Assembly: GCA_026393985.1 (NCBI GenBank)
Contig: JAPKZB010000090.1
Coordinates: 1 to 63,763 of the forward strand
Length of the DNA stretch: 63,763 nucleotides
Source of the DNA: Acidobacteriota bacterium
Lineage (GTDB): Bacteria; Acidobacteriota; Terriglobia; Bryobacterales; Bryobacteraceae
Reading direction: 5' to 3'
Made by a program: the position numbers and the translations under genes. Positions 1 through 63,763 of this stretch are shown here, one piece after another (within the stretch, counting starts at the first letter, position 1; each line of letters starts with the position of its first letter). The notes under the pieces were generated by a model that worked only from the letters and a program-made list of their open reading frames with translations, was not told the DNA's origin and ran no database searches.

Positions 1-708
1 GCCGTCGCCACCTCCGCCGTTACCCCCAACGTCAAAACCTGGACCGACGACCTCGGCCTTCTCCCGCTCGAAGCCCCCCGCGCCCTCGAAACCCACGAAA
101 TCCCCGGCATCCTCGACGAATTCCGCCAGGCCACGGCCAATGCCTACGCCGCCGGTTTCGATGGCGTCGAACTCCACGCCGCCTCCGGCTATCTCCCCAT
201 GCAGTTCCTCTCCTCGGGCACCAATCTCCGCACCGACCAGTACGGCGGCCCCGTCGAAAACCGCCTCCGCTTCGTCCTCGAAGCTCTCGCCGCCATGATC
301 GCCGTCGCCGGCCCCGGCCCCGTGGGCATCAAAATCAGCCCCGCCATGCCCTTCAACGACATCACCGACGCGAATCCCGTCGAAACCTACTCCGCCCTCG
401 TCCAGGCCCTCGCTCCCCTCGGCCTCGCCTACCTGCACGTCGCGCAAACGGTCCCCACGCCCGACTTCCACGCCCTGCTCCGGCCCCTGTTCCCCGGCCT
501 CTATCTCGCCGGCGCCGGACTCACGCAGGAGTCCGCCTCCGCCCTGCTCGCCACCGGCCAAGCCGACGCCGCCGTCTTCGGCAGCGCCTTCATCGCCAAC
601 CCCGATCTCCCCGCCCGCTTCGCCTCCGGCACCCCCCTCACGGCTCCCGACCCGTCCACGTTCTACACGCCGGGAGCCCAGGGGTACACCGACTACTTGC
701 CGAAGTAA
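1..708 (+). CDS. NADH:flavin oxidoreductase, old yellow enzyme family (5' end cut by window)
   Basis: FMN-dependent TIM-barrel oxidoreductase that reduces activated C=C bonds of enones or nitro compounds with NAD(P)H. The reading frame is open from base 1, so the N-terminal part lies outside the window. Seen: GFDGVELHAASGYLPMQFLS followed by TNLRTDQYGG and NRLRF, the classic C-terminal-half signature of the family with the conserved Tyr-Gly-Gly and Arg. Near the end, GAGLTQESA and FGSAFIANPDLPARF are the phosphate-binding and C-terminal segments. The substrate cannot be told from this fragment. It converges on the parvulin gene and overlaps its 3' end by 16 bases. Confidence 0.88.
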   Translation, partial: AVATSAVTPNVKTWTDDLGLLPLEAPRALETHEIPGILDEFRQATANAYAAGFDGVELHAASGYLPMQFLSSGTNLRTDQYGGPVENRLRFVLEALAAMIAVAGPGPVGIKISPAMPFNDITDANPVETYSALVQALAPLGLAYLHVAQTVPTPDFHALLRPLFPGLYLAGAGLTQESASALLATGQADAAVFGSAFIANPDLPARFASGTPLTAPDPSTFYTPGAQGYTDYLPK

Positions 709-1754
709 GCTTCGTCCACCACAATCGGCGTGGACGCCTTAATGGCGTCCACCGCCTTCTTCGCCAACTCCGGTCGCAGCTTGCCTTCAATCTCCTTTCG
801 CAGATCTTCGAGGCCCTTCGACCGCTTCTCTTCCACCAGAATCAGATGGTAGCCAAACGGACTCTCCACCGGCTCGCCCACCTTGCCAATCGGCTGCGTA
901 AACGCCGCCTGCTCAAACTGCGGCACCATCTGCCCCTTGGCGAAGAAGCCCAGGTCGCCACCCGCCGCGCCAGATCCGGCGTCGTCGCTCTCGGCCTTGG
1001 CTATCGCCGCAAAGTCCCCGCCCCCGTCAATCTTCGCCTTCAAGGCCTTCGCTTTGGCGAGCGATTCCTCTTTGGTCAGGTCCTTCTGGCCTTCCTTGAG
1101 CGGCACCCGCGATCCCTGAAAGCGAATCAGAATGTGCTTGGCTTTCACCTCGGCCGCCTCGCCCTTCATCTCTTCGTAGGCCTTCTGCACCGCTGCCTCG
1201 TCAATCGTGATCTTTTCGGCAATGTTCTTGAACAACGTCGAAGCCAGAATCTGCTCGGCCTGAAACTCCAGCTGCGCCTTCAGCTTCGGGTCCTGGTCCA
1301 CCTTGCGCTTCCGCGCCTCAATCGCCATCATCTTCAGCTCGGCAAACTGCTCGGCCACGCGCCGCTTGTTCGGCCCGGTCGCCTGCGTCCGGATCTGCTC
1401 GGGCAGGCCATCCAGAAAGCGCTCGTACTCGCCCTTGGTAATCTTGGTATCCCCGATCTGAATCACCACCGGGTCGTTGGCCTGCGCCAGAATGCCTGGC
1501 GCCCCAGGCTTGCCAGGCGCCGCAGGCTTTATTGGTGCCGCCGCAGGCTTTATTGGTGCCGCCGCCGCAGGCTTTATTGGTGCCGCCGCCGCGGGCTTCA
1601 CGGCCGCTGCGGGCTTGGCGGCCGCCGCGGGCTTGGCCGCCGCGGGCTTGGCCGGCGCAGCGGCCGCCTTTTTGGGTGTCGGCGCCTGGCCGTTCACAAC
1701 CAGTGCAGAAAAAAGTGCAATACCGCTAAGTCCAACAAACGTAAAAGGTTTCAT
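693..1754 (-). CDS. Peptidyl-prolyl cis-trans isomerase, parvulin (PpiC/SurA-like), exported
   Basis: 353 residues. An N-terminal signal peptide (about residues 1-23, ending near VVNGQA) is followed by a low-complexity tether of about 60 residues built from KPAAA/APIKPAAA units. Next come a SurA-N-like helical region (about 95-200) and a parvulin domain (about 200-310) with AKHILIRF, GGDLGFFAKGQMVPQFEQAA and PFGYHLILVEE. The family isomerises Xaa-Pro bonds and acts as a periplasmic chaperone for outer-membrane proteins, which fits a genome with giant TonB receptors. The tether is encoded by near-identical DNA repeats (1522-1587) and its length may vary between strains. Monocistronic, divergent from the ABC exporter. 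Confidence 0.9.
   Translation of the reverse strand: MKPFTFVGLSGIALFSALVVNGQAPTPKKAAAAPAKPAAAKPAAAAKPAAAVKPAAAAPIKPAAAAPIKPAAAPIKPAAPGKPGAPGILAQANDPVVIQIGDTKITKGEYERFLDGLPEQIRTQATGPNKRRVAEQFAELKMMAIEARKRKVDQDPKLKAQLEFQAEQILASTLFKNIAEKITIDEAAVQKAYEEMKGEAAEVKAKHILIRFQGSRVPLKEGQKDLTKEESLAKAKALKAKIDGGGDFAAIAKAESDDAGSGAAGGDLGFFAKGQMVPQFEQAAFTQPIGKVGEPVESPFGYHLILVEEKRSKGLEDLRKEIEGKLRPELAKKAVDAIKASTPIVVDEAYFGK
1522..1587. repeat. In-frame minisatellite in the parvulin tether
   Basis: The 21-base unit GCAGGCTTTATTGGTGCCGCC begins at 1522 and 1543. A third unit begins at 1567 after a 3-base extension, and its last bases run into neighbouring GCC repeats. On the coding strand it gives (A)APIKPA units. 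The repeats keep the frame, so copy number changes would only lengthen or shorten the linker. Confidence 0.75.
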
Positions 1755-1841
1755 CGAAGTACCTGCTTCCAGAATAACTCGAATCGGGCCGGATTACTTG
1801 CACCCGTCCGCTATGCTCTCCCCTAGAGGATCAACTCGCAC

Positions 1842-3641
1842 ATGAAAACAGCTTCTAAACGGCCCAGTCCGGCGCGCTTGCGTGCCCTGTGGCCGGACAT
1901 CTGGGCGCTCGTCAAGCCGCGCCGTGGCGCCCTCGGTCTCGGACTCCTCCTCATTGTCATCAGCCGCGTCGCCGGTCTGGTGCTGCCCGCTTCGACGCGC
2001 TATCTCATCGATGATATCCTCGGCAAACAGCAGTACGGGATGCTCAATCCGCTCATCCTCGCCGTCTTTGCCGCCACTGCCGTGCAGGCGGCCGCCTCCT
2101 TCAGCCTGACCCAGCTGCTCTCGAAGGCCGCTCAGCGCCTCATCGCCGAAATGCGCGCCAAGGTCCAGTCTCACATCGGCCGTCTGCCCATCGCCTACTT
2201 CGATGCGCACAAATCCGGGGAACTCGTCAGCCGCATCATGACCGACGTCGAAGGCGTCCGCAATCTGGTCGGCACCGGCCTTGTCGAACTGATCGGCGGC
2301 CTGCTCACGGCCCTGCTCTCGCTCTTCATCCTGCTGTCCATCAGCACTTCGATGACCGTGGTCGCCATGGCCGTCGTCCTCGTCTTCACCGGCCTTCTGC
2401 AAAACTTCTTCCGCAAACTGCGCCCGGTCTTCCGGCAGCGCGGCCTCATCCAAAGCGAAGTCACCGGCCGGCTCACCGAATCCCTCGGCGGCGCCCGCGT
2501 CATCAAGGGTTATCACGCCGAAGCCCGCGAAGAGGAGGTCTTCCGCCAGGGCGCCAATCGCCTGCTCGACAACATCCTGCAGTCTCTCACCGGCGTCTCG
2601 CTCATGTCGCTCTCGGCCACCCTGCTCATGGGCATCGTCGGCGCCCTCGTCATGTGGATGGGCGCCGCCCGGATCATCGACGGCAGCTTAACCCTCGGCG
2701 GGTTTGTCACCTTCACGGCTTTTCTGGCTTTCCTGATCGCGCCCGTTTTTCAAATCGTCAACATCGGCACCCAGTTGACCGAAGCCATCGCCGGCCTCGA
2801 ACGCACCCGCGAAATTCTCAACGAACCGCGCGAGCAGGACGACCCCCGCCGCCAGGTTACCCTCGGGCCCATCCGCGGCGAAATCCGCTTTGACAACGTC
2901 TCGTTCCAATACGAGGAAAACAAGCCGGTGCTCCAGAAAATTGGCTTCGTTTCGTCACCAGGCACCATGACGGCTCTGGTCGGCTCCTCCGGCTCGGGCA
3001 AGTCCACCATCATCGGCCTCATCGCGGCCTTCTATGTCCCCAACGAAGGCATGGTGTCAGTCGACGGCATCGACCTGTCCACGGTGGCCATCTCCAGCTA
3101 CCGCACCCAAATCGGTGTCGTCCTCCAGGATACGTTCCTCTTTGCCGGCACCATCCGCGAAAACATCGCCTTTTCCAAACCCGGCGCTTCGGAAGCGGAC
3201 CTCATGCGCGCCATCAAAATCGCCCGCGTCGACGAGTTCTGCGAACGGTTCCCCGAAAAGTACGACACCATCGTCGGCGAGCGCGGCGTCAAACTCTCGG
3301 GGGGACAGCGCCAGCGAGTCTCCATCGCCCGCGCCATTCTGGCCGACCCGCGGATTCTGATCCTCGATGAAGCCACCAGTTCGCTCGACAGCGAAAGCGA
3401 GGCGCTCATTCAGGAGGGCCTCAACTTCCTCATGAAGGGCCGCACGACCTTCGTGATTGCCCACCGGCTGTCCACCATTCGCCGGGCCGATCAGATCCTG
3501 GTCGTCGAAGCCGGCGAAATTGTCGAACGCGGCACCCACAGCGAACTGCTCGCTACGCAGGGCCGCTACCGCGAACTCTATGAAAAGCAGCAGGGGCTCG
3601 AAAAGAACCTCTTTTTGGCCCCTGGAGAAGGAGACGTCTAG
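1842..3641 (+). CDS. ABC transporter, fused permease and ATPase (MsbA-like exporter)
   Basis: 599 residues, the usual length of a half-transporter that works as a homodimer. An N-terminal six-helix transmembrane domain (about 30-320, with YLIDDI and the coupling-helix region GRLTESLGGARVIKGYHAE) precedes a nucleotide-binding domain: Walker A GSSGSGKST (about 384-392), Q-loop VVLQDTFLFAGTIRENIAF, signature LSGGQRQR, Walker B ILILDEATSSLD and H-loop IAHRLST. Members export lipids such as lipid A core, or peptides and drugs. Nothing nearby fixes the substrate. It stands alone between two genes on the opposite strand. Confidence 0.93.
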   Translation: MKTASKRPSPARLRALWPDIWALVKPRRGALGLGLLLIVISRVAGLVLPASTRYLIDDILGKQQYGMLNPLILAVFAATAVQAAASFSLTQLLSKAAQRLIAEMRAKVQSHIGRLPIAYFDAHKSGELVSRIMTDVEGVRNLVGTGLVELIGGLLTALLSLFILLSISTSMTVVAMAVVLVFTGLLQNFFRKLRPVFRQRGLIQSEVTGRLTESLGGARVIKGYHAEAREEEVFRQGANRLLDNILQSLTGVSLMSLSATLLMGIVGALVMWMGAARIIDGSLTLGGFVTFTAFLAFLIAPVFQIVNIGTQLTEAIAGLERTREILNEPREQDDPRRQVTLGPIRGEIRFDNVSFQYEENKPVLQKIGFVSSPGTMTALVGSSGSGKSTIIGLIAAFYVPNEGMVSVDGIDLSTVAISSYRTQIGVVLQDTFLFAGTIRENIAFSKPGASEADLMRAIKIARVDEFCERFPEKYDTIVGERGVKLSGGQRQRVSIARAILADPRILILDEATSSLDSESEALIQEGLNFLMKGRTTFVIAHRLSTIRRADQILVVEAGEIVERGTHSELLATQGRYRELYEKQQGLEKNLFLAPGEGDV

Positions 3642-3667
3642 CGCCGCCTCGCTTGGCTTCGTTTCGC

Positions 3668-3689
3668 AATTTGACTATTTCGTCAAATT
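3668..3689. other. Inverted repeat between convergent genes
   Basis: AATTTGAC and GTCAAATT form a perfect 8-bp stem with a 6-base loop. It lies just after the ABC exporter (ends 3641) and overlaps the stop codon of the FG-GAP gene (3675-3677). An AT-rich stem without a clear T-run could still act as a weak bidirectional terminator. Function is inferred from position only. Confidence 0.3.
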
Positions 3690-4781
3690 CTCAAACCAGT
3701 AGCATCCGCTCTTGCCGCCGACGGCGATGTCCAGGTCTCCATCCCCGTCCACATCGCCGACGGCAATCTGCATGCCGGCTCCGGCCATCCCGCCATAGTC
3801 GATAATGTGCCGTACCCACTCCATCCGATTGCCGTCCGCAGTCCGCTGATACTCGTACCAGTAGATGCCAAGCGCATCGTTCACCCCGGGCTCATGGTCG
3901 TGCGCGAACAGTCGCTTGCCCGCCAGCAGGTCCTTCTTGCCGTCCCCGTTCAGGTCGACAAGCGCCGTCGCGTGCGCCTGACTCCAAACATCATCGACTT
4001 TCTGCTCGTTGCTGAACTTCCCATCGGCGTCCTGCGTCAGCCAGTAGATGCCAAAATCATGGGCGTGCGGCCAGACAATGTCGTTCCGCCCGTCACCGTT
4101 CACATCAAGCGCGTACAGGAACCCGGTCGCCTTCTTGATGTCCCAGGCCGCGTGTTCGGTCCAGGCCGGGGCTTCGAGCCACCCCTTCGGTGTGATAATG
4201 TCCGTCTTGCCGTCTTTGTTGACATCGCCGGCGCCGATCCCGTGGCCGAAGTTCTTCTCGCTCACGGCCCGGCGCTCGAACTTACCCTTTACAAACTCGT
4301 AGTACACCGTCGGAGCCTTCCCGCCAAACTGCGGCAGAATCTCGTTGGCCTTCCCGTCGTTGTTCAAATCCACAAAGAACATAAACTCGACGCTGTAGCC
4401 CTCATCAATCAAATGCTCCTTCCAGGCGCCCGTCTTGCCGGGATTCTCAAACCAGGCGATGCGCTTGGAAAAATAGCTGCAGCTGATCACGTCAATGCGC
4501 CCATCGCCGTTGACGTCCATCGTCAGATCGGTGAAGTTGTCCAGATAGTTGTTCAGAAAACCCATCGTCCGGAACTTGTGGCTCTTCCACTTCTTGCCCG
4601 GCAGCTGTTCATGCCAATACTCTCCGTTGACGACGTCGATGCGTCCGTCCCCGTTCAAATCGGCCAGCGCCGCGGTTTCGTTGGCTCCGAAGTGCAGTTG
4701 GTGCTTCCGGAACGGAATGTCTTCATTGCGGCCGGCCCACAGCGCGCCGGCAGCCAGCAGGATTAAAGCGTAGCGATGCAT
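3675..4781 (-). CDS. Exported FG-GAP/VCBS repeat protein
   Basis: 368 residues with a signal peptide (MHRYALILLAAGALWAG). The mature part is built of calcium-binding beta-propeller blades, seen as repeated Asp-rich motifs: DLNGDGRIDVV, DVNGDGRIDVI, DLNNDGKANEI, DVNKDGKTDII, DVNGDGRNDIV, DLNGDGKKDLL and DVDGDGDLDIAV. Such proteins are extracytoplasmic and are thought to bind proteins or glycans. No enzymatic domain is visible. They are numerous in Acidobacteriota and Planctomycetota. Function unknown beyond the fold. Confidence 0.88.
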   Translation of the reverse strand: MHRYALILLAAGALWAGRNEDIPFRKHQLHFGANETAALADLNGDGRIDVVNGEYWHEQLPGKKWKSHKFRTMGFLNNYLDNFTDLTMDVNGDGRIDVISCSYFSKRIAWFENPGKTGAWKEHLIDEGYSVEFMFFVDLNNDGKANEILPQFGGKAPTVYYEFVKGKFERRAVSEKNFGHGIGAGDVNKDGKTDIITPKGWLEAPAWTEHAAWDIKKATGFLYALDVNGDGRNDIVWPHAHDFGIYWLTQDADGKFSNEQKVDDVWSQAHATALVDLNGDGKKDLLAGKRLFAHDHEPGVNDALGIYWYEYQRTADGNRMEWVRHIIDYGGMAGAGMQIAVGDVDGDGDLDIAVGGKSGCYWFENLTK

Positions 4782-4791
4782 CGCCCCGATT

Positions 4792-5181
4792 CTATCGGAG
4801 AATGCCCCGCCATAGCAGGTCGGGCAGAATCTGCCGCCGCAGGCTCGGCGAAATCAGCTCCCGGTCGTCCCCGGCGCCGAACCAGATCAGCTCGGCAATC
4901 TCGCCGCTTGCCACCGGCTCGGCATCGAGCACCCCGGTGTAGAGCGAAATCCTTACCCGCCGCGCCTCGCCCGCCGCCTCGTCTTCGTACTCCCCAAAAT
5001 GCTCTATAGCACTTGCCCCGGCGCCCAACTCCTCGCGGACCTCCCGCGCAAGCGCCTGCTCTGGGCTTTCTCCCGCCTCCGGCTTGCCACCCGGCAGAAT
5101 CAGCAGCGTCGTTCCGTGCCGCTTCCGGCACAGCAGCAGCCGGTTATCTCGCACCACCAACAGCCCAATCTTGTGAATCAT
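4792..5181 (-). CDS. NUDIX hydrolase
   Basis: 129 residues. The Nudix box is intact: GGKPEAGESPEQALAREVREELGAGA (about 31-56), with the REvrEELG core that binds Mg2+. N-terminal VVRDNRLLLCRKRHGTTLLILPGG is the usual strand before it. The family hydrolyses nucleoside diphosphates linked to another moiety, for house-cleaning or signalling. The start codon overlaps the stop of the upstream U32 gene by 3 bases, so the two are translationally coupled. The substrate cannot be called. Confidence 0.9.
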   Translation of the reverse strand: MIHKIGLLVVRDNRLLLCRKRHGTTLLILPGGKPEAGESPEQALAREVREELGAGASAIEHFGEYEDEAAGEARRVRISLYTGVLDAEPVASGEIAELIWFGAGDDRELISPSLRRQILPDLLWRGILR

Positions 5182-7568
5182 TGGAGAATCGGAAAGGTCA
5201 GATAGTCATGCGGCACAAACAGGCTGCCCTCGGTCGTCGCCACCGGCAGCTGCAGCCGCCGCCCATGCCGCAGCGCCTGTTCAAATTGCTCCGTCACCGC
5301 CATCACCTGCGCCCCGCTCTCGTGCGCGAACTCCAGCCGGTAGTGCCGGATCCCGGCCGCCTTCCAGCGCCCGAGGTGCGCCCCCGCCTCCTGCGCCTCG
5401 GCCCCGAACACCGTGTTCCGGCACCCCGCGTCCGCCAGCACCGGATGCGCCCGCCCCTGCTGGTCCCGCACCGCCACCCGGTGCGCCTCGCACGGCCGCC
5501 CACAGTCTTTGTACGAAGTCCCCGTCGACAGAAACCGGCAAAAGACGCAGTGCTCAGTATGAAACACCGGCAGATGCTGGTACGCGATCGCCTCGATCTG
5601 CTCCGGCCCCACCCGCCGCGCCAGCTCCGCCACCTGCTTGGCGTTCAGGTCGTGCGCCGGGGTGATCCGTTCAAGGCCCATCTCGAGAAACGTGTCCGCC
5701 GTCAGCGAGTTCGTGGCGTTCAAGCTGAAGTCGCCCACCATCGCCGCCCGGCCCCGCAGCACCGGAATCAGGCTCGCCGGCCGCACCAGCAGCGGCACCC
5801 CCAGCCGGGCCATGAACTCGGCCATCTTCTCCTCGCCCGGCTTCAAGATCCGCGGCGTCGCCACCCGCACCGTCAATCCGGTCGCCAGCACCCGGTCGAG
5901 TGACGGCCGCAGCCCGTACAGGTCAAGGTAATCGAGCGTGATGCTCGCCGGCGCCAGGGCCATCGCCGCATCGAGCTGCTCCGGCGTCCGTACGAGCAGG
6001 TGCAGCTCGAGCGGAACCCCGGCCGCCGGCCGCGGCTTCACCTCCGCCGTGACCTCGCGGATCACCGCCGACCGCCGCTCCCCCTGCTGCTCCTGCAGCC
6101 GCTCGGCCGCCTCGCGCCGCACCCGGTTCAGCAGCGACACCGGCACAAACGGCTCGCCCTCGGCCGTCAACTCCACTATCCGCAACTCGTACGGCGTATT
6201 GCCCAACCGGCTGAACTGCTCCCGCAACGGTTCGAGGGTCAACCCCCGGCTCTGCGCCGCCCCGAGCGGCTCGCCGGAATCCACGGTCACCGTCACCCCG
6301 CCCACGCGCCACACCGTCCGCAGCGGCGCTCCCACCCGCGCCTCCACCGTCACGTCCACCGGCTGCTTTCGCACGAGCGTCCCCTGCGTGTATGGCCTCG
6401 CCGCCCGGTCCACCTCGGTATCATGGGTCCGCCAGACGAGGTCGCCGGGCCGTATGCGCCGGAAGTCGATCGCCCCGTTGGCAAACCGCAGCTCGCCCCG
6501 CTCGCTGACACTGTAGACGCTGCCGCCCTCCTCCCGCTCCTGCGGGCTGCGCCAGTCGGCGGCGTCGAACACCACCCCGTCGCCCGGCTTGCACGGCACG
6601 GCCAAATCCACGATCACCGCTTCGGCCAGCACCTGCTTCACCGTCCCGATCCGCACCCCGCGATGCCGCGGCGACCGGCCTTCCACCACCGCCTGATGGT
6701 TCGTCCCGGTGAGGAAGTAAGGGCCGAGCCCCCGCGAATAGGCCTGTTCGAGCAACGGCTTCTGCCCGGAGACGTCCGCTCCGTCGACGGCCATGCGGTA
6801 GGCGCGCGTCGTCAGCGACACGTAGGCGGCGTCTTTGTACCGGCCTTCGATCTTTAGCGCTCCCACCCCGGCAGCGATCATCTCCGGCACCTGTTCGAGC
6901 GTGTACAGGTCGCCCGGCGAGAGCAGATACCGCGCCTCGCCGAGCGGCGCCACGCTTCCGTCGACCACCAGCTCATACGGCAGGCGGCAGGCCTGCGCGC
7001 ACTGCCCCCGGTTGGCGCTGCGCCCGCCCCACGCCTCCGACGAGAAGCACTGGCCGGAGTACGCCACGCATAGCGCCCCGTGGACAAAGATTTCGAGCTC
7101 GCACGAGCACGCCGCCTTGATCTGCCGGATCTCGTCGAGCGACAGCTCCCGCGCCAGCGTCACGCGCTGCGCGCCCAGGCTTTGCGCGAGCTTCACGCCC
7201 TCTGCGTTGGTGATGCTCATCTGGGTGCTGGCGTGGACTTCGAGCTCCGGCGCCAGTTCCCGTACGAGGCGCAGCACGCCAATGTCCTGGATGATGACGG
7301 CGTCCACCCCGGCACCGGCGATGGCGGCCAACACGCGCTTGGCCTCGTCGAGTTCGTGTTCGAAGACCAGCGTGTTGAAGGTGACGTAGCCCCGCACACC
7401 CCGCTGGTGGAGCGTCCGCATCACTTCGGGCAGTTCCTCGAGGGAAAAGCCAACCTTGGCTCGGGCCGTAAAGTGTTTCAGGCCGAAATAGACGGAGTCC
7501 GTCCCAGCCTCTACGGCGGCCCGCAACTGCGGCCAATACCCCGCGGGGCTCATGATTTCCGGCTTCAC
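5178..7568 (-). CDS. U32 family peptidase-like protein (RlhA/TrhP type)
   Basis: 796 residues. The N-terminal U32 domain has MSPAGYWPQLRAAVEAGTDSVYFG. The conserved Cys cluster CVAYSGQCFSSEAWGGRSANRGQCAQACR (about 165-195) is typical of the Fe-S-containing members. A DUF3656-like middle part and a C-terminal repeat with further Cys (TEHCVFC, CGRPCEAHR) follow. Characterised relatives (RlhA, TrhP) hydroxylate 23S rRNA or tRNA using prephenate-derived chemistry; most are only called peptidases by history. The start used is a GTG at 7568, which matches the family N-terminus; an ATG lies at 7553. Operon with the NUDIX gene. Confidence 0.88.
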   Translation of the reverse strand: MKPEIMSPAGYWPQLRAAVEAGTDSVYFGLKHFTARAKVGFSLEELPEVMRTLHQRGVRGYVTFNTLVFEHELDEAKRVLAAIAGAGVDAVIIQDIGVLRLVRELAPELEVHASTQMSITNAEGVKLAQSLGAQRVTLARELSLDEIRQIKAACSCELEIFVHGALCVAYSGQCFSSEAWGGRSANRGQCAQACRLPYELVVDGSVAPLGEARYLLSPGDLYTLEQVPEMIAAGVGALKIEGRYKDAAYVSLTTRAYRMAVDGADVSGQKPLLEQAYSRGLGPYFLTGTNHQAVVEGRSPRHRGVRIGTVKQVLAEAVIVDLAVPCKPGDGVVFDAADWRSPQEREEGGSVYSVSERGELRFANGAIDFRRIRPGDLVWRTHDTEVDRAARPYTQGTLVRKQPVDVTVEARVGAPLRTVWRVGGVTVTVDSGEPLGAAQSRGLTLEPLREQFSRLGNTPYELRIVELTAEGEPFVPVSLLNRVRREAAERLQEQQGERRSAVIREVTAEVKPRPAAGVPLELHLLVRTPEQLDAAMALAPASITLDYLDLYGLRPSLDRVLATGLTVRVATPRILKPGEEKMAEFMARLGVPLLVRPASLIPVLRGRAAMVGDFSLNATNSLTADTFLEMGLERITPAHDLNAKQVAELARRVGPEQIEAIAYQHLPVFHTEHCVFCRFLSTGTSYKDCGRPCEAHRVAVRDQQGRAHPVLADAGCRNTVFGAEAQEAGAHLGRWKAAGIRHYRLEFAHESGAQVMAVTEQFEQALRHGRRLQLPVATTEGSLFVPHDYLTFPILQ

Positions 7569-7616
7569 TCCTCTAGGATAGCGCCCCGCGTTGTGATACC
7601 CTAAAGGGTAAAACGT

Positions 7617-7691
7617 GGCGCTATCGTCTAGTGGTTAGGACGGGGCCCTCTCAAGGCCCAGGCAGGAGTTCAATTCTCCTTAGCGCTACCA
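7617..7691 (+). tRNA. tRNA-Glu (anticodon CTC)
   Basis: The acceptor stem is GGCGCTA paired with TAGCGCT, then A73 and an encoded CCA (7689-7691). The D-arm TCGTCTAGTGGTTAGGAC is the usual tRNA-Glu form. The anticodon stem GGGCC/GGCCC encloses the loop CTCTCAA with anticodon CTC, reading GAG. The T-arm is AGGAG-TTCAATT-CTCCT. Position 1:72 is a G:T wobble rather than G:C. A short inverted repeat (TACCCT-AA-AGGGTA, 7597-7610) lies just upstream. Confidence 0.95.
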
Positions 7692-7698
7692 AAGATTC

Positions 7699-7992
7699 CT
7701 AAATCTTGCCAAACTTGCTCCAGTCATACTCACTGTTGCCAGGTTTGGCTTTATTGTTTTTTGTCCCAAGCGCGAGGATGTGCTGATCGCTGCCGAGGGG
7801 TGTCCCGCGGTACACCCAGGCTACGCCCATTTGATTGGTGATGTGCGCATGGCGAGCCTGCGCATGCAGCGCCGTGGGACCGGGCGTGCCGTACGTCGGG
7901 GCATCCGTCCGGATGATCGTCAGCTTATTCAAGATGTTCTGATCCGCTTCACAGGCGACACGCAGCTGCGGCGTTTCATAGGTCATGGCCAT
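7699..7992 (-). CDS. Small orphan protein, 97 residues
   Basis: Not recognised. The ATG at 7992 (MAMTYETPQLRVACEADQN) is preceded by a strong Shine-Dalgarno, AGGAGG 11 bases upstream. In-frame sequence above it stays open to 8238 but has no protein-like character, so the short form is preferred. The protein is hydrophilic, has no signal peptide or membrane segment, and ends in EYDWSKFGKI. Codon use is visibly less GC-biased than its neighbours, suggesting recent acquisition or low expression. It converges on tRNA-Glu, ending 7 bases from it, and lies 65 bases downstream of the DUF72 gene, possibly in the same transcript. Confidence 0.6.
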   Translation of the reverse strand: MAMTYETPQLRVACEADQNILNKLTIIRTDAPTYGTPGPTALHAQARHAHITNQMGVAWVYRGTPLGSDQHILALGTKNNKAKPGNSEYDWSKFGKI

Positions 7993-8057
7993 TCTGGGGA
8001 AATCCTCCTGAGCAATGCTACTCCCTGTGCCCAGGTTAATCAATAAGGAAGTTTCCC

Positions 8058-8951
8058 CTACGCCACCGCTAAGTGCTGCAATAGCGGGCCTTCCGTCCGC
8101 GCCGGTTGCCGTTTCGGCGCGGCGAAGCGCTGCTTCATCGCCAACGCATTCCAGAACGACTGCCCGCCGGCATCGTTCGTAAAAAACACAAACGACCGGT
8201 CTGCAAACGCCCCCACATCGCGAATGCGCGCCTGCCACTGATCGAGCTCGGCCACCGAATATTTGTAGCCCGACCCTCGGGACTGCTGCCGCTCCTCAAA
8301 GTCCACATACCAGTCCGGCCGCTGCTTACCATGTAGCCGGGCATATCCAACCGCCGACGTCAGATGCGCCGTCGGACCCATCGCCCGCACATGGTCCGGT
8401 TGATCGATGTTGGCAAAACCCACCCGGTAGTCGATCAACGTTCCGATCGCCTCCGGACAGCCCCAGCTCTCATGCCGCATCTCGGCCACGAGGGGAAACT
8501 CCGCAAACGCCCGTCGCAACTGAATAAAATAGTCCCGGTTTTCCAGCGTAAAACGGAACGACCAGGGAAATGTCATCAACACCGCGCCCAGCTTTTTCGC
8601 CCGGCGAAGCGGCCGCAGCGCCGCACAAAAGGCCTCCACCGAAGGAACGTCCAGCCGCCGGTCGTGCGTGAACTGCCGATGCAGCCGGGCTACGAACTGA
8701 AACTGCGGGTTGCAGGCGCTCTTGTCGAGCCAGTACTTCACCACCTCCGGCCGCGGATAGGACTCAAAACTCGCCGGAATCTCCACCGTGTCGAACCGCT
8801 CGGCAATGAACTCCAGCGCGTGAAAACCCTTCGGCCTCCCTGCCGGATAAATCACCCCTTCCCAATGCGGAAAGTTCCAGCCGGAGGGGCCAACCAACAC
8901 CGGTGTGCTGGCAGGCAATAAAGATACGGGGTCCAGAGAATACTGATTCAT
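8058..8951 (-). CDS. DUF72 domain protein (YecE-like)
   Basis: 297 residues. A TIM-barrel-like DUF72 protein: VGPSGWNFPHWEGVIYP at the N-terminus, FDTVEIPASFESYPRPEVVKYW, VARLHRQFTHDR, and VAEMRHESW. C-terminal YARLHGKQRPDWY and FFTNDAGGQSFWNA match the family. Biochemical role unknown; a sugar isomerase or nuclease-like activity has been suggested from fold alone. Length is normal. Its ATG is at 8949-8951. The 224 bases upstream hold no gene, only a hairpin near cysK. Confidence 0.87.
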   Translation of the reverse strand: MNQYSLDPVSLLPASTPVLVGPSGWNFPHWEGVIYPAGRPKGFHALEFIAERFDTVEIPASFESYPRPEVVKYWLDKSACNPQFQFVARLHRQFTHDRRLDVPSVEAFCAALRPLRRAKKLGAVLMTFPWSFRFTLENRDYFIQLRRAFAEFPLVAEMRHESWGCPEAIGTLIDYRVGFANIDQPDHVRAMGPTAHLTSAVGYARLHGKQRPDWYVDFEERQQSRGSGYKYSVAELDQWQARIRDVGAFADRSFVFFTNDAGGQSFWNALAMKQRFAAPKRQPARTEGPLLQHLAVA

Positions 8952-9122
8952 GAGCGGCCTCGGTTCGGTTTTGCTTTTTATTCGCCACCAGAATAATGCA
9001 AATCGCGCCGCCGGTCAAGATAATATTCGCCTACTGTTCGCCTTTTCCCGTCCAAATAAAAAAGGCCTTCGTGTAACCTACCGCATCACGGAGGCGCTAT
9101 ACATTTAAATCCCCGTTACGAA

Positions 9123-9164
9123 GGACGGGCGCGCACCCCAAACCATTAAGTTACGCGCCCGTCC
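9123..9164. terminator. Hairpin just downstream of cysK
   Basis: GGACGGGCGCG (9123-9133) and CGCGCCCGTCC (9154-9164) form a perfect 11-bp stem around a 20-base loop. It starts 12 bases past the cysK stop codon. No T-run follows on the minus strand, so it may be a 3'-end stabiliser or a Rho-assisted stop rather than a canonical terminator. The rest of 8952-9175 holds nothing further that I can identify. Confidence 0.5.
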
Positions 9165-9175
9165 ATATCGCACCG

Positions 9176-10129
9176 CTATTCGAACATGCCCTCGTATAGT
9201 ACGCTGCTCAGGTAGCGTTCCCCGGAATCTGGCAATACGACCACGATTGTTTTGCCTTTCATCGCCGGCTCCTGCGCCAGCTTTAAGGCCGCGGCGGCGG
9301 CAGCGCCACAGGAGATGCCGCACAGGATGCCCTCTTCGCGGGCCAAGCGCCGGGCGACTTCGACGGCCTCTTCATTGCTGACCTGCTCAACCCGGTCGAC
9401 GATGGACAGATCGAGCGTGCCGGGGATGAAGCCCGCGCCAATGCCTTGAATTTTGTGCGGCCCCGGCTTGACCGTCTCGCCATTCCGCGTCTGCGTGATC
9501 ACGGGGCTGTTGGCGGGTTCTACCGCCACCGACAGGATCTGCTTGCCGCGCGTGTGTTTAAAGTAGCGGGAGATGCCGGTGATCGTCCCGCCGGTGCCTA
9601 CGCCCGCCACCAGAGCGTCCATGTTGCCGTCGAGGTCGTCCCAGATCTCCGGGCCCGTTGTCTGTTCGTGAATTGCCGGATTGGCCGGGTTCTTGAACTG
9701 CTGCAGGAGAACGTACCGGTCCGGGTCGCGCGCCACCAGCTCTTCGGCCTTCGCGATCGCTCCCTTCATCCCCAGGGGACCGTCGGTCAGCACGAGGTTG
9801 GCGCCAAAGGCCTTCAGCACCTTGCGGCGTTCAAGCGACATGGTTTCGGGCATGGTCAGGGTGATGCCGTACCCGCGCGAGGCGGCGACAAACGCCAGCG
9901 CGATGCCCGTGTTGCCGCTCGTTGGTTCGATCAGCTCCTTGCCGGGGGTGAGGATGCCCCGCTTTTCGGCGTCCCACACCATGGAGGCGCCGATGCGGCA
10001 TTTGACGGAGTAGGCCGGGTTGCGCCCTTCCACCTTGGCATAAACGGTCGCTCCGCCGGGAGCGACCACACGGTTCAGTTTTACGAGCGGCGTGTTGCCG
10101 ATCGATAGCGAGTTGTCCTGATAGAGCAT
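9176..10129 (-). CDS. cysK: Cysteine synthase A (O-acetylserine sulfhydrylase)
   Basis: 317 residues. PLP enzyme that makes L-cysteine from O-acetylserine and sulfide, the last step of sulfate assimilation. PLP Lys43 sits in [11 protein letters not shown]. The substrate loop [12 protein letters not shown], the phosphate-binding [22 protein letters not shown] and PDSGERYLS are all as in enterobacterial CysK; the match is close along the full length. It lies 19 bases downstream of the Rrf2-type regulator gene and is co-transcribed with it. In Firmicutes CysK also binds the Rrf2 protein CymR as co-repressor, which makes the pairing meaningful. Confidence 0.96.
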
Positions 10130-10148
10130 TGTTGCAATTCCTTCGAGT

Positions 10149-10577
10149 TTAGATATCCCAGTTGGGAATGTACTTGCCTTGGCGTTCTTTCCAGCGCAGC
10201 GTGAGGTCGGCGAGGCTGGTTTGATCGATCACTTCGGAGATCGCCCGGTCCACCCGGTGCCACATTTCGGAAAACGGAGTCTCTCCGCGACGATTGACGG
10301 CGCCCGGCGGGGCGCCCTTGCCCCCGTCGACATGCCGGATCACCTCACCCACGGTGATTGCCTCCGGCGGCCGGGCGAGCAGATAGCCACCATCGGCGCC
10401 CCGCCGGGACTCAACGAAGCCGCCCTGCTTCAAGCCGGCGAGAATCAACTCGAGGAACTTTTGCGGAATCTTCTGGCGGCGGGCGATGTCGGCGATTTTG
10501 ATGGGCGTGGCGCTGCCCTGGGCGGCCAAGTCAAATAGGGCGTGCAGAGCGTATTCGCCTTTCACCGAGATCGTCAT
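10149..10577 (-). CDS. Rrf2 family transcriptional regulator (CymR-like)
   Basis: 142 residues. The winged helix-turn-helix starts [21 protein letters not shown] and continues [46 protein letters not shown], the Rrf2 signature. The protein has no cysteine, so it cannot carry the Fe-S cluster of IscR or NsrR. That points to the CymR subgroup, which senses cysteine status through complex formation with CysK. cysK is the next gene in the operon. An inverted repeat overlapping the predicted -10 box (10617-10640) suggests autoregulation. CymR identity is an inference from context and the absence of Cys. Confidence 0.9.
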
Positions 10578-10616
10578 TTCTATCTATTCCAGTGGGTCGC
10601 GGTGGGACGGAACCGG

Positions 10617-10643
10617 AATCCCTAATTCCTTATAGGGATTATA
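10617..10643 (-). promoter_or_regulatory. Promoter -10 box and candidate Rrf2/CymR operator for the rrf2-cysK operon
   Basis: On the minus strand a perfect TATAAT lies at 10643-10638. Overlapping it and extending towards the gene is an 8-bp inverted repeat, AATCCCTA (10617-10624) and TAGGGATT (10633-10640), with 8 bases between. This spacing and AT-flanked CCC/GGG dyad resemble operators of Rrf2 proteins. A bound repressor here would cover the -10 region. No convincing -35 hexamer is visible; it would fall at the stop codon of the upstream sulfatase. The start codon is about 40 bases further on. Confidence 0.55.
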
Positions 10644-10664
10644 CTATTTGTCTCGCGCCATGGA

Positions 10665-12071
10665 TTACTTCCACTGCCAGTTGTCGGGCTGGGTCTGCTT
10701 GCGGGGCGTGGTTCGGGCGGCTTTGCAGATGGCCTCCATCTTCGCCACCACGGCTGGGTTCTGCGCTGCGATGTTGTTGCGCTCGCCGGGATCGTTACTC
10801 AAATCAAAGAGCTCAAGCGGCCCATTGGCTTCCGGGCGCACGGCCTTCCATTTGCCTTGGCGCACGGCCTGCTGCGGCGTCCCTTCGGCAAACGTCCCGC
10901 TGATCGGATAGTGCCGCGGGAGCTCCCAGTAAAGATATTCGTGCCGGGCCTGCTTGCCGGTACCGAGCAGGGTGGGGACGATGGAGAGTCCGTCGATGTC
11001 CTTGGGCGGGGTAGCGCGGGCCAACTCGGCCAAGGTCGGCAGCACATCCTGAAACATCCAGGGTAGGGAGCTGACCCCGGGCTTGATGCGGCCCTTCCAG
11101 TGAACGATCATTGGCGTCCGTATGCCGCCTTCGTAGAACGTGGTTTTGTGGCCCCGCAGCGGGCCGGAGGAGTTGAAGAAGCCGCCATCGTTCCAGATCG
11201 GTGTCGCCGAACCGTTGTCGCTGCAGAAGAACACGATCGTATTGCCGGCCACCTTTTCCTGTTCGAGCAGCTCCATGAGCCGGCCGACATAATCGTCGAG
11301 CAGCGAAATCATGGCGGTGTAGGCGGTGCGGGGCTTGGCCTGATTGGCGTAATGGTTGCGGGGGTCGATGTAGGGTCCGTCTTCGGGGATCTTGCCGTCG
11401 AACAGCTCCATCTTTTCGCGGGGGGCGATCAACTCGAGGTGAGGAATGGTGAGCGGGAGGTAGCAGAAAAAGGGGTTCTTCTGCCGGGCGTGTTGCCGGA
11501 TGAAGCCTTCGGCGTAGTGGACCACGCCATCGTTGGTATAGCTGGTGTAGGTGTAGCCGGGGCCGCGGGGCGCTTCCTCAATATTCTCGCCGTCGAAGAA
11601 ATAGCCGGGGTAGTGGAAGTGGGCGTGGATCTGGTGCAGGACGCCGTAGAAGGCATCGAAGCCCTGCCGGGTGGGGACGCCGGTGGTATCTTTATCGCCC
11701 AGGCCCCACTTGCCGAAGCAGCCGGTCTTGTAGCCCGCCGTGCGGAGGACTTCGGCCACGGTGACATCCTCGGGCAGTAGCGGGACTCCGCCGCTGTTGG
11801 CCCGGACCGAGGTGTGGCCGGTGTGTTTGCCGGTCAGGAGCACGCTGCGGGAGGGGGCGCAGACGGTGCAGCCGGCGTAGGCGTCGGTGAACCGCAGACC
11901 GCCGGCGGCGAGCTTGTCGATGTGCGGGGTGGGAATATGCTGCTGGCCGTAACAGCCAAGATCGCCGTAGCCGAGATCGTCCGCCAGGATAAAGAGAATA
12001 TTGGGCGGGGCGGAGGTTTGCGCCTGCGCCGCGGCGGCGCCGAGGGTGGAGAGAAACAAGCGGCGATTCAT
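10665..12071 (-). CDS. Sulfatase (formylglycine-dependent, exported)
   Basis: 468 residues from the ATG at 12071; the frame is open further upstream but only this start gives a signal peptide (MNRRLFLSTLGAAAAQAQ). The metal-binding NILFILADDLGYGDLGCYG opens the alkaline-phosphatase-like fold. The nucleophile motif CAPSR (Cys71) is the CxPSR consensus converted to formylglycine. GKWGLGDKDT and FFCSDNGS are further active-site motifs. It hydrolyses sulfate esters, probably of polysaccharides, in the periplasm or outside. The gene sits upstream of rrf2-cysK on the same strand. A second sulfatase is at 54048-55370. Confidence 0.93.
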   Translation of the reverse strand: MNRRLFLSTLGAAAAQAQTSAPPNILFILADDLGYGDLGCYGQQHIPTPHIDKLAAGGLRFTDAYAGCTVCAPSRSVLLTGKHTGHTSVRANSGGVPLLPEDVTVAEVLRTAGYKTGCFGKWGLGDKDTTGVPTRQGFDAFYGVLHQIHAHFHYPGYFFDGENIEEAPRGPGYTYTSYTNDGVVHYAEGFIRQHARQKNPFFCYLPLTIPHLELIAPREKMELFDGKIPEDGPYIDPRNHYANQAKPRTAYTAMISLLDDYVGRLMELLEQEKVAGNTIVFFCSDNGSATPIWNDGGFFNSSGPLRGHKTTFYEGGIRTPMIVHWKGRIKPGVSSLPWMFQDVLPTLAELARATPPKDIDGLSIVPTLLGTGKQARHEYLYWELPRHYPISGTFAEGTPQQAVRQGKWKAVRPEANGPLELFDLSNDPGERNNIAAQNPAVVAKMEAICKAARTTPRKQTQPDNWQWK

Positions 12072-12281
12072 GAAATACCAGTCTAATACTGTGGGTGCGA
12101 CGGCGTGGCAACGCAGAGGGTGACTGCTTGCGCCTGTGCAGCCGGCTACCGCGGAGGAGGGGCTCGTGGATTGGCGGCTGGTCAAAATCGAGACAGTCGC
12201 TCCCGCCATCCGGCAGCTGGCGGTCGGGTCCGGGGCTCCCGTCGGTTCCGCCTGCTACCGCGCACCAGGCGAATGGGTTGT

Positions 12282-12307
12282 CGGAGTGTCTAAATTTAGA
12301 CACTCCG
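12282..12307. other. Perfect 26-bp palindrome
   Basis: The half-site CGGAGTGTCTAAA at 12282-12294 is followed directly by its exact reverse complement, with no spacer. It begins 10 bases after the rhodanese stop codon and about 210 bases upstream of the sulfatase start. It may be a transcription terminator for the long leftward operon (no T-run follows) or a dimeric repressor operator for the sulfatase. The remainder of 12072-12317 shows no recognisable gene. Confidence 0.5.
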
Positions 12308-12317
12308 CTCGCACCAT

Positions 12318-12650
12318 CTAATACCGGGGGACCGAGATATCGATTTCCCGGCTCCAGCGGTCGATACCGCCGGTCATCGAAACGCAGTTATCAACGCCCT
12401 GCGCCCGGAGCCAGTTCACCACGTTCAGGCTGCGGACGCCGTGGTGGCAGTAAACGACCAGCAGCGTATTGTCGGCCTGGGCATCCAGTTGCTGCAGATG
12501 GGCGGGCACCGAGTACATGGACAGCAGATTGGCGCCTTCAATCCGGCACAGGGCCCATTCTTCGGGCTCCCGGCAGTCAATGAGGCACATCGACTCACCC
12601 GCCGCGCGCTTAGCTTCGATCTGTTGCGGGGTAAGTTCGAGCGGCGGCAT
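12318..12650 (-). CDS. Rhodanese-like domain protein
   Basis: 110 residues, a single rhodanese domain. The catalytic-loop motif is VVYCHHGVRS with Cys at about residue 71, followed by SLNVVNWLRAQGVDNCVSMTGGIDRWS. N-terminal LIDCREPEEW is the CH2A-type motif. Such small proteins transfer sulfane sulfur from thiosulfate or persulfides to acceptors. It is the last gene of the long leftward run and lies 11 bases after the polyprenyl synthase gene. Confidence 0.9.
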   Translation of the reverse strand: MPPLELTPQQIEAKRAAGESMCLIDCREPEEWALCRIEGANLLSMYSVPAHLQQLDAQADNTLLVVYCHHGVRSLNVVNWLRAQGVDNCVSMTGGIDRWSREIDISVPRY

Positions 12651-12661
12651 GGCACGGAGGC

Positions 12662-13663
12662 TTAATGATCGCGGGCCGTGACCAGATCGGTCACGCTGAG
12701 CAGAGCCCGCTGGTAGGGCGAATCTGCGAACTGGTGGAGCAGGACGCGGGCGCGGTCGGTAAAGATCGTGGCGCGCTCCATGGCCCGCTCGACGCCGCGG
12801 TAGCGCATGACGATGCCCAGGATCGTGGCAAAGGAGACCGATTCGTAACTGCGCTCGCGGAGGACCGTCTCCACCTGCTGCCGCTCGGCGGGCGTAGCGT
12901 CTTCGAGGGCGTAGATGAGCGGCAGGGTGACTTTGCCCTCGCGTAGATCGTTACCGACCGGCTTGCCCAGCACTTTTTCCCGGGAGGTGAAGTCGAGAAC
13001 ATCGTCGACGAGTTGGAAGGCGATGCCCAGATTCCAGGCAAACTCGCCGAGTTTGGCTTCGTCGGCCTCGCCGGCTTCCCCGGCCATCGCGCCGAGGCGG
13101 GCGCAGACGCTGAACAGGCTGGCCGTTTTACGGTCGAGCAGTTCCATGTAGTCGGCCTCGGAGATCTCGAGGCGGCCGAGGCGCTCCAACTGAAGCAGTT
13201 CGCCCTCGACCATCAACTGGGTCAGGCCGATCAACAGATCGAGCACCCGGAAGTTGCGGGAGCGCAGCGCGATCTGAAACGCCTGCATGTACAGCCAGTC
13301 TCCGGCGAGCACCGAGGTCTGATTGCCGAACAGGACGTTGGCTGACGGCTGGCTGCGGCGCGTTTTGGCCTCGTCGATGACATCGTCGTGCACCAGCGTC
13401 GCGGTGTGCACCATTTCAACGACCGCCGCCATGGCCACCGCCGCCTCGCTCGGTTCGCCGAACAGCTGACAGGCGAGCAGCACGAGGGTGGGCCGCAAGC
13501 GTTTTCCGCCGCTCTGCTGCAGATGGCGGTTGATGGCGGTGACGGCGTCGACCGAGGAGATGGATTCGAGGCCCATCTTCTCTTCAACGCGCCGCAAATC
13601 CGCTTCGACAAGCTTGAAAATCTCGCGGGCTGTTAACGCCTGACCAAGCTTGCTCATTCCCAT
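12662..13663 (-). CDS. Polyprenyl diphosphate synthase (octaprenyl/heptaprenyl type)
   Basis: 333 residues from the ATG at 13663 (MGMSKLGQALTAREI); another ATG is two codons later, and extra in-frame sequence upstream runs into tatD and is not protein-like. All-trans isoprenyl synthase: first Asp-rich motif LVHDDVIDEAKTRR, second QLVDDVLDFTSREKVLGK, and GGKRLRPTLVLL for IPP binding. It makes the side chain of menaquinone or ubiquinone by repeated IPP addition. Chain length cannot be read with certainty from sequence. It starts 4 bases after the tatD stop. Confidence 0.92.
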   Translation of the reverse strand: MGMSKLGQALTAREIFKLVEADLRRVEEKMGLESISSVDAVTAINRHLQQSGGKRLRPTLVLLACQLFGEPSEAAVAMAAVVEMVHTATLVHDDVIDEAKTRRSQPSANVLFGNQTSVLAGDWLYMQAFQIALRSRNFRVLDLLIGLTQLMVEGELLQLERLGRLEISEADYMELLDRKTASLFSVCARLGAMAGEAGEADEAKLGEFAWNLGIAFQLVDDVLDFTSREKVLGKPVGNDLREGKVTLPLIYALEDATPAERQQVETVLRERSYESVSFATILGIVMRYRGVERAMERATIFTDRARVLLHQFADSPYQRALLSVTDLVTARDH

Positions 13664-13667
13664 GGAA

Positions 13668-14462
13668 TCAACCAGTGTATCCTTCCGCCGCTTCGGGGAA
13701 CAACCGCAGAAAGTTAGCCGTGGTGGCGGCGGCCACTTCGGCAAGACTCAAATTCTTCAATTCGGCGATCTTTTTAGCCGTTTCGACGACAAAGGCCGGC
13801 TCGTTCCGTTTGCCGCGGTAGGGTAGGGGAGCGAGGTAAGGAGAGTCGGTTTCGAGGAGAATCCGGTCGAGCGGGGTGGCCCGGGCGGCCTCCTGCACCT
13901 CGGGGGCCTTGGCGTAGGTGACGATGCCGGAGAAGCTGATGGCGAAACCCATGGCCAGGCTGCGTTCGGCTTCGGCGGGGCCGCCGGTGAAGCAGTGCAT
14001 GATTCCCGGCCGGCCCGTGGGCGTCCAATGCTCTTCGAGCAGAGCGAACGTATCGGGCCAAGCCTCGCGAGTGTGAATGATGACGGGTTTGCCGGTGTCG
14101 GCCGCGATGCGGAGCTGTTCAGTAAACACGCTCTGCTGCGCCTCGCGAGGCGAGAAGTCGTAGTGATAATCGAGTCCGATTTCGCCTAGGCCCACAACTT
14201 TACGATGCCCGAGCAAGGACCGGAGTTGCGGAATACATTCAGGGGTCCATTTGCCGGCGTCGTGGGGGTGGACGCCGGCGGTGGCATAGACGAAGGGGTA
14301 GGCCTCGGCCAGGCGCAGGGCTACCTCGAGGTCCGGTGGGCCGTCGCCGGTGCCGATGGCGAGCAGAAGCCGGACGCCGGCGGTGCGGGCCCGCTCGATG
14401 ACGGCGTCGCGGTCGGCGGCGAAGCGGACGCCATCGAGGTGGCAGTGGGAGTCGATCAACAT
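13668..14462 (-). CDS. tatD: TatD family metal-dependent deoxyribonuclease
   Basis: 264 residues. Metal ligands of the amidohydrolase-like barrel are present: IDSHCHLDG at the N-terminus, GEIGLDYHYD, VIIHTREA, MHCFTGG and LLETDSPYLAP. The family has 3'-5' exonuclease activity on single-stranded DNA and RNA with roles in DNA repair; some members act on D-aminoacyl-tRNA. The ATG overlaps the metG stop by one base (TAATG), so the pair is translationally coupled. The metG-tatD order is common in bacteria. Confidence 0.94.
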   Translation of the reverse strand: MLIDSHCHLDGVRFAADRDAVIERARTAGVRLLLAIGTGDGPPDLEVALRLAEAYPFVYATAGVHPHDAGKWTPECIPQLRSLLGHRKVVGLGEIGLDYHYDFSPREAQQSVFTEQLRIAADTGKPVIIHTREAWPDTFALLEEHWTPTGRPGIMHCFTGGPAEAERSLAMGFAISFSGIVTYAKAPEVQEAARATPLDRILLETDSPYLAPLPYRGKRNEPAFVVETAKKIAELKNLSLAEVAAATTANFLRLFPEAAEGYTG

Positions 14463-16402
14463 TATTTAAGGCGGGCGCCGATGGGGACGTCTTCGAGGAA
14501 CCCGGCTACGGTGGGCTTGCCGTCGGCGGTGGAGGCGGCGACGATCATGCCGTGGGATTCAATGCCTTTCAGCTTGCGCGGGGCCAGGTTGGCGACGATG
14601 ACCACTTTGCGGCCCAGCATCGATTCCGGATCGTAGACCTGCGAGATACCGGCGACGATGGTGCGCGGTTCGGCTTCGCCGATGTCGATTTTCATGTGGA
14701 GCAGCTTGTCGGAGCCCTTCACTTTTTCGGCGAACTTCACCTGACCGACGCGGAGGTCGACTTTGACGAAGTCGTCGATGGTGATCTGACTGGCGAGGGG
14801 GATGCCGCCGGGATCGGCCGGGGTCACGGGCTCGGGAGTCTTGCCGAGCAGGAGATCCTGCCGGGCTTTTTCGATCTCTTCGAGTTCGTTCATTTTGTCG
14901 ATGGTGGGCTGCATTTCAAGGCGCGGGAAGACCGGTTCCACGGGCGGGATGGCTTGGCCGGCGGGAAGCTGGCCGGCTTCGAGCTGGCCGAAGCGTTCGG
15001 CGGTGAGCGGCGTGGCATAGCCGAGCAGCCGCCAGATTTTGGCCGTGCTCTCCGGCAGGACCGGGGCGGCCAGGAGGGTGGCGGCGCGGAGGGCGTCGGC
15101 AATGCTATAGAGCACTTCGTTGAGTTTGTCCTCCTCTTTCGCCTTGAAGAGCTTCCAGGGGGCTTGTTCGACGATGTACTTGTCGGCGGCTCCGATGAGC
15201 TGCCAGATGGCTTCGAGCCCTTTTGAGAACTCGAACTTTTCGTAGGCGTCGATGGCGGCGGCCGTGGCGTTGGCGATATTGGTGGCCAGGGGAAGCGTCG
15301 CCTCGGCCGGCAGGGCCGGGATGACGCCGCCGCGGTACTGCTGGATCATGCTGAGCGTGCGGCTGGCCAGGTTGCCGAGGCCGTTGGCGAGGTCGGCGTT
15401 GTAGCGGGTGACCATGGCGTCGTAGGCGAAGTTGCCGTCGGCGCCGAAGACGATTTCGCGCAGGAGGTAGTAGCGCAGGGCATCGGCGCCCATCGCCTGG
15501 CGGATGGGTTCCGGGCGAACGATGTTGCCGCGGGACTTGGACATTTTGTTGTTGTCAAAGAGCAGCCAGCCGTGGGCGAAGATCTTTTTGGGCAGCTCCC
15601 AGCCGGCGGCCATCAGAAACGCCGGCCAGTAGACGGCGTGGAAGCGGACGATCTCTTTGCCGATGAGGTGGAGATCGGCCGGCCAGCGGCCCTGTTCGAC
15701 CACGGCCGTGTGGTAGGCCATGAGGGCGTCGAACCAGACGTAGAAGACGTGGCCGGGTTCGTCCGGCACCGGGATACCCCAGCGGATGGTGGTGCGGGTG
15801 ATGGAGAGGTCGGCCAGGTCCTGTTTGAGAAACGCCAGGACTTCGTTGCGGCGGGTTTCGGGCTGGAGGAAATCCGGGTTGTTTTCGTGGAGGGCGATGA
15901 GTTTTTCGCGGAACGCCGAGAGTTTGAAGAAGTAGTTTTCTTCGGTGATTTTTTCAAGCGGCTGGCCGGTTTCCGGGTCCACGTCGCCTTCCTTGGCGTC
16001 CGGGACGAAAGCTTCGTTGACGACCGAGTAGTAGCCGGTGTAGGAGCCTTTGTAGATATAGCCGTTGGCGAGGCAGTCTTTGAAGAGGCGCTGGACGTTG
16101 GCGGCGTGTTTGGGGTCGGTGGTGCGCTGCTCGTGATCGAGGGCGAAGCCGAACTTGCGCCAGGTGGCGCTGAACTCGTTGGCGACGGCGGTGGTGAAGG
16201 CCTCCGGCGTCTGGCCCGCTTTTTCGGCCGAGCGCTGGATTTTGATGCCGTGTTCGTCGGTGCCGGTGGTGAGCACGACGTCGAAGCCCTGCATCTGCTT
16301 GTAGCGTTTGATGACGTCGCCCGCGATGGTGGTGTAGGTGTGCCCGATGTGGGGGGCGGCGTTGACGTAGTAGATGGGGGTGGTGAGGTAGTACTTATCC
16401 AT
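14462..16402 (-). CDS. metG: Methionyl-tRNA synthetase
   Basis: 646 residues. Class I synthetase that charges tRNA-Met. The HIGH motif is AAPHIGHTYTT (about 15-25) and KMSKS is in NNKMSKSRGN (about 300). The insert that normally carries zinc knuckles reads YTGYYSVVNEAFVPDAKEGD and has no Cys, so this is the zinc-free form. A C-terminal tRNA-binding OB domain (about 535-646: FVKVDLRVGQVKFAEKVKGSDKLL, GRKVVIVANLAPRKL) is fused, giving the dimeric long form. The start codon directly abuts the larC stop, with no gap. Confidence 0.96.
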   Translation of the reverse strand: MDKYYLTTPIYYVNAAPHIGHTYTTIAGDVIKRYKQMQGFDVVLTTGTDEHGIKIQRSAEKAGQTPEAFTTAVANEFSATWRKFGFALDHEQRTTDPKHAANVQRLFKDCLANGYIYKGSYTGYYSVVNEAFVPDAKEGDVDPETGQPLEKITEENYFFKLSAFREKLIALHENNPDFLQPETRRNEVLAFLKQDLADLSITRTTIRWGIPVPDEPGHVFYVWFDALMAYHTAVVEQGRWPADLHLIGKEIVRFHAVYWPAFLMAAGWELPKKIFAHGWLLFDNNKMSKSRGNIVRPEPIRQAMGADALRYYLLREIVFGADGNFAYDAMVTRYNADLANGLGNLASRTLSMIQQYRGGVIPALPAEATLPLATNIANATAAAIDAYEKFEFSKGLEAIWQLIGAADKYIVEQAPWKLFKAKEEDKLNEVLYSIADALRAATLLAAPVLPESTAKIWRLLGYATPLTAERFGQLEAGQLPAGQAIPPVEPVFPRLEMQPTIDKMNELEEIEKARQDLLLGKTPEPVTPADPGGIPLASQITIDDFVKVDLRVGQVKFAEKVKGSDKLLHMKIDIGEAEPRTIVAGISQVYDPESMLGRKVVIVANLAPRKLKGIESHGMIVAASTADGKPTVAGFLEDVPIGARLK

Positions 16403-17557
16403 TTAGAACTCTTTGAGATAGGCGTATTGGGCCTGGGCGAGGACGTCTTTGAGCGGGACGCCGCGGGCTTCGGCCAGGGCGCGGCAATCGTCGTACTCGG
16501 GTGTGGCGCCGTGCGCGGTGATCTTCATGCGGACTTCGCCCCAGGGGGTTTCGACGTTGAGGAAGCGCCGGGCGGCGACGCGGCGTTCGGCCGTGGTGAT
16601 GCGGAGGCCGATCGTGGTGGTTTCCTCGAGAACGATGGCGGCGAGGCGGTCGGTATCTTCCGGCTTGGCGAGGACGGTGAGTAGGGTGCCCGGCCGGTTC
16701 TTCTTCATCTGGAGCGGCTGGAGGGTGACGTCGAGGGCGCCGGCGGCGAGGAGGCGGTCCATGGCGTAGCCGAGGATCTGGGGGTTGGCGTCGTCGAGGT
16801 TGGCGGCGAGCACCTGGATGGTGGTGGCTTCGCTGGCGCTGGTGCGCTGGCCGATGGTGGCGCGCAGGACGTTGGCCTGGACGGCGAAATCCGCTGAGCC
16901 GGCGCCGAAGCCGGTGGACTGGATGGAGAGCGGGGGCAGGGGGCCGAAGTGCGTGGCGAGGGTGGCGACGATGGCGGCGCCGGTGGGGGTGGTCAGCTCC
17001 ATCGTGGGGCCCTTGGCGTAGATGGGCATCCGTTTGAGGAGTTCGGCGGTGGCGGGGGCGGGGACCGGCAGGGTGCCGTGTTCGGTTTCGACGGTGCCGC
17101 TGCCGACGTTGATGGGCGAGCAGGCGATGTCGGTGACGCCGAGCAGGTCGAGCGCGACGCAGGCGCCGACGATGTCCGAGATGGAGTCAACGGCGCCGAC
17201 TTCGTGGAAATGGACGAGGTCGAGCGGGACGCCGTGGACGTGGGCTTCGGCCTCGCCGAGCTTCAGGAAGATGTTGAGGGCGTTCTGCTTGGCGGCGGGG
17301 GAGACGGAGGTGGCGCGGTCGATGATCTTGGCGATGTGCGGGAGGTGGCGGTGGTCTTTCTGCTTGCCGCCATCGACGTGGAACTTGGTGGCGGCGAGGC
17401 CGCGACGCCGGGTTTTTTCGAAGCGGTAGGTGGCGCCGAGTTGCAGCGAGAGGAGGCTGTCAATGACGTAGCCGCCGGGCGCGCCGGCGTCGATGAGAGC
17501 GCCGACGGTCATGTCGCCGGAGATTCCGGAGAAGGCGTCGAAATAGCACGTCGTCAT
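16403..17557 (-). CDS. larC: Nickel-pincer cofactor biosynthesis protein LarC
   Basis: 384 residues from the ATG at 17557, which has AGAGGA about 7 bases upstream; in-frame sequence above overlaps purK and is not protein-like. LarC is the CTP-dependent nickel insertase (cyclometallase) that puts Ni into the pyridinium-dithiocarboxylate pincer of lactate racemase LarA. Seen: MTTCYFDAFSGISGDMTVGALIDAG, the His-rich VHGVPLDLVHFHEVGAVDSISDIVG, and the C-terminal ANLDDANPQILGYAMDRLLAAGALDVTLQPLQMKKNRPG. In some lactobacilli the gene needs a programmed frameshift; here it is one uninterrupted frame. larA and larB are not in the window. Confidence 0.9.
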   Translation of the reverse strand: MTTCYFDAFSGISGDMTVGALIDAGAPGGYVIDSLLSLQLGATYRFEKTRRRGLAATKFHVDGGKQKDHRHLPHIAKIIDRATSVSPAAKQNALNIFLKLGEAEAHVHGVPLDLVHFHEVGAVDSISDIVGACVALDLLGVTDIACSPINVGSGTVETEHGTLPVPAPATAELLKRMPIYAKGPTMELTTPTGAAIVATLATHFGPLPPLSIQSTGFGAGSADFAVQANVLRATIGQRTSASEATTIQVLAANLDDANPQILGYAMDRLLAAGALDVTLQPLQMKKNRPGTLLTVLAKPEDTDRLAAIVLEETTTIGLRITTAERRVAARRFLNVETPWGEVRMKITAHGATPEYDDCRALAEARGVPLKDVLAQAQYAYLKEF

Positions 17558-17606
17558 AGAGTCCTCTTTAATGGTACGACTTTGAGGGTGTGGGGAGTGG
17601 CCGAGC

Positions 17607-18740
17607 CTACAGCGCGGCGCGGGCGGCGAGGACCTGGGCCACGGCCTGGTCGGTGGATTCGGCGAGCGCCGTGAGGTGGCCCATCTTCCGGCCGGGGCGG
17701 GCGGAGAGCTTGCCGTACAGGTGGAGTTTGACGGCGGGGAAGGCGGCGGCCGCGGCCCAGTTGGGTTCGTTTTCGGTCCAGAGGTCGCCGAGGAGGTTGG
17801 CCATGGCGGCGGGGCGGAGGAGTTCCGGCGAGCCGAGGGGGAGGCCGCAGGTGGCGCGGAGTTGCTGTTCGAACTGGCTGGTGACGCAGGCGTCGAAGGT
17901 GAAGTGGCCGGAGTTGTGGGGCCGGGGGGCAAGTTCGTTAATCAGGAGGCGATCGTCTTTGGTGAGGAAGAATTCGACGCAGAGGACGCCGACGGAGTCG
18001 AGTTGCTCCATGACGGCGCGGGCGATGGTAGTGGCTTCGTTTCGCACGGTGTCGCTGACCCGTCCGGGAGCGCGGGTCAGGTCGAGGATGTGGTTCTTGT
18101 GATCGTTTTCGACTACACCGTAATGGACGAACTGGCCGTCGGCGCCGCGGGCGGCGACTACGGAGACCTCACGATCGAAGTCGATCAGCTTTTCGAGGAC
18201 GCACGGCTGGCCCTGTGCCCGGCGCCAGGCCTCTTCGGCGGCCGAAGGGGAGTAGATTTTCGACTGGCCCTTGCCGTCGTAGCCGAAGCCGGCGGTCTTG
18301 AGAATACAGGGGACGCCGAGGGCGGCGATGGCCGCTTCGAGATCGGCGAGCGAGTTGACCTCGCGAAAGGGGGCGAGCGGCAGGCCGTGTTTTACGAGGA
18401 ACTGTTTTTCGCGGAGGCGGTTTTGGGTGGTGTGGAGGACATCGCCGTGCGGCCGGACGAGGGTGAACTCAGCACAGGCTGCGGCGGTGGCCGCCGGGAC
18501 GTTCTCGAACTCGAAGGTGACGGCGCGGACCTGGCTCGAGAAGCGGCGCACGGCGTCGAGGTCTTCGTAGGGGGCGACGATTTCGAGATCGGCGACCTGG
18601 CCGGTCGGGGTATCGGTATCGGGCGAAAAGGTATGGACGCGATAACCCATGCGGCGTGCCGCAATCGCGAACATGCGGCCGAGTTGGCCGCTGCCGAGGA
18701 CGCCAACGGCGTTGCCGGGCGGAATCACGCGATGAGTCAT
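17607..18740 (-). CDS. purK: 5-(carboxyamino)imidazole ribonucleotide synthase
   Basis: 377 residues from the ATG at 18740. ATP-grasp enzyme of de novo purine synthesis that carboxylates AIR to N5-CAIR with bicarbonate and ATP. Seen: [22 protein letters not shown] (N-terminal nucleotide-binding turn), [15 protein letters not shown] (ATP-grasp lysine and glycine loop), [18 protein letters not shown] and [16 protein letters not shown]. The start overlaps the purE stop by 4 bases (ATGA), a coupled purE-purK pair as in E. coli. Confidence 0.95.
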
Positions 18741-19225
18741 GGGAGCGTCTGTTCGCGCACCATGTCGGAGAGGCCGCGACGGTAGGCCTGCAGTTGGGCA
18801 CGGAGTTCGGGCCGGCTGGTGGCCAGAATCTGGATGGCCAGCAGGGCGGCGTTGATGGCGCCGGGCTTGCCGATCGCCAGGGTGCCGACGGGAATGCCGC
18901 CGGGCATCTGGACGATAGAGAGGAGCGAATCCATGCCTTTGAGGGCGTGGCTTTCGATCGGGACCCCGAGGACCGGAACCGTGGTCTGGGCGGCAACCAT
19001 GCCGGGCAGGTGCGCGGCACCGCCCGCCCCGGCGATGATCACCTCGAGGCCCCGGCTTTCGGCCGACTGCGCGTATTCGGTGAGCAGGTCCGGGGTGCGG
19101 TGGGCCGAGACCACCCGGCACTCGTGGGGAACGTTAAACTTCGCGAGCATCTCGCCGGCGTGCATCATGGTGTCCCAGTCGGACTTGCTGCCCATGATGA
19201 CGCCGACGAGAATCTGCTCCGGCAT
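18737..19225 (-). CDS. purE: 5-(carboxyamino)imidazole ribonucleotide mutase
   Basis: 162 residues, the standard length of class I PurE. It converts N5-CAIR, made by PurK, to CAIR. Seen: [12 protein letters not shown] (substrate phosphate and active Asp), [10 protein letters not shown] with the catalytic His, [17 protein letters not shown] and [35 protein letters not shown]. It lies 6 bases downstream of the isocitrate dehydrogenase gene and is coupled to purK. Confidence 0.97.
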
Positions 19226-19231
19226 GAGGGG

Positions 19232-20686
19232 TTACTGGCCTTGGCCGAGCGAGAAGTCGGCGCGGCCGTTGAAGGTGCAGAGGCTTTCGTACTTGATGAA
19301 GTCGTACTTGGCGTCGAGCAGGGCCTGCAACTGCGCGATCACCTGCGCGTGGGTTACCGGGCCGTTCTCGGCGGCCGAGGACATGAACCGGCAGCGCCAG
19401 GTATCACAGCAAAGCGTGTCGGGGAAGCCGTTCGGCCACACCTTCACGCCGCGGTTGGAGAGCATGACCAGCTTCAAGCCGTCGATGGCCACCTTCGACA
19501 GGGCACCGCCGAGATCTTCGGCCGAGCCCGCCGTCCAGTTGAGGAAGATGTCGACACCAACCTGCTGTTTAACTTCGGGAACGTAGTGGGACTTCCGGTC
19601 GGAAAGGTCCTGCTGCGGGGCGTTGCTGTAGCGGGCCGCCTTCAGTTTAGTGGGTTCCTGACCCATGCGGTCGACCACGGCCTGGGCGAACTCTTTGGTG
19701 CCGACTTTCTGGGTCGAAACGCCTTCGGTGAAGATGTCGTAGGTGTGGATGCCGTCTTCGAGCGTCCGGAGCCAGGCGTTGTGCACCCGTTCGGCCACAT
19801 CGGACTGGTCGATGTGCACCAGCATCATCACCGCGCCAAGCAGGAGCCCGGACGGGTTGGCCAGATTCTGGCCCGCGCGGCGGGGAGCCGAGCCGTGGAT
19901 GGCTTCAAACATGGCGTACTTGACGCCGATGTTGGCCGAGCCGGCCAATCCGACCGAACCGGCGATCTGCGCGGCGACGTCCGAGAGGATGTCCCCATAG
20001 AGGTTGGGCATGACGACGACGTCGAAGACTTCCGGGGTGTCGGCCAGCTTCGCCGCGCCGATGTCGACGATCCAGTGCTCGTTCTCGATCTGCGGGTACT
20101 CGGGCGCGATCTCATCGAAGACCTTGTGGAAGAGGCCGTCGGTGAGCTTCATGATGTTGTCTTTGGTGAAGCAGGTGACCTTCTTGCGGTTGTTGCGGAC
20201 CGCGTACTCAAACGCGTAGCGGACGATCCGCTCGCAGCCGGGCCGGGAGATCAGCTTGAGGCACTGGTAGATGTCCTGGCTCTGGCGGTGCTCAATGCCG
20301 GCGTAGGTGTCCTCTTCGTTTTCCCGGACGATGACCACGTCCATCTTCGGGTGCAGGGTATCGACGTAGGGGTGGTAGGCCACGCACGGCCGGATGTTGG
20401 CATAGAGGCCAAGCATTTTGCGGGTGGTTACGTTCAGGCTCTTGAATCCGCCGCCCTGCGGGGTGGTGATCGGCGCCTTCAGGAAGACTTTCGTGCGGCG
20501 CAGCGATTCGATGGCGCTTGGTTCGATCCCCGCGGAGTTGCCGCGCAGGTAAACCTTTTCGCCGATTTCAATGGTCTCGATGTCGAGACGAGCGCCGGCC
20601 TCCTTCAAAATATGGAGGGTGGCTTCCATAATCTCAGGACCGATGCCGTCGCCGTGAGCGACTGTGATTGGAGTGTTCGTGGCCAT
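19232..20686 (-). CDS. icd: Isocitrate dehydrogenase (long Thermus/Rickettsia type)
   Basis: 484 residues. TCA-cycle enzyme that oxidatively decarboxylates isocitrate to 2-oxoglutarate. Seen: AHGDGIGPEIMEAT, substrate loop FKSLNVTTRKMLGLYANIRP, ENEEDTYAGIEHRQ, the catalytic Lys in KVTCFTKDNIMK, and the metal site VVMPNLYGDILSDVAAQIAGS. The core ends near residue 335. An additional C-terminal domain of about 145 residues follows (TKLKAARYSNAPQQDLSDRK onward), as in Thermus and Rickettsia enzymes. NADP use is likely but not proven from sequence. Confidence 0.92.
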   Translation of the reverse strand: MATNTPITVAHGDGIGPEIMEATLHILKEAGARLDIETIEIGEKVYLRGNSAGIEPSAIESLRRTKVFLKAPITTPQGGGFKSLNVTTRKMLGLYANIRPCVAYHPYVDTLHPKMDVVIVRENEEDTYAGIEHRQSQDIYQCLKLISRPGCERIVRYAFEYAVRNNRKKVTCFTKDNIMKLTDGLFHKVFDEIAPEYPQIENEHWIVDIGAAKLADTPEVFDVVVMPNLYGDILSDVAAQIAGSVGLAGSANIGVKYAMFEAIHGSAPRRAGQNLANPSGLLLGAVMMLVHIDQSDVAERVHNAWLRTLEDGIHTYDIFTEGVSTQKVGTKEFAQAVVDRMGQEPTKLKAARYSNAPQQDLSDRKSHYVPEVKQQVGVDIFLNWTAGSAEDLGGALSKVAIDGLKLVMLSNRGVKVWPNGFPDTLCCDTWRCRFMSSAAENGPVTHAQVIAQLQALLDAKYDFIKYESLCTFNGRADFSLGQGQ

Positions 20687-20747
20687 AATGTTGAAACGGA
20701 GCGTAACTCCCTACAATAATTCCCTTCGCCTGCTCACAGCAACTCGC

Positions 20748-21209
20748 TCAGAAGGGAATGTCGTCGTCGCAGACGCCGCCATCGCCCTGGTCGACCGATC
20801 CGAGCCGCCGGTTGAAGACGATATTCGAGTCTTCGCCGCGGCTGATTTTGGTGATTTCGAGCTCGATGCCCTGGAGCGAAGACAGGTGGGACGGCAGGGC
20901 GGAGAACTGCGGCAGCGCGAGCCCACACACGCTCAAATCCTGTTTCACATACTTCAGTGTGTTCTCGGTGATGGCCCGGTATTTCCACAGTAGCCGGTTC
21001 TGAAAGGTCGTTCCCGTAATCCGCAGGGTCCACTTGAGCATCGGGTTGCCGCTGCTTTTTGATTGCGTTAACTCGACGCGGTCCACCCGCACTTCGTAGC
21101 GTCCATCCGGGATGCTGTTCCAGGGTTCGTACTCGCTCACCACTTCATTGGCGTAGGCCTCATCATACGGCCGCAGGTCCACGCGGGAATCCACCAGTAC
21201 TCCGTTCAT
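20748..21209 (-). CDS. DUF669-like protein with an SSB-type C-terminal tail
   Basis: 153 residues. The core (about 33-140) starts IPDGRYEVRVDRVELTQSKS and continues GNPMLKWTLRI, then NRLLWKYRAITENTLKYVKQDL, and resembles DUF669, a phage family thought to be an OB-fold single-strand DNA binder. The protein ends in DDDIPF, the same acidic, Phe-terminated tip as the neighbouring SSB (DDDVPF), which in SSB docks repair and replication enzymes. Its start overlaps the stop of its paralogue (21206-21685) by 4 bases. Family assignment is from pattern memory, the tail is directly seen, and a role in DNA repair or replication is inference. Confidence 0.75.
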   Translation of the reverse strand: MNGVLVDSRVDLRPYDEAYANEVVSEYEPWNSIPDGRYEVRVDRVELTQSKSSGNPMLKWTLRITGTTFQNRLLWKYRAITENTLKYVKQDLSVCGLALPQFSALPSHLSSLQGIELEITKISRGEDSNIVFNRRLGSVDQGDGGVCDDDIPF

Positions 21210-21685
21210 AACGTCGCCAGCCTCCGGTTGAAGAACACGTCCGATTTATCGCCCTTGGTCACCTTGCTGACTTCGAGGCCGATACCCTGCAACTCCGCCA
21301 GGCGGCGGTTGAGATCCGACAGCCGCTCAAGGCGAAGGCCGCAAGTCAGCAGTTCGCTCTTGGTGTAGCGAATGGTGTTGGCCGTGATCGCACGGCGCTT
21401 CCAGACCATCCGCCGCTCGAACGGGCCGGCGACTACGCGCAATCCATACTTCAAAACCGCATTCCCCGTCGAGGCGAGGCTCAGTTCGAGGTCGGTAATC
21501 AGGACCCGGTAGCGCCCGTCCGGCACCTCGCCGAAGGTCGGCGCGGGGGCCTGTTCGGCTTCAAAAATGCGGTTAAACCGCGAAAGATCGATGGACTGGA
21601 CCGCAGGCGGGGGGGGCACCGTGAGCGGATGCCCTTCCGGATCGGGAATTGAATCAAAAAGCGAGACGAACTCAGCCATTGGCAT
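21206..21685 (-). CDS. DUF669-like protein, paralogue without acidic tail
   Basis: 159 residues. Clearly paralogous to the next gene: VPDGRYRVLITDLELSLASTG, AVLKYGLRVVAGPFERRMVWKRRAITANTIRYTKSELLTCGLRLERL and LQGIGLEVSKVTKGDKSDVFFNRRLATL match it block by block. It ends right after NRRLATL and lacks the DDDIPF tip, so only one of the pair should recruit SSB-interacting enzymes if the tail is functional. The N-terminus (about 1-50) is acidic and low in structure. It lies about 105 bases downstream of ssb on the same strand. Probably forms a heteromer with its partner; that is inference. Confidence 0.75.
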   Translation of the reverse strand: MPMAEFVSLFDSIPDPEGHPLTVPPPPAVQSIDLSRFNRIFEAEQAPAPTFGEVPDGRYRVLITDLELSLASTGNAVLKYGLRVVAGPFERRMVWKRRAITANTIRYTKSELLTCGLRLERLSDLNRRLAELQGIGLEVSKVTKGDKSDVFFNRRLATL

Positions 21686-21790
21686 TGCCTCCGCACCGAG
21701 TCAATGCAAACGGCATGCCACTGCTAACTGATTGATTGTAAGAAGGTATAAACCGCCGCGGCCCAGTTTGAAACGCGGCGGGGTTTCAAT

Positions 21791-22270
21791 TTAGAACGGG
21801 ACGTCGTCGTCGCTGATGCCTGCGTCAAAGGGGGAGCCGCCGCCGCTGGGCGCCGGGGCCGAGCGGGGGGCGCTCGACCGGGGAGCGGACATCATGCGCG
21901 GTTCCTGGCTAAAACCGCTGTCGCCACCCTCGCCGCCGCGGCCGCCGAGCAGAATGACATCATCGGCGACGACTTCGGTGGAGTAGCGCTTCTGGCCGTC
22001 CTTGTCTTCGTAGCTGCGGGTCTGCAGGCGGCCTTCGACGTACACCTGTTTGCCTTTGGTCAGATACGGCGCGAGGTTCTCGGCCCGCCACAGCACCACG
22101 TTCGACCAATCGGTCTCTTCTTTCCATTCGCCGGTGGCCTGATCCTTGTAACGTCGGCCCGTGGCCACCGAAAATCGAGTCATGGATACGCCGGAGGGCG
22201 TGAACTTAGTCTCGGCGTCCCGGCCGAGATTGCCAACCAGAATCACCTTGTTAACACTGCGCGAAGCCAT
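21791..22270 (-). CDS. ssb: Single-stranded DNA-binding protein
   Basis: 159 residues. OB-fold (1-110): VNKVILVGNLGRDAETKFTPSGVSMTRFSVATGRR, EWKEETDWSNVVLWRAENLAPYLTKGKQVYVEGRLQTRSYEDKDGQKRYSTEVVADDVILLG. A Gly/Ser/Pro-rich linker follows, ending in the acidic tip ISDDDVPF that binds partner proteins. A canonical chromosomal SSB in replication, recombination and repair. First gene of the leftward run; 207 bases separate it from a divergent gene. Confidence 0.97.
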   Translation of the reverse strand: MASRSVNKVILVGNLGRDAETKFTPSGVSMTRFSVATGRRYKDQATGEWKEETDWSNVVLWRAENLAPYLTKGKQVYVEGRLQTRSYEDKDGQKRYSTEVVADDVILLGGRGGEGGDSGFSQEPRMMSAPRSSAPRSAPAPSGGGSPFDAGISDDDVPF

Positions 22271-22357
22271 AATCTTTGCACTCTAGCACAGCGCGATGGG
22301 GGGCACCTCGCAGCGCGGCCCCGGATATTCCGACGGCGAATTAAGTGATGCACCCTG

Positions 22358-22385
22358 TTGCACGACGGCGAATCTGGTTCATAAT
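22358..22385 (+). promoter_or_regulatory. Possible promoter for the exported 413-residue protein
   Basis: In the 207-base divergent gap, TTGCAC (22358-22363) and CATAAT (22380-22385) are 16 bases apart and point rightwards, about 90 bases before the start codon. The -10 match is good, the -35 weak. Nothing else in 22271-22477 stood out. Confidence 0.3.
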
Positions 22386-22477
22386 ACTGCTTATCCACTG
22401 GCTGGCGGTGTGCTAGGTGGCGACCCGGTTGTCTCCGTTCGGCTCAGGAAAATCGTGCGGTGGAATTGTGAGGGAAA

Positions 22478-23719
22478 TTGCTTCGCTTGTCCTGGTTCCC
22501 ACGTTGTCCGGCCCGGCTAGGGGCTGCCGCTATGGCGTTGCTGGCGGGTCTGCCCGGCGCTGCGCAGACGATTATGAACGCCAACGGAGGTCCCGTGCGC
22601 CTGTTCGGCACGGACATGGCCATTTTTGAAGTGCGGGAACCGAGGCAGGATCTACCCTGTCAGGTAGTTCCCTCCAAGGGTGCGCTGGTTGGTTTTGACC
22701 TGAAGTTTCACTCCGGCTTCGAGGTAACCGTCCCGCTGCGGGAGCTTTCCGGCCGGGAGAACCTGCTGACCATTCTGTTCCGGGTTGCGCCGCTGTCTGA
22801 TCTCGACCATCCGGTCTACTTTATCCAAAAGATCCGGGTGCCTGAGATCGAGGAAGAGGCCAAGGGCGATGCGTCGCTGTACGGCGGTTTTGACCTTGGC
22901 GAAGGCAAGTATCGGGTGGATTGGTTGATGCGCGACCGCGCCGAGCGGATCTGCTCCCACTTCTGGGAGGTCGAAGCGGCGCTGAATGGCAAAGAGAGCC
23001 AGATGGCGATGGTGATCCCTCCGAATGCGGTCCGGGCGGCTGATCTGGAGAGTTTCAAGGACGAACCCCCGATCGAACGTGTCCCGGCCGGCGAGGCGAT
23101 TGCCGTGAAGGTTCTGCTGAACTACGCTCCGCAGAACCCGCGGAATACGGTCATGCGCCCGGTCGATACTACCGCGCTGGTGTCCATTGTTCGCTCGATT
23201 TTGCGGGAGCCGAAGATTGGAAAGTTTTCGCTCGTCGCCTTCTCGATGGCCAGTCAGCAGGTTTTATATCGGCAGGAAAATGTGGATCACCTTGATTTAC
23301 CGGCCCTGGGCGAGGCGCTCAGCAAGGTCAAGTTCGGCACGGTCGATTTGAGCAAGCTGGCCGTCAAGCACAGCGAGACGCAGTTTTTGGGCGATCTGAT
23401 CCGTACCGAGCTCGGCGGGGCGAACAGGCCGGAGGCGATCATTTTTGCCGGACCGAAGGTGATGCTCGAGCAGAACGTGGAGGCGGAAACCCTAAAGGAG
23501 GTCGGCGCCATCGAGTTCCCCTTGTTTTACCTTAACTACAATCTGTATCCGGCCCAGATCCCCTGGCGGGATTCGATCTCGCATGCCGTGAAGTTCTTCA
23601 AGGGGCAGGAGTACACTATTAGTAAGCCCCGGGATCTCTGGTTTGCCACCTCGGATGTGGTTAGCCGCATCTTGAAAGCCCGTAGCGGCCGCATCGCGCA
23701 AAGCGCTCCTTCCCGGTAG
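22478..23719 (+). CDS. Exported protein of unknown function
   Basis: 413 residues. The TTG at 22478 is the first start after an in-frame stop and gives a plausible signal peptide (LRLSWFPRCPARLGAAAMALLAGLPGAAQ); the ATG at 22532 would cut it. No domain is recognised with confidence. The first half (about 35-175) is beta-rich (PSKGALVGFDLKFHSGFEVTVPLREL, YGGFDLGEGKYRVDWLMRDRAERICSHFWEVEAAL). The second half (about 205-380) looks like an alpha/beta domain (TTALVSIVRSILREPKIGKFSLVAFSMASQQVLYRQ). Proteins of this style accompany Acidobacteriota VWFA-related exported proteins, but no MIDAS motif is seen. Followed by a methyltransferase on the same strand. Confidence 0.75.
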   Translation: MLRLSWFPRCPARLGAAAMALLAGLPGAAQTIMNANGGPVRLFGTDMAIFEVREPRQDLPCQVVPSKGALVGFDLKFHSGFEVTVPLRELSGRENLLTILFRVAPLSDLDHPVYFIQKIRVPEIEEEAKGDASLYGGFDLGEGKYRVDWLMRDRAERICSHFWEVEAALNGKESQMAMVIPPNAVRAADLESFKDEPPIERVPAGEAIAVKVLLNYAPQNPRNTVMRPVDTTALVSIVRSILREPKIGKFSLVAFSMASQQVLYRQENVDHLDLPALGEALSKVKFGTVDLSKLAVKHSETQFLGDLIRTELGGANRPEAIIFAGPKVMLEQNVEAETLKEVGAIEFPLFYLNYNLYPAQIPWRDSISHAVKFFKGQEYTISKPRDLWFATSDVVSRILKARSGRIAQSAPSR

Positions 23720-23797
23720 ACGGCATGTTCTTTGCAGACGGTGGAAACGTGTCTGGTTCGCTTACGTCCATTTCGATAGAGGAATCGCACAGGGAAT

Positions 23798-24343
23798 ATG
23801 AAGCTCTCCATTTGCTCGCTTGTCGCGCTCTCGGCGTGGAGTTTGACCGCGCAACCGCTCGAGCCCCAGCGTCTGGCGCCATTTGTCCCGTCGCCGGCGG
23901 AGATTATCGAACGGATGCTCGAAGCGGCCAACGTGAAGCGCGGCGAGATTGTGGTCGACCTGGGCTGCGGGGATGGGCGCATTCTGATTACGGCGGTGCA
24001 GAAGTTTGGGGCCAAGGCGGTGGGCGTGGAGTTGAATCCCAAGCTCGTCAAAGAGGCCTCCGAGATGATCGCCCGCCTTGGATTGCAGAACCATGCCCGG
24101 GTGGTTCGCGGAGATATCTTCGAGGCGGATCTTAGCCAGGCCGATGTCGTCGCCCTTTACTTGACCACGGGATCCAACGAAAAGTTGCGGCCGAAACTCG
24201 AACAATCGCTCCGGCCGGGCGCGCGTGTCGTCTCGCACGATTACGGCATCCGGGGCTGGAATCCGGTGGATGTGCAGGAGGTGTTTGTCCACAACCGCCG
24301 CCACAAGATTTACCTGTACGAGATCGGCCCCCGGAAATACTAG
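23798..24343 (+). CDS. SAM-dependent methyltransferase, FAM173/ATPSCKMT-like, with a signal-peptide-like N-terminus
   Basis: 181 residues. The methyltransferase core has motif I VVDLGCGDGRILITA (about 52-66), the acidic loop VGVELNPKLV and post-I GDIFEADLSQADVVALYLT. The segment FVPSPAEIIERML just before it resembles the eukaryotic FAM173 lysine methyltransferases. The N-terminus MKLSICSLVALSAWSLTAQPLEPQ reads as a cleavable signal peptide, which is odd for a SAM enzyme because SAM is cytoplasmic; it may instead be a membrane anchor. Substrate unknown; a protein lysine is an inference from the family resemblance. Confidence 0.82.
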   Translation: MKLSICSLVALSAWSLTAQPLEPQRLAPFVPSPAEIIERMLEAANVKRGEIVVDLGCGDGRILITAVQKFGAKAVGVELNPKLVKEASEMIARLGLQNHARVVRGDIFEADLSQADVVALYLTTGSNEKLRPKLEQSLRPGARVVSHDYGIRGWNPVDVQEVFVHNRRHKIYLYEIGPRKY

Positions 24344-24366
24344 CCACTTCGCGGTAGCCTGAGAGG

Positions 24367-25314
24367 ATGTCCAGATTCGATGTAGTCGGCGTTGGCCTGA
24401 ATGCCACCGACACGCTGCTTCTCGTACCCAAGTTTCCGGCTTATGCCGGCAAGGAGCCTTTTGTCGAGGAGATGTTTTCCCCGGGGGGGCAGGTGGCGAG
24501 CGCCATGGTGGCCTGCGCCAAACTTGGCCTGCGGGTGAAGTACATCGGCACGATGGGCGATGATGAGCGGGGGCGGATTCAGCGCGACAGTCTGCTCGGC
24601 ACGGGCATCAACCTCGACGACGTGCAGATCCGCCAGGGCTGCGCCAACCAGTCGGCCTACATCGTCATCGATCAATCTACCGGCGAGCGGACCGTGCTCT
24701 GGCGGCGTCCTGACTGCCTGCGCCTGAGTCCGGAGGAGATCCAGCCCGAGATGATCACCTCCGCCCGTCTGCTGCACATCGACGGCCACGATACGCCCGC
24801 CGTGGCCCGCGCGGCGGAGATAGCCCGCGCCCACGGCATTCCGGTCACGGTTGATGTCGATACGGTCTACCATGGCTTTGACCGCGTATTGCCGAACATC
24901 GACTACCTGATCACCAGCTCCGAGTTCCCGCCGCAGTGGACCAACGAACGCGACCCGTTTCGCGCGCTGATCATGATTCAGGAGGAGTTTGGCATGAAGG
25001 TGGCGGCGATGACGCTCGGCGCTTTCGGCGCCATTGCCCGCATGGACGGGCAGTTTGTTTACTCCCCGGCTTTTGTGGTTGACTGCGTCGATACGACCGG
25101 GGCGGGTGATGTTTTCCACGGCGCGTTCTGCTATTCGGTGCTCACCGGCCTCAGCCTGCGCGACTCCCTCGATTTCTCGAACGCCATGGCGGCGTTGAAC
25201 TGCATGGAGATTGGCGCCCGCGGCGGCATCCGCGACGCGGCCGCCGCCCGGGAGTTGATCGCCACCGGCCAGCGCCGCAGCAAACGCGATTTCGTGCAGC
25301 GCGCCTCCTCGTGA
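24367..25314 (+). CDS. PfkB family carbohydrate kinase (ribokinase-like)
   Basis: 315 residues. Ribokinase fold: N-terminal FDVVGVGLNATDTLLLV, substrate Gly-Gly region SPGGQVASAMVACAKLGL, GTMGDDERGRIQRDSL, and the catalytic signature DTTGAGDVFHGAFCYSVL (about 236-253) with the base Asp. The family phosphorylates sugars, nucleosides or related alcohols. Substrate cannot be called. It starts 23 bases after the methyltransferase and ends 7 bases before the rhomboid gene, so it is probably one transcript. Confidence 0.92.
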   Translation: MSRFDVVGVGLNATDTLLLVPKFPAYAGKEPFVEEMFSPGGQVASAMVACAKLGLRVKYIGTMGDDERGRIQRDSLLGTGINLDDVQIRQGCANQSAYIVIDQSTGERTVLWRRPDCLRLSPEEIQPEMITSARLLHIDGHDTPAVARAAEIARAHGIPVTVDVDTVYHGFDRVLPNIDYLITSSEFPPQWTNERDPFRALIMIQEEFGMKVAAMTLGAFGAIARMDGQFVYSPAFVVDCVDTTGAGDVFHGAFCYSVLTGLSLRDSLDFSNAMAALNCMEIGARGGIRDAAAARELIATGQRRSKRDFVQRASS

Positions 25315-25321
25315 CCCGGTT

Positions 25322-25990
25322 ATGATTCCGCTACGCGATACCCAGCCGAGCCACCACTTTCCGGTCGTCACGGTCGGATTGATCGCCGTTAACGTACTCG
25401 CCTTTCTCTACCAGATCTCGCTCGATGAGTTCTCGCTGAACCACTTCGTGGTCGAGTATGGGCTCGTTCCGCGCCGCTTGCAGTTGGCCGACTTTTTCAC
25501 CAACATCTTCCTCCACGGCGGGTGGTGGCATCTGATCGGCAACATGTGGTTTCTCTGGATTTACGGCGATAACATCGAAGATATCCTGGGGCGCGGTAAG
25601 TTCCTGCTGTTCTATGTACTGTGCGGCGTCGCCGCCGGCCTGGTGCACGTGCTGTTTAATCTCGACTCCCGCATACCGACCATCGGGGCGAGCGGCGCGA
25701 TTGCGGGAATCATGGGGGCGTACCTCGTGAAGTTTCCGCACTCGCGAATTCTGACCCTGGTCCCGGTCATCATCTTCTTCACGACGATGGAGATTCCGGC
25801 CTGGCTGATTTTGCTCTATTGGTTTGTCCTCCAGTTTTTCAGCGGGATCGGCACCGTTGGCCAGTCGCATCTGAATCAGGGGGGAGTGGCGTGGTTTGCG
25901 CACATCGGCGGCTTTCTGGCGGGCATTGCGCTGATTTATCTGCTGCGTCCGAAGCCGAAGTACCGCTGGCGGCAGGATCTGCGATGGTAA
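25322..25990 (+). CDS. Rhomboid family intramembrane serine protease
   Basis: 222 residues. Six membrane segments; the catalytic Ser124 lies in GASGAIAG and His194 in WFAHIGGF, the Ser-His dyad of rhomboids. The L1-loop/TM2 motifs FLHGGWWHLIGNMWFLWIYG are typical. It cleaves transmembrane substrates inside the inner membrane. The stop codon overlaps the ATG of the next, glutaredoxin-like gene. Confidence 0.94.
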   Translation: MIPLRDTQPSHHFPVVTVGLIAVNVLAFLYQISLDEFSLNHFVVEYGLVPRRLQLADFFTNIFLHGGWWHLIGNMWFLWIYGDNIEDILGRGKFLLFYVLCGVAAGLVHVLFNLDSRIPTIGASGAIAGIMGAYLVKFPHSRILTLVPVIIFFTTMEIPAWLILLYWFVLQFFSGIGTVGQSHLNQGGVAWFAHIGGFLAGIALIYLLRPKPKYRWRQDLRW

Positions 25991-26268
25991 ACGTCCACTT
26001 CTACACGCGCCGCGGCTGCCACCTTTGCGAACAAGCGGCCAAGGTGCTGGCGGAGGCCGCCAAGGAGTGGGCGTTCGTGACTACCATCGTCGATATCGAC
26101 GCCGACCCCGCCGCCCGGGCGCTCTATCACGAAGAGGTTCCGGTGACGTTGCTGCCCAATGGACAGCGTTTCCGCTATGGACTGGACCGGAACGAGTTTC
26201 AAAGGCAACTTTCGAGCCTCGGCGCGCATCCACCCTGTAGAGGGCGATGCGACCAACCAATTTCCTGA
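25984..26268 (+). CDS. Glutaredoxin-like protein (DUF836 type)
   Basis: 94 residues from the ATG at 25984, which overlaps the rhomboid stop by 7 bases. The N-terminus VNVHFYTRRGCHLCEQAAKVLAEAA has the thioredoxin-fold CxxC motif (Cys11, Cys14), with a cis-Pro in EEVPVTLLPNGQ. Small thiol-disulfide protein; partner unknown. The C-terminal tail overlaps the start of the radical SAM gene by 22 bases. Confidence 0.85.
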   Translation: MVNVHFYTRRGCHLCEQAAKVLAEAAKEWAFVTTIVDIDADPAARALYHEEVPVTLLPNGQRFRYGLDRNEFQRQLSSLGAHPPCRGRCDQPIS

Positions 26269-27287
26269 CGGCGTGGGGAAAGATACTCCGCGGGCGGATT
26301 CCGCTGCTTTCGATTGAGATTACCCGCGAATGTCCGCTGAGTTGTCCCGGCTGTTACGCTTACGGCGAATCCCATCTGGCCGATGGCGCCAAGCTCGTGG
26401 ATCTGACTGACTCCAAAGGTGATGAGCTGGTGGCCAACATCCTGCGTCTGGTGGACGAACACCAGCCGGTGCAGGTTTCACTCGTCGGCGGCGAACCGAT
26501 GATGCGTCATCGCGAACTGGCGCGCGTGCTGCCGGTGCTGAGCGCGCGGGGCATCTACACGATGATTGTGACGAGCGCCGTCATTCCGATTCCCCCGGAA
26601 TGGACCCGGATGCCGTTTGTCACGATCGCCGTCTCCGTCGATGGCCTCGCCAAAGACCACGATGTCCGGCGCAAGCCAGCCACCTACGAACGGATCCTCA
26701 AGAACATCAACGATTGCCGGATTAACGTCCATTGGACCGTGGTGAACCAGCACATGGAAGAGCCCGGCTACCTCGAACAGTATGTCGCCTTCTGGAACGA
26801 CCGGCCCGAGGTGCACAAGATCTGGATGAGCGTCTACACGCCGCAACGCGGCGAGATGAGTCCGGAGATGCTGCCGCCGGCCAACCGGCAGAGCCTGGCG
26901 GCGCAGATTCCGCCGCTTGCGAAAAAGTACCCCAAGCTGCTGGTGCCCGACGGCATGGCCAAGGCCTTTGCCGCGCCGCCGGAGAGCCCGGACGAGTGCA
27001 TCTTTTCCCGGATGTCGGCCAACTACACGGCCGACTTCAAAACCCAGGTGGAGCCGTGCGTGTTCGGCGGCGACCCGGATTGCCGCCAGTGCGGCTGTTC
27101 GATGTCGGCGGCGCTGCACTGGATTGGCGGGGCCAAGGTCGCTGGTCCGCTGCGGGTGAAGCATCTGGTGCGGAGCTCGATGGCGGTCGGCGCCTTCGTC
27201 AACACCTTGACGCCATGGCAGACCGGACGGACGCGTTGGGGTAAACCCGCGGCGCCCGTCCGGACGGACCTGGTGCAGATCAAATAG
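26247..27287 (+). CDS. Radical SAM protein with C-terminal Cys cluster
   Basis: 346 residues. The cluster motif is ITRECPLSCPGCYAYG (CxxxCxxC, Cys about 29, 33, 36), followed by VSLVGGEPMMRH, the GGE motif that binds SAM. The N-terminal half is the partial TIM barrel (AVSVDGLAKDHDVRRKPATYERIL). A C-terminal cluster DECIFSRM... VEPCVFGGDPDCRQCGCSM (about 250-292) looks like a SPASM/twitch-type auxiliary Fe-S site. Reaction unknown. It overlaps the glutaredoxin-like gene, so rhomboid, glutaredoxin and radical SAM genes form one operon. Confidence 0.88.
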   Translation: MRPTNFLTAWGKILRGRIPLLSIEITRECPLSCPGCYAYGESHLADGAKLVDLTDSKGDELVANILRLVDEHQPVQVSLVGGEPMMRHRELARVLPVLSARGIYTMIVTSAVIPIPPEWTRMPFVTIAVSVDGLAKDHDVRRKPATYERILKNINDCRINVHWTVVNQHMEEPGYLEQYVAFWNDRPEVHKIWMSVYTPQRGEMSPEMLPPANRQSLAAQIPPLAKKYPKLLVPDGMAKAFAAPPESPDECIFSRMSANYTADFKTQVEPCVFGGDPDCRQCGCSMSAALHWIGGAKVAGPLRVKHLVRSSMAVGAFVNTLTPWQTGRTRWGKPAAPVRTDLVQIK

Positions 27288-27290
27288 CCG

Positions 27291-28586
27291 TCAGGCCTCG
27301 TCTTCGAGCGGCGTCACCGGATCGATGAATGGCCAAGTGATCATGCCGAGCAGGTAGACGCCGGCCATGATGGTGATAAACAAGTTCCAATCGTTCCCGG
27401 TCGCGCGGAGGATGAGGCCGCCGGTGACCGGGGCGACGAAGCCGGCGATGTTGCCCATCATGTTCATGGAGCCGGACAGCGTGCCGGCGTACTTGCCGCC
27501 CACGTCCATACACGCGCCCCAGGCGTTCGGCATGACCAGGTCGTTGCAGAAGCTCGACAGGCCGAGGCCGACCATCGCCCACAGCGGATCCTTCACCTGA
27601 ATGGCGATGAACATCATCAGCGCCGCACTGCCGAAGCCCACCGTGGAGATGACGCGCCGCGAGCGGCCGACATCACCCCAATGGCGCGCCAGCCGAGTGG
27701 ACAGGAAGCCGCACACAAGCGAACCCAGCCCGCCCAGGAACAGCGGCAGGATGGCGTAGTAGCCGCTGGTTTCGCGGTCCACGCCGTGATACTCCTGCAG
27801 GTAGGTCGGTAGCCAGGTGGGGTAGAAGTACCAGGGGAAGCTCAGCAGGAAGTATTGCAGCCAGAGCAGCCAGACCGCCCGGGAACGGATGAGCTTGCCC
27901 CAGGGCACGTCGCCGTGGCCGCTGGCCGGATGGGCGGTTTGGGCGATCAGGGCGCGCTCGGCATCGTTGACTTCCGGGTGCTCCTGCGGATTGTCGCGGA
28001 ACCAGCGGTAGAAAAAGAAGGCCCACACGGTCCCGATCAGGCCGAACGAGAGGAACGCCGTCCGCCAGTCCATCACCTTGAAGATCCAGATGACGAGCGG
28101 CGGCGTGGCCGCGCCGCCCCACCGGGCGGCCATCCAGAGAATGCCCTGCGCGCGCACGCGCTCTTCGATCGGCAGCCAGGTGGAGAAGGCCTTGGTGATG
28201 TTGGGGAAGCAGCCGGCTTCACCCGCCCCGAACAGAAAGCGCGTCACGAGCATGCTGGGGTAGCTGAACATCCAGCCCGTGGCGGCGGTGAAGAAGCTCC
28301 ACCAGATGACGATCCGCATGAGCACCTTGCGCGGGCCCATCCAATCGCCCAGCCAACCGCCGGGTATTTCAAACAGGGCGTAGGCGATGGCAAAGGCGCC
28401 GAAGACGTAGCCCATCTGGCCCTTGTCCAGCTGCAGGTCTTTCGAGATTTCGGGGGCGGCCATCGAAATGGCGACGCGGTCTATGTAGGCGAGAATCGCC
28501 AGCGTGACGGCAAACCAGATGACTTTGCGCCGGGCGTTGCTGGCGGGGGCCGCGGTGGGCCGCGGGGTAGTAGGAGTCGATTGCAT
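27291..28586 (-). CDS. MFS transporter (anion:cation symporter type)
   Basis: 431 residues with 12 predicted membrane segments. GGWLGDWMGPRKVLMRIVIWW is the MFS loop 2-3 motif; RFLFGAGEAGCFPNITKAFSTWLPIEERVRAQGILW is characteristic of the ACS family (ExuT, GudP, sialate or phthalate transporters), which import organic acids such as hexuronates with H+ or Na+. The precise substrate is unknown. The start overlaps the cutA stop by one base. Confidence 0.92.
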   Translation of the reverse strand: MQSTPTTPRPTAAPASNARRKVIWFAVTLAILAYIDRVAISMAAPEISKDLQLDKGQMGYVFGAFAIAYALFEIPGGWLGDWMGPRKVLMRIVIWWSFFTAATGWMFSYPSMLVTRFLFGAGEAGCFPNITKAFSTWLPIEERVRAQGILWMAARWGGAATPPLVIWIFKVMDWRTAFLSFGLIGTVWAFFFYRWFRDNPQEHPEVNDAERALIAQTAHPASGHGDVPWGKLIRSRAVWLLWLQYFLLSFPWYFYPTWLPTYLQEYHGVDRETSGYYAILPLFLGGLGSLVCGFLSTRLARHWGDVGRSRRVISTVGFGSAALMMFIAIQVKDPLWAMVGLGLSSFCNDLVMPNAWGACMDVGGKYAGTLSGSMNMMGNIAGFVAPVTGGLILRATGNDWNLFITIMAGVYLLGMITWPFIDPVTPLEDEA

Positions 28587-28909
28587 CAGAGAACCTCAGT
28601 TTCGTGGTCGATCCAGTCGAGGTAGGGCGGGTTGCCATCGACGACCGGGAGAGCGATCAGTTCAGGTATTTCGTAGGAGTGCAGAGCGCGGACGGCCTCG
28701 GACAGCGCGGCGAATAGCGGCCGGCGAGACTTGATCAGCAACAGCAGTTCGGTTGATTCTTCCACCTTCCCCTGCCAGCGGTAAACCGATCGCGCCTGCG
28801 GCAGAATGGTTACGCAGGCGGCCAGACGGCGGTCCACCAGGGCCCGCGCCAGGCGATCGGCCTCCTCCGGAGAGGCAACGGTAGTGAAGAGCACAATCTT
28901 ATCAGTCAT
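28586..28909 (-). CDS. cutA: Divalent-cation tolerance protein CutA
   Basis: 107 residues. Trimeric ferredoxin-like fold: VLFTTVASPEEADRLARALVDRRLAACVTILPQARSVYRWQGKVEESTELLLLIKSR, then LSEAVRALHSYEIPELIALPVVDGNPPYLDWI, all standard CutA blocks. Role in copper tolerance is historical and its biochemical function is unsettled. Coupled to the MFS gene by a one-base overlap. Confidence 0.95.
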   Translation of the reverse strand: MTDKIVLFTTVASPEEADRLARALVDRRLAACVTILPQARSVYRWQGKVEESTELLLLIKSRRPLFAALSEAVRALHSYEIPELIALPVVDGNPPYLDWIDHETEVL

Positions 28910-28956
28910 CGGGTACTAGCTTTATGGTCGAAAGCGGTTTATAAAGAAGGGTAGGT

Positions 28957-29295
28957 ATGGCAGTTCGTCGGTCGCGGGCAATACAAGTGTACAAGCGGTT
29001 GGGCTTGCTGGTGGCGGTTGCTGGTTTTTGCATCTACGCTATTGTGAATCTTACTGGACCGCAGGGCATCAAAGCGCTTTTCGCCAAGTGGCGAGAGCTG
29101 CAGGAGATTGAGGCCAGGAATGCCAAACTCATTGCCGACCTCCATAGTCGCCGGGAAAAAGTCCGGATTCTGAAGGATAGCGCCGAGGCCAGGGAGTTCG
29201 AAATTCGCAAGAAGCTGCAGAAACTGCTTCCGGGCGAGCGGCTCTACCAGGTCCCGGACCCGGAGCCGGCGGCGCCGGAAGCGGCGCCGAATTAA
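28957..29295 (+). CDS. FtsB/DivIC-like septum formation initiator
   Basis: 112 residues. Single membrane segment (about 15-33: LGLLVAVAGFCIYAIVNL) after a short basic N-terminus, then a coiled coil (about 45-90: KWRELQEIEARNAKLIADLHSRREKVRILKD) and a Pro/Ala-rich tail. This is the layout of FtsB, which bridges FtsL and FtsQ in the divisome. A good Shine-Dalgarno (AAGGGTAGGT) precedes the ATG. Its 3' end overlaps the convergent mutase gene by 4 bases. Confidence 0.85.
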   Translation: MAVRRSRAIQVYKRLGLLVAVAGFCIYAIVNLTGPQGIKALFAKWRELQEIEARNAKLIADLHSRREKVRILKDSAEAREFEIRKKLQKLLPGERLYQVPDPEPAAPEAAPN

Positions 29296-30650
29296 ACGGT
29301 CAGCCGCCGCCAGGCGTCGTCGAACAGGGCTTGGGCCTGTTCGGGGGTGCGGGCTTCGACCGCCAGCCGCAGAAGAGGCTCGGTGTTGGAACTGCGGACG
29401 TGCAGCCACCGGCCCTCCCATTGCAGTTTCAAGCCGTCGGTGCGATTGGTCTGCGCGTCCGGGAAGCTCTCGGCCAGGGCCTGCATGAGCGTACCCAGGC
29501 GGCCGTGCTCAAACGGCACCTTGCCAGCCAGACGCGTATAGCGGGGCAGCGCCGCCACCAGCTCCGAGACGGTCTGGCCGGTCTCCGCCATCAGGTCGAG
29601 CAGCAGAGCCATGGCCGTGTAGCTGTCGCGGCACAGGTGCACGGCGGGGAAGATGATCCCACCCGAGGAGCCCTCGCCGCCAATGGTCGCTTTGACGGCC
29701 TGCATCCTTTCGACGACGTTGGCTTCGCCCACGGGCGTGCGGTGCACCTTGCAGCCGTACTGCGCCGCGATATCGTCGATGGTGGCGGAGGTAGTCAGGT
29801 TGACGACCACGTCGCCCGGCGTATGCGCCAGCGCCCGCTGCACGGCCAGGGCCAGGACGTCGTCGTTGTCAAGCACCGTGCCGTTCTCATCGCACACGGC
29901 GAGGCGGTCGCCATCCGGATCCTGGCCGAAGCCGATGTCGGCGCCGGTGCGGCGGACGAGCGCAGCCAGCTCGGTTAAGGTATCCGGCCGCGGTTCGGCG
30001 ATGCGGGGGAAGACCTGCGTGGGGTCGACCGCGATGGCTTCGAGGTGCGTGGCGAGCACCGTGCCCAGGAACTCCACTGACATCGCCGACCCCGCGCCGT
30101 TGACGCCGTCGAGCGCCACGCGGAAGCGGCGGCGCCGGATGCGGCCGAGGTCGACGTGGCGCAGGACGCGGTCGAAGTGCAGCGCCGGGGCGGTTGTGAG
30201 ATCCGACGTCACCGAGCGGATCTCCCCGTTGCCGGCCTGCGTGAACTGGCTCTGATGGAAGAGGTCGAGCAGCTCACTGCGCTCGTACTGGTTGAAGAAC
30301 AGGCCCTCGTGGTTGAACAGTTTCAGGGCGTTGTATTCCGGGGGATTGTGCGAGGCGGTGAGCGCGATGCCGCCGCGGGCCTTGCGGTGGGCGACGTAGA
30401 TCTGAATGGTCGGCGTGGGCACCACGCCGAGGTCGATCACCTCGCAGCCGGCCGCCAGGAGGCCGCAGTTGACCGCGTGGGTCAGCATGGGGCCGGAGGT
30501 TCGCGTGTCGCGGCCGAGCACCACGCGGCCCTGGCCGACATAGGTGCCGAAGGCCTGCGCGAAGCTGGCGGCCAGGCCCGGGGTCAGGAAGCCGCCAATC
30601 ACCCCGCGCACGCCCGAAACGCCCACCTTTAACAGATGCTCACGCGCCAT
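29292..30650 (-). CDS. Phosphohexose mutase (phosphoglucosamine/phosphomannomutase)
   Basis: 452 residues from the ATG at 30650, which has GGAGG about 8 bases upstream; a GTG nine bases earlier is less likely. Alpha-D-phosphohexomutase: active Ser100 in LTASHNPPEYNALK, Mg2+ loop GQDPDGDRLAV, sugar loop GEGSSGGIIF and C-terminal phosphate loop RSSNTEPLLRLAVEA. The start overlaps the stop of the second mutase gene by one base (TGATG). It supplies hexose-1-phosphates for cell-wall or glycan synthesis. GlmM or ManB cannot be told apart with certainty. Confidence 0.9.
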   Translation of the reverse strand: MAREHLLKVGVSGVRGVIGGFLTPGLAASFAQAFGTYVGQGRVVLGRDTRTSGPMLTHAVNCGLLAAGCEVIDLGVVPTPTIQIYVAHRKARGGIALTASHNPPEYNALKLFNHEGLFFNQYERSELLDLFHQSQFTQAGNGEIRSVTSDLTTAPALHFDRVLRHVDLGRIRRRRFRVALDGVNGAGSAMSVEFLGTVLATHLEAIAVDPTQVFPRIAEPRPDTLTELAALVRRTGADIGFGQDPDGDRLAVCDENGTVLDNDDVLALAVQRALAHTPGDVVVNLTTSATIDDIAAQYGCKVHRTPVGEANVVERMQAVKATIGGEGSSGGIIFPAVHLCRDSYTAMALLLDLMAETGQTVSELVAALPRYTRLAGKVPFEHGRLGTLMQALAESFPDAQTNRTDGLKLQWEGRWLHVRSSNTEPLLRLAVEARTPEQAQALFDDAWRRLTV

Positions 30651-32011
30651 CAGTTCCACCTCCGGACCCGGTCGAGGAGGGTCTCAAATAACTCGCGCGG
30701 CTCGCTGTCGCGCTGTTCGGCAATCACCCGGATGATCGGCTCGGTCTGGCTCACGCGCACGTGGAACCAGCGGTCCGGCCAGGCGATGCGGAGCCCGTCA
30801 CTGCGGTCCATCTCGCCGTCCGGGAACAGCTCCTGCAACTCCTCGAGCAGCGCCGGAATGTGCGGGCTTGTGAGCGGTACTTCCGCTTTCAAAATGTGGT
30901 GGCGCGGATAGCCGGCCAGGATCCGGCTCAGCGGCTGGCCGCGGTCGCAGATCGTATGCAGGATCGCCAGCATGCTCGCGATGCCGTCGTAGACGAAGCG
31001 GAACTGCGGCATCATGACGGCGCCGGTGCCTTCGCCGGCCAGCGCGATCTGTTCGGGCCGGTAGCTGGAGAGCGCGTCAATGGCCGCCTGCCGGCCGACG
31101 GGCACCCGCAGCACGCGGCCGCCGTGGCGCGCCGCCACGTCTTCGAGCAGCGCGGTGCTCGACAGGTTGGCGATGATCAGCTTGCCGGGGCTGGCCGGCA
31201 GCAGCGAGTCGGCAAGCAGGGGCAGCACCATCTCTTCGCTGATGCCGCGGCCCTGTTCGTCGGCGAGGGCGACGCGGTCGGCGTCCATATCGAACAGAAA
31301 GCCGGCGTCGGCCTGCAGCGGCTGCATCAGCGGGGCGAGCTGCAGTTCGACGATACTGGCGCTGGTGTTCGGGGTATGGGCGACAGTGCGGCCGTCGACG
31401 CGTTCGTTGATGAGGATGAAGCCGCAGCCGAAGCGCTCGTTCATGCGGCGGAGGATGAGGGCGCTCGCGCCGTTGCAGCAGTCGACGACCACGCGGAGGG
31501 GTCGGATGCGCGCGAGGTCGAACACCCGGGCGAGACCGTCGAGGTAGGTATCGATGGCGTCCGTGGTCACCGTCAGTTTGCCAAGCTGGTCCCAGGGCGC
31601 GAAGCGGAAGCGGCGCAGGTGGTAGATGTCGAGCAGTTCGCCGGCTTCGGCGGTGTTCAGATAGATCCCGCTCGGCCCGAAGAAGCGCAGGGCGTTCCAG
31701 TCGATGGTGTTATGCGAAGCACTGATGGCGATGCCGCCGGCGGCGTCGAGGCGCTGAATGGCGTGCTGGACGACCGGCGTTGAGACAACGCCGAGGTCGA
31801 TGATATCGTGTCCGCAAGCCAGCAGGCTGGCGAGGACACCCTCGCGGATCATGTGGCCGCTCAGGCGGGGGTCGCGGCCGAGGATGACCGGCCGGCCGGG
31901 TTCCAGAAAGGTGCCGAAGGCGGCGGCGAACTCGAGCACGTGGGTTGCCGTCAGCCCCTGTCCCACGATGCCGCGCAGGCCAACGTGAGAGATGCGCAGG
32001 GCTTTGTTCAC
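30650..32011 (-). CDS. Phosphohexose mutase, second copy
   Basis: 453 residues. Same architecture as its neighbour but diverged: active Ser99 in ISASHNTIDWNALRFF, Mg2+ loop FDMDADRVALADEQG, sugar loop GEGTGAVMM and phosphate loop VSQTEPIIRVIAEQ (SQT replaces the usual SNT). All catalytic elements are present, so both copies should be active, perhaps on different sugars (glucosamine-6-P versus mannose- or glucose-6-P). It is upstream in the two-gene operon. Confidence 0.88.
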   Translation of the reverse strand: MNKALRISHVGLRGIVGQGLTATHVLEFAAAFGTFLEPGRPVILGRDPRLSGHMIREGVLASLLACGHDIIDLGVVSTPVVQHAIQRLDAAGGIAISASHNTIDWNALRFFGPSGIYLNTAEAGELLDIYHLRRFRFAPWDQLGKLTVTTDAIDTYLDGLARVFDLARIRPLRVVVDCCNGASALILRRMNERFGCGFILINERVDGRTVAHTPNTSASIVELQLAPLMQPLQADAGFLFDMDADRVALADEQGRGISEEMVLPLLADSLLPASPGKLIIANLSSTALLEDVAARHGGRVLRVPVGRQAAIDALSSYRPEQIALAGEGTGAVMMPQFRFVYDGIASMLAILHTICDRGQPLSRILAGYPRHHILKAEVPLTSPHIPALLEELQELFPDGEMDRSDGLRIAWPDRWFHVRVSQTEPIIRVIAEQRDSEPRELFETLLDRVRRWN

Positions 32012-32703
32012 TGCGTTACCAGTTTAATTTTCCCAAAGGCCTCCGGCACGTGGTTGTTGAGCACGCCGGTCTGCCGCCAGACGATGTACTTCCGCTTCGG
32101 CCCCGGACCCTGAATGCGAAACAGGTTGATGCGCATCTCGTTGCCGATTTCCGCCGGGCGGCTGTCGATGGACTTGATGGGGATCTTGAACTCGCCGTAC
32201 CAGACCTTCTTCTCTTTATCGAGGCGGGCCTTAACAGTGAAGCCGGAGTTCCAGTCGGCGCCGCCGTTGGCGAGCGGCTTCTTGCGGTCGATGTCGAGGT
32301 CGATGTACTCGCCGAGCGGGGAGATCTGGTATTCGCGGTACTGCCAGATTCTTTCAAAGTCGGCGCCGATGAAGATCTCGGCCACATCGTGGTCCCAGAG
32401 CTTCATGGTTTCGGCATTCGTGACCGGGGCGGCGTTGACGTGCAGCTCTTCGTAGGGGCAGGTGAACAGGAAGTAGAGGTGGTTTTTGGTCCAGCGGGAG
32501 CGGACCTCGGTGCGATGGTTGGACACGGGTTTGCCGAAGTGGTCGTTGACGGCCACGGCGGCGGCCTGGTAGCGCCATTGCGGCTGTCCGGGGTCGGCGG
32601 TGAGTGGGAACTCGGTGCGGGAGTAGAAGCTGAACATCAGCTCCGGGTCCGCGGCGGCGGCGGCGGAAACGAGCATGGCAAACAGGGAAATCGCCTTCAT
32701 CAT
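32008..32703 (-). CDS. Exported CBM9-like protein
   Basis: 231 residues from the first of two adjacent ATGs (32703 and 32700); longer in-frame sequence upstream overlaps the aminotransferase gene antisense and is ignored. Signal peptide MMKAISLFAMLVSAAAAADPE. The body matches the carbohydrate-binding family 9-like fold of acidobacterial exported proteins: WRYQAAAVAVNDHFG, RTEVRSRWTKNHLYFLFTC, WDHDVAEIFIGADFE, YREYQISPLGEYIDLDID, WYGEFKIPIKSID and MRINLFRIQGPGPKRKYIVW. Likely binds glycans outside the inner membrane; no catalytic domain. Overlaps the mutase start by 4 bases. Confidence 0.8.
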   Translation of the reverse strand: MMKAISLFAMLVSAAAAADPELMFSFYSRTEFPLTADPGQPQWRYQAAAVAVNDHFGKPVSNHRTEVRSRWTKNHLYFLFTCPYEELHVNAAPVTNAETMKLWDHDVAEIFIGADFERIWQYREYQISPLGEYIDLDIDRKKPLANGGADWNSGFTVKARLDKEKKVWYGEFKIPIKSIDSRPAEIGNEMRINLFRIQGPGPKRKYIVWRQTGVLNNHVPEAFGKIKLVTQ

Positions 32704-32746
32704 TGCTTCAATTGTAGGCCTCAATCGTAGTCTACCGGAGCTGCGC

Positions 32747-33871
32747 CTAGCCGGCCACGGCCCGCGCCACCGTCCGGGCGATCTCCCGCGTCTGGCTTTC
32801 GTCGCCCATGAGCAGGCGGAAGGGCAGCCAGAACGCATCGCCAATACAGGCTTCGGCACGGGGGCAGGGAAGCGCCCGGTGCGGCAGGCCGCCGGTGTAT
32901 ATCGGGTTCTGCTGCAGCGTGTGCGGATAGAAAGGCGTGGCCGGAATGCCGGCCGCCTGCAGCCTTTGGCAGAAGGTATCCCGCGAGATGCCGAGCCGGT
33001 CATCGACGCGGCCCAGCAGCAGATACCACGGGTTGCGGTTCACCGCCTCCGGCACCTGTTGCCAGGTGATGCCGGCCAGGTCGGCCAGTTCTTCGGCAAA
33101 GACCGGCCAGTTCCGCATCCGGTTCTCAATCTGTTCGTCGAGCCGTTCGAGTTGCGCCGTGAGTACGGCGGCGTGCAGCGCCGAGAGGCGGTAGTTGTTG
33201 CCGAGTTCGAAGTGGTGGAAGAAGGAGTGGCCGGGACGCCGGCCCTGGTTCCGGTAGCTGCGCAGCCGCTCGGCGAAGGCCTCGTCGCTGGTCAGGGCGA
33301 TGCCCCCTTCGCCCGCCGTCATCACCTTGCCGTTCTGGAACGAGAAGCTGCTCGCCAGGCCGAACGACCCGGCCCGCTTTCCGCGCCACTCGGCGCCGTG
33401 GGCGTGGGCGGCATCTTCGAGCAGGAGCAGACCGTGTACCGAGGCCAGGGCGCTGAGGGCGTCCATGTCGGCCAGCGGGCCGCCGAAATGGACCGCCAGG
33501 ATGGCCTTGGTGGCCGGCGCGATCGCCTGCCGAACCTGTTCGGGGTCCATGTTGAACGAGTACGGCTCGATGTCGACGAACACGGGCGTCGCGCCCACGC
33601 GGGACACGGCCGAGGCGGTGGAGATAAACGAGATGGCCGGGACGATCACCTCGTCGCCCGGGCCGACGCCGGCCGCGGCCAGCATCATCTCGAGGGTCAC
33701 CGTGCCGTTCACCGCGCCGACGCCGTAGCGGCAGCCCTGATACGCGGCAAAGGCGTTTTCAAAGTCAGCCACCATCGGATGGAAGCCGCCCCACTGCGGG
33801 CTGGCCAGCACCTGATCAAGCAACTCTCGTTCGCGGGAGGTCGACACGGGCCAGGACGGAAGCTCAGTCAT
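32747..33871 (-). CDS. DegT/DnrJ/EryC1/StrS family aminotransferase
   Basis: 374 residues. PLP-dependent sugar aminotransferase fold: GVGAVNGTVTLEMMLAAAGVGPGDEVIVPAISFISTASAV, VFVDIEPYSFNMDP, LLLEDAAHAHGAEW (cofactor Asp) and the PLP lysine in SFSFQNGKVMTAGEGG (about residue 189). C-terminal PATPFYPHTLQ fits the substrate region. The family makes amino sugars for surface glycans or antibiotics, or acts as a regulator. No partner sugar-nucleotide genes are adjacent. Single gene. Confidence 0.92.
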   Translation of the reverse strand: MTELPSWPVSTSRERELLDQVLASPQWGGFHPMVADFENAFAAYQGCRYGVGAVNGTVTLEMMLAAAGVGPGDEVIVPAISFISTASAVSRVGATPVFVDIEPYSFNMDPEQVRQAIAPATKAILAVHFGGPLADMDALSALASVHGLLLLEDAAHAHGAEWRGKRAGSFGLASSFSFQNGKVMTAGEGGIALTSDEAFAERLRSYRNQGRRPGHSFFHHFELGNNYRLSALHAAVLTAQLERLDEQIENRMRNWPVFAEELADLAGITWQQVPEAVNRNPWYLLLGRVDDRLGISRDTFCQRLQAAGIPATPFYPHTLQQNPIYTGGLPHRALPCPRAEACIGDAFWLPFRLLMGDESQTREIARTVARAVAG

Positions 33872-33888
33872 CCCTCTAGAGTAAAGGA

Positions 33889-34140
33889 ATGGACATTTTG
33901 CGCGAAAGAGTTGAGGAGTTGGAACGGCTGGAATTCCAGATGGGCCCCGCCCGCGGAAAACTGGCTCTGGCGCTTGATGTGCTGACCGATGCGCTGGTGC
34001 TGGTTGGCCAGCACGGCGTCTACTGCACGAGCGTCCGCAATCCGTCCAAGCCGGCGATGGATATTCAGATGGTCCTGGCGGGTCTGGAAGGCGCCAAGGA
34101 GCTGATCCAGGGCGCCATGGTGGAGATTAAGAAGGCCTGA
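33889..34140 (+). CDS. Small conserved-looking hypothetical protein, 83 residues
   Basis: Not recognised. Almost entirely helical: MDILRERVEELERLEFQMGPARGKLALALDVLTDALVLVGQHG, then a short loop YCTSVRNPSKP and a second helix pair to EIKKA. No signal peptide. AAAGGA sits immediately before the ATG. It starts 17 bases from the divergent aminotransferase and its end overlaps the convergent methyltransferase by 14 bases. Codon use is normal for the region. Confidence 0.65.
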   Translation: MDILRERVEELERLEFQMGPARGKLALALDVLTDALVLVGQHGVYCTSVRNPSKPAMDIQMVLAGLEGAKELIQGAMVEIKKA

Positions 34141-34765
34141 CGAACCAGCAACCGAGCATCCGTTTGCCGTCGCTCACCGGCGCGGGCTGCACCTGTTCGA
34201 GCTGGTAGCCGAGTTCGGCCATGGCGTCCGTTAGCTCGGCGAGCGGCACGAGGGTGGGCCGGGCGCGGTCCCGGAACACGTTCATGGTGCCGGGCACCGT
34301 CCGCCCGGGCGTGACCGCGCTGGCCACATCGGCCGGGTTCTCCTGAATCACGGTCAGCACCCGGCGGCTCTCCCAACGCCGGAAGCTGCTGAGGGCGCGC
34401 CGCCAGTCGACATGTTCGAGCACCAGCGTCACCGCGGAGTGGGGATAGGGGCCGGTCAACTGGGTGGCTTCAATATCATCCACGATGGTTTCCGCCTCGC
34501 CGAGCCGGGCGCGGAGCCTGGCCAGGAACACCGGATTCAGATCGGTGAACACCATTCGCCCGGCGCCGGCGGCGTCCGCTGCGAGAAAGTCGAACATCTG
34601 CCCGGTGCCCGCACCGGCCACCAGCACTGTCTCGGTGGGCGCCATCGTCGCCAGCCAGGCGGCCATCAGCTCGGCATTCGCCTGCGCCTGGCCGATGCCC
34701 GCCATGTGCTGTTCGTAGTCGGCCGGTTCAATCGCGAGCCAGGCTTCCCGCAGGAGTTCGCGCAT
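34127..34765 (-). CDS. Class I SAM-dependent methyltransferase
   Basis: 212 residues. Motif I VLVAGAGTGQMFDFLA (about 47-62), acidic motif VFTDLNPVFLARL and post-motif LVLEHVDWRRAL. N-terminal helices (AWLAIEPADYEQHMAGIGQAQANAELMAAWL) form a lid typical of small-molecule methyltransferases. Substrate unknown. The ATG overlaps the stop of the MBL-fold gene by one base, so the two are co-transcribed. Confidence 0.83.
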   Translation of the reverse strand: MRELLREAWLAIEPADYEQHMAGIGQAQANAELMAAWLATMAPTETVLVAGAGTGQMFDFLAADAAGAGRMVFTDLNPVFLARLRARLGEAETIVDDIEATQLTGPYPHSAVTLVLEHVDWRRALSSFRRWESRRVLTVIQENPADVASAVTPGRTVPGTMNVFRDRARPTLVPLAELTDAMAELGYQLEQVQPAPVSDGKRMLGCWFVRPS

Positions 34766-35406
34766 CAGAGGCCCCGCAAAAACGGATTTCGCTTCGCTTC
34801 GCGGCCGATGGTCGTGTTCGGTCCGTGACCGCAGACCACCTCGGTATCCTCCGGCAGCACCAGCAGTTTGGTCTTGATGCTTGCCAGGATCTTCCGGCCG
34901 TCGCCGCCCGGCAGGTCGGTGCGGCCGATGCTGTCGCGGAAGAGCGTATCGCCGGCAATCAGCGTTCGCTCGGCCGGCACGTAGAGGCTTGTGCTGCCCT
35001 GCGTGTGGCCCGGGGTGTGGATCACGTGCATCGCGTAGCCGCCGAAGCGGAGCGTGTCGCCGTCTTTGGCCGGGGTGTCGATGGTAGTCTGCTCGGGCGT
35101 CTCCATGCCGAGCCAGTTGGCCTGGATGGCCAGGGCGTCGTATAGCTCCTGGTCTTTCGGGTTCATGATCACCGGCGCGCCCGTGATCTTTTTGAGCTTG
35201 GCCGCGCCGCCGATATGGTCGATATGGGCGTGCGTAATCACGATCATCTTCACCGTCAGCTGGTGCTTGGCCAGGATCGCTTCGATGTCGCTGATGTCGT
35301 CGCCGGGGTCGACGACAATCGCTTCGCGCGTGATTTCATCCCCCAATATCGAACAGTTGCACTGCAACTGCCCCACCGGCAATATCTCGTGGATCATGCC
35401 TTTCAT
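34765..35406 (-). CDS. MBL-fold hydrolase (glyoxalase II-like)
   Basis: 213 residues. Metal site: THAHIDHIGG (THxHxDH), HTPGHTQGS, IAGDTLFRDSIGRTDLPGG, VVCGHGPNTTIGREAKRNPFL. The spacing and GRTDLPGG are those of small glyoxalase II-like hydrolases that cleave thioesters such as S-lactoylglutathione or related thiols. First gene of a two-gene unit with a methyltransferase. Exact substrate unknown. Confidence 0.9.
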   Translation of the reverse strand: MKGMIHEILPVGQLQCNCSILGDEITREAIVVDPGDDISDIEAILAKHQLTVKMIVITHAHIDHIGGAAKLKKITGAPVIMNPKDQELYDALAIQANWLGMETPEQTTIDTPAKDGDTLRFGGYAMHVIHTPGHTQGSTSLYVPAERTLIAGDTLFRDSIGRTDLPGGDGRKILASIKTKLLVLPEDTEVVCGHGPNTTIGREAKRNPFLRGL

Positions 35407-35457
35407 TCTAGGACCTTTGCCACCGGCGCCCCATCTAAGCGAGAGTAATAGTTAGCC

Positions 35458-35856
35458 ATGATCGATCCCCTTGCTTATCTCGTCCGCTTCCTGCACATCG
35501 GCTCCGCCGTCGTCCTGCTGGGCGGCATCTTCTATGCCTGGAACCTCAGCAAGTCCGGCAAGCTGTCCGGCAACCCCGCCGATGGCTTCCAGCCTTCGAT
35601 GCTGATCTCGGTGCTGCTGCTGCTGGCCACCGGCCTGCATCAGTTGATGACCCGCATGGGCGGCGGCGTGCCCAAGTTCTACCACATGCTCTTCGGCATC
35701 AAGTTCCTGCTGTTTCTGCATATTGCCGCAGTCTCCATCATCCTGGTGAAGCCGCAGACAACGCCCGAAAAACGCTCCCGCCTGCTCACCGGCCTGGCTT
35801 TCTCGGGCGTCGGGGTGCTCCTGCTCGGCACGGCGCTGCGCTCGTTGGGGAACTAG
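35458..35856 (+). CDS. Integral membrane protein of unknown function, 132 residues
   Basis: Four hydrophobic segments: about 4-26 (LAYLVRFLHIGSAVVLLGGIFY), 44-60 (SMLISVLLLLATGLHQL), 77-95 (LFGIKFLLFLHIAAVSIIL) and 108-128 (LTGLAFSGVGVLLLGTAL). His in RFLHIGSAVV and LFLHIAAV could be haem ligands, as in CopD-like membrane proteins, but this is only a resemblance. The stop directly abuts the ATG of the ygfZ-like gene, a probable two-gene operon. Confidence 0.75.
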   Translation: MIDPLAYLVRFLHIGSAVVLLGGIFYAWNLSKSGKLSGNPADGFQPSMLISVLLLLATGLHQLMTRMGGGVPKFYHMLFGIKFLLFLHIAAVSIILVKPQTTPEKRSRLLTGLAFSGVGVLLLGTALRSLGN

Positions 35857-36747
35857 ATGACGGCGTTGTTTGAACTCGCCGGCCGGGGCCGCATCCGCGT
35901 CACCGGGGAAGACCGCAAGCGCCTCCTCCACGCCATGACGACGAATCACGTCGAACAGTTGGCGCCCGGCCAGGGCTGCTACGCGTTCTTTCTCAACGCC
36001 AACGGCCGCATTCTGTCCGACGTGCAGGTGCTGGCCGCCGAAGATTCGCTGCTGCTCGATGTCGAACCGGAGAGCCGCGAATTCGTCCTCGGCCACCTCG
36101 ACAAGTTCATCATCGCCGACGACGTGACCCTTGCCGATGAGACGGTCGCGTGGACCACGCTGGCCGTCGAAGGCCCCGGCGCCGCGTCTGTGCTCGAAGC
36201 GGCCGGCATCCCGGTGCCCGAAGCCGATTTCGCCGCGCTCCCCTGGGCGGGACGCCTCGTCGTCAAAACCAGCTTCACCGGTCAGCCCGGCTACTGGATT
36301 CTCGTCTCGCCGCTCGATGCACCCATCGTCCGCGAGACGCTGCTGGCAGCCGGCGCGGCGGAGTTGACCTTCGCGCAGGCCGATGCCCTCCGCATCGTCC
36401 ACGGCAAGCCCCGCTACGGCGTCGATTTCTCGGAAGCCCATCTCGTCCAGGAGACCCAGTTGATGCACGCCGTGCACTTTCAGAAGGGTTGCTATCTGGG
36501 GCAGGAGATCGTTGAACGGGTCCGCTCCCGTGGCCAGGTGCATCGCCGTCTGCTGCCGCTGCGGATTGCCGGCAATGGCCCCGTGGGGCCGCATACGAAG
36601 ATCCTGGCGGGCGAGAAAGAGGCCGGCGAGGTGACCTCCGCCACGCCGCTTGGTGAAGAAACCGCCGCGCTTGGCATCCTGTGGGTTGAACTGCTCAGCA
36701 CGCCGTTAACGGTCGACGGCCGGGCCGTAACTCCGCAAGCGGGCTAG
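35857..36747 (+). CDS. ygfZ: Folate-binding YgfZ/GcvT-domain protein
   Basis: 296 residues. The family signature KGCYxGQE is present as HFQKGCYLGQEIVERVRSRGQVHRRL (Cys about residue 211). The N-terminal folate-binding GcvT fold shows GRIRVTGEDRKRLLHAMTTNHVEQLAPGQGCYAFFLNANGRI. YgfZ supports assembly and repair of Fe-S enzymes, such as the tRNA thiotransferase MiaB, in a tetrahydrofolate-dependent way. It starts immediately after the membrane-protein gene with no gap. Confidence 0.92.
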   Translation: MTALFELAGRGRIRVTGEDRKRLLHAMTTNHVEQLAPGQGCYAFFLNANGRILSDVQVLAAEDSLLLDVEPESREFVLGHLDKFIIADDVTLADETVAWTTLAVEGPGAASVLEAAGIPVPEADFAALPWAGRLVVKTSFTGQPGYWILVSPLDAPIVRETLLAAGAAELTFAQADALRIVHGKPRYGVDFSEAHLVQETQLMHAVHFQKGCYLGQEIVERVRSRGQVHRRLLPLRIAGNGPVGPHTKILAGEKEAGEVTSATPLGEETAALGILWVELLSTPLTVDGRAVTPQAG

Positions 36748-36806
36748 GAGCTCATCCGGTCGCGTCGCTCCCCGCTCACCACCCCCCTCAAAATACCAGC
36801 GCCCCG

Positions 36807-37661
36807 CTACCGCGGGAACTCCGGCCGGTATCCCTGCAAGCGAACGAAGAACTCATCCGGTACGGCAACGTTGCCCCGCCGCCCGGTGCCCAAATCGATA
36901 TCCGGCTTGTTGCCGCCATGGTAGTCCGACCCCCCGGTCTCAATCAGCCCGTACCGAGCCGCGTAGCCGCGGTAGCGCTCGACATCCGCCGCCGTGTGGT
37001 CAGAGTGAATCACCTCCAGACCCGCCAAACCCAACTCCACCGCCTCCGCCACCAACGCCTCCTCCTCGGCCGCCTTGCGTTTCCCCAGCCGGATAGGGTG
37101 CGCCATCACGGCGATGCCCGCGCTCGCCCGCACCCGGTCGAGCGCCTCGGCCAACGCCACCTCCTCGCGCTGTACAAACGCCCGGCCCTCCTCGGCCAGA
37201 TAGGCGTCAAAGGCCTCCTGCGTCGTCCGCACGTAACCCTTATCCACCAACACCCGGGCAAAGTGGGGACGGCCGGTCATCGTCCGGCCCAGCGCCTCCA
37301 CTTCGGCCAGCGTAATGGCCACGCCCACTTCGTTCAAGCGCGCAATCAGCCGGATGTTCCGGTCGCGCCGGTACTCCTGCTGCTCCCGCACCCAATCGCG
37401 AAACGCCGCGGATGACTCCCCCTGCGGAAAGTAAGCCAGCACATGGACGGTCTTGCCGTGGAATTTTGTCGACAGCTCAATGCCGCACAGCAAAACGAAG
37501 TCCAGTCCGGCGGCATACTCCCGGGCCTGCTCGTAGCCGGCAAACGTGTCGTGGTCCGTGATGGAAAGGGCCGAAAGACCGGCTTGCCGGGCCCGTTCAA
37601 TCAACTCCCGCGGTGTATCCGTTCCGTCGGAAGCATCCGTGTGACTGTGGAGATCTATCAA
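36807..37661 (-). CDS. PHP domain phosphoesterase (RNase AM / YciV-like)
   Basis: 284 residues. The PHP metal-binding motifs are seen: IDLHSHTDASDGTDTPRELI, LSITDHDTFAGYEQA, CGIELSTKF, VMAHPIRLG and GGSDYHGGN. The layout matches 3',5'-nucleoside bisphosphate phosphatases that also trim rRNA 5' ends (RNase AM). The start is a TTG at 37661, fixed by the conserved N-terminal IDLHSHT motif. It ends 59 bases from the convergent ygfZ gene; those bases hold no clear signal. Confidence 0.9.
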   Translation of the reverse strand: MIDLHSHTDASDGTDTPRELIERARQAGLSALSITDHDTFAGYEQAREYAAGLDFVLLCGIELSTKFHGKTVHVLAYFPQGESSAAFRDWVREQQEYRRDRNIRLIARLNEVGVAITLAEVEALGRTMTGRPHFARVLVDKGYVRTTQEAFDAYLAEEGRAFVQREEVALAEALDRVRASAGIAVMAHPIRLGKRKAAEEEALVAEAVELGLAGLEVIHSDHTAADVERYRGYAARYGLIETGGSDYHGGNKPDIDLGTGRRGNVAVPDEFFVRLQGYRPEFPR

Positions 37662-37670
37662 GATGCTAGC

Positions 37671-38198
37671 CTAACCGATCAATCCTAATTCCTGCAGCTT
37701 GGCCCATACCTTCGCTTCGCTGACTTCGATCGGTTCGGTCGCCGAGTCGCAGCGAACCTCCGGGTGAAGCGGGGGCTCGTAAGGATCCGAGACGCCCGTA
37801 AAGTGAGGGATCTCCCCGGCCAGCGCCTTCTTGTACAAACCCTTCACGTCCCGCTCGGCTAACACGGTCACCGGCGCATCCATGAACACCTCAACAAAAT
37901 GTTCAATCCGGCTCCGCACCGCATCCCGCGTCTCCCGGTAGGGCGAAATCGCCGCCGTAATCGCAATCACCCCGTTGCGCGCCAGCAACTCCGCCACAAA
38001 GCCGATCCGCCGGACGTTGGTATCGCGGTCCTCCCGCGAAAACCCCAGGCCCTTCGAAAGGTGCTCCCGGACTTCGTCCCCGTCGAGCAGTTCGACCGGG
38101 GCGCCCTGCGCCTTCAGTCGGTCGTAAATCCGTTGGGAGAGCGTCGACTTGCCGGCGCCGCTCATGCCCGTAAACCACAGTGCGAATCCCTTATGCAT
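37671..38198 (-). CDS. cysC: Adenylyl-sulfate kinase
   Basis: 175 residues. It phosphorylates adenosine 5'-phosphosulfate (APS) to PAPS. P-loop [18 protein letters not shown] (about 12-29), [38 protein letters not shown] (APS site) and [40 protein letters not shown] are the family blocks. The gene overlaps cysH by 8 bases and is downstream of it. No ATP sulfurylase gene is visible in the window. Confidence 0.95.
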
Positions 38199-38934
38199 TC
38201 GGTTTCAATACCTGTTCGAGCAGTACATCCACTGTCCGCAATACCTTGCCGGACGGCGTGAAATGCAGCCCACATTCCTTATCGGCGGACTCTTCCCACC
38301 ACCAGCGTCCCGCCCGTTCCGCCTCGCCCGGCGCCGTGGGCCGGGTGCACGGCTGGCAGCCGATCGACGGAAATCCCTTGTCGTAGAGAGGATGCTCCGG
38401 CACGTTGTACTCAGCCGTATACGCGCGAACCTGTTCGCTGCTCCAATCGGCCAGCGGACTCAGCTTCACCCGGCCTCGGTCCTGCGCAACGGCCGCAACC
38501 GACTCCCGAGACTCGGACTGCTCCCGCCGCAGACCCACCGCGTAAGCCTCGACGCCTTGCAGTTTCCGCTCGAGCGGCCGCACCTTGCGAATCTGGCAGC
38601 ACAGCTTCCGCTCCGGAACGCTTCCGTAGAACAGGTTAGGACCGTGCTGCCGCACCATGCTCTCCACCTCGCCCGCCTCCGGCGCGACCATCTCCACTTC
38701 CACCCCATACCGTTCCCGCACCATCTCAATCATGGTGTAGGTCTCCTCCGGCAGTCGGCCCGTATCGAGCGTTACCACCCGCACCCGCGGATCGATCCGT
38801 GCCGCCATGTCAAACAGCACCATGCCCTCGCGCTGGAACGAAGTCGTAATCACAAACCGGCTTCCAAACCGCGCCATGGCCCAGCGCAGCAGATCCGACG
38901 GCGGTGTGCCGGGCTCAGGGAAAGGTGCACTCAT
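38191..38934 (-). CDS. cysH: APS/PAPS reductase, [4Fe-4S] type
   Basis: 247 residues. It reduces APS or PAPS to sulfite using thioredoxin. The Fe-S ligands CC...C..C are present: [16 protein letters not shown] and IGCQPCTRP, which mark the cluster-bearing type usually specific for APS. The motif [14 protein letters not shown] and the catalytic Cys in DKECGLH are at the C-terminus. The ATG at 38934 has GAGGGTG 5-8 bases upstream; a GTG at 38973 also opens the frame but lies upstream of a likely -10 box. Having cysC next to an APS-type reductase suggests PAPS is also needed for sulfation. Confidence 0.94.
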
Positions 38935-38960
38935 CGAAACACCCTCAACTCTATCAAATA

Positions 38961-38966
38961 AGTATA
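38961..38966 (-). promoter_or_regulatory. Possible -10 box of the cysH-cysC operon
   Basis: TATACT on the minus strand at 38966-38961 lies 26 bases upstream of the cysH ATG (38934) and downstream of the in-frame GTG, which argues for the shorter CysH. The -35 region, inside the end of the serine hydrolase gene, has no good hexamer. No copy of the rrf2-cysK dyad was found here. Confidence 0.3.
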
Positions 38967-38974
38967 GATTCACG

Positions 38975-40039
38975 CTAGGGTCGAATCTTGGGTTTTCGGT
39001 AGACCAGCGGCCGGTGCTTCTTCGGGTTGTAAACGGGCGGCCGCATCTGGTTCGGTGGCGTTTTCGGCGACTTCCGGCGTAACCCGGCTCCCTCTCCCTC
39101 GCCAGCCTCCTCCTGCGGGGGGCGCTCGGAGATTCCCAGCGCGCTCAGCACCGCCTCCTGCGCCTCGGCGCGAAAATCTCCCCGCTCCGGCGACCGGTTT
39201 ACCGCCCATGCCACCGTAACTCCCTCGGCACTGCGATATACCCACGCCAGGCCCCAATCGTGCAGCGCCCCGCTCTGCGCCCATGCCCCCCGCGGCTCTC
39301 CCAATAATCGGTCAACTCCGTCGGCCAGCCGCGCCAGATCACCCATGCTGGCGGTCCATCCCGCCGCTGCGCCCCACTCCCGCACCCCCGGCGTCCGGCT
39401 CCACCGCGTCTGCTTCATCCCCAGCGGATCGAGAATCCGCACCTTCACAAACCGCTCAAACGGCTGCCCGCTCGCCCGCTCGACAATCGCCCCCAGCAGC
39501 AGCGCCCCCGCGTTCGAGTAGCGCCGCCGGCCGCCCGGGTCGAAGTCGAGCGGCGCCGCCGCGACCGCCCGTAAGGGCTCCGGTGTCTTCAGATTCGCGG
39601 CTACCACGTCCACTTTCGCTAACGCACGGTCCCAGCCGCCGGAGTGGTCGAGCAGCTGGCCGATGGTGATCCGATCCAGGCGCGGATCCCGGTGCGGCGG
39701 CAACAGTTCCGCCACCGTACCCCAGGCGGGCTGATCGAGACGCAGCTTCCCGTCCTTGACGAGGATCATCACCGCGGCTCGCGTGATCACCTTCGTGCAG
39801 CTCGCAATCGGCAGTTCGGACTCCGGTTCGACGTTGCCGAAGCCCCGCAAGGCAAGAATCTGGCCGTTCCGTGCCACCGCCAACGCCCCACCCGGAATAT
39901 CGTACTTGCCCAGTAGCCGCGCAAAGGCCAGCTCCGCCTGCCAGGTGGCCGTTTCGGCCGCCAACGGGAAGCAGGCCATGACCAAGACCAACATGACCAA
40001 GACCAAAAAGTGGCGGAGAATAGGCGATAGCGTCTTCAT
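38975..40039 (-). CDS. Exported serine hydrolase (class C beta-lactamase-like)
   Basis: 354 residues from the ATG at 40039. Signal peptide MKTLSPILRHFLVLVMLVLVMACFPLAA; a lipobox-like LVMAC could make it a lipoprotein. Catalytic SxxK is SCTK (Ser80, Lys83) and the YxN motif is RRYSNAG (about 170-176); the KTG-equivalent is not obvious. Members are DD-peptidases, esterases or beta-lactamases. The C-terminal tail (about 305-354) is basic and Pro-rich. Its start codon shares CATG (40037-40040) with the divergent nucleoside hydrolase. Confidence 0.87.
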   Translation of the reverse strand: MKTLSPILRHFLVLVMLVLVMACFPLAAETATWQAELAFARLLGKYDIPGGALAVARNGQILALRGFGNVEPESELPIASCTKVITRAAVMILVKDGKLRLDQPAWGTVAELLPPHRDPRLDRITIGQLLDHSGGWDRALAKVDVVAANLKTPEPLRAVAAAPLDFDPGGRRRYSNAGALLLGAIVERASGQPFERFVKVRILDPLGMKQTRWSRTPGVREWGAAAGWTASMGDLARLADGVDRLLGEPRGAWAQSGALHDWGLAWVYRSAEGVTVAWAVNRSPERGDFRAEAQEAVLSALGISERPPQEEAGEGEGAGLRRKSPKTPPNQMRPPVYNPKKHRPLVYRKPKIRP

Positions 40040-40988
40040 GCTTTCTCGTGTGGTCCATCGGCTGATCCTGCTGGCGACTTTAGCCCTGAGCCTCCGTGCG
40101 CAGGCCGTCCGCTCGGTCGTTGTCGACACCGACGCTGGCGCCGACGATCTCCTGGCCCTACTGTTCCTCCTCGACCGCCCCGAGGTGCGAATCGAAGCCA
40201 TCACCATCGTGCATGGTCTGGCCGAACCCGCCGCCGGCGCCGAATCGGTGGGCCGCCTGCTGGCCTACTGCCGGCGCCCCGGGATTCCGGTCTATCTCGG
40301 CGCCGCCCGGCCCCTGTCCGGTGATGCCGCCTTCCCGGCCGCGTGGCGCGCCGCCGCCGGGCAACTGCTCCGGTCGCATCCCGCTGTCGGCTTCCGCCCG
40401 CAGGCCGAATCAGCCTCCTCTTACCTCCAGCGTCGGCTGCGCCGCGGCGCGCCGCTCGACGTGCTCGCTCTCGGCCCCCTCACCAACTTCGGCCTCGCGC
40501 TGCGGCAAGAACCCCGCCTCGGCGCCCCCATCCGCAACTTCGTCTGGATGGGAGGCGCTCTCGACGCGCCCGGCAACGTTCCGGCCTCTCCCACGGCCGA
40601 ATGGAACGCCTGGCTCGATCCGCTGGCCGTCGCCTCCGTTCTCGCCTCCGGTTGGCCCCTCCGCATCGTCGGCCTCGACGCCACCAATCAGGTTCCCCTC
40701 ACCCCGGCCGACCTGGCCCATCTCCCTGCTCTGGCCGCCGACATCCTCCGCGCCGAGGCCGACTCCCTCGCCGCCGGCCGCTACTTCGCCTGGGACCCCC
40801 TGGCCGCCGCCGTTCTCATCGACCCCGCGCTCGCCCGCTGGGAGCACGCCGCCCTCGGCGTCCGCACGCAGGGCCCCGAGAACGGGCGCCTCCTCCGCGT
40901 TCCCGCCGCCCGGCCCAACGCCCGCATCGCCACTACCGCCGACGCCGCCCACTTTCGCCAGGTGTTCTTCCCGGCAACCCGCCCCTGA
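40038..40988 (+). CDS. Exported nucleoside hydrolase
   Basis: 316 residues from the ATG at 40038 (signal peptide MLSRVVHRLILLATLALSLRAQ). The calcium-binding DTDAGADDLLALLFLL motif (DTDxGxDD) opens the nucleoside hydrolase fold; VLALGPLTNFGLAL, FVWMGGALDAPGNV, TAEWNAWLDPLA and FAWDPLAAAVLIDP are further family blocks. It cleaves the N-glycosidic bond of ribonucleosides, here presumably in the periplasm for scavenging. In-frame sequence upstream of 40038 is antisense to the serine hydrolase signal peptide and is ignored. Confidence 0.88.
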   Translation: MLSRVVHRLILLATLALSLRAQAVRSVVVDTDAGADDLLALLFLLDRPEVRIEAITIVHGLAEPAAGAESVGRLLAYCRRPGIPVYLGAARPLSGDAAFPAAWRAAAGQLLRSHPAVGFRPQAESASSYLQRRLRRGAPLDVLALGPLTNFGLALRQEPRLGAPIRNFVWMGGALDAPGNVPASPTAEWNAWLDPLAVASVLASGWPLRIVGLDATNQVPLTPADLAHLPALAADILRAEADSLAAGRYFAWDPLAAAVLIDPALARWEHAALGVRTQGPENGRLLRVPAARPNARIATTADAAHFRQVFFPATRP

Positions 40989-41046
40989 CGGCATTCTTAT
41001 CCCAGCGACATACAACTGTAACCAAGATCAGCGAAAATACAAGTTT

Positions 41047-44000
41047 ATGCTTTACTCCCGAATTCCGGCCAGCCTCGCGCTGGCCCTGTGTAGTGTTGCC
41101 GGCATCTATGCCCAGTCGACACTGGGCGTCGTCGTGGGAACCGTCAAAGACCCCAGCGGCGCCGTCCTGGCCAACGCCGCCGTGCAGTTGACCAACACCG
41201 GTGAGAACACCACCCGCGACGGACAAACCACCGCCGAAGGCAGCTTTGAATTCCAGAACGTCAAGCCCGGCGTCTACGCTGTCAAGATCTCCGCCCCCGG
41301 CTTCCGCGCCTTCGCCGCTTCCGACATCCGCCTCGCCGCCCGCCAAACCGTGCGCGTCGATGCCGCCATGCAGGTGGGTGAACTCACCCAGCAGGTGGAG
41401 GTCACCTCCTCGGCCGGCGTCATCGCTACCGACTCGCCGGTAATCGCCTCGGCCCTCACCACGGAGAAGGTGCTCAACCTACCCGGCAACGTCCGCGGCG
41501 TTTCGACGAGCCCCTACGCCCTCATCGCCACCCTGCCCGGCGTCCAGGCCGATAACGGCGGCGGCTACTCTATCCAGGGCGGCTTGCCGGCGCAGAGCGA
41601 ATCCTCCGTCGACGGCATCTCCATCACCGCGGCCACCGGCAACTCTCCTCAGCGGAACCTGTTCCCCAGCGTCGAATCCATCGCCGAAATCCGCGTCCAG
41701 GGTGTCGGCAACAACGCCGAATTCGGCCAGCCCGGCGACGTCACCGCCATCTCGAAGGGCGGTACGAACAACCTCCACGGCGCCGCCTTCTGGTACCACC
41801 AGAACAAAGCCCTCGACGCCCGTTCCTTCGGCCAGGCCGCCCTGCCGGCCAAGATCTCGAACGTCTTCGGCTTCACCCTCGGCGGTCCCGTCGTCCTGCC
41901 GAAGCTCTACAACGGCAAGAACCGCACCTTCTTCTTCTTCACCCTCGAAAGCCTCCGCCTGCCTCGCCAGGCGACCATTCAGAACACCGTCCCCACCGCG
42001 GCCATGAAGACCGGCAATTTCACCGGCGAAACCGTCACGGTCCGCGACCCGCTCACCAACCAGCCCTTCCCCGGCAACACCATCCCGGCGGCCCGCATCA
42101 GCTCCATCGCGCGCGCCATCCTCGCCCTCTACCCGGACCCGAACCAGGGCAATCCCAACCGCGTCTCCAACGCCAACTACATCAACAACCTCGACGCCAC
42201 CACCCGCAGCAACCAGTTCGACGTGCGCCTCGACCATCAATTCACGGAAAAGCACCTCGTCTTCGGCCGCTTCACCCAGAAAGAGAACCCCTCGCAGGCG
42301 GTCAACCGTCTCCTGCTGCCGAACGACTCGACCTATAACGACCATCGCCAGGCTGTCGTCAGCTACACCTGGAGCATCACGCCCACGCTGCTCAACGAGT
42401 TCCGCGGCGGCATCTCCTTTGCCAAGTCGGGCGCCGTCTTCAACTTCGACGGACGCGCCTTCACCAACGGTCTTAATCTCCAGGACATCCAGAAAGACAT
42501 CTTCTTCAACGCCCTGCCCAACTTCGACATTCAGCAGTTCACGGGCTTCTCGAAAGGCCGCCCGGGCCGCGGCGTCAGCTGGAACACCCAGTACATCGAC
42601 AACCTCACCTGGATCAAAGGCAAGCATACCCTCAAGTTCGGCTTCGCCATCCGCCAGCTCCGCGCCGAAAGCAACCTCGGCTTCACCACCGGCGACAACT
42701 ACGGCAACTTCGCTTTCTCCGGTAACTTCACGGGCAACTCTTTTGGCGACTTCCTCCTCGCCGCGCCCTTCCAGACCAGCGTCTCCGTCGTCCAGACCGA
42801 TAACGACGGCCGCGGCACCCACTACCAAGCCTACGTGCAGGATACCTTCCGCGCCACCAGCCGCCTGACCCTCGACTTCGGCCTCCGCTACGAGTTCCAG
42901 CCCGGCTACTCCGATGCCGGCTTCAACATCGCCAACTTCGACCGGACTGTCCCGGTCACCGGCCGCGTCGTCACCATGACCGACCCGAAGGCTATCCAAC
43001 TCGTCGCCCCGGCCACCCTGCTCAGCGTCAACGCCTGCCCCGGCGCTGCCATCGGCGGCGTGCCCTGCACCCCGTTCGTCACCGCCAAACAGGCCGGCCT
43101 GCCCGAAGCCCTCCGCAAGAACTACAACACCCAGTTCCTGCCCCGCCTCGGCTTTGCCTATCGCATCGGCGACAAGACCACCGTCCGCGGCAGCTACGGC
43201 ATCTACAACATGGCCCTGCTCGGCTCCATCTTCTTCTCGCTCACCGGCACCGTGCAGAGCGACGTCCGCCAGTTCAGCAACGTCGGTTCGAATGGCCAGC
43301 CGCTGTTCTTCCTCCCGCAGACCCGCCCCGGCGGCTCGGCCAGCGGCGTCCGCGGCGGCAACCTCGGCACCTTCCAGTTCCGCACCGCCAACCAGATCGA
43401 CTTCCGGCCGCCTTACATGATGCAGTGGGGCCTCTCGGTCGACCGGCAGGTCACTAACTCCATGGGCCTCCGCGTCTCCTACATCGCCAACAAGTCTACC
43501 AACCTGCCCTGGGCGCCCGATCTCAACCAGGCTCAGCCCTCGACGAGCTTCTTCACCCAGCGTCCGCTCACCGACCGCCCCTTCCCCAACTGGGGCCTCA
43601 TCTACAGCCGCGACGCCGGCGCCAACTCCATCTACCAGGCCGCCCAGGTGGAGCTGAACCGCCGCTTCTCCGCGGGCCTCACCTTCACCGCCGCCTATAC
43701 CTTCGCCAAGCATCTCGGCGATAACGCCGGCCCCAACCCGAACAGCTTCGCCGGCGAAACCGGCGGCGGCCGCGTCACCAACTCGCTTGACCGTCGCGCC
43801 GACCGCGGCGACGTCTACGCCACCCGCCGGCACCGCACCATCAATACGCTGGTCTACGAACTGCCCTTCGGCAAAGGCCGCCGCTGGATGGCCAACGCAA
43901 ACGGCGCCGTCGACGCCATCCTGGGCGGCTGGCAGATCTCTTCGATCCTCAGCCTCCAATCGGGGCCCTTCCTCACCCCCACCTTCAACGGCGGCGACCC

Positions 44001-44451
44001 CTCCGGCACCGATGCGCCCTCCCGCGGCACCCAGCGTCCGGACCGCCTCGGCAACGGCGCCGCCGCCAGCCCGGACCGCAACGTCTGGCTCGACCGCAGC
44101 GCCTTCCTCTGCCCCGGCCGCACCCCCGGCGCGCTGCAGTTCAACTGCGCCGTCGGCGTTGTCCCGGGCCGCGACCCCAACCCCATCGGCCGCTTCGGCA
44201 ACTCGGGCGTCGGCATCCTCACCGGGCCCGGCACCTTCGGCTGGAACATGGGCATGGCCAAGACGTTCAACCTCGTCGAACGCCTCACGATGCGTCTGGA
44301 AGGCTCGTTTACCAACGTGCCCAACGCGACCAACCTCGGCGACCCCGAACTCAACATCGCCAACAACAACTTCGGTCGCATTACCGGCGTCCGCGGCGTC
44401 GACTTCGGCGCGGGCCGCACCGGTCAGGTCGGCCTCCGGCTGCAGTTCTAG
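41047..44451 (+). CDS. TonB-dependent receptor with N-terminal carboxypeptidase-regulatory-like domain (Oar-like)
   Basis: 1134 residues. Signal peptide MLYSRIPASLALALCSVAGIYAQ. Residues about 25-105 are a CarboxypepD_reg-like beta-sandwich (VVVGTVKDPSGAVLANAAVQLTNTGENTTRDGQT, PGVYAVKISAPGFRAF). The plug follows (about 115-240: VNLPGN-type loop, VDGISITAATGNSP, EIRVQGVGNNAEFGQPGDVTAISKGGTNNLHGAAFWYHQN), then an outer-membrane barrel ending in QVGLRLQF, with a terminal Phe as expected. This family dominates the outer membranes of Acidobacteriota and probably imports glycans or peptides using TonB energy. No clear Shine-Dalgarno. Confidence 0.92.
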   Translation: MLYSRIPASLALALCSVAGIYAQSTLGVVVGTVKDPSGAVLANAAVQLTNTGENTTRDGQTTAEGSFEFQNVKPGVYAVKISAPGFRAFAASDIRLAARQTVRVDAAMQVGELTQQVEVTSSAGVIATDSPVIASALTTEKVLNLPGNVRGVSTSPYALIATLPGVQADNGGGYSIQGGLPAQSESSVDGISITAATGNSPQRNLFPSVESIAEIRVQGVGNNAEFGQPGDVTAISKGGTNNLHGAAFWYHQNKALDARSFGQAALPAKISNVFGFTLGGPVVLPKLYNGKNRTFFFFTLESLRLPRQATIQNTVPTAAMKTGNFTGETVTVRDPLTNQPFPGNTIPAARISSIARAILALYPDPNQGNPNRVSNANYINNLDATTRSNQFDVRLDHQFTEKHLVFGRFTQKENPSQAVNRLLLPNDSTYNDHRQAVVSYTWSITPTLLNEFRGGISFAKSGAVFNFDGRAFTNGLNLQDIQKDIFFNALPNFDIQQFTGFSKGRPGRGVSWNTQYIDNLTWIKGKHTLKFGFAIRQLRAESNLGFTTGDNYGNFAFSGNFTGNSFGDFLLAAPFQTSVSVVQTDNDGRGTHYQAYVQDTFRATSRLTLDFGLRYEFQPGYSDAGFNIANFDRTVPVTGRVVTMTDPKAIQLVAPATLLSVNACPGAAIGGVPCTPFVTAKQAGLPEALRKNYNTQFLPRLGFAYRIGDKTTVRGSYGIYNMALLGSIFFSLTGTVQSDVRQFSNVGSNGQPLFFLPQTRPGGSASGVRGGNLGTFQFRTANQIDFRPPYMMQWGLSVDRQVTNSMGLRVSYIANKSTNLPWAPDLNQAQPSTSFFTQRPLTDRPFPNWGLIYSRDAGANSIYQAAQVELNRRFSAGLTFTAAYTFAKHLGDNAGPNPNSFAGETGGGRVTNSLDRRADRGDVYATRRHRTINTLVYELPFGKGRRWMANANGAVDAILGGWQISSILSLQSGPFLTPTFNGGDPSGTDAPSRGTQRPDRLGNGAAASPDRNVWLDRSAFLCPGRTPGALQFNCAVGVVPGRDPNPIGRFGNSGVGILTGPGTFGWNMGMAKTFNLVERLTMRLEGSFTNVPNATNLGDPELNIANNNFGRITGVRGVDFGAGRTGQVGLRLQF

Positions 44452-44487
44452 CGTCGCGCCGTCATTTTGCGAAACGAACCCAACGAG

Positions 44488-44512
44488 CAAGCCCGGCCCC
44501 GCGCCGGGCTTG
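44488..44512 (+). terminator. Strong hairpin between the two TonB receptor genes
   Basis: CAAGCCCGGC and GCCGGGCTTG make a perfect 10-bp stem around the 5-base loop CCCGC, followed on the plus strand by TTCCTTTC. It lies 37 bases after the first receptor's stop and 15 bases from the end of the convergent second receptor gene. Best read as the terminator of the plus-strand gene, possibly bidirectional. Confidence 0.7.
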
Positions 44513-44526
44513 TTCCTTTCGGGAGC

Positions 44527-47500
44527 TCAGAAACTCAGCTTCAGCGCCAACTGCCCCAGCCGCGACGGCCCGGCCTCCAGGATCCGCCCGAAGTTCGCCG
44601 AATTCAAATCACTCACCGGCACGGCTAAGTTGGCGTGGTTGGCCACGTTGAACACCTCGGCGCGGAGCTGCAGCCGCAGCCGCTCGGTCCACGCGAACGT
44701 CTTCAGCAGCGAAAGATCGAGATTGCCGAGGCCCGGCCCCCGCGCAATGTTGCGCCCGGCGTTGCCAAAACGGCCCGCCTCGGTCACCGGGTTCAGCCGC
44801 CGGAAGGCGCTCCGCGGCAGCCACTGCTCCACCGTCCGCGGCCCCTGGTTCGGGTCGGCAACCAGATCCGGCCGGCCGCCGCTGTAGCCCGAGATCGGCG
44901 GATGCGACGCCTGCGCGGCCACGTTCGTTGAGTCGAACACCGTGAACGGCGTCCCGGAGTGCGCCGAGAAAATCCCATTCAACTGCCAGCCCTTTTTGAT
45001 CTCCCAACTGCCGCTCAGAACCACCCGATGGCGGGCGTCGAACAGCGACGGTCCCCGCTCGGCCCGCAGATTGAAAGGATCCTGCGCAATGTCGTTCTCC
45101 CCGGCCAGCGGCCGCGCCGCCGCCCCGCCCAGGTTCATCGCCGACAGGCAGTCGAGCGTTTTTGAAAACCAGTAGGAGGCGTTGAACCCGAGCCCTTTAT
45201 CGAACCGCCGGCTCAGGCTGAACTGCCCTGCGTGATAGGAGGAGTTGGTGATGTAACTCAACATCGCCACGTGGGTGAAGTTCGGCGCGTACAGCCGCCG
45301 GCTGTCGGCGTTCTGGGCCGTGGCCCCGGGGCCGAAAACCGCCGGGTTGGCTTCGATGTTGCGCGGTAGGCGCGTCCCTTTCGTGCCCAGATAGCGGGCC
45401 TCGGCCACATAGCCGCCCCCCAGCGCGCGCTGCAGCGTCAGGTTCCAGTTCTGCGCGTAGGGCGGCCGGGCGTTGCGGTCCATCACCACCAGCGTGAGCG
45501 GCAGCGGAAACGTGCCCGGCGCCGGACGGCTCACCGTCCCGTACGGGTTCGTGAAGTTCACGGCCGGCCCGCTGAACTGGATCAGCTGCGTCCACGGCAG
45601 CGAACTCACCGGCACCTGCGAGGCTACCCCCGACCCGTTGGCGAACGGATCGAAGAAGATGCCATAGCCCGCCCGCACGCTCATTACTCCGCGCCCGTCC
45701 GGATTCCACGCCACCCCGAACCGCGGCATCAGCCCCTTCCGGAACACCGGCGCCACCCCGGCCGCCACCCCCGCATCGCCCGGGAACAGCAGCCCGCGCG
45801 GCGCCTCCGGCCGCACCGTCGATTGCAGGCCCGGCACAAAGGCGTTCAGGCGGTTCCGCACTTCCGTGAGCGGCGTGTTCACCTCCCACCGCAGCCCGTA
45901 GTTCAGCGTCACCGTCCGCCCCACGCGCCACTCGTCCTGCCCGTACACCGACGTCTCCCAACCCCGCATCCCGCGCGACAAGTCGCCCAAGCCCTGATAG
46001 AACACCGCCGGCCGCCCCAGCAGCAGATTGGCAAACCCATCGCCAAAAGGCGGCGTTGGCGCGAACACAAAAAACGCGTTGGGCGCGATGGCCTGGAACA
46101 TGTTCAGATACAGGCGCCGCACCTCCGCGCCCGCCTTCCAGGCATGGCGCCCCCGCGCGAGGCTCAACGAATCGGCCGCCTCCCAGCTCGTCTGCGCCGA
46201 CGTGCGCGGGCCCGTAATCGAGCCGCCCACCGGCGAATAGCCGCTGACGTTGAAAAACGGCGCGCTCTGCCCGAGCTGCGAAGCCGAGTCGTAGTTAAAA
46301 CCCAGCTCCCGCGGCGAAATCCGGTTCAGCCGCTGATCGAACAGAAACACATGGCGGAAGAAGGCCGCCCGCGCCACGTTCACCGCGTGCGGCGACAACA
46401 CCTGCGTCCCGCTTACGGCCAGCGAGTTGGTCCGCAGGTCGTCCCGCACGGGAAACCCCGGCAGGTCCGACCCGCGAATGGAGATCGGGTTCCGGTTGTA
46501 TCCGTCCGCCAGCGCGTAGCGCACATTGAACTGCGCCCGCTCGCTCATCAGATAGTCCACGCGACCACCCGCCTGGTTCGATTCGTTCTCGGTCACCACG
46601 GTCCCGGTGTACACGGAGGGAGTCGTGTTCCCGAGCGGGTAGAGTTCGGCCACGCGCCGCCCCACGGCGCTGATCTGCGACGGCGGAATCTGCCCGGCGG
46701 CAAACACCCCCGCGCGCTGCGCCGGCGTCGGTACGTTGGCCGAGCGCGTAATCCCCTGCCGGTTGCGGAAGCCTTCGGCGTAGGCGAAATAGAACAGCTT
46801 GTTCGCCCGCAATGGCCCGCCCAGCGTGCCGCCGAACTGGTTCTGCTTGAGCGGCTCCACCTCGCGCGAAAAAAAGTTCCGCGCGTCAAACACGTCATTC
46901 CGGAAGAAATGGTACAGGCCTCCGTGCAGCTGATTCGTTCCCGACCGGGTCACCACCGAGGTGTTCGAACCGGCCGTGCCGCCGTACTCGGGCGGCGCCG
47001 TGTGGGTCAGAATGCGAAACTCGCTGATCGAATCGACGGGCGGCCGCAGCTCGAAGCCGCCGTCCATCCGGTTGACGTTCTTGGCCCCGTCGAGCAGGAA
47101 GTTGTTCGACTCCGGCCGCTGCCCGTTCACCGAGTACGCCTGCCCGGCGCGCAGCGAGCCGCCCGCCGTGGCGATGCCGTTGGTCAGGTCGGCCACGCCC
47201 GCCTGCAGCAGCCCCAACTGCGTGAAGTTCCGGCCGTTCAGCGGCAGGTCGAGAATCTCCCGGGTCGTCACCGTTTTGCCGAGCGCGTTGCTCGCCGTGT
47301 CGACCAGCGCTGCTTCAGCGGAAACGCTTACCGACTCCTTCACCCCGGCCACCTCCAGCCGGACGTCCAGCCTTCGCACCTGGCTCACCTCGAGCGTGAG
47401 CGGTTGGCTCGCGAACCGCGCAAACCCCGGTGCCTCCACCGCCACGGCATAGCGGCCCACCGGCAGCATCGCAAAGTGATAGCGTCCCGCCTCCACCGGT

Positions 47501-47655
47501 GCGGTCTTTACCAACCCGTTGTCCAGATTGGTCACCGTCGCCCTCCCCGCCGGCACCGCGCCGCCCGACCCATCTCTGACACTGCCTTCCACCGTGGCCA
47601 CCGGCTCCTGCGCTACCGCCGCCAGACCCGCCGCCAATACAAGAACCAAACGCAT
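44527..47655 (-). CDS. TonB-dependent receptor with N-terminal carboxypeptidase-regulatory-like domain
   Basis: 1042 residues from the ATG at 47655. Short signal peptide MRLVLVLAAGLAAVAQ, regulatory-like domain (about 18-95: ATVEGSVRDGSGGAVPAGRATVTNLDNG, VGRYAVAVEAPGFARFA), plug (about 115-240: LDLPLNGRNFTQLGLLQAG, VNGQRPESNNFLLDGA, SEFRILTHTAPPEYGGTAGSNTSVVTRSGTNQLHGGLYHFFRN) and a barrel ending in GQLALKLSF. It has the Solibacter-type LPLNGRNF motif that the first receptor lacks. It is 49 bases downstream of the CRTAC1 gene in the same orientation, so it may be controlled by the two-component system above it. Confidence 0.92.
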   Translation of the reverse strand: MRLVLVLAAGLAAVAQEPVATVEGSVRDGSGGAVPAGRATVTNLDNGLVKTAPVEAGRYHFAMLPVGRYAVAVEAPGFARFASQPLTLEVSQVRRLDVRLEVAGVKESVSVSAEAALVDTASNALGKTVTTREILDLPLNGRNFTQLGLLQAGVADLTNGIATAGGSLRAGQAYSVNGQRPESNNFLLDGAKNVNRMDGGFELRPPVDSISEFRILTHTAPPEYGGTAGSNTSVVTRSGTNQLHGGLYHFFRNDVFDARNFFSREVEPLKQNQFGGTLGGPLRANKLFYFAYAEGFRNRQGITRSANVPTPAQRAGVFAAGQIPPSQISAVGRRVAELYPLGNTTPSVYTGTVVTENESNQAGGRVDYLMSERAQFNVRYALADGYNRNPISIRGSDLPGFPVRDDLRTNSLAVSGTQVLSPHAVNVARAAFFRHVFLFDQRLNRISPRELGFNYDSASQLGQSAPFFNVSGYSPVGGSITGPRTSAQTSWEAADSLSLARGRHAWKAGAEVRRLYLNMFQAIAPNAFFVFAPTPPFGDGFANLLLGRPAVFYQGLGDLSRGMRGWETSVYGQDEWRVGRTVTLNYGLRWEVNTPLTEVRNRLNAFVPGLQSTVRPEAPRGLLFPGDAGVAAGVAPVFRKGLMPRFGVAWNPDGRGVMSVRAGYGIFFDPFANGSGVASQVPVSSLPWTQLIQFSGPAVNFTNPYGTVSRPAPGTFPLPLTLVVMDRNARPPYAQNWNLTLQRALGGGYVAEARYLGTKGTRLPRNIEANPAVFGPGATAQNADSRRLYAPNFTHVAMLSYITNSSYHAGQFSLSRRFDKGLGFNASYWFSKTLDCLSAMNLGGAAARPLAGENDIAQDPFNLRAERGPSLFDARHRVVLSGSWEIKKGWQLNGIFSAHSGTPFTVFDSTNVAAQASHPPISGYSGGRPDLVADPNQGPRTVEQWLPRSAFRRLNPVTEAGRFGNAGRNIARGPGLGNLDLSLLKTFAWTERLRLQLRAEVFNVANHANLAVPVSDLNSANFGRILEAGPSRLGQLALKLSF

Positions 47656-47704
47656 CTTCAGAAGGTACCCGCCGGCCCCCGCGCCGCGCAGTAATCGGAT
47701 TGAA

Positions 47705-49348
47705 CTACCGGTAGGGCAGCGCCCGCGGGGCCTGTCCTTCGATGCAATGGTAGGTCGCCCCCGTCGCCAGGCCCGGAAACTCATCCACCCTGCCGTTCGG
47801 CCAACGCAACACGACCCGCTTCACCATCTTCTGCAACCCCACCCCGAACGTCGCCGCCCGCATCGACGAAGACAGATAGCTCGACCCGCTCCGGATCCGC
47901 CGCATCTGCCATCCCGCGGCGTCCTCCACCTCCACCACCGCGCCAATCGCATCCCGGTTCGACGCCCGTCCCTCCAACTGAAAGCGGATCGACCGGTGCC
48001 CGTTCCCCACATCGTTCCGGTACAGATACGCCGGCCCGCCGTTGGTCGTCAGCAGCACGTCCAGATCGCCGTCCCGGTCGAAGTCCCCGAGCGCCAAGCC
48101 CCGGCCCACCTTCGGCGCGCGGAAGCCGCTGCCCACCTCGGTGCTGATGTCCCGGAAGCGGCCCTGCCCGTTGTTCAAAAACAGATGCGGCGGCTGCGCG
48201 TAGGCTGGCCCCCGCGCCAGGTTACGCACCGAATCGTCAATGTGCCCGTTCACCGCCAGCAGGTCCAGGTGGCCATCGAGATCGGCGTCAAAGAACAGGC
48301 ATCCGAAGCCCAGCGTCTTGCGCGAGGCCGCCCCGACGCCCGTCTCCTCGGCCCGGTCGAGGTAGCCCCCGCCGGTCCACTCGTACAGGCCGATCATCTC
48401 GTTGTCGAAGTTCGTCACGGCCAGGCCTTCCCGGCCCGTCCGGCGGAAGTCTCCCGCGTCCACGCCCATGCCGGCCCGCGCCCGGCCGTCTTCGGCGAAG
48501 GCCACGCCCGCGCGCACGGCCATCTCGCGAAACGTCCCGTCCCGGTTGTTGCGGTAGAGCTTGTTCGGCTGCGTATCGTTGGCGACGAACAGGTCCGGCC
48601 AGCCGTCCTGATCGAAGTCAAGCATCGCCACCCCGAGCGACTTCGAAGAGGCGTCGAACAGCCCGCTCTTGGCGGTCACGTCCTCGAAGGTGCCGTTGCC
48701 GCAGTTGCGGAACAGCCAGCAGGTCGTCCCCCGGTAGGCCTCCGGGGTGCAGTAGGACTTCGTCCTGCCGTCCAGGCTGCAGAAGACATCGGCCTCCGGG
48801 GACCAGCGCACGTAGTTGCATACGAACAGGTCCAGGTGCCCGTCGCGGTCGTAGTCAAACCAGACGGCCGAGGTGGAAAAGCCCGTCCGGTTGCCCAGAC
48901 CCGCCGCCGCCGTCACGTCGACGAAGCTGCCGCGGCCCGTGTTGCGCAGCAGCCGGTTCTGCCCCACGCCGGTCAGGTACAAGTCCGGAAAGCCGTCGTT
49001 GTTGAAGTCGGCCACGGCCACGCCCAGCCCGTAGAAGGAGAAGTCGAGACCCGCCGCCCGCGTCACGTCGCTGAACGTCCCGTTCCGGTTGTTCCGGTAG
49101 AGCTGCAGCCCGGCCTTCCGGCGCGGATGCCCCGGCCAGTCCTGCCCGTTTACCAGCAGCACGTCCAGCCAGCCGTCGTTGTCGTAGTCGAGAAAGGCGC
49201 AGCCCGGTCCCAGCGTTTCGGGCAGGTAGCGGGCGCCGAATGCGCCGGTGTGGTGCGAGAAGTCGATCCCGGCGGCCCGCGTCACGTCCTCGAGTTGCAG
49301 CCGCGGCTCCGGGGCCGCCAGGGCCAGCAGCAGCTCGCGCCGCGTCAT
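47705..49348 (-). CDS. CRTAC1/ASPIC-UnbV FG-GAP repeat protein
   Basis: 547 residues. N-terminus MTRRELLLALAAPEPRLQLEDVTRAAGIDFSHH is the CRTAC1 entry motif. Calcium-loop repeats follow: DYDNDGWLDVLLVNG, DFNNDGFPDLYLTGVG, DYDRDGHLDLFVCNY, DFDQDGWPDLFVAND, DADLDGHLDLLAVNG and DFDRDGDLDVLLTTN. The C-terminal ASPIC/UnbV domain is RDAIGAVVEVEDAAGWQMRRIRSGSSYLSSSM, then RWPNGRVDEF. Predicted extracytoplasmic adhesion or glycan-binding propeller. Its start overlaps the response-regulator stop by 4 bases, so it is part of the same operon. Confidence 0.9.
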   Translation of the reverse strand: MTRRELLLALAAPEPRLQLEDVTRAAGIDFSHHTGAFGARYLPETLGPGCAFLDYDNDGWLDVLLVNGQDWPGHPRRKAGLQLYRNNRNGTFSDVTRAAGLDFSFYGLGVAVADFNNDGFPDLYLTGVGQNRLLRNTGRGSFVDVTAAAGLGNRTGFSTSAVWFDYDRDGHLDLFVCNYVRWSPEADVFCSLDGRTKSYCTPEAYRGTTCWLFRNCGNGTFEDVTAKSGLFDASSKSLGVAMLDFDQDGWPDLFVANDTQPNKLYRNNRDGTFREMAVRAGVAFAEDGRARAGMGVDAGDFRRTGREGLAVTNFDNEMIGLYEWTGGGYLDRAEETGVGAASRKTLGFGCLFFDADLDGHLDLLAVNGHIDDSVRNLARGPAYAQPPHLFLNNGQGRFRDISTEVGSGFRAPKVGRGLALGDFDRDGDLDVLLTTNGGPAYLYRNDVGNGHRSIRFQLEGRASNRDAIGAVVEVEDAAGWQMRRIRSGSSYLSSSMRAATFGVGLQKMVKRVVLRWPNGRVDEFPGLATGATYHCIEGQAPRALPYR

Positions 49349-49965
49349 GGCGGCGTCACCAGCCCGTGCCGGATGGCGTGCATCACCAGGTCGGCCGCGT
49401 TGTGCACCTCGAGCGCGTCCATGATGTTGGCCCGGTGCACGGCGATCGTGTTCGCGCTCAGCCCCAGCAGCGTCGCGATCTCCTTATTCGCCCGCCCGGC
49501 GGCGATGTGCTGCAGCACCTCCATCTCGCGGGTGCTCAGCCGCCGCTTCCCTGCCGGAGCCGCCGCCTGCTGCAACCGCGGGTCAATCACCGTCTGCCCG
49601 GCCGCCACCTGTTTGACGGCATCCACGAGCTCCAGGTCGAAGGCGTTCTTGAGCAGATAGCCCGCCACGCCCGCCTCGCGGCACAGCGCCACGTAGCTGG
49701 CCTCGGCGTGCATGCTGAGCATCAGGATCTTCAGCGCCGGTTGCGCCGCCAGCAGCTTCCGCGCCGTCAGAGCGCCGTTCTGCCCGGGCAGCGCGTAGTC
49801 GAGCACCACCACGTCCGGCTGCAGGCGCCGGGTTACCTCTTCGGCCTCCAGGCCGTCGCTTGCCTCGCCGGCGACCTCAATCTCGCTATCGTCTTCGAGC
49901 AGCCGGCGGAACCCCCGCCGCACCAGCGCATGGTCGTCTACCAACACCACCCGGATCTTAGCCAC
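49345..49965 (-). CDS. Response regulator, NarL/LuxR type
   Basis: 206 residues, GTG start. Receiver domain with phosphoacceptor Asp56 (DVVVLDYALPGQNG), acidic pair DD10-11 and Lys in GYLLKNAF. C-terminal GerE helix-turn-helix (about 142-200): LSTREMEVLQHIAAGRANKEIATLLGLSANTIAVHRANIMDALEV. It overlaps the histidine kinase gene by 8 bases. It probably activates transcription of this or a nearby operon when phosphorylated. Confidence 0.95.
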   Translation of the reverse strand: MAKIRVVLVDDHALVRRGFRRLLEDDSEIEVAGEASDGLEAEEVTRRLQPDVVVLDYALPGQNGALTARKLLAAQPALKILMLSMHAEASYVALCREAGVAGYLLKNAFDLELVDAVKQVAAGQTVIDPRLQQAAAPAGKRRLSTREMEVLQHIAAGRANKEIATLLGLSANTIAVHRANIMDALEVHNAADLVMHAIRHGLVTPP

Positions 49966-51253
49966 GCGGAACCTCCAAAGTTATCCTAGTGCCGCCGGTG
50001 CTTTCGATGCGCAGCGTCCCGCCGAGAATCGCGGCCCGCTCCCGCATTCCCGCCAAGCCCACCCCCGGCGCCTTCCCTGCCATCGCCTCCGGCGCAAACC
50101 CCGGCCCGGCATCGGCCACCCGCAGCCGCAGCGGGTTGTCCTGCAGCTCCACGGTCACCTCATTCACCCCCGCGTGCCGCGCCGCGTTGTTCAACGCCTC
50201 CTGCAAAATCCGGAAGACGTGAATCGCCCGTCCCGGTTCGAGAACCGGCGCCGCCGCCGGCCCGCGGTAGCGCACCGCAATGCCCGTCTGCCGCTCGAAC
50301 ACCGGCAGATACCACTCTACCGCCGCCCCCAGTCCCTGCTCTTCGAGAATCACCGGCTGCAGCGCCTGCGACAGGCCCCGCACCTTTTCAAGCGTCTCCT
50401 GCACAATCTCCTTGGTCTCCCGCAGTTGTTCGGTGAACGCCGCCGGCGCCGACCGCCCCGCCCGCGACAGCATGGATCCCACGGCCGTCAGAATCTGCCC
50501 GAACTCGTCATGCAGATCCCGCGACACCGCGCGCAGCGTGCTCTCCTGCGCCGCAATCAACTGCTGCGCCAGATCCCGCCGCTGGTTCGATAAACTCGCC
50601 AGCCGCTCAAACAGAATCCGGTTCGAACGGATCATCGCAAGGCTCACCGACGCCGCCAGCAGCAGCGAAATACCCAGAAAAACGTAGGCATTCCGCTCGA
50701 TCTCGCCGTAGATGCCCGCAATCTGCTCCCCGGCGCGCTGCTCTTCGGCGTTGTTCTGCACCAGCAGCCGCGCGGTCAACGACGTAAGCGCTTGCAACTG
50801 CGGCTCCAGCGTCCCGCGGATAAACGCCGTCACCGCGGCCGGCGGCTGCTCCCGCGCCATACTCTTCATCCGGTCGACCGCCGTCCATAGCTGCCGGAAC
50901 GAACTGTCCAGATACGCCGCCTGCTGCGGGTCGCGGCGGCCGGCGGCCAGCCCCGCTTCGACGCGCATCGCATCGTCGAGGTTCTCGCGGATCCTCCCCA
51001 ACTGCGCCCCCCAGGCCGAAAGCGGATACTCGCCCGTCTGGTCCTGCATATCGCGCAGCGCCAGCGCCAGCGCGTTCAGGTCGCCCTGAATACGGATCAA
51101 CTGCAGCGCGGCCTTGCGGTTCTGGTCGACGATGCCGGTCTGTACTTCGCGCATCCGCCGCACGGAGTTCAGCGTGTAGCCGGCGTAGGCCAGGATGATC
51201 ACCAGCGTCACCACCACCCCGGCCGCCAGCCGCCCGCTCGGGGACCTCACCAC
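49958..51253 (-). CDS. Sensor histidine kinase (NarX/HisKA_3 type)
   Basis: 431 residues from a GTG at 51253 that has GAGGG about 6 bases upstream; an ATG at 51319 would add 22 residues and overlap the selenoprotein gene. Two membrane segments (about 11-27 and 189-208) flank a periplasmic four-helix sensor. The dimerisation/phosphoacceptor helix has His248 in VSRDLHDEFGQILTAVGSML. The HATPase domain follows: QEALNNAARHAGVNEVTVEL (N box), VADAGPGF, GVGLAGMRERAAILGG. Partner of the overlapping response regulator. The signal is unknown. Confidence 0.92.
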   Translation of the reverse strand: MVRSPSGRLAAGVVVTLVIILAYAGYTLNSVRRMREVQTGIVDQNRKAALQLIRIQGDLNALALALRDMQDQTGEYPLSAWGAQLGRIRENLDDAMRVEAGLAAGRRDPQQAAYLDSSFRQLWTAVDRMKSMAREQPPAAVTAFIRGTLEPQLQALTSLTARLLVQNNAEEQRAGEQIAGIYGEIERNAYVFLGISLLLAASVSLAMIRSNRILFERLASLSNQRRDLAQQLIAAQESTLRAVSRDLHDEFGQILTAVGSMLSRAGRSAPAAFTEQLRETKEIVQETLEKVRGLSQALQPVILEEQGLGAAVEWYLPVFERQTGIAVRYRGPAAAPVLEPGRAIHVFRILQEALNNAARHAGVNEVTVELQDNPLRLRVADAGPGFAPEAMAGKAPGVGLAGMRERAAILGGTLRIESTGGTRITLEVPRG

Positions 51254-51299
51254 GCCCGGCCCTCTGTCCGCACCGATCCCATGCTCCAAAGTGTACGAC

Positions 51300-51896
51300 T
51301 TAGCGCCTGACGTAGCCATGCGCGGCCGTCCGCTGCCCGCCCGCGCGATGGGCTTCGTCTGAGAGCGCATGCACGCCGGTAGAGTCAATCCACCGGTTGT
51401 AGAAGTTGAACAGCGCGCAAACGGTGATGGCGTAGTAGATCTGCTCATCCGTCCAGCCGGCGGCAGAGAGCGGCGCCATGTCCGCCGCCGTAATCTCCGG
51501 CGACCGGCTGTTGACCTTATCGAGGAACCGGAAGAGCACCTTTTCGGATTCGGTCAGCGCCGACGTTTCAAAATCGGCCATCACCGCCTGCACCGCCTCT
51601 TCGCTGCCGAGCAAGGCTGCCGCGACCGCGGCATGCGACTTCAGTCAAAACGGGCAGTGATTGCGTGCCGAAGTAAAGGCGGCGATCAGCTCGCGCAGTC
51701 CCGGCGTGAGCGGCGCTTCGCCGTGCAGGATCTCGTGCGTGAACTTGGCCAGATGCTCGGTGGCGTGCGGCTTGAAGGCGAAAAGATGCCAGATCTGCGG
51801 GTACTCGCCCCCGCCCTTCGCCATGGCCGCGATGGCTTGGGCGTAGGGCCCCGGCGCCGGATTGGCTTCGACTGCGGGAAGAAACATCGGTTCCAT
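51300..51896 (-). CDS. AhpD/carboxymuconolactone-decarboxylase-family selenoprotein (TGA read as Sec)
   Basis: 198 residues if the in-frame TGA at 51647-51645 is read through as selenocysteine (residue 84). The frame is unchanged on both sides. The context is ARNHCPF-TGA-LKSHAAVAAALLGSEE. AhpD-like peroxidases have a redox CxxC followed by xxxxH at exactly this place, so the enzyme would carry CxxU (Cys81, Sec84) with His88. A hairpin just downstream fits a bacterial SECIS. Upstream part MEPMFLPAVEANPAPGPYAQ, IWHLFAFKPHATEHLAKFTHEILHG; downstream part SEKVLFRFLDKVN, WTDEQIYYAITVCALFNFYNRWIDSTGVHA, both typical of the family. It would reduce peroxides. The alternative, a nonsense-broken gene, is less likely. 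ATG at 51896 preferred over a TTG at 51935. Confidence 0.85.
51618..51633 (-). promoter_or_regulatory. SECIS-like hairpin for selenocysteine insertion
   Basis: On the transcript, UGCCGC-GGUC-GCGGCA forms a perfect 6-bp stem with a 4-base loop. The loop begins 18 bases after the UGA. In E. coli fdhF the essential loop GG lies 19-20 bases after UGA and the loop also contains GGUC. SelB binds this apical G-U element. Position, loop sequence and reading through coding sequence all match the bacterial SECIS rules. Confidence 0.7.
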
Positions 51897-51978
51897 GTTA
51901 GGGGCAGGGTAGTCCCGCCACCGCGCCGCCGGCAATAGTCGAAAGGAACTAGCAGGCTACAATGCCGGTAGGGAATCG

Positions 51979-52338
51979 ATGCCTGTTCGCCCGCTCGAAG
52001 GACACGCCCGCATAGACGCCCGCAGCGTCGCGCTGCATCGCGCGATTGCCGCCAAGCTGCGCGCTGCCCCGGAGCTGCTGGCCATCGCGCACGACAACCT
52101 CCGCCGCTGGTCCGCCACCGCCGGCCGCTCGCAACCCTACCTCGCCGCCTGGGAGCAGCTTCTCGCCCTGCCGCTCGACGATCTGCTCCATCGGCTCGAC
52201 CAGGATACGGAGCAGATGCGCGCGATGCGCCAGACGAGTCCGTTTGCGGGCGTTTTGACCCCAAAGGAGCGGTGGGCTATTTATGACACGTTCGCAACTG
52301 GAGCACCTGATCCGCGCGGCGGGAACGATCGCCGATGA
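51979..52338 (+). CDS. Partner protein of a DUF6036-type nucleotidyltransferase
   Basis: 119 residues. Helical, no signal peptide: GHARIDARSVALHRAIAAKLRAAPELLAIAHDNLRRW, YLAAWEQLLALPLDDLLHRLDQDTEQMRAMRQTSPFAGVLTPKERWAIYDTF. I recall this type as the first gene of two-gene pairs with a small nucleotidyltransferase, a toxin-antitoxin-like arrangement; the exact function is not established. AGGG lies 5 bases before the ATG. Its 3' end overlaps the start of the broken partner by 56 bases, more than the few bases expected, so the tail after ERWAIYDTF may be an extension caused by decay. Confidence 0.65.
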   Translation: MPVRPLEGHARIDARSVALHRAIAAKLRAAPELLAIAHDNLRRWSATAGRSQPYLAAWEQLLALPLDDLLHRLDQDTEQMRAMRQTSPFAGVLTPKERWAIYDTFATGAPDPRGGNDRR

Positions 52339-52702
52339 TGACGATATCGTCGTAATCGGCAGTCAGGCCATTCTCGGTTAGTTTCCGCGGGCCCCCGAAA
52401 AGTTCCTTGTCTCTCGGAAGGCCGATCTCTATCCCCGGAACCATCCCGACCGCGCCGACCTCATCGACGGTTCCATCGGCGAAGCCACCCCCTTCGAACG
52501 GACCTATGGCTATTACGCTCACGGTGTCGGCCCGGAGACGGCGATCCTGCCCGACGGCTGGCAGACCCGTCTGATTCCGATTGCCGGACCGAACACCCGT
52601 TCGGTCCGCGGCTGGTGCCTCGAAGTCCACGATCTGGCCATCGCCCTGCTCGCCGCCCGCCTCAGCCGCTTTTTCGACCCCCCTCCCCACCCCGTAAGCT
52701 AA
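52283..52702 (+). pseudogene. DUF6036-type nucleotidyltransferase, broken by TAG
   Basis: Starts MTRSQLEHLIRAAGTIADDDDIVVIGSQAILG, then an in-frame TAG at 52379-52381, then FPRAPEKFLVSRKADLYPRNHPDRADLIDGSIGEATPFERTYGYYAHGVGPETAILPDGW and GWCLEVHDLAIALLAARLSR. In relatives the residue at the stop is Gln (GSQAILGQFP), so a single CAG-to-TAG change explains it. The C-terminus also degenerates after LEVHDLA, where the family continues with a longer Lys-rich helix. Both signs point to a dead gene. No start codon just after the TAG would rescue the N-terminal active site (GSQ). Confidence 0.75.
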
Positions 52703-52732
52703 AGTAGAAGGGCGGCCCCCACTCCCCGTCCC

Positions 52733-54037
52733 ATGCCCGAAATCCGCCTCGCATCCCTCCTCGAACAGTGGCCCGGCCTCACCCCCGCCGAACGTCTCCA
52801 CGCCTTCCAATCCCTGCCCCCCGAACGCTCCGAAGAGTTCTTCCTCGAACTCAACAGCCGCCAGCAATCCGACCTCCTCCAGGACCTCCCCGAAGGCATC
52901 GACCGCCTCTGGCTCCGCCAACTCGCCCCCGACGACGCCGCCGACCTCATCCAGTTCGCCCCCAAAGAGCGCTGGCCCCACCTCCTCGGCCTCCTCGACG
53001 AAACCTCCCGCCGCGAAGTCACCGCCCTCCTCGCCTATAAAGAGGATGCCGCCGGCGGCCTCATGAGCCCCCGCTTCGCCCGCCTCCGTCCGGAAATGAC
53101 CGCCGACGAGGCCATCAGCTACCTCCGCCGCCAAACCACCCACCTCGAAACCATCTACTACGCCTACGCCCTCGACGAAAACCAGCAACTCCTCGGCGTC
53201 GTCACCTTCCGCGACCTCTTCGCCGCCGACCGCCACCGCCTCGTCCGCGACCTCATGCGCACCCAGCTCGTCCAGGCCACCGAGGAGATGGACCAGGAGG
53301 CCGTCGCCAAACTCTTCGCCGCTCACCACCTGCTCGCCATCCCCGTCGTCGACGCCGAAGGCCGCATGAAGGGCATCGTTACCGTCGATGACATCGTCGA
53401 CGTCGTCACCGAAGAGGCCAGCGAGGATATCCAAAAGGTGGGCGGCATGTCGGCCCTTGACGCCCCCTACCTCCAAACCAGCTTCTGGAGCATGGTCAAG
53501 AAGCGGGGCGGCTGGCTCTGCGTTCTCTTTGTCGGCGAAATGTTCACCGCCAGCGCCATGGGCTACTTCGAACAGGAGATCGCCCGCGCCGTCGTGCTTA
53601 CCCTCTTCGTCCCGCTGATCATCAGCAGCGGCGGCAACACCGGCTCCCAGGCCACCACGCTCGTCATCCGCGCCATGGCCATCGGCGAAGTCGGCCTCCG
53701 CGACTGGTGGAACGTCATGAAACGCGAAATCGGCGCCGGCCTCGTCCTCGGCACCTTCCTCGCCGCCATCGGCTACACCCGCATCATGCTGTGGCAGTCT
53801 ATCTGGAACCTCTACGGCCCGCACTATCACGTCGTCGCCGTCACCGTCGCCGTCAGTCTCCTCGGCGTCATCCTCTTCGGCACCCTCGCCGGCTCCATGC
53901 TCCCCTTCCTGCTCCGCCGCCTCAATCTCGATCCCGCCAGCGCCTCGGCCCCCTTCGTCGCTACCCTCGTCGACATCTCCGGACTCGTCATCTACTTCAC
54001 CGTCGCCGCCCTCCTAATGCGCGGTACCCTCCTCTAA
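52733..54037 (+). CDS. mgtE: Magnesium transporter MgtE
   Basis: 434 residues. N-terminal superhelical domain (about 10-120: LQDLPEGIDRLWLRQLAPDDAADLIQFAPKE), paired CBS domains (about 125-245: MSPRFARLRPEMTADEAISYLRRQ, LLGVVTFRDLFAADRHRLVRDLM, GIVTVDDIVDVVTEEASEDIQKVGG) and five membrane segments with the Mg2+-selective LIISSGGNTGSQATTLVIRAMAIGE. A cytoplasmic Mg2+-gated channel. The CBS part is complete. A 3' sulfatase gene follows 10 bases later. Confidence 0.95.
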   Translation: MPEIRLASLLEQWPGLTPAERLHAFQSLPPERSEEFFLELNSRQQSDLLQDLPEGIDRLWLRQLAPDDAADLIQFAPKERWPHLLGLLDETSRREVTALLAYKEDAAGGLMSPRFARLRPEMTADEAISYLRRQTTHLETIYYAYALDENQQLLGVVTFRDLFAADRHRLVRDLMRTQLVQATEEMDQEAVAKLFAAHHLLAIPVVDAEGRMKGIVTVDDIVDVVTEEASEDIQKVGGMSALDAPYLQTSFWSMVKKRGGWLCVLFVGEMFTASAMGYFEQEIARAVVLTLFVPLIISSGGNTGSQATTLVIRAMAIGEVGLRDWWNVMKREIGAGLVLGTFLAAIGYTRIMLWQSIWNLYGPHYHVVAVTVAVSLLGVILFGTLAGSMLPFLLRRLNLDPASASAPFVATLVDISGLVIYFTVAALLMRGTLL

Positions 54038-54047
54038 AGTGATCACC

Positions 54048-55370
54048 ATGGCCGCTCTCAGTCGTCGATCCTTCCTCGCGGGGCTGCTCGCCAGCCAACC
54101 CCGCCCCAACATCGTCCTCATCCTGCTCGATGACCTCGGCTACGCCGACATCGGCTGCTACGGCCAAAAGAAGATCCAAACCCCCCACATCGACTCGCTC
54201 GCCCGCGATGGCATGAGGTTCCCCCACGCCTACGCCGGCGGCGCCGTCTGCGCCCCCTCCCGCTGTGTCCTCATGACCGGCCTCCACCTCGGCCACGCCC
54301 CCATCCGCGCCAACGCCGGCACCTCTCCGCTCCCGCCCAATACCGTAACCCTCGCCAAGGTGCTCCAGCAGGCCGGCTACGCCACCGGCGGCTTCGGCAA
54401 GTGGGGCCTCGGCGATGCGGGCAGCTCCGGCGTCCCCGCCCGGCATGGCTTCGATCACTTCTACGGCTATCTCCATCAGGTCCACGCCCACACCTACTTC
54501 CCCGAGTTCCTCTGGGAAAACGACCGGCGCGATCCGCTCGGCAAAACCGTCTACAGCGCCGATCGTATCGCCGAAAAATCCATCGCCTGGCTCAAGCAGC
54601 AAAAGGGCAGGCCCTTCTTCCTCTACGCCGCCTACACCGTCCCCCACGGCCGCTACGAAACCCCCACCTCCGCCCCCTACGAATCCACCGATTGGCCCGC
54701 CAAGGAGAGGGCCTACGCCGCCATGGTCACCCAGGGCGACGGCTACGTCGGCCGCATCCTCGCCACGCTGAAGGAAATGGGCGTCGAACAGAACACCCTC
54801 GTCCTGTTTGCCTCCGACAACGGCGGCGTCACCGCCGATGGCCACTCCACCGGCTTTTTCGACTCCATGCGCGCCCCCTCCGGCGCCCTCCTCCGCGGCC
54901 AGAAAGGCACCCTTTACGAAGGCGGCCTCCGCGTCCCCTTCCTCGCCCGCTGGCCCGGCCGCATCGCCCCGGGCAGTCAGAACAACAGCCCCGTCTCCTT
55001 CGCCGACCTCCTGCCCACCTGCGCCGCCGCGGCCGGCGCACCCGCCCCCCAAACCGACGGCATTTCGCTCCTGCCCCTCCTGGCCGGAAAAGCCGCCCCC
55101 GGCCGCACTCTCCACTGGGAAAACTACTCGTACAACGCCAAAACCCGCGTCCTCACCCCGCAGGGCGCCGCCGTCCGCTCCGGCCAATGGAAAGCCGTCC
55201 TGCCGGAAGGCGCCTCCCAGCCCGAACTCTACGACCTCTCCATTGACGAGGCCGAGTCGAACGACCTCGCCCCAGCCAACCCGCGCCTGGCCCGCCGCCT
55301 CGCCACCGCCATCCGGCAGGCGCACACCCCGCCCCTGCCCCATACTGGAATCATGGACTGGGTGCGTTAA
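54048..55370 (+). CDS. Sulfatase (formylglycine-dependent), Tat-type N-terminus
   Basis: 440 residues from the ATG at 54048; a GTG nine bases earlier is also possible. The N-terminus ALSRRSFLAGLLASQ carries a twin-arginine motif. Metal site NIVLILLDDLGYADIGCYG, nucleophile CAPSR (Cys68), GKWGLGDAGSS and FASDNGGVT are intact. Same subgroup as the sulfatase at 10665-12071. The last residues are MDWVR, and a near copy of that coding end recurs 109 bases later beyond a structured element. Substrate probably a sulfated glycan. Confidence 0.92.
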   Translation: MAALSRRSFLAGLLASQPRPNIVLILLDDLGYADIGCYGQKKIQTPHIDSLARDGMRFPHAYAGGAVCAPSRCVLMTGLHLGHAPIRANAGTSPLPPNTVTLAKVLQQAGYATGGFGKWGLGDAGSSGVPARHGFDHFYGYLHQVHAHTYFPEFLWENDRRDPLGKTVYSADRIAEKSIAWLKQQKGRPFFLYAAYTVPHGRYETPTSAPYESTDWPAKERAYAAMVTQGDGYVGRILATLKEMGVEQNTLVLFASDNGGVTADGHSTGFFDSMRAPSGALLRGQKGTLYEGGLRVPFLARWPGRIAPGSQNNSPVSFADLLPTCAAAAGAPAPQTDGISLLPLLAGKAAPGRTLHWENYSYNAKTRVLTPQGAAVRSGQWKAVLPEGASQPELYDLSIDEAESNDLAPANPRLARRLATAIRQAHTPPLPHTGIMDWVR

Positions 55371-55463
55371 GAGCGCACAGGCCGCGCAGGAACGGCACCA
55401 ACGGGCGAGGAACTCGCCCCTCCTGCCGGGCCGAAGCGAGTCCGTTGTGCGCGGTTCCTCAAA
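55371..55463. repeat. Structured REP-like element, long form
   Basis: Begins with GCGCACAGGCCG (from 55373) and ends with CCGAAGCGAG-TCCGTTGTGCGCGGTTC, the same two ends as the 43-bp tandem repeat at 63676-63763, with about 45 extra bases in the middle. GCGCAC (55373-55378) pairs with GTGCGC (55447-55452). Inside are GGGCGAG-GAA-CTCGCCC (55103+... stem at 55403-55419) and GCAGGA/TCCTGC. It is flanked by a 16-base imperfect direct repeat (55355-55370 and 55464-55479, 14 matches). A dispersed palindromic repeat family is the best reading. Confidence 0.6.
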
Positions 55464-55485
55464 GGACTGGGTCCGCTAAAAAATC

Positions 55486-56385
55486 ATGAAACTTCCCAAA
55501 CTCAGCCTCGGCGGTGCCCAACTGGGCGGCCAGTACGGCAGCCTCTCCCAGGCCGACGCCACCCGCCTCATCCGCACCGCCATCGACCGCGGCGTCAATC
55601 TCATCGATACCTCGCCCTACTACGGCGTTACCCAATCGGAGACCGTCATCGGCCAATCCCTCGCCGGCCTCAACCGCGACCGCTTCCTGCTCGCCACCAA
55701 GTGCGGCCGCTACGACCTCGCCGACTTCGATTTCTCTCCCGCCCGTATCACTCGCAGCATCGACGAAAGCCTCGCCCGCCTCGGGCTCGACTACGTCGAT
55801 ATCTTCCAACTCCACGACATCGAGTTCACCGCGCTCCCCCGCATCCTCGACGAGTCCCTGCCCGCCCTCGAAAAAATCAAACAGTCCGGCAAGGCCCGCG
55901 CCATCGGCGTCACCGGCCTTCCCCTCAAGATCTTTGAAACCGTCCTGCCCCGCTACCCGCTCGACACCATCATCAGCTACGCCCACTACACCCTGTTCGA
56001 TACCACCCTTACCCGTATCCTTCCCTTCACCCAACCCCGCGGCATCCAGGTCCTCAACGCCTCGCCCGTCGCCCTCGGCATGCTCTCGCCCCACGGCCCC
56101 CAACCCTGGCACCCCGCCCCCGCCGCGCTCAAAGAGTTCGTTGCCCGCGTCGTCGCCAAGTGGCAGGCCCAAGGCGTCAGCCTGGCCAAACTCTCCCTGC
56201 AGCACTCGCTCGCCCAACCCGCCATCGCCAGCACCATCACGGGCGTCGCCTCCCTCGCCGAACTCGAAAACGCCCTGTCCGCCCTCTCTGACCCCCTCGA
56301 CGACGAACTCCTCGCCGCCGTCCGGGCCGACTTCGCTCCCGTTCTCGACGCGACCTGGCCCCAGGGCCTCGCCGAAAACAACTGA
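55486..56385 (+). CDS. Aldo/keto reductase
   Basis: 299 residues. NAD(P)H-dependent TIM-barrel reductase. Seen: [42 protein letters not shown] (catalytic Asp and Tyr), [10 protein letters not shown] (Lys), [11 protein letters not shown] (His) and a C-terminal [28 protein letters not shown] for the cofactor phosphate. Closest in style to the L-galactose/L-fucose dehydrogenase-like group. It lies 38 bases upstream of tdh, same strand. Confidence 0.92.
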
Positions 56386-56423
56386 CCGGTAACGCGAGAT
56401 TCCCGGCCCGCATCCAACTCTCC

Positions 56424-57449
56424 ATGAAGGCACTCGTCAAGAAGGAAGCCGCCCCCGGCCTCTGGCTCGAAGACGTCCCCATACCCGCCATCGGCATCAA
56501 CGATGTGCTCATCAAAGTCGACCGCACCGCCATCTGTGGCACCGACCTGCACATCTATAAATGGGACGATTGGGCCGCGCGCACCATCCCGGTTCCCATG
56601 GTCGTCGGCCACGAATTCGTCGGCGAGATCGTCGAGGTCGGCTCGAACGTCAACGACTTCACCCCCGGCATGCTCGTCTCCGGCGAAGGCCACGTCATCT
56701 GCGGCCGCTGCCGCAACTGCCTGGCCGGCCGCCGCCACCTCTGCGCGCACACAAGCGGCGTCGGCGTCAATCGTCCCGGCTGCTTTGCCGAATACATCGC
56801 TCTGCCCATGAGCAACGTCTGGCACCACGATGAGAAGATCGACCGCGATATCGCCGCCATCTTCGACCCCTTCGGCAACGCCGTCCACACCGCCCTCTCC
56901 TTTCCCGTCCTCGGCGAAGACGTCCTCATCACCGGCGCCGGACCCATAGGCATCATGGCCGCCGCCGTTGTCCGCCACGCCGGTGCCCGCCACGTCGTCA
57001 TCACCGACGTCAACCCCTACCGCCTCGAACTCGCCCGCCAAATGGGCGTCACCCGCGCCGTCGATACCCGCGAAACAACCCTCGCCGCCCTCCAACAGGA
57101 ACTCGGCATGACCGAAGGCTTCGACGTCGGCCTCGAAATGTCCGGCAACCCCCACGCCTTCCGCGAAATGCTCGCCAATATGGCCCATGGCGCCCACATC
57201 GCCATGCTCGGCATCCCCGCCAACGGCGAAATGGCCATCGACTGGAACACCGTCATCTTTAACATGCTGACCATCAAAGGCATCTACGGACGCGAAATGT
57301 ATGAAACCTGGTACAAGATGACCGTCATGATCCAGAGCGGCCTCGATATCTCCAGAGTCATCACCCATCGCTTCCCCTTCACCCACTTCGAGGAGGCTTT
57401 CCGCCTCATGCTCGGCGGCCAGACCGGGAAAGTAGTCCTCCAATGGTAA
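56424..57449 (+). CDS. tdh: L-threonine 3-dehydrogenase
   Basis: 341 residues. Zinc-dependent medium-chain dehydrogenase that oxidises L-threonine to 2-amino-3-ketobutyrate with NAD+. Catalytic zinc Cys in [30 protein letters not shown], structural zinc [16 protein letters not shown], nucleotide site [20 protein letters not shown] and [22 protein letters not shown], all specific to Tdh. The kbl gene that usually accompanies it is not here. Confidence 0.94.
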
Positions 57450-57502
57450 AAGAAGCCCGTTTGGCCTAAAGAGTCTCCTCGCTTCGGTCGATACACTGAG
57501 AG

Positions 57503-57820
57503 ATGCCGGGCACCGCCAGCTTTGAAATCGAACGCAAAGTCGACGCAGATACGCTACTTCGTCAGTTCAACCGGCTGATTCAGGACATTCTGCGTGGCTC
57601 TCTCGTCCGCAACACCTTCCGGCACTGGGAGATTGAACTCCTTCTCGATTTCGAAACCTGTCCAATTAAAGACGGGCAAAAACGGGAGACCATGCGCCGG
57701 TACCAACGCGCCGTCCAACGCCAGATGGAAAAAGGCGCCACGGTGCCCATGAAACTCTCCGAGTATCTCGAAGCCAATCGCCTCAAACGGGAAACCGACG
57801 ACAAATCCCTCTCCGACTAG
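57503..57820 (+). CDS. Hypothetical protein, 105 residues
   Basis: Not recognised. Hydrophilic and charged: FEIERKVDADTLLRQFNRLIQDILRG, NTFRHWEIELLLDFETCPIKDGQKRETMRRYQRAVQRQMEKG, then a flexible acidic tail. No signal peptide or membrane segment. Less GC-biased third positions than its neighbours. It lies 45 bases upstream of yggX on the same strand and may be co-transcribed with it. Confidence 0.65.
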   Translation: MPGTASFEIERKVDADTLLRQFNRLIQDILRGSLVRNTFRHWEIELLLDFETCPIKDGQKRETMRRYQRAVQRQMEKGATVPMKLSEYLEANRLKRETDDKSLSD

Positions 57821-57864
57821 CCCTCCGGCAAGCTATTATAGAGATTCACTCTCAGGGAGGTTCC

Positions 57865-58167
57865 ATGTCGTCTGCCGCAGATGCTACCGGCCGTACTGTT
57901 TTGTGTGTCAAGTTGAAAAAAGAGCTCCCCGCTCTGAAAGAGGTCCCCTTCGAAGGGCACCCTCTCGGTCAACGCATCTTTGAGAACGTTTCCCAGGACG
58001 CCTGGAAAATGTGGGTTGAGCACATGAAAATGCTCATGAACGAGTACCGCCTCAACCTCGGCACCAAAGAAGCCCAGGAGTTCCTGCTCGAGCAGATGGA
58101 GCAGTATTTCTTCGGGGCCGGCGTCAACCTTCCCCCCGGCTTCACCAACGAAGCCCCCAAGTCTTAA
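57865..58167 (+). CDS. yggX: Fe(2+)-trafficking / oxidative damage protection protein (YggX-like)
   Basis: 100 residues. Matches YggX: TVLCVKLKKELPALKEVPFEGHPLGQRIFENVSQDAWKMWVEHMKMLMNEYRLNLGTKEAQEFLLEQMEQYFFG, with the conserved Cys near the N-terminus. YggX protects Fe-S clusters from oxidation and may deliver iron. AGGGAGG lies a few bases before the ATG. The 142 bases after it hold no gene that I can support. Confidence 0.88.
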   Translation: MSSAADATGRTVLCVKLKKELPALKEVPFEGHPLGQRIFENVSQDAWKMWVEHMKMLMNEYRLNLGTKEAQEFLLEQMEQYFFGAGVNLPPGFTNEAPKS

Positions 58168-58309
58168 CCGGTCAACTGGGCCGCCCCGAGAACAGGCCCT
58201 CTTGATCCGCGTTTCACGCTGCTCGTTCGCACAACCCTGATGACGCGGGCATCCGCTTTCCCTCACCGGGGACCGCTGTTGCCCGCATTTTTTGCGTCCG
58301 GCCGTCCCG

Positions 58310-59707
58310 ATGCTCCTCTCCAGCTCTACTTACTTCCTCTTTCTCGCGGCCCTCTTCCTCCTTTACTGGCCGCTCTCTCGCTGGCGCGCCGCCAGTCTCG
58401 CCGCTCTTCTGTTCGCCAACTATTTCTTCTACGCCAAGTGGGACTTGTTCTACCTCTTCCTCATCCCGCTAGCCTCCACCTGCGATTTCTCGATCGGCCT
58501 CGGCCTCGCCCACTTTGAACGGCCCGCCGTCCGCAAACTCCTCGTCGCCCTCTCCCTACTCCTCAACCTCGGCCTCCTCACGGCATTCAAATACATGCCG
58601 TTCCTGTTTGAAAACTACGCCCGCCTCACTGGCATCCCCGCTCCCGTCTGGCAGTGGACCTTCCCCCTCGGCATCTCCTTCTACGCCTTCCAGTCCCTCA
58701 CCTACACCCTCGACCTCTACCGCCGCGACGCCAAACCCACCCGCTCCCTCCTTGCCCACCTCACCGCCACCTCCTTCTTCCCCACCATCCTCGCCGGACC
58801 CATCACCCGCGTCCCCGACCTCCTCAAGCAGTTCGAACGCAACCCCAAACAGCTCGAACCCGCCGACGGCAGCCGCGCCCTCTTCCTCATCGGCCTCGGC
58901 CTGCTCAAAAAACTTCTCCTCGCCGACTACCTCGCCGAAAACCTCGTCAACCGCGTCTTCGATTTCCCCGGCCTCTACTCCTCGGCTGAAGTCCTCCTCG
59001 GCGTCTACGCCTACGCCCTCCAACTCTATTACGACTTCTCCGGCTACACCGATGTCGCCATCGGCTCGGCCCTCCTGCTCGGCATCAAGCTCCCGCAAAA
59101 CTTCAACATGCCCTACGCCGCCGCCAACATCAACGATTTCTGGCGCCGCTGGCATATCTCGCTCTCCAACTGGCTCCGCGACTATCTCTTCTTCTCCCTG
59201 CCCGGCAAGCGCAACGCCGTCATGCCGTACTGCAATCTCATCCTGACGATGACCCTCGGCGGCCTCTGGCACGGTGCCAGTTGGAACTTCGTCATCTGGG
59301 GCGTCCTCCACGGCGTCGCCCAGGCCGCCGCCCGCGCCTGGCAAGCCTGGCGCGGGCCCAAGGCCGTCCCCTGGGCCCCCGCCTGGTTCCGCACCTTCTG
59401 CACTGTCCAATTTGTCTGCTTTGCCTGGATCTTCTTCCGCGCCACCAACTTCGAACAGGCCACCAAGCTCCTCGAACAGCTCGGCGAACGCTCCTATGCC
59501 ACCTCCAACGTCTCCGGCGCCCTCTGGGTCGTCCTCGCCATCGCCGTCGCCGGCCACTATCTGCCGAAAGCGCCCTTTGAAAAACTGCGCGAAACCTTCG
59601 TCCGCTCGCCCTTCTATGTCCAGGCCGCCATTTTGATGGCCCTCATCGTCGCCATTCAATACATTGCCGCGACAGGCGCGGCTCCGTTTATCTACACTAA
59701 CTTTTAA
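58310..59707 (+). CDS. Membrane-bound O-acyltransferase (AlgI/DltB-like MBOAT)
   Basis: 465 residues from the ATG at 58310; a TTG six codons earlier is possible. About 10 membrane segments. Family hallmarks: FPLGISFYAFQSLTYTLDLYRRD, YYDFSGYTDVAIGSALLLGIKLPQNFNMPY, FWRRWHISLSNWLRDYLFF and the invariant His321 in GGLWHGASWNFVIWG. MBOATs of this branch carry acyl groups across the inner membrane for glycan or teichoic-acid modification. It is the first gene of a tight five-gene operon with two SGNH proteins, an ACP and a KAS III-like protein (gaps 3, 4, overlap 26, 5 bases). Confidence 0.93.
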   Translation: MLLSSSTYFLFLAALFLLYWPLSRWRAASLAALLFANYFFYAKWDLFYLFLIPLASTCDFSIGLGLAHFERPAVRKLLVALSLLLNLGLLTAFKYMPFLFENYARLTGIPAPVWQWTFPLGISFYAFQSLTYTLDLYRRDAKPTRSLLAHLTATSFFPTILAGPITRVPDLLKQFERNPKQLEPADGSRALFLIGLGLLKKLLLADYLAENLVNRVFDFPGLYSSAEVLLGVYAYALQLYYDFSGYTDVAIGSALLLGIKLPQNFNMPYAAANINDFWRRWHISLSNWLRDYLFFSLPGKRNAVMPYCNLILTMTLGGLWHGASWNFVIWGVLHGVAQAAARAWQAWRGPKAVPWAPAWFRTFCTVQFVCFAWIFFRATNFEQATKLLEQLGERSYATSNVSGALWVVLAIAVAGHYLPKAPFEKLRETFVRSPFYVQAAILMALIVAIQYIAATGAAPFIYTNF

Positions 59708-59710
59708 GCA

Positions 59711-61096
59711 GTGCCCCTACCCCGGAAAGTCTCCCTCACCGTCGCCACGCTCGGGCTGATGATCACAGCCCCGGACCTCATTCCGGCCTTCAAGGACTAC
59801 CATGTCTTCGATTGGCGCTCGGTCGATAAGGTGATCGAATTCCAGCCCCGCGTCCGCAGCGCCAACCCCGTTGAAGAGGAGCAGCAGCGCCTCAAACCCC
59901 TCCTGTCGGTCGAAAAGATGCCCCTGCAGCCGCTCGTCGACCCTCAGGGCGCCCTTGAACCCTTCTATGCCGCCCTCTTCTCGACCGAACGCAAAGAGCC
60001 CGGCGCCATCACCCGCATCCTCCACTACGGCGACTCCCCCACCACCGCCGACCTCATCACCGCCGACGTCCGCTCCCTCTTCCAGAAGGATTTCGGCGAC
60101 GCCGGCCACGGTTTCGCCCTCCCGGCTAAGCCCTGGGCCTGGTATGCCCATCGCGGCCTCGAAATCAAAGGCTCGGGCTGGAAAATCGAACCCGCCAACG
60201 TCTCCGAATTAAAGGACGGCCTGTTCGGCCTCGGCGCCGTCTCCTTCCGCGGCGGCGCCGGCGCCCAGTCCCGTATTCTCCTCACCGACCCCACCCACTC
60301 CGAACTCGAGGTCTCCTTTCTCTCCCAGCCCCAGGGCGGCTCTTTCACCCTCGTCGCCGACGGCAACCCCCTCGAAGTCGTCGAAACCGAATCCCCCGTT
60401 GTCACCCCTTCGTTCAAGAAATTCACCCTCCCGGCCGGCGCCCGCGAAATCCAGATCGCCCGCGTCACCGGCAACGTCCGCATCTACGGCCTCCGCTTCG
60501 GCAAGCAGACCCCGGGCGTCGAATACAACTCGCTCGGCGTCAACGGCGCCTACATCTCCATCCTCGCCCGCATGGTCGACGAGCGCCATTGGGGCGAACA
60601 ACTCCAGCACCACCGGCCCCATCTCGTCATCATCAACTACGGCACCAACGAAAGCGCCTACGCCAACTTCGTCGATACCGCCTTTGAAGGCGAACTCCGC
60701 CGCACCATCGCCCGCATCCGCAAAGCCGTCCCCCAGGCCGCCATCCTCGTCATGGCGCCCATGGATCGCGGCCAGAAGATGGATAACGGCTCGATCGGCA
60801 CCGTCCCCGCCCTCCCTCGCCTCGTCGCCACCCAACAGCGCGTCGCCACGGAACTCGACTGCGCCTTTTTCAATACCTTCGAAGCCATGGGCGGCCCCGG
60901 CACCATGGGCCGCTGGTATCAGACCGAACCTCGCCTCGTCGGCGCCGACTTCATCCACCCCATGCCCAACGGCGCCCGGATCGTCGGCAACCTCCTCTAC
61001 AAGTCTCTACAGGAAGGTTACCGCCGCCATAAGCTCCGCATCGCCCGGGAGAAGTTTGCGACAATTGAGAGGTTGACTCTTACCCCGGCGAACTGA
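59711..61096 (+). CDS. SGNH/GDSL-fold protein, first of two (AlgX/DltD-like role)
   Basis: 461 residues, GTG start 3 bases after the MBOAT stop. N-terminal hydrophobic segment (about 7-25: VSLTVATLGLMITAPDLIP) as signal or anchor. SGNH blocks: ILHYGDSPTTAD with Ser109 (block I), INYGTNESAY (block III, GTNE) and DFIHPMPNGARI (block V, DxxH). A beta-sandwich-like region lies between about 170 and 275. The fold transfers or removes acyl groups on glycans; next to an MBOAT it is probably the periplasmic transferase. It is paralogous to the next gene. Confidence 0.85.
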   Translation: MPLPRKVSLTVATLGLMITAPDLIPAFKDYHVFDWRSVDKVIEFQPRVRSANPVEEEQQRLKPLLSVEKMPLQPLVDPQGALEPFYAALFSTERKEPGAITRILHYGDSPTTADLITADVRSLFQKDFGDAGHGFALPAKPWAWYAHRGLEIKGSGWKIEPANVSELKDGLFGLGAVSFRGGAGAQSRILLTDPTHSELEVSFLSQPQGGSFTLVADGNPLEVVETESPVVTPSFKKFTLPAGAREIQIARVTGNVRIYGLRFGKQTPGVEYNSLGVNGAYISILARMVDERHWGEQLQHHRPHLVIINYGTNESAYANFVDTAFEGELRRTIARIRKAVPQAAILVMAPMDRGQKMDNGSIGTVPALPRLVATQQRVATELDCAFFNTFEAMGGPGTMGRWYQTEPRLVGADFIHPMPNGARIVGNLLYKSLQEGYRRHKLRIAREKFATIERLTLTPAN

Positions 61097-61100
61097 ACCT

Positions 61101-62522
61101 TTGAATCGATTTCTCGTCACCGCAGCGCTGCTCCTCGCCTTGCCGGGTAGCGTGTGTTCCGGAGCTCCCAGCCCCCGGAAACCGGTCGCCAAAAAGAAAA
61201 CCACCGCCGTGCAGCGGCCCATCAGACGGACTCCCGCCCGGACCACCCGCCGCCGGCCCCCGGTCGCCCGCGCCGCGCCTGTCAGCCCGCAGGTGCGCCT
61301 CGCCGCCAGCTCCGCCGTCTCCGAGTGGCTGAATCAGCCCGGCACCATCGAAAATCCCGCCGCGCTCGTCCCCTTTCTCGAACAGTTGGTGCGCCTCGAC
61401 GGCGGAACCAGCCAACAGGTCCTCCCCATCCTGCACTACGGCGACTCCCATACCGCCTCCGACGATTGGTCCGGCACCACCCGCTATCTTCTCCAATCCC
61501 GCTTCGGCCACGGCGGGCCCGGCTTTACCCACGCCGGCCGTCCCTATCTCGGCTATCGCCGCCTCGATATCAAATCCGCCTCCACCCGCTTCTGGTACTC
61601 GGACGGCCTCGTCGCCCGCGACGGCGACGGCATGTATGGCCTGTCCGGCATCTCCATGTCCACCCGCCGCGCCGGCGAGTTCGTCACCCTCGAAGCCGAT
61701 TGCGCCTCGGCCGAACTCCACTTCCTCCGCCAGCCTGGCGGCGGCATCGTGGAAATCTCCGATAACGGGACGGTCGTCGAAACCATCTCCACCGCCGGCG
61801 ACCCCGGCCCCGGCGTCTATCCCCTTCGCCTCCAGCCCGGCGCCCATCAGTTCACCGCCCGCACCCGCGGCGGCCCGGTGCGCCTGTTCGGATGGGTGGC
61901 CGAAAACGGCCGCGGCGTCACCTACGACATGCTCGGCATGAACGGCGCCCAAGCCAGCATCGGCCTCCGCTGGGAAGAAACCGTCCTGGCTTCCTACTAC
62001 CGCCGCCGCCCCCCGGCCCTCATCATCCTCGCCTACGGCACCAACGAAGCCAGAAATCGCGATTGGACCTTCGAATCCTATCGCGACATGTTTACCCAAC
62101 TCCTCGCCCGTTTCCGCCGCCTCGCCCCCACCGCCTCCATCCTCGTCATCGGCCCCCCCGATCATTTCTACCGCTCAGCCAGCGGTATGGAATCGCACCC
62201 GAAAATCGACCTGATTCTCGAAGCCCAGCGCGCCGCCGCCCGCGCCTCCGGCGCCGCATTCTGGGATCTCCGCGAGCGCATGGGCGGCAAAGGCGCCATG
62301 GGCCGCTGGGTTGCCGCCGGCTTCGCCCAAAGAGATTATGTGCATTTTACCGGCGAAGGCTACCGCCTGCTGGGCGCGGCATTGTATAAGGAATTGATGG
62401 CCCAATTTGCGACTTACCAGCGGGTGCGCAATGAGGCCGTCCCCGCGCAAACCGCGAGCGAGTCAACGGTCGTTCCCACGGCAGCAAGAATCATCAATGG
62501 ACAATCGAACGAAAATCAATGA
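61101..62522 (+). CDS. SGNH/GDSL-fold protein, second of two
   Basis: 473 residues, TTG start 4 bases after the previous gene. Signal peptide LNRFLVTAALLLALPGSVCSGA; a basic, Pro/Arg-rich linker (about 25-65) follows. SGNH blocks: ILHYGDSHTASDDW with Ser116, LAYGTNEARN, and DYVHFTGEGY with Asp and His. GDSH with His after the Ser makes this the more canonical of the two. Middle region (about 180-280) again looks beta-rich, as in its paralogue. The end overlaps the ACP gene by 26 bases, a translational coupling. Confidence 0.86.
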   Translation: MNRFLVTAALLLALPGSVCSGAPSPRKPVAKKKTTAVQRPIRRTPARTTRRRPPVARAAPVSPQVRLAASSAVSEWLNQPGTIENPAALVPFLEQLVRLDGGTSQQVLPILHYGDSHTASDDWSGTTRYLLQSRFGHGGPGFTHAGRPYLGYRRLDIKSASTRFWYSDGLVARDGDGMYGLSGISMSTRRAGEFVTLEADCASAELHFLRQPGGGIVEISDNGTVVETISTAGDPGPGVYPLRLQPGAHQFTARTRGGPVRLFGWVAENGRGVTYDMLGMNGAQASIGLRWEETVLASYYRRRPPALIILAYGTNEARNRDWTFESYRDMFTQLLARFRRLAPTASILVIGPPDHFYRSASGMESHPKIDLILEAQRAAARASGAAFWDLRERMGGKGAMGRWVAAGFAQRDYVHFTGEGYRLLGAALYKELMAQFATYQRVRNEAVPAQTASESTVVPTAARIINGQSNENQ

Positions 62523-62733
62523 GATCCTGAACGGGATCGCCGGTAAACCCATCGCCCCGGCCGAAGACGAGTCTCTGTTTGACTCCGGCCTGCTCGACTC
62601 GTTCGCCTTGGCCGACCTCGTTGCCGCCCTCGAAAAGGCCTTCAACCTGAAGATCCCCGATGCCGATCTGAACCCCCGAAAATTCGACTCCATCGAACGC
62701 ATCGAGTCCTATCTCGAGGACCACGGGAAATAA
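62497..62733 (+). CDS. Acyl carrier protein
   Basis: 78 residues from the ATG at 62497, inside the end of the SGNH gene. The phosphopantetheine site is Ser35 in DSGLLDSFALADLVAALEKAF, the DSx motif of carrier proteins with the usual hydrophobic helix after it. EDESLFDSGLLDS resembles DltC and modular-synthase carriers more than the housekeeping DSLD of AcpP. It probably holds the acyl group handed to the MBOAT. Lies 5 bases before the KAS III-like gene. Confidence 0.9.
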   Translation: MDNRTKINEILNGIAGKPIAPAEDESLFDSGLLDSFALADLVAALEKAFNLKIPDADLNPRKFDSIERIESYLEDHGK

Positions 62734-62738
62734 TCTCA

Positions 62739-63665
62739 TTGCCCTTCCTCCGCGAATTCGCCGCCTATCTTCCGGAACGCATCGTTTCCAACGCCGAAAT
62801 CGGCTCCCACGTCGGCTGTGACGCAGAATGGATCAAGAACGTGAGTGGCATCGACCAGCGCCGCTTCGCCGCCGCCGACGAATCGGTCGCCGATCTCGCC
62901 CTCCGCGCCGCCCAGTCCTGCCTGGCCAAGGCCAAGGTGTCCGCCTCCAGCCTCGGCATGATCATGATCGCCAGCGGCACCGCGGATCGCCAGTTCCCCG
63001 GACCCGCCTCCACCGTCGCTCATCGCCTCGGTCTCGACAGCACCCCTGCCCTCGACGTCCCCTTGGCCAGCGCCGGCACACTCTACGCCATGGCCCTTGC
63101 CTCCCGCCTGTGCGAAAGCATCGGTGAAATCCTCATCGTCGGCGCCGAAAAGATGTCCAGCGTTGTCCTCCGTCCGCCCATGGAGCGCGGCGTCGCCATC
63201 CTGTTCGGCGATGGCGCCGGCGCCTGTCTCGTCAGCCCCACCGAAGGCAAAGCCCGCGTCCTCGGCAGCACCCTCCACTCCGATGGCGCCTTTGCCGAAG
63301 ATCTCAAGCTCGGCTTCGACCGTCCGCTTGAAATGAACGGCCGTTCGGTCATTCTGCAGGCCTCCCGCAAGGTCCCGCGCGCCATCAGCGACCTCCTCGC
63401 CCGCCACGGCCGACAAGCCGCCGATGTCCGCACCTTCTTGATGCATCAGGCCAATCAGAACCTCATCGACCGCGTCGCCCAGGCCCTCGAAGTCCCCGCC
63501 GAGCGCTTTTATTCCAATATCGCCCGCTACGGCAACACCAGTTCGGCCAGCATGCTCATCGCCGCCGCCGAATGGGCCGAACGCGGTTGGCCCGCCGGCG
63601 CGCCCGTCTGCTTCGCCGCCTTCGGCGCCGGCTTCCACTGGGGCGCCCTGCTGGCCGAATCCTAG
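62739..63665 (+). CDS. KAS III-like (FabH family) protein with Ser in place of the catalytic Cys
   Basis: 308 residues, TTG start. The FabH fold is complete: NAEIGSHVGCDAEWIKNVSGIDQRR, FGDGAGACLV, TFLMHQANQNLID (His236), RYGNTSSASM (Asn266) and FAAFGAGFHWGALL. The nucleophile segment reads PALDVPLASAGTLYAM where E. coli FabH has PAFDVAAACAGFTYAL, so Cys is replaced by Ser111 (codon 63069-63071). Such Ser variants (for example DpsC) move acyl groups rather than condense. Inferred role: loading or transferring an acyl chain on the neighbouring ACP for envelope acylation. Last gene of the operon. Confidence 0.88.
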   Translation: MPFLREFAAYLPERIVSNAEIGSHVGCDAEWIKNVSGIDQRRFAAADESVADLALRAAQSCLAKAKVSASSLGMIMIASGTADRQFPGPASTVAHRLGLDSTPALDVPLASAGTLYAMALASRLCESIGEILIVGAEKMSSVVLRPPMERGVAILFGDGAGACLVSPTEGKARVLGSTLHSDGAFAEDLKLGFDRPLEMNGRSVILQASRKVPRAISDLLARHGRQAADVRTFLMHQANQNLIDRVAQALEVPAERFYSNIARYGNTSSASMLIAAAEWAERGWPAGAPVCFAAFGAGFHWGALLAES

Positions 63666-63675
63666 ACGGTATTTT

Positions 63676-63763
63676 CCAAAGCGCACAGGCCGAAGCGAGG
63701 CCGTCGTGCGCGGTTCATCCAAAGCGCACAGGCCGAAGCGAGGCCGTCGTGCGCGGTTCATCC
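63676..63763. repeat. 43-bp tandem repeat, running off the window end
   Basis: Two identical 43-bp units begin at 63676 and 63719, and the first two bases of a third are at 63762. Each unit has GCGCAC and GTGCGC as inverted ends, with GGCC-GAAGCGA-GGCC between, and so folds into a hairpin. It starts 10 bases after the KAS III stop. The same ends appear in the long element at 55371-55463, so this is a dispersed REP-like family that has expanded here. It may act as a terminator or be a mobile palindromic repeat. Confidence 0.8.

Follow-up and report, generated by a model that had tools for sequence, protein, structure and literature searches.

An in-frame TGA codon within a bacterial reading frame may mark a gene that has decayed or a site at which selenocysteine (Sec) is inserted. 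This question is raised by a gene for an AhpD-like protein on a contig of an Acidobacteriota bacterium of the family Bryobacteraceae (JAPKZB010000090.1, assembly GCA_026393985.1). The whole stretch of DNA that we analysed, 63,763 nucleotides long, is called the window here. The TGA stands where the CxxC motif of such proteins has its second Cys, which turns the motif into CxxU, and a preliminary description of the sequence had proposed that the gene encodes a selenoprotein. This proposal is supported, and it is the comparative data that carry the case. The gene almost certainly encodes a selenoenzyme of the AhpD-like/CMD type (TIGR01926), in which UGA would be decoded as Sec through SelB and a downstream hairpin and a Cys-Pro-Phe-Sec pair would act in redox chemistry.

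The gene and its protein family

With TGA read as Sec, the gene runs on the minus strand from an ATG at 51896-51894 to a TAA at 51302-51300 in a single frame, and its product carries the motif N-H-C-P-F-U-L-K-S-H (Table 1). The lack of a frameshift and the position of the TGA at the second catalytic residue agree with the preliminary description, from which the strand was missing. It had also anticipated that annotation would split the gene, and standard ORF calling indeed yields two ORFs, one of 96 aa (51645-51935) and one of 104 aa (51300-51614). On the same strand, 3' of the gene, lie genes for a histidine kinase, a response regulator and a VCBS/CRTAC-like protein (labels assigned by eye). 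When the window was scanned with Rfam at gathering thresholds, the only match was a tRNA, a tRNA-Glu.

Table 1. Positions of the gene and its predicted selenocysteine-related features in the window.
Feature	Position	Strand	Remarks
AhpD-like (TIGR01926, CMD) predicted selenoprotein gene	51300..51896	-	198 codons ahead of the stop, one UGA read as Sec; matches to TIGR01926, PF02627 and 2oyo
In-frame TGA, predicted Sec codon	51645..51647	-	Residue 84 from ATG 51896; second catalytic position of CxxU; TGA in 118/135 homologues
Putative SECIS hairpin U-GCCGC-GGUC-GCGGC-A	51618..51633	-	16 nt, 6 bp, inside the coding sequence; RNAalifold consensus
Codon of the conserved first catalytic Cys	51654..51656	-	Residue 81; TGC/TGT in 133/135 homologues

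We scored the protein, with C in place of U, against family models. It matched TIGR01926 ('peroxidase-related enzyme') with 103 bits (cut-off 81.8) and the Pfam family CMD (PF02627) with 39.7 bits (cut-off 23). The best solved relative was 2oyo, an 'uncharacterized peroxidase-related protein' (E = 1.1e-18). To our knowledge, no TIGR01926 protein has a proven substrate. Three other (seleno)protein models share an AhpD-like core with the protein and gave weak matches only, so that membership was rejected for NF041238 (AhpD_rel_CFYUT, 41.5 bits against a cut-off of 175), NF053654 (GroundWater_YciW, 25.8 against 310) and NF041047 (GSU3128 (seleno)protein, 18.9 against 110).

An alignment of 38 homologues showed that Glu69 and His88 are invariant, while Cys81 and position 84 are common to at least 90% of the sequences. 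The Glu precedes Cys81 by 12 residues and the His follows it by 7. The available part of a study on M. tuberculosis AhpD gives Glu118, Cys130, His132, Cys133 and His137 as the relay residues (PMC3141380). Glu69, Cys81, U84 and His88 are spaced exactly as the Glu, Cys, Cys/Sec and His of this enzyme and of P. aeruginosa PA0269, although the protein described here belongs to a different subfamily, is predicted to have Sec in place of the second Cys, and has Phe at the position of the fifth relay residue (His132/Tyr50).

Conservation of the TGA codon and of the downstream hairpin

We then collected 211 alignments to homologous loci (L027-L216) and removed 56 that were near-identical (no difference over the 300 bases surrounding the codon) as well as two that ended short of the codon. 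Among the 153 distinct homologues left, a sample drawn from the best matches and hence biased to close relatives, 135 scored at least 130 bits (referred to as close) and 18 were more distant. The codon at the Sec position of the close homologues was TGA in 118, TGC in 13, TGT in three and TCC (Ser) in one, and all 18 distant homologues had Cys. A random residue in close relatives had been named in the preliminary description as an observation that would speak against Sec, and we found TGA or a Cys codon in 134 of the 135.

The nearest public records are L057 (99%) and L058 (94%). L057 is a separate MAG record in which the TGA is present and the gene body differs by seven synonymous changes and no amino acid. 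In comparisons of the window's gene with eight relatives (L058-L065), dN lay between 0.02 and 0.13 ahead of the TGA and between 0.03 and 0.20 behind it, being higher downstream in all eight, while dS ranged from 0.13 to 3.1 on both sides. These values indicate that both halves of the gene are under purifying selection and are maintained as protein. On the protein tree, which gives no direction of change, Sec and non-Sec were exchanged six times.

Some homologues depart from the common arrangement. The sole Ser homologue, a CxxS form (L152, G104:C4), comes from a genome that is 98% complete and has neither selA nor selB over cut-off, a possible case of Sec loss without a return to Cys. TxxC forms, with the first Cys changed to Thr and Cys at the second position, occur in L140 and L141 (G039), and Cys-type homologues in tandem with further AhpD-like genes in L139, L142 and L144.

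The preliminary description had placed a hairpin, UGCCGC-GGUC-GCGGCA, 3' of the UGA. It is present: its loop is separated from the TGA by 17 nt and occupies positions +18 to +21, and its folding energy on its own is -10.0 kcal/mol. These values and its 6 bp fit the bacterial SECIS constraints seen in the available text of a 2026 review, which include a distance of 16-37 nt after UGA and a limit of -7.5 kcal/mol (PMC13188914). The folding energy of a 54-nt stretch was not beyond chance (z = -0.78, 43 of 200 shuffles folding as well), and we rejected it as sole evidence. For hairpin presence we used a strict rule of at least 5 bp closed by a tetraloop N1-G-[G/T]-N2 with N1 and N2 paired, 16-37 nt after the codon; this rule was simplified from the model in that available text (PMC13188914) and was written with the alignment already seen. 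As many as 4414 of 20,000 synonymous recodings of the window's gene (22%) satisfied it, and the mere presence of a hairpin was likewise rejected as sole evidence. The earlier argument, according to which a chance nonsense mutation is unlikely to come with a SECIS, is therefore weaker than stated, because about a fifth of the synonymous versions of this GC-rich, Ala-rich stretch form such a hairpin.

Among the homologues, the strict rule held for 108 of the 117 Sec genes scored, a further gene being excluded because it contains an N; in 105 of the 108 the hairpin lies at 17 nt. The rule held for only one of the 17 close Cys/Ser and none of the 18 distant Cys homologues, and for 447 of 2340 synonymous recodings across the family (19%). 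Nine Sec genes fail it, and three more pass only 34-35 nt after the TGA. A looser rule gave 113 of 117 Sec genes, two of 17 close Cys/Ser genes, one of 18 distant ones and 1340 of 2340 recodings (57%). The contrast with the Cys homologues is not purely synonymous, as they also differ in amino acids at the hairpin. An RNAalifold consensus of 116 distinct sequences recovered the same hairpin of six pairs; its covariation term was small (-0.16).

When the loop pair was included, 98.0% of cells were paired, a value reached in none of 500 shuffles. The covariation score, too, was above that of every one of the 500 shuffles, as was the measure of cells changed on both sides; the number of pairs with changes on both sides (44 of 500 shuffles as high) and that of further pair types (62 of 500) were not clearly above them. 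Sliding the partners by 1-3 columns lowered the paired cells to 28-82%. The covariation sits mainly in the loop pair, formed by positions 1 and 4, which is G-C in 66 sequences, A-U in 43, G-U in one and another combination in six. Hairpin conservation across the Sec genes together with this covariation is beyond chance, whereas the single hairpin in the window is within it.

In 106 of the 118 Sec genes, loop positions 1 and 4 are the third codon positions of Ala and Val. The codons at these 106 sites were GCG-GTC in 67 and GCA-GTT in 39, and the two mixed combinations, GCG-GTT and GCA-GTC, did not occur. Outside the SECIS of the same genes, GTG is the commonest Val codon (490/1014) and GCA the rarest Ala codon (187/2611), and 103 neighbouring Ala-Val pairs elsewhere included five GCA-GTC, five GCG-GTT, five GCG-GTC and one GCA-GTT. 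The loop type switches 18 times on the protein tree, a number that may be inflated since the tree was built by a quick method and 55 of its 149 inner branches have less than 80% support. The two loop types are nevertheless not two old lineages. We consider this synonymous covariation, as read from the alignments, to be the best evidence for a selenoprotein.

According to a figure legend in the accessible part of the review, the published SECIS model contains a loop pair N1-N2 (PMC13188914). As we read it, the bacterial consensus there encloses one base more than the two, G-[G/U], of the loops described here (PMC13188914). Our partial survey of the literature, covering titles and the beginnings of abstracts, returned no study of covariation in bacterial SECIS loops, which is not to say that none is in print. 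Loops reading AGGU, CGGU, GGCC, AGCG or GGCG are found in L155, L159, L173 and L196-L201, in which Gly or Ala takes the place of Val; the last three loops have no G-[G/U] even though the TGA is retained.

That the TGA is a nonsense mutation or sequencing error in an ordinary Cys-type AhpD-like gene, leaving a truncated protein, might be suggested by the two short ORFs and by the ease with which such a hairpin arises in recodings, but we reject this as highly improbable, given that relatives conserve both the TGA and the half of the gene behind it, with dN far below dS and synonymous covariation in the loop.

Selenocysteine machinery and spread of the gene

Decoding of UGA as Sec depends on dedicated machinery, and the preliminary description had proposed looking for it in the genome, naming a lack of selB or tRNA-Sec as an observation that would refute the proposal. 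All four components are present over cut-off in the window's genome, an assembly of 5.9 Mb in 96 contigs that is 97.9% complete, namely selA (456.5 bits, cut-off 267.9), selB (359.7, cut-off 242.25), selD (351.7, cut-off 125) and tRNA-Sec (70.1, cut-off 47), the last also reported by ARAGORN as tRNA-SeC (tca). Since this genome has several further tRNA-Sec matches of 39-45 bits beside the true one, we did not trust matches of about 40-49 bits.

The selD gene of the same genome (L024, G000:C88:40012-40932) likewise contains an in-frame TGA, which is flanked as in AAGUASKL. It is followed after 19 nt by a hairpin, GUCCAA-AGGUU-UUGGAC, of -5.9 kcal/mol. SelD is called a candidate selenoprotein and no more, because this energy misses the limit of -7.5 kcal/mol given in the available text of the review (PMC13188914).

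Could the UGA be read as Trp or another residue, or be subject to programmed read-through with two products? The identity of the residue as Sec rests on sequence, which leaves room for such a reading. It is nevertheless very improbable, as the genome holds the full Sec machinery, the SECIS-type hairpin is conserved, and the codon that replaces TGA encodes Cys, the usual counterpart of Sec, in 16 of the 17 close homologues without TGA.

We next asked how widely the gene is spread. The protein was matched in 146 of 200 family genomes (own genome included), and 96 of the 200 have a copy with an in-frame TGA, the latter figure being a hand count of rows of at least 149 bits. Among 297 sampled genomes of the phylum, a match above 150 bits was obtained in ten (own included); in eight of the ten the match includes a single TGA, at a place that was not verified, and in the other two it includes no stop. 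Many distant AhpD-like matches in the phylum (23-35% identity) also contain one in-frame TGA, again unverified in place, and perhaps form a second widespread AhpD-like selenoprotein group. Some of 80 homologue records are labelled Gemmatimonadetes, Cyanobacteria, Proteobacteria or Chthoniobacterales, and a number of them may be mis-binned.

Presence of selA over cut-off was recorded for 88 of the 96 genomes with the TGA gene and 76 of the 104 without it (Fisher p = 0.0008, uncorrected for kinship). The 36 family genomes below the selA cut-off were each identified from E-values, and their number matches the tally. Among the eight genomes that have the TGA gene without selA over cut-off, six have selB over cut-off. 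G040, which has the TGA gene and no selA over cut-off, has a tRNA-Sec of 63.4 bits, while G006, a genome 80% complete, has only a sub-cut-off selA, split selB pieces and a tRNA-Sec match of 46.6 bits. Conversely, in ten genomes the best copy of at least 130 bits is without any stop (G119, G036, G039, G132, G109, G167, G175, G055, G129 and G104). Eight of these have selA at E < 1e-138, so that loss of the machinery explains only the remaining two, G119 (Cys) and G104 (Ser). Both are without a selA and a selB above the cut-offs, which is what loss of the trait would predict, and the tRNA-Sec match in G119 (47.4 bits against a cut-off of 47) is not trusted. Across the family genomes, the machinery and the TGA gene are only loosely tied.

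Possible function and relation to known selenoproteins

With the gene read as that of an AhpD-like selenoenzyme, the following mechanism can be proposed. SelB carrying Sec-tRNA(UCA) would bind the hairpin just 3' of the UGA through a loop with a central G-[G/U], and the UGA would then be decoded as selenocysteine. The resulting Cys-Pro-Phe-Sec redox pair would be held by the conserved Glu and His in a manner like the AhpD proton relay, and the selenol and the Cys would reduce a peroxide or a disulphide. The substrate may be an organic hydroperoxide or a thiol/disulphide partner.

The protein may also be a selenoprotein and yet not a peroxidase, acting as a thiol/selenol adaptor or as an enzyme on an organic acid handled together with a neighbouring MFS transporter. 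Downstream sequence of at least 450 nt was available for 79 public loci, and in 31 of these an MFS gene starts no more than 150 nt past the stop, its extrapolated start mostly overlapping the stop of the selenoprotein gene. A looser clustering of ORFs placed ORFs of 50 of 80 loci in the MFS group, so 31 may be an undercount. The best NCBIfam match of the MFS gene is the SfMCT L-lactate transporter, at 180.4 bits and below the cut-off of 320. The MFS gene lies further away in one more of the 79 loci. Against this alternative, it was not found downstream in 47 of them, and it also accompanies one of the five Cys/Ser loci whose flank is long enough. It stands between the selenoprotein gene and the kinase in L059, L061 and L062, and it was found neither beside the window's gene nor in the window's nearest relatives, L057 and L058, nor in L060, L063 and L064. 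The active-site residues, moreover, fit AhpD chemistry. We therefore regard a role other than that of a peroxidase as possible but the less probable of the two. A more specific proposal is that the selenoenzyme, found across one acidobacterial family, and a monocarboxylate-type MFS transporter act together, with selenium redox chemistry serving uptake or detoxification of an organic acid or of its peroxide and not general AhpC-type peroxide defence; this we consider rather unlikely.

AhpD-like selenoproteins of the CxxU type are already known, and the gene described here is a well-supported further example. They appear in the available parts of studies from 2005 and 2008 (PMC1088965, PMC2398784), and in the accessible text of the 2026 review TIGR01926 CxxU is among the selenoprotein families listed (PMC13188914). 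That family has the same model and motif as the window's gene, a likeness drawn from its description and not from sequence. The example listed there, MCB9421940.1, is labelled COG2128 in the available part of another source (PMC9312934); unlike it, the present gene occurs in Acidobacteriota relatives and has CPFU. For the phylum, partial texts report four selenoproteins in three families in Acidobacteria (PMC1794560) and three selenoproteins in one Acidobacteriota genome (PMC12013277). The titles and beginnings of abstracts that we surveyed name no such gene for Bryobacteraceae, which is not a claim that it is absent from print. What is new here is how widely the gene occurs within a single acidobacterial family, together with the covariation of its SECIS loop.

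A gene that plain ORF calling cuts in two is easily missed, and this one encodes a predicted selenoenzyme found in 96 of the 200 family genomes sampled. The set of Sec and Cys homologues offers ready material for studying the gain and loss of Sec. The 67/39/0/0 distribution of codon pairs at the loop, in turn, constitutes natural genetic evidence that the two bases flanking the loop of this SECIS act as a pair.
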